Positions 1 through 10,128 of a stretch of DNA of 10,128 nucleotides are shown here, one piece after another (within the stretch, counting starts at the first letter, position 1; every line of letters begins with the position of its first letter). The position numbers were made by a program, and so were the translations under genes. The DNA is taken from contig JASHYU010000002.1 in NCBI GenBank assembly GCA_030042855.1, positions 1-10,128 on the forward strand, in the 5' to 3' direction. Below the pieces are notes generated by a model. It saw only the letters and a list, made by a program, of their open reading frames with translations, searched no databases and was not told the origin of the DNA. This DNA comes from Thermoplasmata archaeon (GTDB lineage Archaea; Thermoplasmatota; Thermoplasmata; UBA184).

Positions 1-696
1 GGGCGGGACGTCGCAGAAGAGCGAGATCTTGGCCTTGATGTCGGGCGCGAGCGGCGCGGGTCCCCGGGCGATGATCAGGTTCGGGCGGATCCCGATCGCG
101 CGGAGCTCCCGGACCGAGTGCTGGGGCGGCTTGGTCTTCGCCTCGCCGACCGGGCCGACGACCGGGACGAGCGTCGTGTGGACGAACGCCATATGGCCCT
201 CGCCCAGTTCGTAGGAGAGCTCGCGCAGGGCCTCGAGGAACGGCATCGACTCGATGTCGCCGACCGTCCCGCCCACCTCGACGAGGATGACCTCGGCGCC
301 GGCCGCCTGGGCGACCTCGCGAATCGTCCGCTTGATCTCTCCCGTCACATGCGGGATGATCTGGACGGTGTTGCCGAGGTAGTCGCCGCGCCGCTCCTTC
401 TCGATCACCGCGCGGTAGATCTTTCCGGTCGTCAGGTTGTGCGTCCCCACGAGGCTCTGCCCGAGAAACCGCTCGTAGTTCCCGAGGTCGAGGTCCGCCT
501 CGGTTCCGTCGTCGAGCACGAACACTTCGCCGTGCTGGTACGGGTTCATCGTGCCCGCATCCACGTTGAGATACGGGTCGATCTTGAGGATCGTCACCGG
601 GATCCCGCGGGCCTTCAGGAGGCGGCCCAGAGAGGAGGTGGTGATCCCCTTCCCGAGGCCCGAAATCACGCCGCCGCTTACGACCAAAACCTTCAC
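1..696 (-). CDS. pyrG: CTP synthase, N-terminal part (cut by window edge)
   Basis: CTP synthase aminates UTP to CTP using ATP and glutamine-derived ammonia, the last step of pyrimidine nucleotide synthesis in the cytosol. The 232 codons present are most of the N-terminal amidoligase domain. The glutaminase domain of this roughly 530-residue family lies beyond position 1. Visible signatures are the GLGKG loop (residues 13-17), [20 protein letters not shown] from about residue 38, [28 protein letters not shown] (acidic residues that bind Mg in the family) and [10 protein letters not shown] at the edge. The frame contains no ATG at the expected place. I chose GTG at 696-694, which gives a start [12 protein letters not shown] at 702-700, two codons upstream, is an equally possible start. 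The pyrK stop lies about 100 bp upstream on the same strand, so read-through from pyrK is possible, but AT-rich promoter-like sequence lies between them. Confidence 0.97.
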
Positions 697-716
697 AGAC
701 AACCTGCGGCGGGTCG

Positions 717-740
717 TAGAAAATCCCGGGCATAAAGCCT
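717..740 (-). promoter_or_regulatory. Candidate box A (TATA) elements for pyrG
   Basis: Two AT-rich patches stand out in GC-rich DNA upstream of pyrG on the minus strand. One reads GCTTTATG (about 738-731) and the other ATTTTCT (about 724-718). With the usual archaeal spacing of about 25 nt from box A to the transcript start, the first would start a transcript near 708, a leader of 6-12 nt. The second would place the start at the GTG at 696, giving a leaderless message. The sequence alone does not decide between them. Confidence 0.45.
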
Positions 741-798
741 GCGCTGTTTTCCGAATCTCATGGGCGCTGGGCCGAGCCCCGGTCCCGCCAGGCGATCG

Positions 799-1575
799 TC
801 AGAACGGGACCCGACGGCCCGAGGGGTCCCGGTGGAACGAGCCGAAATCCGGCACGGTCCGTAGTCGCTCCGCCGGAAAGACGGGTCCATCCACGCACAC
901 ATGGTACGGGCCGAGGGCGCAGGCATCGCACATGCCGAGGGCGCACTTCATATGCCGCTCCATCGAGCAGAACGTGGGAGTTCCTCGGGCTGCGGCCGAC
1001 TCAACGACCTTGCGCATCATGACTTCGGGGCCGCAGGTCCACACCGCATCGAACGGCTCGCTCTCGAGGAGTCGCTCGGCGACCGGCGTGACGAAGCCGT
1101 GATAACCGGCCGAGCCGTCGTCGGTCGCGATCTCGACACGAGCTCCCATCGACTCGAAGCGTCGTCGGAACAGGAGCTCGGACTCCCGCAGGGCCCCCAG
1201 CGCCGCGACCACACGGCCTCCGCGGGACCGGGCGACCTCGGCCGCCGGCGCCAGCACGGCGGCCCCGGAGCCGCCGGCGACCACCAGGATCCTTCGTGCG
1301 GTGGTATCGAACCGGTTGCCGTACGGCCCCCGTATGCCGAGCTGACTCCCGGGCTCAATCGACTGGATGTGGCGGCTCGTCTCCCCCATCACCTTGACCG
1401 TCACTCCCTTCGCCGGCCCCGACGGGTACGACAGGGACATGGGCAGTTCGTCGTCGCCCGGCACCCAGACCATCACGAACTGACCGGGCTCGGCCTCGAG
1501 GGGATAAGGGAATCTCAGGGTGACCGTCGAGGGCGTCTCGAGGACCCTGTCCGTCACCCGTACGTCGGCCCGCAC
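799..1575 (-). CDS. pyrK: Dihydroorotate dehydrogenase electron-transfer subunit
   Basis: PyrK is the FAD and [2Fe-2S] subunit that passes electrons from PyrD to NAD+ in class 1B dihydroorotate dehydrogenase. With the GTG start chosen here it is 258 residues, about the family's usual size. A ferredoxin-reductase-like barrel (about 1-90) carries LPMSLSYP, in the place of the family's RPxS flavin motif. The nucleotide-binding part follows, with VVAGGSGAA (about 98-106) and TCGPEVMM (about 180-187). The C-terminal cluster ligands are Cys211, 216, 219 and 227 in CALGMCDAC...C, the family's C-x4-C-x2-C-x7-C pattern. The frame stays open upstream to a TTG at 1620, but that extension runs through a clear TATA element at 1597-1603. 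The GTG at 1575 lies 25 nt below that element, so I infer a leaderless start there. Its partner pyrD is about 2.4 kb away on the same strand, not adjacent. Confidence 0.95.
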   Translation of the reverse strand: MRADVRVTDRVLETPSTVTLRFPYPLEAEPGQFVMVWVPGDDELPMSLSYPSGPAKGVTVKVMGETSRHIQSIEPGSQLGIRGPYGNRFDTTARRILVVAGGSGAAVLAPAAEVARSRGGRVVAALGALRESELLFRRRFESMGARVEIATDDGSAGYHGFVTPVAERLLESEPFDAVWTCGPEVMMRKVVESAAARGTPTFCSMERHMKCALGMCDACALGPYHVCVDGPVFPAERLRTVPDFGSFHRDPSGRRVPF

Positions 1576-1596
1576 AGCGAAAGGAGTGAGCCGCTC

Positions 1597-1603
1597 ATTA
1601 TAG
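1597..1603 (-). promoter_or_regulatory. Box A (TATA element) of pyrK
   Basis: The minus strand reads CGCTATAATGAG here, an isolated TATA-like element in GC-rich DNA, about 25 nt upstream of the GTG at 1575. That is the standard distance from archaeal box A to the transcription start, so transcription would begin at or next to the start codon. The element also argues against the TTG at 1620 as the translation start. Confidence 0.65.
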
Positions 1604-1674
1604 CGGCTTGGTCGGGGCAAGGCGAGCCAACGACGCGCAGGGGTCCGTCGACCGGTCCCGGTCGCAGCACCCCT

Positions 1675-2349
1675 CTAGGATCCCAGGAGCGCGTCGAGCA
1701 GACGCTTCTCGGCCTTCCGGATATGCTCGACGACGGTCCCCGCCTCCACGCCCAATGCCTGGCCGAGTCGGCGGGAGGAGGTCCGGCGCGGAACGGCGTA
1801 GTATCCCAGCCGGTAGGCCGTCGTGAGCACCGAGCGCTGGGCATCCGTCAATCGGTCGAGCGGCGAGCTCCCAAATTCGGCCTCGGTCAACGAGACGATC
1901 CGATACTTGATGCGCCGGGCATCGGCGCGTCCGAGGATCTCTCGGAGCTGCCGTTGGTCGCCCACAAAGGTGTAGCGTAGTCGCCCGTCCCGGAAGCCGA
2001 GCGGTCCGAGCAGGTAACCCGAGCCCGGACGCGTGACCTCCGCCCCGAATACGGCGGGCCCGGACGGGCCGGGCCGGTGGGCGAGGGAGCGGCGTTTCAC
2101 GAAGGCGATCGACGAGCGAGGCCCCCGTTCCAGTACCTGGAGCTCGGAGGTCGCGGGATCGTCGCGGAAGATCTCCTCCACCCGGACCCGCGGGTCCCGC
2201 GGCGTGATGCGGCAGATTGCGGCGAACCCATTCCGGTCGTACCGGAGGATCTGGAGCACTTCGAACGCCTTCAGCCGGCGCATGGAGGCGCTCCTTCCGA
2301 CCGCCTCACGAAGGCCGCGGCCGTAGAGCTCGACCACGAGCTTACGCAT
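1675..2349 (-). CDS. HTH_10 (bacterio-opsin activator type) transcriptional regulator
   Basis: This 224-residue protein ends in the HTH domain typical of archaeal bacterio-opsin-activator-like regulators (about residues 162-224). The key string is SPLDRLTDAQ, then LTTAYRLGYYAVPRR, LGQALGV and EHIRKAEKRLLDALL. The N-terminal part (1-160) begins MRKLVVELYG and resembles the sensor-like region that precedes this HTH in many archaeal proteins. No metal-binding or PAS/GAF signature is obvious, so the ligand cannot be named. I chose ATG 2349. The frame continues upstream, but that extension is low-complexity, Arg-rich and antisense to the exporter. The gene is transcribed divergently from the MFS exporter with 99 bp between starts, a layout that suggests it controls the exporter and perhaps itself. 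That regulatory link is inference. pyrK lies 99 bp downstream on the same strand and has its own TATA element. Confidence 0.9.
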   Translation of the reverse strand: MRKLVVELYGRGLREAVGRSASMRRLKAFEVLQILRYDRNGFAAICRITPRDPRVRVEEIFRDDPATSELQVLERGPRSSIAFVKRRSLAHRPGPSGPAVFGAEVTRPGSGYLLGPLGFRDGRLRYTFVGDQRQLREILGRADARRIKYRIVSLTEAEFGSSPLDRLTDAQRSVLTTAYRLGYYAVPRRTSSRRLGQALGVEAGTVVEHIRKAEKRLLDALLGS

Positions 2350-2448
2350 CGCACCGACCCCCCGGCGGACGGCGGGGAAGGGGAAAAAGCCTAGCCGGTG
2401 AGGTAGCAGGCGGATTCCACGCTCGGCCGTACACTTCTCCGAGGACCG
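2350..2448. promoter_or_regulatory. Divergent intergenic region between HTH regulator and MFS exporter
   Basis: This 99-bp gap must hold the promoters of both divergent genes. The only AT-rich patch is an A/T run at about 2383-2389 (GCTTTTTCC on the minus strand). It lies 35-40 nt upstream of the regulator ATG and about 60 nt upstream of the exporter ATG, and could serve as box A in either direction. GAGG at 2441-2444 sits four bases before the exporter ATG and may act as a weak Shine-Dalgarno sequence. I found no convincing inverted repeat for an operator. Confidence 0.4.
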
Positions 2449-3948
2449 ATGGCCGGGAATCCGGGTGCCGAACCATCGACCGCCGATCGGCCGGTCCCCG
2501 CGTTCGACCGTTCGTACGCGAACCGAGCGCTCGTGCTGCTCTCGGCGCTGTCCGCGCTCATCGTGTACATCGACGTGATGCTCGTCCCCTCGCTCCCGAC
2601 CATCGCCGGCGTGTACCACGTGAGCATCGCCGAGACGAGTCTCCTGATCTCGCTCTACACGGTGTTCGGCGTGGCGATGATGCCCATCGTGGGGAAGCTG
2701 GGCGACATCTACGGCAAGCGGCGCGTCCTGCTGGCGACGCTCGTCGCGTACCTCGCGGTAGCGACGACGACCTCCTTCGCCCCGACGTTCGGCCTCGTCC
2801 TCGCTTCGCGCTTCTTCCAGGGCGTGGGCCTCGGGGTGTTCCCGCTGGCGTTCAGCCTGGCCCGCGAGGAGTTCCCGCGCGCCCTAGTGCCCCGGGCCCA
2901 GGGACTGATCAGCGCGGTCCAGGTCGCCGGCGGCGCCTTGGGGATCTTGGCCGGTGCGTTCGTTACGGAGGAGTTCGGCTGGCAGGCGAACTACCACCTC
3001 GCGATCCCGTGCATCGCGGCCCTCTCGGGGCTCGTCTACGTGTGGATCCGGGAGTCGCCGAACCTGAAGCCCGGCGTTCGACTCGACCTCGTCGGGGCGT
3101 TGTCCCTCGGGGGCGCGCTCACCGCGATCGTCCTCGGCCTCTCCGAGGGGGCAACCTGGGGGTGGACGTCCCTGCCGGTCCTCGGACTCATCGTCGGCGG
3201 CCTGCTCGCCCTGATCCCGCTCGCGCTGTTCGAGCGACGACGACCGGAGCCCGTCTTCGACCTCCGCCTTCTGCGAAAGCGAAACGTGCTCGTCGCGAAC
3301 CTGGTCGTCCTGATCTTCGGGATCTCGGGCTACGTAGCCTTCCAGGCGATCACGTACTACCTGCAGCTTCCCTCGCCGGCCGGTTTCGGTCTGGGCATCG
3401 TCGCGGCCGGTGTCGCGCTCATGCCTCTCGTGGTCGTCCTCTTGCCCGTGGCGTACGCGGCCGGGACGGTCATCCCGCGCTATGGGGTGCGACCTTTCCT
3501 TTTCCTCGGCGCGGTCTTCGGGATGGCGGGCTACTTGCTCCTCGGCTCGGCCTCGAGTGCCCTCGAGGTCTCGTTGTTCCTGTGCGCATACGCCGTCGGC
3601 GGCGGATTGCTGAGCGTCTCGGTCCAGAACCTTCTCGTTCTCTCCCTCGAGAAGGGCGAGATGGGCCTCGGCACTTCGCTGAACACGTCGTTCCGGTACA
3701 TCGGCCAGAGCATCGGCGCCCCCCTCGCCGGAGGGATCCTCTCGACGTTCGTCACCGTCCGGCTGACGCCCGGCGGGTTGGTCACTCTCCCGCAACACAT
3801 CGCGTTCCAGTACTGCTTCGTGGTTGCCGGCGCCCTCTTCATCGTCCTTGGCGCGATCGCGCTCTTCGCCACGGAGGTCATCGGACGCCGGGCACCCGCC
3901 GCCCGGGCCCCGGCACCGGGATCGACCGACGCTCGGCCTGCCTCGTGA
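2449..3948 (+). CDS. MFS multidrug-type exporter, 14-helix DHA2 family
   Basis: This 499-residue integral membrane transporter has about 14 hydrophobic segments, from ALVLLSALSALIVYIDVM (about 27-44) to the segment near the end (about 455-480). Fourteen helices mark the DHA2 (EmrB/QacA-like) drug:H+ antiporters. It carries IDVMLVPSLPTIA at the end of helix 1, the loop 2-3 motif A as GKLGDIYGKRR (82-92), RFFQGVGLG in helix 4 and a glycine-rich antiporter-like segment QVAGGALGILAGA in helix 5. The family exports small toxic or signalling compounds using the proton gradient; the substrate here cannot be told. The first 25 residues and the Ala/Pro-rich tail are probably cytosolic. No other Met in this frame lies before helix 1, which supports ATG 2449. 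It is divergent from an HTH_10 regulator, and the convergent pyrD stop lies 24 bp downstream. Confidence 0.92.
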   Translation: MAGNPGAEPSTADRPVPAFDRSYANRALVLLSALSALIVYIDVMLVPSLPTIAGVYHVSIAETSLLISLYTVFGVAMMPIVGKLGDIYGKRRVLLATLVAYLAVATTTSFAPTFGLVLASRFFQGVGLGVFPLAFSLAREEFPRALVPRAQGLISAVQVAGGALGILAGAFVTEEFGWQANYHLAIPCIAALSGLVYVWIRESPNLKPGVRLDLVGALSLGGALTAIVLGLSEGATWGWTSLPVLGLIVGGLLALIPLALFERRRPEPVFDLRLLRKRNVLVANLVVLIFGISGYVAFQAITYYLQLPSPAGFGLGIVAAGVALMPLVVVLLPVAYAAGTVIPRYGVRPFLFLGAVFGMAGYLLLGSASSALEVSLFLCAYAVGGGLLSVSVQNLLVLSLEKGEMGLGTSLNTSFRYIGQSIGAPLAGGILSTFVTVRLTPGGLVTLPQHIAFQYCFVVAGALFIVLGAIALFATEVIGRRAPAARAPAPGSTDARPAS

Positions 3949-3972
3949 CCGAGCGCGGCGACCGAGCGCCGA

Positions 3973-4893
3973 TCAACCCTGGGCCGAGTGGGCGACTCCG
4001 ACCGCCTCTTCGAGACGAGCGTACCCCAGCGCGTCGAGCAGGGCCGAGAGGTCGCGGTCGAGCGAGGTAAACACGCCGACTCCCTGGAACGCGATTGCCG
4101 TGCCGACCTCGAGCGCCCGAGCCCCCGCCATCACGTACTCGAGGGCGTCCTGGGCCGTCATGATGCCCCCGACGCCGATGACGGGGATGCGCACGCGTTC
4201 GTAGATCTGCCAGACGCAGGCGAGCCCGACGGGCTTGATCGCCGGACCGCTCAATCCGCCGAGGCCGTGCGACAGCACCGGTCGCCGCAGCCGCACGTCG
4301 ATCGCGAGCCCTCGGAGGGTGTTGATGGCGCTGATCGCCGACGCACCGGCTCGCTCGGCCGCGGCCGCGAGCGCGGCGGGGTCCGCTGAGTTCGGGGTGA
4401 TCTTGGCGATCACCGGTATTCGTACGCGGCGGACGACCGCGCGAACGATCGCCTCGACGTCCGCGGGATCGCTCCCGACCTCGGTACCGAATCCCTCCGC
4501 GTGCGGACAGCTGAGATTGAGCTCGAGGGCGGCGACCCCCGTCGCGGCCATGCGCTCGGAGAGCTCCCCGAACTCCTCGGCGTCGCCCGCGAAGATCGAC
4601 CCGATGATCGTCGCCCCGGCCCGTCGCGCGGTCTCGATCTCGCGCGGATACTCGTCGATGCCGGGATTCGGGAGGCCCATCGCGTTGAGGAGACCCCAGC
4701 GCTCGTAGGTCTCGATCGTGGGGTTGGGATAGCCCGGGCGAGGGGTCGAACCGATCGACTTGGTGATCACGCCGCCCGCGCCGGCCGCCCAGGCCCCAGC
4801 GAGCGAGTCCCCGCTTTCGCCCCAGATCCCGGAGGCGAGGAGGAACGGGTTCCGCAGCGGGATCCCCGCGCAGCGGATTGAGAGGTCGGCCAC
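3973..4893 (-). CDS. pyrD: Dihydroorotate dehydrogenase catalytic subunit, class 1B
   Basis: PyrD oxidises dihydroorotate to orotate on FMN in the fourth step of UMP synthesis. At 306 residues it has the normal length. The TIM-barrel signatures are all present: [11 protein letters not shown] near the start, [11 protein letters not shown] (68-78), NLSCPH with the catalytic Cys at 129, AKITPN with Lys164, NTLRG (191-195) and the FMN-phosphate site [19 protein letters not shown] (about 240-258). A catalytic Cys rather than Ser marks class 1, and the presence of PyrK in the window points to subclass 1B, which uses NAD+. The start is GTG 4893, giving [16 protein letters not shown]; it lies about 27 nt below a TTTAAG element, so the message is probably leaderless. 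It is divergent from clpB, with 57 bp between starts, and convergent with the MFS gene. Confidence 0.97.
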
Positions 4894-4916
4894 GGTCCCG
4901 CGTCACAGGGGCTCCG

Positions 4917-4924
4917 CTTAAATC
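4917..4924. promoter_or_regulatory. Shared, near-symmetric TATA element between pyrD and clpB
   Basis: The plus strand reads GCTTAAATC and the minus strand GATTTAAGC, so one AT-rich element resembles box A in both directions. It is the main AT-rich patch between the two starts. The pyrD GTG at 4893 lies about 27 nt away on one side and the clpB ATG at 4951 about 30 nt away on the other. One element could therefore drive both genes, with no leader for pyrD and a leader of a few bases for clpB. I did not see an HSP-regulator-type operator flanking it. Confidence 0.5.
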
Positions 4925-4950
4925 GGCTTGGCCAAATGTGCGACCTCCGC

Positions 4951-7556
<2,606 letters not shown>

Positions 7557-7560
<4 letters not shown>

Positions 7561-8495
7561 CGCGGGGCGTCACGGTCGCCGTGGTCGGGGCGCCGGACAT
7601 CGCGAAGGAGCTGGGCAAGAAGGGGACCACCTCCGACCTCACCCTGTTCAACACCGTCCACGACGACGCCGCCATCACGGTCGTCGAGCCAACGCAGTTC
7701 CCGGAGAAGTTCCCGCCGCTGCTCACGGCCCTCGCGATGGCGGACCACGCGCTGCTCGTCATCGCCGAGCTCTCGCGGCCGGTCGCGGAGACGATCGCGA
7801 CCGTCGAACTCTCGAGCGTCCCGACGACCGTCGTGATCGGACCTTCGGTCGGAGCGGAGGAGGTCGCCCGCGTGCTGAAGGGGGGCCGGCTCGCCGCCGC
7901 CCCGCAGGTCCCGCTCGATCCGCCGAAGCTCCGCGAGCTCGTGGACGGCCTCACGGCACCGCCGTCCGAAGGTCCGGTGCGCGTGCCGATCGACCACGCG
8001 TTCCCCGTGAAGGGCGTCGGCGCGGTCGCCCTCGGGGTCGTGCGGCGCGGCGTGTTACGCGCGCACGAGCGGCTTCGGCTCTATCCCACGCCGAAGTCGG
8101 TCGAGATCCGATCGATCCAGGTGCACGACGTGGATCGGAAGGACGCCGCGGCGGGCGAGCGGGTCGGGGTGGCGCTCAAGGGCGTGGAGGCGGACGAGCT
8201 GTCCCGGGGGCAGACGCTGGCCCCGGAGGGTTCGCTCTCCGACAGCTCGACCGTGGCGCTCGAGCGCTTCGAGAAGTGCCGGTACTACCGCGGGGACGCC
8301 GGCCCGGGCGCGCAGCTGCATCTCGCTCTCGGCCTCCAGTCGGTCCCGGCGGTCCTCGACGAGCTCGCGGGGGGCAGCGCCCGGCTCACCGCGGACCGAC
8401 CGGTCGCCTTTGCCGGGGGTGACGTGGCGTACCTCGTGGACCTCTCGGTGCCCACCGGTCCCCGCATCTTCGCGCGGGGCGACGCGCGGGCGTGA
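7557..8495 (+). CDS. EF-1A/SelB-like translation factor paralogue with degenerate GTPase domain
   Basis: This 312-residue protein has the EF-Tu/EF-1A/SelB layout, but its G domain (1-135) lacks normal GTPase motifs. The P-loop region reads GAPDIAKELGKKGTTSD (11-27), with no clean GxxxxGK[ST]. The switch 2 DxxG position reads VEPTQFPEKFPPLL, and no NKxD is visible near VVIGPSVGA. Domain II (about 141-225) is well preserved: DHAFPVKGVGAVALG, SVEIRSIQVHD and VGVALKGVEADELSRG closely resemble the same region of EF-1A and SelB. A short third domain (about 235-312) follows. I recall similar G-less paralogues in methanogens and relatives, without an established function. It is probably cytosolic and may bind tRNA, ribosomes or a translation factor; that is inference. 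The start overlaps the clpB stop (ATGA), so translation is likely coupled. The last 110 bp overlap the methyltransferase gene on the other strand. Confidence 0.82.
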
Positions 8496-9360
8496 GGACG
8501 GACCCGCGCGATCCGGCGGCGCTCGAGAGCGGGCGTCGGGCGACGAGCACGAGCCGACGAGTCGCCCGGGACCGTTGTCGGAGCGCGATGAGCTCGCCGT
8601 AGACCTCGGTCACTCGCCAGCCGGCATGCCGCAGCAGGTCCCGCGCAGTGCGCTCGGTGTACACCTGCACCCGGACCTCGACCTTTAGCAGGCGTCGACG
8701 GATCCGACCGACCCGGTAGAACGTCCAACGCGACCGGATCTCGGACCGCGCGCGATCGTACGTCCGGAGTTCGCGGTGTTCAAGGCCCGGGTCGAGCCGT
8801 AGCGTGGACTCGGGCTCGAAATGGCGCCGCACCCGATCGAGGTCGGCCGTCTCCCAGACGAGGAGCCCGCCCGGGCGCACCACGCGCCGGATTTCGCGCA
8901 GCACACGGGCGTCCGCCGCGCGCCCCCGGTAGCCGATCGAGGTGAACAGGCAGATCGCCGCGTCGAACGGCGCCTCCCCGGCCCGTCGGAGCGTTTCGGT
9001 CACGTGGGCATAGTCGGCCGGATAGAACCTCGCAGCCGACCGACCGAGGCCGGCGCGACGGGCGCTGCGACGCGCCTCGGCGAGGAAGGTGCGGGACAGG
9101 TCGGTCCCGACCACCCGAAAGCCGGCGCGGCCGAGGGGGATCACGTGCCGGCCGAGACCGCAGGCGATATCGAGCACTCGGGCGGGGGGCCGGATCCCGG
9201 CGCGTCGCAGGATCCGACCGACCCCCTGGGCCTCCCGTCGACCGAACGCCGCTCGGGCCCGGAGGTACGGAGCGTAGATTCCGGCGTGGCGGACGAACAG
9301 CGTGCGGGGCCAAGGCTCCGGGCGCCGCCCGGGCCGAGACCGCGAACGGGCACGTCCCAT
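8386..9360 (-). CDS. Class I SAM-dependent methyltransferase
   Basis: This 324-residue cytosolic protein has a Rossmann-fold methyltransferase core. SAM motif I is RVLDIACGLGRH (61-72), followed by an acidic loop GTDLS (85-89), FYPADYAHV (112-120), AICLFTSIGY (135-144) and VVRPGGLLVWE (160-170). It resembles a widespread group of small-molecule-type methyltransferases with an N-terminal helix YAPYLRARAAFGRREAQGV; the substrate cannot be named. The fold should end near LVLVARRP (270-277). The remaining residues (278-324) are an Arg/Pro-rich tail without family likeness, and residues 289-324 are encoded antisense to the end of the EF-1A-like gene. The tail may be real, or a base error may have hidden an earlier stop. 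ATG 9360 lies 24 bp after the pan stop on the same strand with no clear Shine-Dalgarno sequence, so the two genes are probably co-transcribed. The first 20 residues are Arg/Pro-rich, and the true start could be further in. Confidence 0.85.
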   Translation of the reverse strand: MGRARSRSRPGRRPEPWPRTLFVRHAGIYAPYLRARAAFGRREAQGVGRILRRAGIRPPARVLDIACGLGRHVIPLGRAGFRVVGTDLSRTFLAEARRSARRAGLGRSAARFYPADYAHVTETLRRAGEAPFDAAICLFTSIGYRGRAADARVLREIRRVVRPGGLLVWETADLDRVRRHFEPESTLRLDPGLEHRELRTYDRARSEIRSRWTFYRVGRIRRRLLKVEVRVQVYTERTARDLLRHAGWRVTEVYGELIALRQRSRATRRLVLVARRPLSSAAGSRGSVLTPARRPARRCGDRWAPRGPRGTPRHPRQRRPVGPR

Positions 9361-9384
9361 ATCGGAACGAGCGAGAGCGCGCGC

Positions 9385-10128
9385 TCAGGCGAACATCGTG
9401 ACGGACTCCTTGCGGAGTTCCTCTTCGCCGACGACCTTCTCGATCGCGCGGTCGAAGTCGGCGGTGGTCACGCTGTCCCGCTCTTCCCGGATCGCCCACA
9501 TGCCGGCCTCCGTGCAGACCGCCCGGATGTCGGCCCCGGTCGCGCCCTCGCACCGTCCCGCGAGCTGCTCGAAGTCGACCGGCTCGTGGATCGCCATCCC
9601 GCGGGTGTGGATCCGGAAGATCTCGGCCCGGCCCTGGTAGGTCGGCACCGGGATCTCGATGATCCGGTCGAATCGGCCGGGCCGTAGGAGCGCGTCATCG
9701 AGGATGTCGGGGCGATTCGTCGCGGCGATGATCTTGACGTTCGAGAGGGGCTCGAACCCGTCCATCTCGGCGAGCAGCTGCATGAGCGTCCGCTGGACCT
9801 CCCGGTCGCCGCTCGTCGCGACCTCGAGCCGCTTCGCGCCGATCGAGTCGACCTCGTCGATGAAGATGATCGTCGGGGCCTTCTCCCGCGCGAGCTGGAA
9901 CAATTCGCGGACGAGGCGCGCGCCCTCGCCGATGTACTTCTGGACGAGCTCGCTCCCGACGAGCCGAACGAACGTCGCGTTCGTGTGATGCGCGACCGCC
10001 TTCGCGATCAGCGTCTTACCCGTCCCGGGCGAGCCGATCAGGAGGACGCCCTTCGGCGGGTCGACGCCCACTTTCTTGTAGAGCTCGGAGCGCAGGAGCG
10101 GGTACTCGACCGCCTCCCGGATCTCGCG
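9385..10128 (-). CDS. pan: Proteasome-activating nucleotidase, C-terminal part (cut by window edge)
   Basis: PAN forms a hexameric AAA+ ring that unfolds proteins and feeds them to the archaeal 20S proteasome. The 247 residues present are the whole AAA module; the N-terminal coiled coil and OB domain lie beyond the window. Visible in order are Walker A GSPGTGKT, pore-loop region [14 protein letters not shown], Walker [16 protein letters not shown], sensor 1 [10 protein letters not shown], the arginine-finger segment LLRPGRFDR, and the helical lid with [16 protein letters not shown]. These match PAN and the 26S Rpt subunits closely, and FtsH is excluded by the lack of any protease domain. The C-terminus reads VTMFA. 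Its last three residues fit the HbYX proteasome-docking rule with Phe in place of Tyr. The open frame runs off the right edge, so the start is outside. A methyltransferase follows 24 bp downstream. Confidence 0.95.

Follow-up and report, generated by a model that had tools for sequence, protein, structure and literature searches.

The window, a stretch of 10,128 nucleotides from a Thermoplasmata archaeon, carries on its forward strand a gene for a divergent SelB-like pseudo-GTPase of 312 amino acids, aSelBL (positions 7557-8495; ATG at 7557, stop codon at 8493-8495), as judged by its reading frame, a PF03144 match, its fold and its place in a tree. Directly upstream on the same strand lies clpB (4951-7560), which matches TIGR03346 with 1266.8 bits against a cut-off of 1232.1; the clpB frame opens at 4936, and Met6 at 4951 is the likelier start. 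The two genes overlap by four nucleotides, ATGA at 7557-7560 (forward strand), shared by the aSelBL start codon and the clpB stop codon. An earlier note on this DNA had read the gene, its frame and the overlap in the same way, and these readings hold. Elsewhere in the window, an HTH_10 regulator gene (reverse strand) and an MFS transporter gene (forward strand) occupy positions 1675-3948 between pyrK and pyrD; in most relatives having both genes pyrK is close to pyrD. A methyltransferase ORF on the reverse strand (8386-9360) lies between aSelBL and PAN and, as called, runs into the 3' end of aSelBL from the opposite strand. Among the 56 clade loci, L001 and L007 alone gave a match to it at E 1e-8.

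The domain II model PF03144 matched residues 155-222 of the protein (8019-8222, forward strand) with 48 bits against a cut-off of 30.3. This was the sole Pfam match at E 0.001, and no G-domain Pfam model matched at that threshold. Models for SelB, EF-1A and EF-Tu matched near domain II (residues 123-234) with scores far under their cut-offs, SelB giving 73.1 bits (cut-off 242.25) and EF-1A (PRK12317) 72.2 bits (cut-off 502), so that the curated score was not reached. The top PDB sequence match was 3wnb (E 2.6e-31), a structure of MM1309 from Methanosarcina mazei. An AlphaFold model showed a three-domain EF1-type fold, again with MM1309 (3wnb) as best match (30% identity in the structural alignment) and with translation factors as the best fits. 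The protein has no C-terminal extension past domain III: it ends at 312 residues, and model residues 1-311 align to 3wnb through its residue 350. Domain II, described in the earlier note as well preserved, is the most conserved domain of aSelBL among 85 representatives. In a tree that is rooted only at its midpoint and has several weak deep forks, the window protein falls into a 31-row clade (100/100) among the divergent aSelBL, and four aSelB-type rows group by themselves (100/100). One aSelB-type protein, L170, from a genome in a sample of the phylum to which a Bathyarchaeota record belongs, has 421 residues as called and D-L-P-G-H at G3, and groups with three other aSelB-type sequences (100/100).

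The window protein is thus a divergent archaeal SelB-like factor, aSelBL. The proposal of a SelB/EF-1A-like pseudo-GTPase with its fold retained is borne out. The accompanying statement that the family lacks an assigned function is not supported, since the family has been published as aSelBL or aEF-X, and the published work covers structures, GTP affinities and the protection of Cys-tRNACys.

The patterns GxxxxGK[ST], D.[PA]GH and [NT]KxD were looked for where they should lie in the window protein and in 56 aligned clade relatives, and each was present in 0/57. The loss of the P-loop, DxxG and NKxD motifs noticed in the single sequence therefore extends through the clade. What is left of the P-loop is VVGAPD (7581-7598, forward strand), which in the alignment to MM1309 keeps the first glycine (7587-7589) and has GK[ST] deleted. 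MM1309 positions 11-14, 105 and 136 are gaps in 78/78 divergent representatives and in 57/57 clade members. Relative to conservative aSelBL there are two G-domain deletions, the P-loop one and a second, and both are present in the window protein; in contrast, Gly13, Thr15 and Asp103 of MM1309 are retained in 11/11 conservative members. The position of the catalytic histidine of G3 holds Y or F in 77/78 divergent representatives and a gap in one. Permutation tests found no excess conservation at the former P-loop positions (0.72 and 0.88 of draws were as high). Two other residues are nearly or fully invariant among the 47 representatives from profile searches, namely Glu78 in the G domain (7788-7790, forward strand; 47/47) and Arg303 in domain III (8463-8465, forward strand; 46/47). 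We take these two to be possible counterparts of the EF-Tu domain 1-domain 3 salt bridge Glu117-Arg385, which would suit a locked closed form.

Large deletions of this kind might also mark a decaying paralogue heading for loss, and stops do occur inside the match in G005, G006, G008 and G160, the chosen reading of L065 (G005) ending after 14 residues. We regard decay as extremely improbable and disfavour it, since closed, near full-length frames are found in 178/186 sequences from several archaeal groups and 76 sequences share 13 strictly invariant residues. Those 178, the window protein included, form the conservation set; sequences that were end-cut, open-ended or outside 280-360 residues were dropped. 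L065 and L152, both from G005 (a Bathyarchaeota record), have an in-frame stop near the start of the aSelBL match, either a broken copy or an assembly error.

The earlier note had also singled out an ordered string in the G domain, sitting where the nucleotide site would be. The string, AKELGKKGTTSD, is real and comprises residues 16-27, with GKKGTTSD inside it at 7614-7637 (forward strand). Its placement has to be revised. In the alignment GKKGTTSD is paired with LGKKGTSSD, the switch I segment of MM1309 (PMC4329189), and not with the phosphate loop, whose remnant VVGAPD lies before it. The idea that the motif replaces the nucleotide site is not borne out either; its MM1309 counterpart lines the aminoacyl pocket instead. 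In the structural account of PMC4329189, Gly22-Ile30 of MM1309 form a beta strand apart from the nucleotide (switch I/beta-2), Gly25-Thr26-Ser27 line the pocket, and Ser28 bonds His179 and Arg249 of domain 2, Arg249 also contacting Asp29. The equivalents in the window protein, by alignment, are G23-T24-T25, S26, D27 and R217.

GKKGT does stand out from the remainder of the G domain in its conservation, a point that the earlier note had asked to be checked. Among the 85 representatives, 44 of which are from loci findable by a pattern containing the GKKGT motif itself, residues 20-27 are the top 8-residue window of the G domain, with a mean of 0.84 against a G-domain mean of 0.51. Because loci L001-L080 came from motif-bearing patterns, LGK[KR]GTxSD among them (80 of 332 matches were kept), the motif count was repeated on the profile-derived loci, L081 onwards. 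In 40 divergent representatives from these later searches, run with a profile derived from the first set and close homologues, the motif mean was 0.81 against 0.56, and 0.0008 of random draws were as high. Counted over the 47 representatives from profile searches, K21 is kept in 47, D27 in 46, G20 in 44, T24 in 43 and G23 in 41; position 26 is Ser in 30/47 and Thr in 15/47.

The remainder of the pocket is also kept. Its core, Asp146-His147-Ala148-Phe149 (7992-8003, forward strand), corresponds to Asp191/His192 of aSelB and Asp178/His179/Phe181 of MM1309. D146 and F149 are present in 47/47 representatives and H147 in 40/47, Gln or Ser replacing it in the other 7. Arg202 (8160-8162, forward strand; Arg247 of aSelB, Arg234 of MM1309) is found in 44/47. 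Arg217 (8205-8207, forward strand), equivalent to the MM1309 Arg249 that holds the switch I Ser and Asp, is found in 47/47. The pocket is conserved also in relatives beyond the clpB-linked clade. Lys55 of MM1309, which has been matched to the EF-Tu lysine for the tRNA 5'-phosphate, is replaced in at least 73/78 divergent representatives (A in 31, S in 16, P in 12, Q in 12, V in 2). In crystals of MM1309, the interface of domains 1 and 2 closes off the 5'-end site (PMC4329189).

The predicted structure fits the GTP form of EF-Tu better than the GDP form (TMq 0.80 to 1exm versus 0.48 to 1d8t). A first model, built with 26 close sequences, had a pLDDT of 64 at residues 21-30, and a second, built with 76 sequences, was used instead; a closed AlphaFold model is no proof of a locked protein. 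Given that the motif is conserved and the P-loop positions show no excess conservation, that segments have been deleted and that the GTP form fits better, the G domain appears to be kept as a structural half of the aminoacyl pocket and not as a switch.

We therefore favour, with some confidence, a reading in which divergent aSelBL is closed without nucleotide and most likely binds aminoacyl-tRNA, probably Cys-tRNACys, the gene being co-transcribed behind clpB in this lineage. Incorporation of the former switch I strand (GKKGTxSD) into the interface between domains 1 and 2 would keep the G domain closed and GTP-like in the absence of nucleotide. As this interface forms the aminoacyl pocket, the protein would bind aminoacyl-tRNA independently of nucleotide, and would then shield it or hand it on, with no cycling as a GTPase elongation factor. 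Both the nucleotide-free binding and the specificity of the window protein are predictions. Several results speak against this reading: His147 gives way to Gln or Ser in 7/47 representatives, the Lys55 position of MM1309 is mostly replaced, the 5'-end site is closed off in the MM1309 crystals, and MM1309, to which the window protein is only 30% identical, still binds GTP.

Alternatively, the protein may work as a genuine elongation factor that needs no GTP and brings one particular aminoacyl-tRNA to the A site of the ribosome. The whole EF-Tu-like body is retained and best fits translation factors, domain II is the most conserved domain, and its 16S-contacting patches are reported as retained in aSelBL (Atkinson 2011, PMC3037878). 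A GTP-driven release step is nonetheless unlikely, since the nucleotide site is absent, and the G3 histidine is replaced as described above. Moreover, aSelBL was not found at E 1e-60 in 61/150 genomes of the class sample, whose completeness is unstated, and so seems dispensable for normal decoding. We consider delivery to the A site unlikely.

We looked at substrate supply in the 19 genomes of that sample that bear ClpB. CysRS is over cut-off in 18/19; in the remaining one, G131, a full-length CysRS seems to be split over contigs. A selenocysteine role seems unlikely: SelD is over cut-off in 0/19, though weaker matches occur in 19/19. We rejected tRNA-dependent cysteine synthesis, with SepRS over cut-off in 0/19 of the same genomes, though again with weaker matches in 19/19; the sub-threshold matches to both were taken for members of other families. 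Besides the over-cut-off CysRS, or in G131 in its place, 19/19 genomes by hand count have a second, shorter CysRS-like match that covers about 300-400 model positions and stays below cut-off. L226:213-1325, the one of these that was checked, falls below cut-off for both cysS (247 bits) and MshC (207 bits).

A role in tRNA biology outside decoding, for example as a tRNA-maturation carrier or as an aminoacyl-tRNA store for a non-ribosomal reaction, is left possible by Atkinson 2011 (PMC3037878), and the neighbours of aSelBL outside the clade are not consistently translational. Against such a role, no recurrent enzyme partner was prominent among the families listed. Among 50 upstream proteins (25 of 46 families listed) the commonest families, ferrochelatase and MscL, had 3 members each, and among 50 downstream proteins (25 of 44 families listed) the commonest, LemA, had 4. 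Rarer repeats may be missed since only those families were listed; the set includes the clade loci L052, L054 and L055, and its gene models are simple longest-ORF picks. A tie to a second CysRS-family gene was rejected as well, two matches at E 1e-40 occurring in 28/89 genomes with aSelBL and 19/61 others (p = 1, hand count). On this evidence we judge a role outside decoding unlikely. In L057 (3423-6149) and L058 (3235-5970) a gene for a protein of about 910 residues lies directly in front of aSelBL, in the same orientation. That of L057 encodes Lamin Tail and PLD-like domains and shares 4 nt with the longest reading of aSelBL, a further lineage-specific tandem.

Within the clade, which we infer to be the order Ca. 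Lutacidiplasmatales of the Thermoplasmatota, clpB immediately precedes aSelBL in the same orientation in 50/53 testable loci, down to 49% aSelBL identity. The testable loci are L001-L056 without L001, L031 and L053, where upstream DNA is absent; they are loci and not genomes, L053 and L056 sharing one. L052, L054 and L055 have no clpB upstream. The spacing is a 4-nt overlap in 22/50 linked loci and up to 16 nt in 49/50. In the same block, pyrD is divergent beside clpB in 37/37 testable loci and PAN is convergent in 42/45. The prediction that clpB would be a recurrent neighbour, with linkage in many genomes, is thus upheld, and PAN proves to be another.

A TATA-like TTAAA lies at 4918-4922 (forward strand), 33 nt before the likely clpB start, and may be the promoter of a leaderless clpB-aSelBL transcript. 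Of 40 loci examined, 39 have TTA[AT]A ahead of clpB, beginning 23-37 nt (in most cases 29-33) from the gene; it precedes aSelBL in 0/50 linked loci. Among the clade loci without clpB upstream, it precedes aSelBL in L054 and L055, which are identical there, and not in L052. Shine-Dalgarno-like 5-mers are enriched before aSelBL (16/52 versus a background of 7.5%; the 52 include L052, L054 and L055). The short divergent pyrD-clpB intergenic region (4893-4951 in the window) has a conserved CTTAAATCGGCTCG-like element, which suits a leaderless archaeal promoter. These patterns support a single transcript and possibly coupled translation, without amounting to proof, and clpB and aSelBL are probably co-transcribed from one promoter.

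On the strength of the overlap, the earlier note had suggested a link between stalled or aggregated nascent proteins and disaggregation. Put as a mechanism, the protein would be a quality-control factor that brings such nascent chains, or ribosomes, to ClpB. The linkage in 50/53 loci and the single apparent promoter speak for this. So does the class sample, an even set of 150 genomes of unstated completeness counted by hand from listings: at E <= 1e-60 aSelBL was found in 89 and ClpB in 19, all 19 within the 89 (Fisher p 2e-5, uncorrected for kinship). The same sample also weakens the idea, since ClpB was not found at E 1e-60 in 70/89 aSelBL genomes. The two genes are adjacent in 15/19 ClpB-bearing genomes and on different contigs in 4/19, pyrD and PAN are linked as strictly as clpB, and the conserved pocket is common to relatives outside the clade. 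No ClpB was seen beside aSelBL outside the clade in the flanks available (about 1.5 kb for most of L081-L185, some less upstream): L092 and L109 were alone among the 169 loci L057-L225 in matching at E 1e-8, and both are clade members. As a family role the disaggregation mechanism is therefore not supported, and we think recruitment to ClpB very unlikely. The genome of L092, G046, has two aSelBL matches, one beside a clpB fragment and one, on contig C41, not, owing to duplication or a mixed bin.

In other groups, aSelBL occurs in 36/100 genomes of one phylum sample (E <= 1e-60), 29/121 of another (E <= 1e-80) and 29/36 of a third sample (E <= 2e-98). PMC3037878 names Methanosarcina acetivorans, Methanococcus maripaludis and Sulfolobus acidocaldarius among the carriers. 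In viral contigs three stretches matched a pattern, none encoding a relative. Because aSelBL is widespread with no ClpB seen beside it in the flanks available, the basic function of the family probably does not depend on clpB; a lineage-specific stress role is possible. For example, in an aerobic order of acid soils a nucleotide-free, closed Cys-tRNA carrier in a clpB operon might act as a stress module that keeps Cys-tRNACys intact while translation stalls and ClpB clears aggregates, and then allows restart. We offer this as speculation that is quite likely wrong. PMC9287336 reports aerobic and facultative anaerobic lifestyles.

Collectively, the observation behind the earlier note was sound and its interpretation is partly supported: the family had already been described, and its testable peculiarity is well conserved. 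If nucleotide-free closure and tRNA binding are correct, the protein would be a member of the EF-Tu family that deals with aminoacyl-tRNA without any nucleotide switch. Divergent aSelBL, present in several archaeal phyla and in print since 2011, offers a natural experiment in which the nucleotide site of an EF-Tu-type factor was removed and the aminoacyl pocket left almost unchanged. The conserved clpB linkage points concretely, though for this lineage only, to stress conditions.

Compared with aEF1A and EF-Tu, the window protein shares the domain order and domain II and differs in having no nucleotide motifs. The selenocysteine elongation factor aSelB (4AC9/4ACB) retains complete GTPase motifs and extends further at its C terminus (PMC3037878), whereas intact G1, G3 and G4 are each found in 0/57 of the window clade. 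MM1309 (EF-Pyl or aEF-X; 3WNB, 3WNC, 3WND) shares the LGKKGTxSD switch I strand, the pocket residues and the three domains; unlike the window protein, it has a partial P-loop (Arg14 for Lys) and guanine recognition (PMC4329189). That paper gives it a GTP affinity of 0.43 uM, states as data not shown that GTPase activity was not detected without ribosomes, and reports slower hydrolysis of Cys-tRNACys, the half-life rising from 80 to 300 min. Binding and protection of Cys-tRNACys were measured there for MM1309 only, a GTP binder, and protection is no part of the 2011 aSelBL definition as set out in PMC3037878. The closest likeness is to the divergent aSelBL of PMC3037878, with the P-loop deletion, the second G-domain deletion, K-G-T at G2, E/D-P at G3, the Asp-His...Arg pocket (D146, H147 and R202 here) and no C-terminal SECIS domain; in the 19 related genomes SelD stays below cut-off, with weaker matches in all of them. 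The difference lies in the gene order. The context section of PMC3037878 lists hemH, metRS, alaRS, DNA ligase, ribonucleases and S10/EF1A, and no clpB, whereas here aSelBL stands behind clpB. We found no paper describing this arrangement in the aSelBL, EF-Pyl/aEF-X or pseudo-GTPase literature, supplementary files lying outside that search. Neither the lineage nor the clpB gene arrangement is mentioned in the papers searched, and the window protein is a new member of a known family.
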